Of a stretch of 9,013 nt of DNA, positions 1 through 9,013 are shown piece after piece (within the stretch, counting starts at the first letter, position 1; each line of letters opens with the position of its first letter). A program made the translations under genes and the position numbers. The notes under the pieces are model-generated. The model was not told where the DNA came from, made no database searches, and was given only the letters and a program-made list of their open reading frames with translations. Origin of the DNA: a bacterium (GTDB taxonomy: Bacteria; JAHJDO01); NCBI GenBank assembly GCA_030611945.1, contig JAUWOV010000070.1:1-9013 (forward strand). The letters run 5' to 3'.

Positions 1-346
1 GCTTTCTTTTAAGTTGTTCAAAAGCGAGCTGAAGCTCTCCAATTCCTCTTGGGTGGAGAAGTCCTACAATGATCTGGTAATCTCCCCTGCGCTGATATAC
101 GCTTATATTTCCAAGAGCCAGCACTTTTAGCCCATCTTCTATCTTGAACTTTATCTTCTGATTAGCTCCTCTGAAAAACACAGCATTAAGCTGGGATTGT
201 TCGTCCTTTAATGTAAAATAAATGTGGCCTGAAGAAGGCATCCTGCAATTTGATACTTCTCCTTCTACCCACACACTTGGAAAACTCTCTTCCAGCAAAT
301 TCTTTATCTTTGAAGTAAGCTCACTTACAGTAAAGATATGCTCCAT
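1..346 (-). CDS. xseA: Exodeoxyribonuclease VII large subunit, N-terminal part (runs off left edge)
   Basis: XseA is the catalytic subunit of exonuclease VII, a cytoplasmic nuclease that with XseB degrades single-stranded DNA from both ends. Translating the minus strand from the ATG at 346 gives 115 residues, open to the window edge. It begins MEHIFTVSELTSKIKNLLEE, followed by the family's hallmark OB-fold segment at about residues 26-58: VEGEVSN, then SGHIYFTLKDEQSQLNAVFF. A second OB strand pair, LKVLALGNISVYQRRGDYQI, lies at about 73-92, and the linker GIGELQLAFEQLK leads toward the catalytic domain, which is outside the window. The start is fixed by a one-base TAATG overlap with the stop of the upstream sulfurtransferase gene and by GGAGAG just before it, so translation is probably coupled. 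The first third of the protein is present; the remainder cannot be judged. Confidence 0.93.
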   Translation of the reverse strand, partial: MEHIFTVSELTSKIKNLLEESFPSVWVEGEVSNCRMPSSGHIYFTLKDEQSQLNAVFFRGANQKIKFKIEDGLKVLALGNISVYQRRGDYQIIVGLLHPRGIGELQLAFEQLKRK

Positions 347-1341
347 TACACTCTCCAATCTTCAATATCCTTGTCGGAAACACGTTCTTCCTGTCCAAGT
401 CTGATTATTTGCTGCTGATCCTTTTTGGACACATTAATATGCTTCCATGTCGCTTTTTTCTTGCAGTACATTGAGCATAATAAAGCTGCTGTTCTGATAT
501 CTTCATCATTTGTATTAGATTCGACTAAAACCACAGGGCCTGCTATATCTTGAGGTTCAAGATGCATCATCTTATCCCCAGCAAGCTTAAGCAATTTATT
601 GTTTTCCTGTTCGTTTCTTCCGATTATAACTTTTGTGCCCGATGGTAATCTGAAATGGCGTCCGATTTTTAATAGTTCAACGTCTTTCAATATAAAATCC
701 GGTTTAAATTTTATTAAATCTTTCATACGCTTTGAGAAATTTGGCTCTGTAAGCAAACATCCACCAGCCGGGGTTGAGAACTCCCGAATTCCATACTGGC
801 TTGCCAGCATAAACTGAGATTTTCTTGATCGACCTTGAATATTAAATAATCTATCTCTATTTATCCATCCTTTTATTTCTGGGATAGTGGGAGAAAGCAG
901 CTTTGCAGATAAAGGACGAAGAATAAAACCCTTTAAACCTGAATCCCTGTCTGTAATATTCATAGCATCCCTGCGCTGGGACATTGGCCTTTCTCCAAGA
1001 ACCTCCCCTGTAATCAGGAAAGAAGCTTCTATTTCCCTCATATATTGCCCTGCTTTTATTAATATGTAAATTCTACAGTCTAAACATGGATTCATATTCC
1101 TGCCATAACCATATTTAGGATGTTTTACTATATCCAGAAAATCCTGAGACGCCTTATGAGAATGCAATGTTATTCCTAATTCCTTAGCGCTTTTTTCTGC
1201 ATAAGAAGGCGTTGCCTGTTTTATTAATTCTGAAAAAATATGAACAACAGTAAATCCATATACTTCAATACCCTGCTCCATCACTATCTCTGCCGCCAAA
1301 GCACTGTCAAGCCCGCCGGATATTAAAGCAACTGCCTTCAT
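346..1341 (-). CDS. THUMP-less ThiI-like PP-loop tRNA sulfurtransferase with probable NFACT-R-type C-terminus
   Basis: This is a 331-residue PP-loop ATPase of the ThiI/MnmA group, which adenylate a tRNA uridine for thiolation. The ATP-binding PP-loop SGGLDS is at residues 8-13. NPCLDC supplies a CxxC pair (C86, C89), TGEVLGERPMSQR is at 111-123, and PAGGCLLT carries C195. There is no N-terminal THUMP domain and no C-terminal rhodanese domain, unlike E. coli ThiI. Residues about 205-295 (starting near MKDLIKFKPDFILKDVELLK, ending near ALLCSMYCKKK) resemble the divergent NFACT-R RNA-binding domain reported fused to such proteins; this is recognition by eye. A role in tRNA 4-thiouridine or another thiouridine is inferred. 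Three spaced cysteines would fit an Fe-S cluster as in methanogen ThiI. The start has AGGGA seven bases upstream. It is first in a minus-strand unit with xseA. Databases often label this family a methyltransferase, probably wrongly. Confidence 0.85.
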   Translation of the reverse strand: MKAVALISGGLDSALAAEIVMEQGIEVYGFTVVHIFSELIKQATPSYAEKSAKELGITLHSHKASQDFLDIVKHPKYGYGRNMNPCLDCRIYILIKAGQYMREIEASFLITGEVLGERPMSQRRDAMNITDRDSGLKGFILRPLSAKLLSPTIPEIKGWINRDRLFNIQGRSRKSQFMLASQYGIREFSTPAGGCLLTEPNFSKRMKDLIKFKPDFILKDVELLKIGRHFRLPSGTKVIIGRNEQENNKLLKLAGDKMMHLEPQDIAGPVVLVESNTNDEDIRTAALLCSMYCKKKATWKHINVSKKDQQQIIRLGQEERVSDKDIEDWRV

Positions 1342-1385
1342 AAAATTGTCCCTGTGTTATTACGCTACTTCAGAATAATAACATT

Positions 1386-1414
1386 TTGACAAATCATAAA
1401 CCAGAAGTTAAACT
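1386..1414 (+). promoter_or_regulatory. Candidate sigma70-type promoter of the rightward operon
   Basis: A perfect -35 box TTGACA (1386-1391) is followed after 17 bases by TAAACT (1409-1414), which matches the -10 consensus at four of six positions. It lies about 40 bases upstream of the PAP2 gene start and faces the long rightward gene run. For the minus-strand unit I found only a -10-like TATTAT (1380 to 1375 on the minus strand) without a credible -35. The sequence is AT-rich, so chance matches are possible, but the intact -35 and ideal spacing make this the best promoter in the window. Confidence 0.5.
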
Positions 1415-1416
1415 TC
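1404..1416. promoter_or_regulatory. Inverted repeat overlapping the predicted -10 (candidate operator)
   Basis: GAAGTT, one central A, then AACTTC form a perfect 6-bp inverted repeat. It covers most of the predicted -10 hexamer at 1409-1414, the usual place for a repressor site. No regulator gene lies in the window, so its ligand and protein are unknown. A 13-base palindrome can arise by chance in AT-rich DNA. Confidence 0.35.
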
Positions 1417-1417
1417 A

Positions 1418-1434
1418 TAGACTAAAGTAGTCTA
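1418..1434. promoter_or_regulatory. Second inverted repeat in the predicted 5' leader
   Basis: TAGACTA, a three-base AAG centre, and TAGTCTA form a perfect 7-bp inverted repeat two bases downstream of the first one. It lies near or just after the expected transcription start and ends six bases before the AAGGAG ribosome-binding site (1441-1446). It could be a second operator half or a small RNA hairpin beside the ribosome-binding site. It has no T-run, so it is not a terminator. Confidence 0.35.
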
Positions 1435-1454
1435 GGCAATAAGGAGACGTGTAA

Positions 1455-2012
1455 ATGTGTGAGTTCTTCACAAATATGGATACCGCTCTATTCTATGCGG
1501 TAAATCATGGTTTAGAAAACAAGTTCCTTGACATAATAATGTCAATTATAACGGATATAGGATATTGGAAGATTCCTCTTTTAGCTGCTTGGCTATGCTT
1601 GATGATATTTGGCGGGAAAAAGGGGAGAATAACGGGAATAGTGCTTGTTGTATCACTTATACTTATAGACCTTTTCAATAGCTTCCCTTTAAAATCTCTT
1701 TTTGAAAGAACACGTCCGTGTAATATTCCATGGCTTGATGCTCGTATCCTTGTGCCAACTTCAAATAGCTACTCATTCCCTTCATCTCATGCCGCTAATG
1801 TATTTGGAATGGCAACTATATTGTCAAATAAATACAGACGCGTCAGATTTTATTTCTTCTCTGTTGCGCTAGTTGTAGGTATATCAAGGATCTACGTTGG
1901 AGTACATTATCCATTTGATGTTTTAGCAGGCGCAGCTGTTGGAATACTTTGTGGATTAGGCATGCTGAAACTCGAAAAATATATTCTCCAGAGAATTGAA
2001 GTTGCACAGTAA
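1455..2012 (+). CDS. PAP2-superfamily membrane phosphatase
   Basis: A 185-residue integral membrane protein with all three motifs of the PAP2 (type 2 phosphatidic acid phosphatase) family. Motif 1 is KSLFERTRP (K80, R87, P88), motif 2 is PSSH (109-112), and motif 3 is SRIYVGVHYPFD (S144, R145, H151, D155). The motif 2 histidine is the general acid and the motif 3 histidine the nucleophile in this family. Hydrophobic segments near 39-53, 60-78, 113-123, 131-148 and 157-172 indicate about five membrane spans. Family members hydrolyse undecaprenyl diphosphate, phosphatidylglycerophosphate or lipid A phosphates; the sequence does not tell which. Undecaprenyl-diphosphatase would be compatible with the downstream isoprenoid genes, but that is inference. 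The start follows AAGGAG by eight bases. A second methionine (residue 8) lacks such a site. It is the first gene of the rightward run. Confidence 0.9.
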   Translation: MCEFFTNMDTALFYAVNHGLENKFLDIIMSIITDIGYWKIPLLAAWLCLMIFGGKKGRITGIVLVVSLILIDLFNSFPLKSLFERTRPCNIPWLDARILVPTSNSYSFPSSHAANVFGMATILSNKYRRVRFYFFSVALVVGISRIYVGVHYPFDVLAGAAVGILCGLGMLKLEKYILQRIEVAQ

Positions 2013-2025
2013 AAATCGTTATGAT
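1996..2025 (+). promoter_or_regulatory. Weak candidate internal promoter just upstream of pyrF
   Basis: TTGAAG (1996-2001, four of six -35 matches) and TATGAT (2020-2025, five of six -10 matches) are separated by 18 bases at the end of the PAP2 gene. The expected transcript start near 2032 would leave a leader of about nine bases before the pyrF ATG, too short for a normal ribosome-binding site. That fits the lack of any Shine-Dalgarno there. Low confidence because of the AT-rich background. Confidence 0.25.
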
Positions 2026-2040
2026 AAAATTTAAGATTAT

Positions 2041-2754
2041 ATGACGTATAAAAAAGAATTAAACTCCTTAAAATCCCCTGTAATTATAGCGCTGGATGTA
2101 GATAATCTGAAACAGGCAGAAATACTTGTAGAAGAACTTAAGGATTATGTGTCCGTTTTTAAAGTAGGGAGCCAGCTATTCACAAGCCAAGGGCCTGCTA
2201 TTATAGATTTCATTCATGAGAGGGGTTGTAAAGTATTTTTAGACTTAAAATTTCACGATATACCCAACACAGTGTCCTCAGCAGTTGGCAATACAGTTAA
2301 AAAGGGTGTTTTTATGCTGACAGTGCATGCATCCGGTGGAATAGAGATGATGCGTTCTGCATATGAAGCAGCACAATCCCAAACCATTCTTTTAGGTGTT
2401 ACAGTTCTCACCAGCATAGATGAGGGAATTCTAAAAAATGATCTACACATAAGTGCTTCTATAAAAGAACATGTTTCACATCTTGCAAAAATGACGAAGA
2501 TTGCAGGTTTAGATGGCGTAGTTGCCTCTTCAGAAGAAACAAAATATATTAGACAGACCTGCGGAAAAGACTTTCTAATTGTTACCCCGGGAATAAGATT
2601 TACTGACTCAGATAAAAATGATCAGAAACGAACAGCCTCTCCTGCGCAAGCTATTAATGAAGGCGCTGATTTAATAGTAGTTGGAAGATCTATTACCAAA
2701 GCTTCCAGTCCAAAACATACAATGAAAATGCTCATAAAAGAAATTAATGAGTAG
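2041..2754 (+). CDS. pyrF: Orotidine 5'-phosphate decarboxylase
   Basis: PyrF decarboxylates orotidine 5'-monophosphate to UMP, the last step of de novo pyrimidine synthesis, in the cytoplasm. The 237 residues are the normal length for the short bacterial family and form one TIM barrel. Visible are IIALDVDN (D19), VFKVGSQLF (K41), and the signature LDLKFHDIPNTV with the catalytic D68-x-K70-x-x-D73 array. LTVHASGG (H96), VTPGIR (181-186, phosphate region) and GADLIVVGRSI with R216 (phosphate binding) follow. All key residues are present. The ATG is the first after an in-frame TAA at 2032-2034. No Shine-Dalgarno is visible upstream, which is unusual beside its neighbours. PyrE, which makes its substrate, is encoded two genes downstream. 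Confidence 0.97.
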   Translation: MTYKKELNSLKSPVIIALDVDNLKQAEILVEELKDYVSVFKVGSQLFTSQGPAIIDFIHERGCKVFLDLKFHDIPNTVSSAVGNTVKKGVFMLTVHASGGIEMMRSAYEAAQSQTILLGVTVLTSIDEGILKNDLHISASIKEHVSHLAKMTKIAGLDGVVASSEETKYIRQTCGKDFLIVTPGIRFTDSDKNDQKRTASPAQAINEGADLIVVGRSITKASSPKHTMKMLIKEINE

Positions 2755-2774
2755 GGGCACAGCGTGCTGTGCCC
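2755..2774. repeat. GC-rich perfect palindrome directly after the pyrF stop
   Basis: GGGCACAGC (2755-2763) and GCTGTGCCC (2766-2774) are perfect inverted copies separated by GT. As RNA this gives an eight-pair stem with a CGTG tetraloop. It starts on the base after the pyrF TAG and is far more GC-rich than its surroundings. Only a poor T stretch (TTATAG) follows, so a strong intrinsic terminator is unlikely; RNA processing, 3'-end protection or attenuation are possible. It resembles short dispersed palindromes of the TAGGGGC...GCCCC type seen in many bacterial genomes. Only one copy is in this window, so repeat status is inferred. Confidence 0.6.
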
Positions 2775-2780
2775 TTATAG

Positions 2781-3737
2781 ATGAAGACAATGTTTAGAAT
2801 CTTGGAAACTTGGATTTTGAATTTGTTTCAAGTATTCGGATTTAGGGTTTCGGATTTTAGTAGATATATGACTAATTTAGAGTCCAGAGAAAAATTAAAA
2901 CGAGAACATGTAAGAATTGGTGTAGCTTTGAAAATCTGCGCCAAGCATGAATATAGAATGGATCTTTGTGACAGCAATGTTATAGATATTAGTGAAACCG
3001 GACTATGTTTTAAAACAGATATTCCTTACCTTGTAAAAAGCGAATTGGAACTTGAAATGGAATTTCCGCAAGACTTTGGAGCAAAAGAGGAAACCCGCTC
3101 TTTTTATGCACTATCAGAGATTAAGCAGGTCAAAAAAACAGGGAAGGGCATGTATCTAACAGGAGTAGAATTTAAAAAAGTTTATCCGCGTTTTAAAAGA
3201 AGATTAAATAAATTCTTAAAAATGGAATTGGAGAAGAAAATGCGAGCATGTATAATTTATTTTTCATTAACCGGAAATACACACCAATTAGCCCAAATGA
3301 TCTCACAAGGATTAAAACACAAGAACTTTGACGTTGATTTAGTGAGATTAGAACCAGTTAATGGAGCAAAGACATTCGCTGGACAGGGCATGACAGCCCT
3401 GCAAAGGAAAAGGGTTAATATTGGTGATGTTAATTTTGACTTGAGCATGTATGACCTGATATGGTTTGGTTCACCTGTCTGGGCTTTCAGCCCGGCACCG
3501 GCATTAAATACCTATCTGGATAAATGCCATGGGCTTGACGGGAAAAAGGCTGTAGTGTTTTATACATATGGAAGCGGCACAGGAAAGGGCAGAGCTGTGA
3601 GAATTGTTAATAAGATGTTAGAACATAATGGAACAAAATCCATGCATTCTTTATTAATCGCACAAAGAGACCTAAAAAATTCTCAAGATATTAATAACAA
3701 GGTAAATGAGCTTTTAGAAAGCATATTACAAAAATGA
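2781..3737 (+). CDS. PilZ domain-flavodoxin fusion protein
   Basis: One uninterrupted frame of 318 codons joins two domains. Residues about 36-150 are a PilZ domain, the c-di-GMP receptor module, with both ligand motifs intact: REHVR (RxxxR, R41 and R45) and DISETG (DxSxxG, D69, S71, G74). Residues 154-318 are a flavodoxin-like FMN domain. It has the phosphate loop YFSLTGNT (160-167), IWFGSPVWAFSPAPAL (227-242) around the isoalloxazine site, and YTYGSGTGKG (261-270). No membrane segment or signal peptide is evident, so it should be cytoplasmic. The ATG at 2781 has no Shine-Dalgarno and its first 29 residues look like translated repeat DNA, so M30 (2868) is the likelier start. GGAG six bases before M154 (3240) could also start a free flavodoxin. 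It ends in an ATGA overlap with pyrE. Redox control by c-di-GMP is conceivable; the actual role is unknown. Confidence 0.8.
   Translation: MKTMFRILETWILNLFQVFGFRVSDFSRYMTNLESREKLKREHVRIGVALKICAKHEYRMDLCDSNVIDISETGLCFKTDIPYLVKSELELEMEFPQDFGAKEETRSFYALSEIKQVKKTGKGMYLTGVEFKKVYPRFKRRLNKFLKMELEKKMRACIIYFSLTGNTHQLAQMISQGLKHKNFDVDLVRLEPVNGAKTFAGQGMTALQRKRVNIGDVNFDLSMYDLIWFGSPVWAFSPAPALNTYLDKCHGLDGKKAVVFYTYGSGTGKGRAVRIVNKMLEHNGTKSMHSLLIAQRDLKNSQDINNKVNELLESILQK
2791..2860 (+). repeat. Repeat-like AT-rich patch forming the N-terminal codons of the PilZ frame
   Basis: The stretch contains short internal duplications: CTTGGA at 2801-2806 and 2809-2814, and TTCGGATTT at 2835-2843 and 2849-2857. It is a run of TTGGA, GAATTTG and TTCGGATTT units. 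Translated it reads ILETWILNLFQVFGFRVSDF, the style of degenerate dispersed repeats known from several candidate phyla and often absorbed into gene starts. It follows the palindrome at 2755-2774 closely, as if the two had inserted together. Identification is by resemblance only; no other copy lies in the window. Confidence 0.4.
3230..3242 (+). promoter_or_regulatory. Internal ribosome-binding site and start at the flavodoxin boundary
   Basis: GGAG (3230-3233), six spacer bases and an in-frame ATG (3240-3242) sit exactly where the PilZ domain ends and the flavodoxin domain begins (MRACIIYFSLTGNT). This is a better initiation site than either candidate start of the full frame. It suggests that a separate 165-residue flavodoxin is made as well as, or instead of, the fusion, or that two genes were joined by loss of a stop codon. 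Confidence 0.5.
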
Positions 3738-4318
3738 AACAATATGAAGTCTTGGATCTCTTTAGAAAGCGAAATGCCCTTCTTGAAGGCCATTTTCTGC
3801 TCTCTTCAGGTCTTCATAGCAGTCAATATATTCAATGCGCTAAGGTTCTCCAGCATCCAGAGTGTGGAACTAAACTTGGGAAAGCTATTGCAGAGCTTTT
3901 TCAACATATACAATGCGATGTAGTTGTATCTCCTGCAATTGGAGGAATTCTAATTGCACAGGAAGTTGCGAGAGCCCTGGGTATTAGAGCTATATTCTGT
4001 GAAAGAAAAGATGGGAAAATGATTCTTCGGAGAGGATTTGAAATTAAAAAAGGAGAACAGGCACTCATTATTGAAGACATTATTACTACAGGCCGCTCGA
4101 CTATGGAAGTTATTGCAACTGTAGAAAGTTTCAAAGGCTGCAGTGTTGGCATTGGTGCAATAATTGATAGAAGTGAGAAAAAAATTAACTTTCCTGTAGA
4201 ATTTAAGAGCCTTGCTAAGTTAAGTTTTAAAAATTATAATTCTGGCAATTGTTTAATATGTAAACAGGGAAAAATCCCTTTAGTAAAACCCGGGAGCAGA
4301 GAAAAAATAGAAGTTTAG
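3734..4318 (+). CDS. pyrE: Orotate phosphoribosyltransferase, Thermus-type
   Basis: PyrE transfers the phosphoribosyl group of PRPP to orotate, giving OMP for PyrF. The 194 residues match the short Thermus-type family rather than the 213-residue E. coli type. Visible are GHFLLSSGLHSSQY (19-32), VSPAIGGILIAQEVAR (65-80), the ERK loop (90-92) and the PRPP-binding motif ALIIEDIITTGRS (110-122, acidic pair E114-D115). The C-terminus has NCLICKQGKIPLVKPGSR (172-189), whose CxxC is typical of this subfamily and might bind metal, though that is not shown. The start overlaps the fusion gene's stop as ATGA, so translation should be coupled. The TAG stop lies within the aroC ribosome-binding region. 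Confidence 0.96.
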   Translation: MKQYEVLDLFRKRNALLEGHFLLSSGLHSSQYIQCAKVLQHPECGTKLGKAIAELFQHIQCDVVVSPAIGGILIAQEVARALGIRAIFCERKDGKMILRRGFEIKKGEQALIIEDIITTGRSTMEVIATVESFKGCSVGIGAIIDRSEKKINFPVEFKSLAKLSFKNYNSGNCLICKQGKIPLVKPGSREKIEV

Positions 4319-4327
4319 GAGGTATAT

Positions 4328-5374
4328 ATGTTGCGTTATCTTACAGCAGGTGAATCACATGGGCCAGGTCTTACAGCTATTCTTGAGGGCATGCCGGCCG
4401 GATTGAGAATAAATAAGACAGAAATAAACAGAGAGCTTGCAAGAAGACAGTCTGGATATGGCAGAGGTGAAAGGATGCAGATTGAGCATGATACTGTTCA
4501 AGTAACCTCTGGACTGCGCACGGGATTAACACTTGGCTCGCCGATTACAATGATCATAAAAAATAAGGATTGGCAGAACTGGAAAAATGAACCTCCTATA
4601 ACAAATCCAAGACCGGGACATGCTGATCTTGCTGGTATACTAAAATACAATCAGCAAGATATAAGGAATATCCTTGAGCGCTCAAGTGCTCGCGAAACAG
4701 CAGCTAGAGTTGCAGTTGGCGCAATTGCTAAAAAGCTGCTTAATAAATTTGGCATAGAGATTATGAGTTGTATATGTGAAATTGGTGGTGTGGAAAAAAA
4801 CGAAAAACTAATGAGAGAAAAAATAGACCAAGCACGAAAAAACGGCGATAGTCTGGGAGGCATATTTGAAATAACAGTAAAGGATGTTCCCGTAGGATTA
4901 GGATCTCATGTGCATTGGGACAGAAAGCTGGATGGAAGACTGGCTCAATGTTTGATGAGCATTCAAGGAATAAAGGGTGTTGAAATAGGGCTTGGATTTG
5001 CTGCATCAAAAAAACCAGGCTCAAAGGTTCATGATGAAATAATATATGATTATAATTTTAGGCGAAAGACTAATAATGCAGGTGGAATTGAAGGAGGTAT
5101 TTCAAACGGAGAGGATATAGTTATCCGCGGAGCAATGAAACCAATTCCAACTATTAAAAAGGCTCTCAACTCAGTAGATATAATTACAAAAAAAACTGTT
5201 AAAGCAAAAGTAGAGCGTTCTGATGTTTGTGCGGTTCATGCTGCAAGCGTTGTAGGCGAAGCAGTTGCAGCATTTGAAATTGCGAACGCTATGTGCGAAA
5301 AATTTGGCGGAGACAGTATAAAAGAGATGAAGCGAAACTACAATTCCTACGTCAGAATGATAGGAAGGATTTGA
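4328..5374 (+). CDS. aroC: Chorismate synthase
   Basis: AroC removes phosphate from 5-enolpyruvylshikimate 3-phosphate to form chorismate, the branch point to aromatic amino acids, folate and quinones; it needs reduced FMN. The 348 residues are at the short end for the family but look complete. Evident motifs are [20 protein letters not shown] (6-25), [60 protein letters not shown] and the C-terminal [18 protein letters not shown]. In the last motif histidine stands where many homologues have proline, a mild variation. The ribosome-binding site AGGAGG (4317-4322) overlaps the pyrE stop and lies five bases before the ATG. No other shikimate-pathway gene is present. The nearby flavodoxin might supply reduced flavin, but that is speculation. 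Confidence 0.97.
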
Positions 5375-5378
5375 AACG

Positions 5379-5999
5379 ATGAGGCTTCAGGTAAATCCAA
5401 CGCGAATGGAGGTGTTGAATCTTAGGCGAAGACTTGCGCTTGCAAGGCGTGGACATAAGCTGCTCAAGGATAAACAGGATGAACTTATGCGCAGGTTCAT
5501 GATATTTTTGGAGCAGAACAAAGAGACCCGCAAAAAAGTTGACGAGGAACTTAAAAAAATCTTTAATATGTATTTGGGAGTGTGTTCCAGAACAAATAAA
5601 GAATCATTATACTCTGCAATAAAATACCCTCAAGAGGTACCAGAATTTCTTTCATCAAGATTAACGGTTCTCAATATAAAAGCACCACACATTGAAATAA
5701 GCAAACCAGGAAATCCATTTTCCTATGGATTCAAGGATTCATCGCCGGATTTGGATATTACATTGAGCATGCTGAGCACACTTCTTCCTGAAATGCTGAA
5801 ACTGGCAGAAACAGAAAAGCTCATACATCTGGTAGCAGATGAGATAAAGAAAACCAGAAGAAGAGTCAATGCATTAGAATATATCTTAATACCAAATCTG
5901 GAAGAAACAATAACCTACATTACAATGAAGCTCAGCGAACTTGAGCTTGCAAACATTGTCAGACTAATGAAGATTAAGGATATTGCGCGAGCAAAATAA
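5379..5999 (+). CDS. atpD: V/A-type ATP synthase subunit D
   Basis: Subunit D of V/A-type ATPases is the long coiled-coil central rotor shaft that turns inside the A3B3 head, working with subunit F. It is equivalent to F-ATPase gamma and distinct from the F-type beta gene that shares the symbol. The 206-residue protein has the two diagnostic helices. The first is residues 6-40, starting NPTRMEVLNLRRRLALARRG. The second is about 155-201, including KKTRRRVNALEYILIPNLEE and ELELANIVRLMKIKD. The middle (about 68-125) is the less conserved head-contacting region. Length is normal for the family. AGGAAGG (5362-5368), inside the end of aroC, precedes the ATG. No other ATPase subunit is encoded here, although this gene normally sits in an ATPase operon after the A and B subunits. 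The stop and the ispD start overlap as TAATG. Confidence 0.94.
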   Translation: MRLQVNPTRMEVLNLRRRLALARRGHKLLKDKQDELMRRFMIFLEQNKETRKKVDEELKKIFNMYLGVCSRTNKESLYSAIKYPQEVPEFLSSRLTVLNIKAPHIEISKPGNPFSYGFKDSSPDLDITLSMLSTLLPEMLKLAETEKLIHLVADEIKKTRRRVNALEYILIPNLEETITYITMKLSELELANIVRLMKIKDIARAK

Positions 6000-6667
6000 T
6001 GAGAGTATGTGCATTAGTCCCTAATGCCGGGTCCGGGGCAAGAATGAAAACTGTCCTTCCCAAACAGTATCTTGATTTAGATAGCAAGCCTGTTCTCATT
6101 CACACACTGAACATACTTAATAGTGCGAAATGCATAAATGAAATCATCCTGATTTCAGATAAAAAATACATAGAAAAGTCGCGTTTGCTGATTCAAAGAT
6201 ACAATATCAAAAAAGTTTCAAGAATTGTCTGCGGAGGCAAAACAAGACAGGAATCAGTTTACAGGGGACTTATGAGTATCAGAAACACACCTGATATTAT
6301 ATTGATCCATGATGCAGTAAGACCTTTTATTACACAAGAGCTTATTGACAAATCAATAAAAACTGCCTGTAAGCATGGCGCAGCTGTAATAGGGCTTCCT
6401 TTATTTGACACAATAAAAATGGTTAAAGACAACTGCATTGAGAAAACGATTGATAGAAATAACTTATGGAGAGTTCAAACTCCTCAGGTATTTAAATACC
6501 GCCTTATAAAAACCGCATATCAAAAAGCCAATAAAAACAAGTTTTCAGGAACGGACGATGCTTCATTAGTGGAGCAATTGAATCATTCTGTCAGGATAGT
6601 TCAGGGGTCCGAGAGGAATATAAAAATTACAGATCAAAAACAATTCAAATTAGTTGGAGGAAATTAG
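5999..6667 (+). CDS. ispD: 2-C-methyl-D-erythritol 4-phosphate cytidylyltransferase
   Basis: IspD couples MEP to CTP, giving CDP-methylerythritol, the third step of the MEP isoprenoid pathway. The 222 residues show the nucleotide-binding start VPNAGSGARM with R15, then LPKQY (K22), GGKTRQESVYRGL (79-91), LIHDAVRPF (102-110, metal-binding D105), IDRNNLWRVQTPQVF (151-165, R153 corresponding to E. coli R157), GTDDASLVE (184-192) and NIKIT with K209. All catalytic residues appear present. The loop usually read as PAAG is PNAG here, a conservative oddity. The start overlaps the subunit D stop by one base (TAATG). ispF follows after two bases; ispE, the enzyme between them, is not in the window. 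Confidence 0.96.
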   Translation: MRVCALVPNAGSGARMKTVLPKQYLDLDSKPVLIHTLNILNSAKCINEIILISDKKYIEKSRLLIQRYNIKKVSRIVCGGKTRQESVYRGLMSIRNTPDIILIHDAVRPFITQELIDKSIKTACKHGAAVIGLPLFDTIKMVKDNCIEKTIDRNNLWRVQTPQVFKYRLIKTAYQKANKNKFSGTDDASLVEQLNHSVRIVQGSERNIKITDQKQFKLVGGN

Positions 6668-6669
6668 AA

Positions 6670-7149
6670 ATGCTGATTGGAATAGGCTATGATATACACA
6701 GATTAGTTATAAACCGCGATCTTATTATAGGTGGAGTGAATATCCCATTTTTATTTGGACTAAAAGGCCACTCTGACGGGGATGTTCTGATCCATGCTAT
6801 ATGCGACGCGATTCTTGGCGCAATAAACAAAGGAGATATTGGACAGCATTTTCCGGATGATGACCCGCTTTTTGACGGCATCTCCAGTCTTAAATTTCTT
6901 GAAAAAATGGACCCTATCCTACGAATGGAGAACATGGAAATTAACAATATTGATACCATCATATTTGCAGAAAAGCCCAAGATGGCTCCTTATATTGATG
7001 GTATGAAATTGAACATTGCAAAAGCATTAAACACTGAAAAGGATAAAATAAGCATAAAAGCTAAAACGTATGAACAACTTGGCCCAATAGGAGAGGGAAA
7101 AGCTGTTGCTGCGCAGGCAATTGTTAGTCTGCGCGTTAAAGAACTATGA
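6670..7149 (+). CDS. ispF: 2-C-methyl-D-erythritol 2,4-cyclodiphosphate synthase
   Basis: IspF cyclises CDP-methylerythritol 2-phosphate to MEcPP with release of CMP. The family is a homotrimer with a divalent metal at each interface. The 159 residues are normal length. The metal ligands D8 and H10 (GYDIH) and H42 (GHSDGDVLIHAICDAILGA) are present, as are D56 in GDIGQHF and the T133/E135 pair in KAKTYEQLG. The motif usually written LGF-GRGEGIAA is here LGPIGEGKAVAA (137-148), a divergent form of a substrate-proximal loop. GGAGG (6656-6660) inside the end of ispD lies nine bases before the ATG. The stop overlaps the polX start as ATGA. Confidence 0.96.
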   Translation: MLIGIGYDIHRLVINRDLIIGGVNIPFLFGLKGHSDGDVLIHAICDAILGAINKGDIGQHFPDDDPLFDGISSLKFLEKMDPILRMENMEINNIDTIIFAEKPKMAPYIDGMKLNIAKALNTEKDKISIKAKTYEQLGPIGEGKAVAAQAIVSLRVKEL

Positions 7150-8930
7150 ATAACAGAGAAATTGCCGAAATATTCCATTCCATAGCTGATATTCTGGAGA
7201 TTAAGGCTGAAAATCCGTTTAGAATAAGAGCTTATAGAAAAGCTGCGCAGGTAATTGAAGACCTGTCTCAACCTATCAAAGATATTCACACTAATGGCAA
7301 GCTGCCAAACATACCGGGCATTGGAGAGGGAATTGCAGGAAAAATATCAGAGCTTATACAAACAGGAAAACTTAAAGAATATGAGACAATTAGGAAAAGC
7401 GTGCCTTCCGGATTACTGGAGATGTTGAATATATCAAGTGTCGGGCCTAAAACAGTTGCTCTTATCTACAAAGAATTAGGCATAACAAGTGTTAAAGAGC
7501 TTGAGAAAGCAGCAAAAGATCATAAACTGGCAAAGTTTCCGGGTATGGGAGAGAAGAAAGAAGAAAATATCATCCGTGGAATTAAAATTTTACGGGAAAC
7601 CAAGGAGCGAATTCCTATATACGAGGCAGAACTAATTGCGAAAAATATAATCAGCCTGCTTAAAAAAGTGCCAGCTGTAGATAAGATTAGTATTGCAGGC
7701 AGCCTGCGCAGACGCCGGGAGACGATCGGAGATATTGATATACTGGTTGCATCGGATAAGCCGGCTGAAGTAATGGATTCTTTTACAACATTGCCTCAGG
7801 TTAACCAAATACTGGCAAAGGGAAGCACGCGCTCAAGTGTTAGAATTGAGGGTGGAAGACAGGTAGATATACGGGTTGTGCAAACAGATTCCTTTGGTGC
7901 GGCGCTTCATTACTTTACAGGGTCAAAGACTCATAACATAAGAATAAGGGAATTAGGTATTAAAAAGGGGCTTAAAATTAATGAATATGGTGTTTTTAAA
8001 CGGTCTAAGTTGGCAGAAGAAGATAAGAAAATCGCTGGAAGAGAGGAGATTGATGTCTTTAAAAGTATTGGTATGCCCTATATCTGTCCTGAAATAAGAG
8101 AGGATCGCGGAGAAATTGAGGCAGGACTTTCGGGCACACTCCCAAAATTAATAGAAATTGCTGACTTGCGAGGAGATTTACATATTCACTCAAATTGGAG
8201 TGATGGAACAAATTCTATAGAAGAAATGGCAGAAGCATCAATAGAAAGAGGATATCAGTATATAGCGATATGTGACCATTCCAAAAGTCTGAGAGTTGCG
8301 GGAGGATTAGATGAGGGACAACTTATAGAAAGACAGAAAAAAATTGATAAGTTGAATAATAAATATAAGAACTTTCAGATATTATCAGGTATTGAACTGG
8401 AGATACATATTAATGGAAAACTTGATTTCAGCGATGATATATTGGAAACACTGGATGTTGTAATTGGCGCAATACACACTGGATTCTCCCAGGATGAAAA
8501 TGTAAATACAGCCAGAATTATAAAAGCTATGGAAAACAGAAATGTTGATATTATTGCCCACCCTACTGGTCGCCTGCTTGGAAAGAGAGAAGGATATAAA
8601 ATAGACATTCCTGCTATTCTAAAAGCTGCGGGAGATACAGGAACTGCGCTTGAAATAAATGCCTTTCCTGAACGCCTGGATCTAGCTGACATCTATCTTC
8701 AAGAAGCAAAAGAAAAAGGCGCTAAATTCGCAATTAATACAGATGCTCATAGTATTTCACAACTAGATTTCACCAAATTTGGCATTGGAGTCGCCAGACG
8801 CGGCTGGCTGGAAAAACAAGATGTTATAAATTGTCTTAATATAGATGAATTGCAAAAATCCTTAGAAAAAGCAAGGGAACGGTCAACACATCATTACCCC
8901 CCTGGGCAGAAAAAGACTGATCTAATCTAA
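7146..8930 (+). CDS. polX: DNA polymerase/3'-5' exonuclease PolX
   Basis: Bacterial PolX is a gap-filling family X polymerase with a PHP-domain exonuclease, acting in base-excision repair. Domains in order follow. Residues 1-90 are the 8-kDa-like HhH domain (IPGIGEGIAGKI 56-67). Further HhH motifs are SVGPKTVALIYKELG (98-112) and FPGMGEKKEENI (131-142). The palm has GS (185-186), GDIDILV (D196, D198) and RQVDIRV (D241). A PHP domain spans about 340-575. Its metal ligands are all visible: H346 and H348 in DLHIHS, D353, H378 in CDHS, E417 in GIELE, H444 in GAIH, H472 in AHPTG, and D533 and H535 in TDAHS. So both activities should be intact. At 594 residues it is slightly longer than the usual 570-580, the extra being a basic polar tail after residue 580. 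The ATG overlaps the ispF stop (ATGA). It is the last gene of the run. Confidence 0.97.
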   Translation: MNNREIAEIFHSIADILEIKAENPFRIRAYRKAAQVIEDLSQPIKDIHTNGKLPNIPGIGEGIAGKISELIQTGKLKEYETIRKSVPSGLLEMLNISSVGPKTVALIYKELGITSVKELEKAAKDHKLAKFPGMGEKKEENIIRGIKILRETKERIPIYEAELIAKNIISLLKKVPAVDKISIAGSLRRRRETIGDIDILVASDKPAEVMDSFTTLPQVNQILAKGSTRSSVRIEGGRQVDIRVVQTDSFGAALHYFTGSKTHNIRIRELGIKKGLKINEYGVFKRSKLAEEDKKIAGREEIDVFKSIGMPYICPEIREDRGEIEAGLSGTLPKLIEIADLRGDLHIHSNWSDGTNSIEEMAEASIERGYQYIAICDHSKSLRVAGGLDEGQLIERQKKIDKLNNKYKNFQILSGIELEIHINGKLDFSDDILETLDVVIGAIHTGFSQDENVNTARIIKAMENRNVDIIAHPTGRLLGKREGYKIDIPAILKAAGDTGTALEINAFPERLDLADIYLQEAKEKGAKFAINTDAHSISQLDFTKFGIGVARRGWLEKQDVINCLNIDELQKSLEKARERSTHHYPPGQKKTDLI

Positions 8931-9012
8931 TCGCAGTATCAAGGTCAATAGGAGGAATCATAAGCAAGCGCTTGTCCAGATTCGGCACCTTATCTTTAGC
9001 TAATTGCCAAGG
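8836..9012 (-). other. Possible C-terminal end of a convergent gene (unrecognised)
   Basis: On the minus strand a frame stays open from the right edge to TAA at 8836-8838, giving 58 codons. It begins WQLAKDKVPNLDKRLLMIPP, then a hydrophilic stretch containing DLDTAIRLDQ. I do not recognise a family. The composition is protein-like, but about 95 bases of it are antisense to the end of polX, which is a long overlap for convergent genes. It could equally be chance. The 83 bases after polX show no tRNA, no clear terminator and no other open frame with a start codon. Confidence 0.18.
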
Positions 9013-9013
9013 C

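Follow-up and report, generated by a model that had tools for sequence, protein, structure and literature searches.

This locus raises the question of whether a PilZ domain and a flavodoxin are genuinely encoded as one protein and, if so, what such a protein would do. The window, i.e., the whole stretch of 9,013 nucleotides analyzed here, is a single contig from a 1.66-Mb draft genome. The open reading frame at 2781-3737 on the forward strand contained no internal stop codon. A single stop-free frame with both domains above the Pfam cut-offs was found, with copies in five genomes, in agreement with the initial annotation of a PilZ domain fused in frame to a flavodoxin. The gene and its immediate surroundings are made up as follows.

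2868..3737, + strand: pilZ-fld fusion gene, starting at ATG 2868 and encoding 289 amino acids plus a stop.
2868..3239, + strand: PilZ half, residues 1-124, with R12xxxR16, D40xS42xxG45 and a predicted six-stranded barrel plus helix 107-123.
3240..3734, + strand: flavodoxin/FMN_red-type half, residues 125-289, with an SLTGNT loop at 133-138 and SPVWAFSPAPA at 202-212.
3226..3242, + strand: joint, GGAG-AAGAAA-ATG (ATG at 3240), a ribosome-binding-like site and the likely ancestral flavodoxin start, read through.
2784..2861, + strand: copy of an interspersed repeat of ~75 bp, immediately 5' of the gene and very probably outside the protein.

The in-frame ATG at 2781 likely lies outside the gene, and ATG 2868, the start chosen in the initial annotation, is the better one, because 2784-2861 is an interspersed repeat that is missing 5' of the gene in one other species (G003). 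A coding N-terminal extension at 2781-2867 was therefore rejected. In G003 the fusion gene starts inside the 3' end of pyrF. The ribosome-site signal of the PilZ start itself is weak. The repeat precedes the fusion gene in three species, and over 20 partial copies of it are scattered through the genome, mostly at 72-84% identity. A short palindromic repeat (GGGGCACAGC/GTGCTGTGCCC) lies at 2752-2776 of the window and recurs at several other places in the genome as an exact 25-nt copy; it was not seen at the corresponding place in two other genus members (G004 and G002). The exact joint between the halves is at 3237-3240 (residues 124-125), slightly 3' of the boundary first placed near 3230.

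The PilZ half matched PF07238 with 28.7 bits in the full protein and 31.8 bits alone (cut-off, 22.5). The two motifs linked with c-di-GMP binding, RxxxR and DxSxxG (PMC8322970, PMC10333796), read R12-EHV-R16-IGV and D40-I-S42-ET-G45, in agreement with the initial annotation, and were present in every genus copy covering those positions. Among 21 PilZ sequences compared, S42 and G45 were invariant and R12 and R16 nearly so. Modeled alone (pLDDT, 83.3), this half gave the six-stranded barrel with a C-terminal helix (107-123) that is expected of a PilZ domain, and its best structural matches were MotI/DgrA (Z 16.1), 4xrn, a Pseudomonas aeruginosa PilZ protein solved with c-di-GMP (Z 14.9), and the PilZ domain of Alg44 (Z 14.5). 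Certain PilZ domains function without binding c-di-GMP (PMC10333796), and this one might likewise have lost its ligand and serve the flavodoxin as a scaffold for protein-protein docking. This is very improbable, since both motifs are intact in all four copies that extend far enough 5', and DxSxxG is visible in the fifth (G001), which is cut at residue 20 by a contig edge.

The flavodoxin half scored above the cut-offs of FMN_red (32.6 bits in the full protein and 34.9 bits alone; cut-off, 24), Flavodoxin_4 (30.5 and 32.7 bits; cut-off, 24) and Flavodoxin_1 (29.1 bits; cut-off, 25). Its score against TIGR01753, the classical short-chain flavodoxin, was 43.8 bits versus an equivalog cut-off of 123, and it is thus not classed as such. 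The FMN-phosphate loop, (S/T)xTGxT, is present as S133-L-T-G-N-T138, so that the TGNT loop is intact as first described. In the full-length model this half was mostly confident, with many blocks at 90-95, and the top Foldseek matches were flavodoxin-fold proteins (flavodoxins, WrbA and FMN reductases). The PilZ half of the full-length model had low confidence and there was no usable domain interface, so no interface is claimed. In the predicted models, helix 107-123 ends two residues ahead of flavodoxin strand 1, with almost no linker between them.

The fusion was open in all five examined species of an uncultured bacterial genus, with copies 82-92% identical. An assembly error removing a stop at the boundary, one of the cases that the initial annotation had named as refuting the fusion, was rejected because the frame is open in five genomes. 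The linker codons TTG GAG AAG AAA ATG were found in every copy, and the only length change at the joint was a whole in-frame codon, an extra GAG in G002. The five copies formed one clade (support, 99/98). Both halves are under purifying selection: in well-separated pairs, on which dN/dS was judged (close pairs had too few synonymous changes), the ratio was ~0.15-0.24 for the PilZ half and 0.06-0.26 for the flavodoxin half. Taken from sequence, the fusion is a real domain combination that is kept across the genus, with a putative function; being confined to a single genus, this conservation spans a limited time. Synonymous divergence among G004 (L024), G001 (L022) and G002 (L026) was lower in the PilZ half (0.05-0.15) than in the flavodoxin half for the same pairs (0.22-0.44), and recombination at the joint is possible. 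Two genus members are the metagenome-assembled genome (MAG) records CSMAG_1431 and CSMAG_1337. A global cold-seep catalogue names its MAGs with the CSMAG prefix (PMC10491686), and a cold-seep origin is thus likely for these two.

The neighborhood of the fusion gene is conserved as well, including the following genes.

2041..2754, + strand: pyrF, the conserved upstream neighbor.
3734..4318, + strand: pyrE, the conserved downstream neighbor, whose ATG overlaps the stop of the fusion gene.
4328..5374, + strand: aroC, a conserved neighbor encoding chorismate synthase, a reduced-FMN enzyme.

The order pyrF, fusion, pyrE, aroC, atpD, ispD, ispF, polX was kept in the four genomes whose contigs are long enough, with ~900 bp inserted in the aroC/atpD interval of G002; the short contig of G001 carries the fusion, pyrE and aroC. 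Two specific roles suggested by these neighbors were considered. The monofunctional form of chorismate synthase must obtain its reduced flavin from outside (PMC7144000), but a flavodoxin serving this enzyme was not adopted, as the neighborhood is the sole argument for it. A role as electron acceptor for dihydroorotate dehydrogenase, suggested by the pyr cluster, was weakened by the DHODB-type Fe-S-binding, PyrK-like proteins encoded elsewhere in the genomes. Further upstream in the window, a gene at 346-1341 on the reverse strand encodes a 331-amino-acid protein whose ThiI/MnmA-like N-terminal matches are partial and under the cut-off.

The nearest relatives outside the genus were stand-alone flavodoxins of ~160-173 amino acids (profile E-values, 1e-35 to 1e-42); all came from other phyla, and further genera of the fusion's own phylum were not represented among them. 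These proteins, of the Flavodoxin_4/FMN_red type (PDB 4ici, 4j8p and 2mwm/3edo), share the SxTGNT loop and the SPVWAxxPAPA segment with the fusion, and the nearest are 36-42% identical to its flavodoxin half over the domain, but they lack a PilZ half, and PilZ genes are absent from their fetched flanks. No separate pilZ gene was found beside the flavodoxin gene in the fetched flanks of the relatives with our own PilZ profile, which detected the control loci. The search for homologues covering both halves, as the initial annotation had called for, gave the five genus species and no match outside the genus in ~580 genomes or 72,556 plasmid records. The long-frame matches L063 and L135-L137 were rejected as fusions; their N-termini are leader- or membrane-like, not PilZ. 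In L052, L053 and L057, the stand-alone relative lies near an apparent receiver-only response regulator gene, as judged by eye.

Nearly all of the stand-alone flavodoxins begin at or beside the methionine corresponding to residue 125 of the fusion. Since only separate flavodoxins, starting exactly at this position, were found in the ~580 genomes outside the genus, the fusion probably arose in a single event, in which the stop of a pilZ gene directly upstream of an intact flavodoxin gene would have been lost. A recent accidental joining, as offered in the initial annotation, may thus be right as to the route, yet the joint is shared by all examined genus species and has been kept. A neutral read-through between cotranscribed genes, leaving the two domains with their old, unrelated jobs, is consistent with a join made exactly at the ancestral start without an added linker and with the restriction to a single lineage. 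It is nevertheless quite unlikely, because the frame is kept in five species even with a codon insertion, a re-split gene was found in none of the five, and fusion of PilZ to another enzyme has occurred more than once in this genus.

The old flavodoxin start also bears on the number of products. The GGAG placed 6 nt before Met125 means that some free flavodoxin may still be made, and it is conceivable, though on the whole unlikely, that the flavodoxin acts mostly alone, with the PilZ half tethering or localizing part of the pool and redox activity not being gated directly. GGAG-AAGAAA-ATG was retained in 5/5 copies, the codons TTG GAG AAG AAA showed no synonymous change, the predicted anti-Shine-Dalgarno pairing (-6.4 kcal/mol, and -9.3 in G002) is comparable to that of the atpD and ispF starts, and Met125 is the start in nearly all stand-alone relatives. 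Against this, the Shine-Dalgarno-like signal ranks only 19th among 167 in-frame internal ATGs, and such a run of unchanged codons is nothing out of the ordinary in these genes. The internal-start signal is only suggestive of a second product.

A c-di-GMP-responsive flavodoxin is the preferred reading of the fusion, and from the sequences we give it about an even chance. Gating of an electron carrier by c-di-GMP is possible because the ligand motifs of both domains are intact and each of the genus genomes encodes GGDEF proteins (diguanylate cyclases); the window's genome had 7 GGDEF and 13 PilZ matches. The PilZ half would bind c-di-GMP at RxxxR/DxSxxG, and binding would shift the helix beside the flavodoxin; a short, near-rigid helix running from a ligand-binding domain to an FMN domain is a plausible relay. 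The shift may alter the docking of the FMN domain with redox partners, or its location, and the delivery of electrons or reduced flavin would then track the c-di-GMP level.

Other PilZ fusions were seen in the genus. These include a PTS EIIA-PilZ fusion (L106, 1152-1970), a Ser/Thr kinase-PilZ fusion (L107, 1984-3135) and FHA-PilZ fusions in two genomes (L114, 769-1746; L122, 1583-2581). PilZ was also found at the N-terminus of an ABC ATPase (L110, 1462-2592 in G000:C76; L119, 837-1967 in G004:C92); in L110 the gene lies between mlaE and mlaD and is an apparent PilZ-MlaF, through which c-di-GMP possibly controls phospholipid transport. In the searched literature, the sole co-mention of PilZ, MlaF and c-di-GMP was in a proteomics study. 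A broader reading is that the N-terminal PilZ domain puts the delivery of electrons or reduced flavin by the flavodoxin directly under c-di-GMP, as one of several PilZ fusions across the genus through which c-di-GMP would control redox supply, lipid transport (via PilZ-MlaF), protein phosphorylation and PTS regulation. This reading is tentative and falls somewhat short of an even chance.

Motility, exopolysaccharide and transcription are the main fields in which c-di-GMP receptors are known. The conserved PilZ-flavodoxin would be a direct link from c-di-GMP to a soluble redox carrier, and the wider set of fusions suggests that c-di-GMP may touch core metabolism in this lineage. No PilZ-flavodoxin protein was found in the literature searched, in line with the initial annotation, which knew of no well-described example; the combination is apparently new among PilZ-regulated proteins and unreported. 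The PilZ receptors MotI/YpfA, YcgR and the PilZ domain of Alg44 share the barrel with a C-terminal helix and the RxxxRhxh and DhSxxG motifs with the fusion (Z, ~12-16), but the partner here is a flavodoxin instead of YcgR-N, a glycosyltransferase or a membrane part. Effects of PilZ domains on enzymes attached to them are known, and covalent attachment of PilZ could let c-di-GMP act on the joined enzyme or chaperone. In the cellulose synthase BcsA, PilZ is attached to an enzyme but lies C-terminal to the catalytic part, in contrast to its N-terminal position here, and BcsA contains no redox carrier. The PilZ-DnaK proteins CsdK1/CsdK2 of M. xanthus provide a precedent in which an N-terminal PilZ domain, as here, is covalently joined to a chaperone rather than to a redox carrier (PMC10313047).
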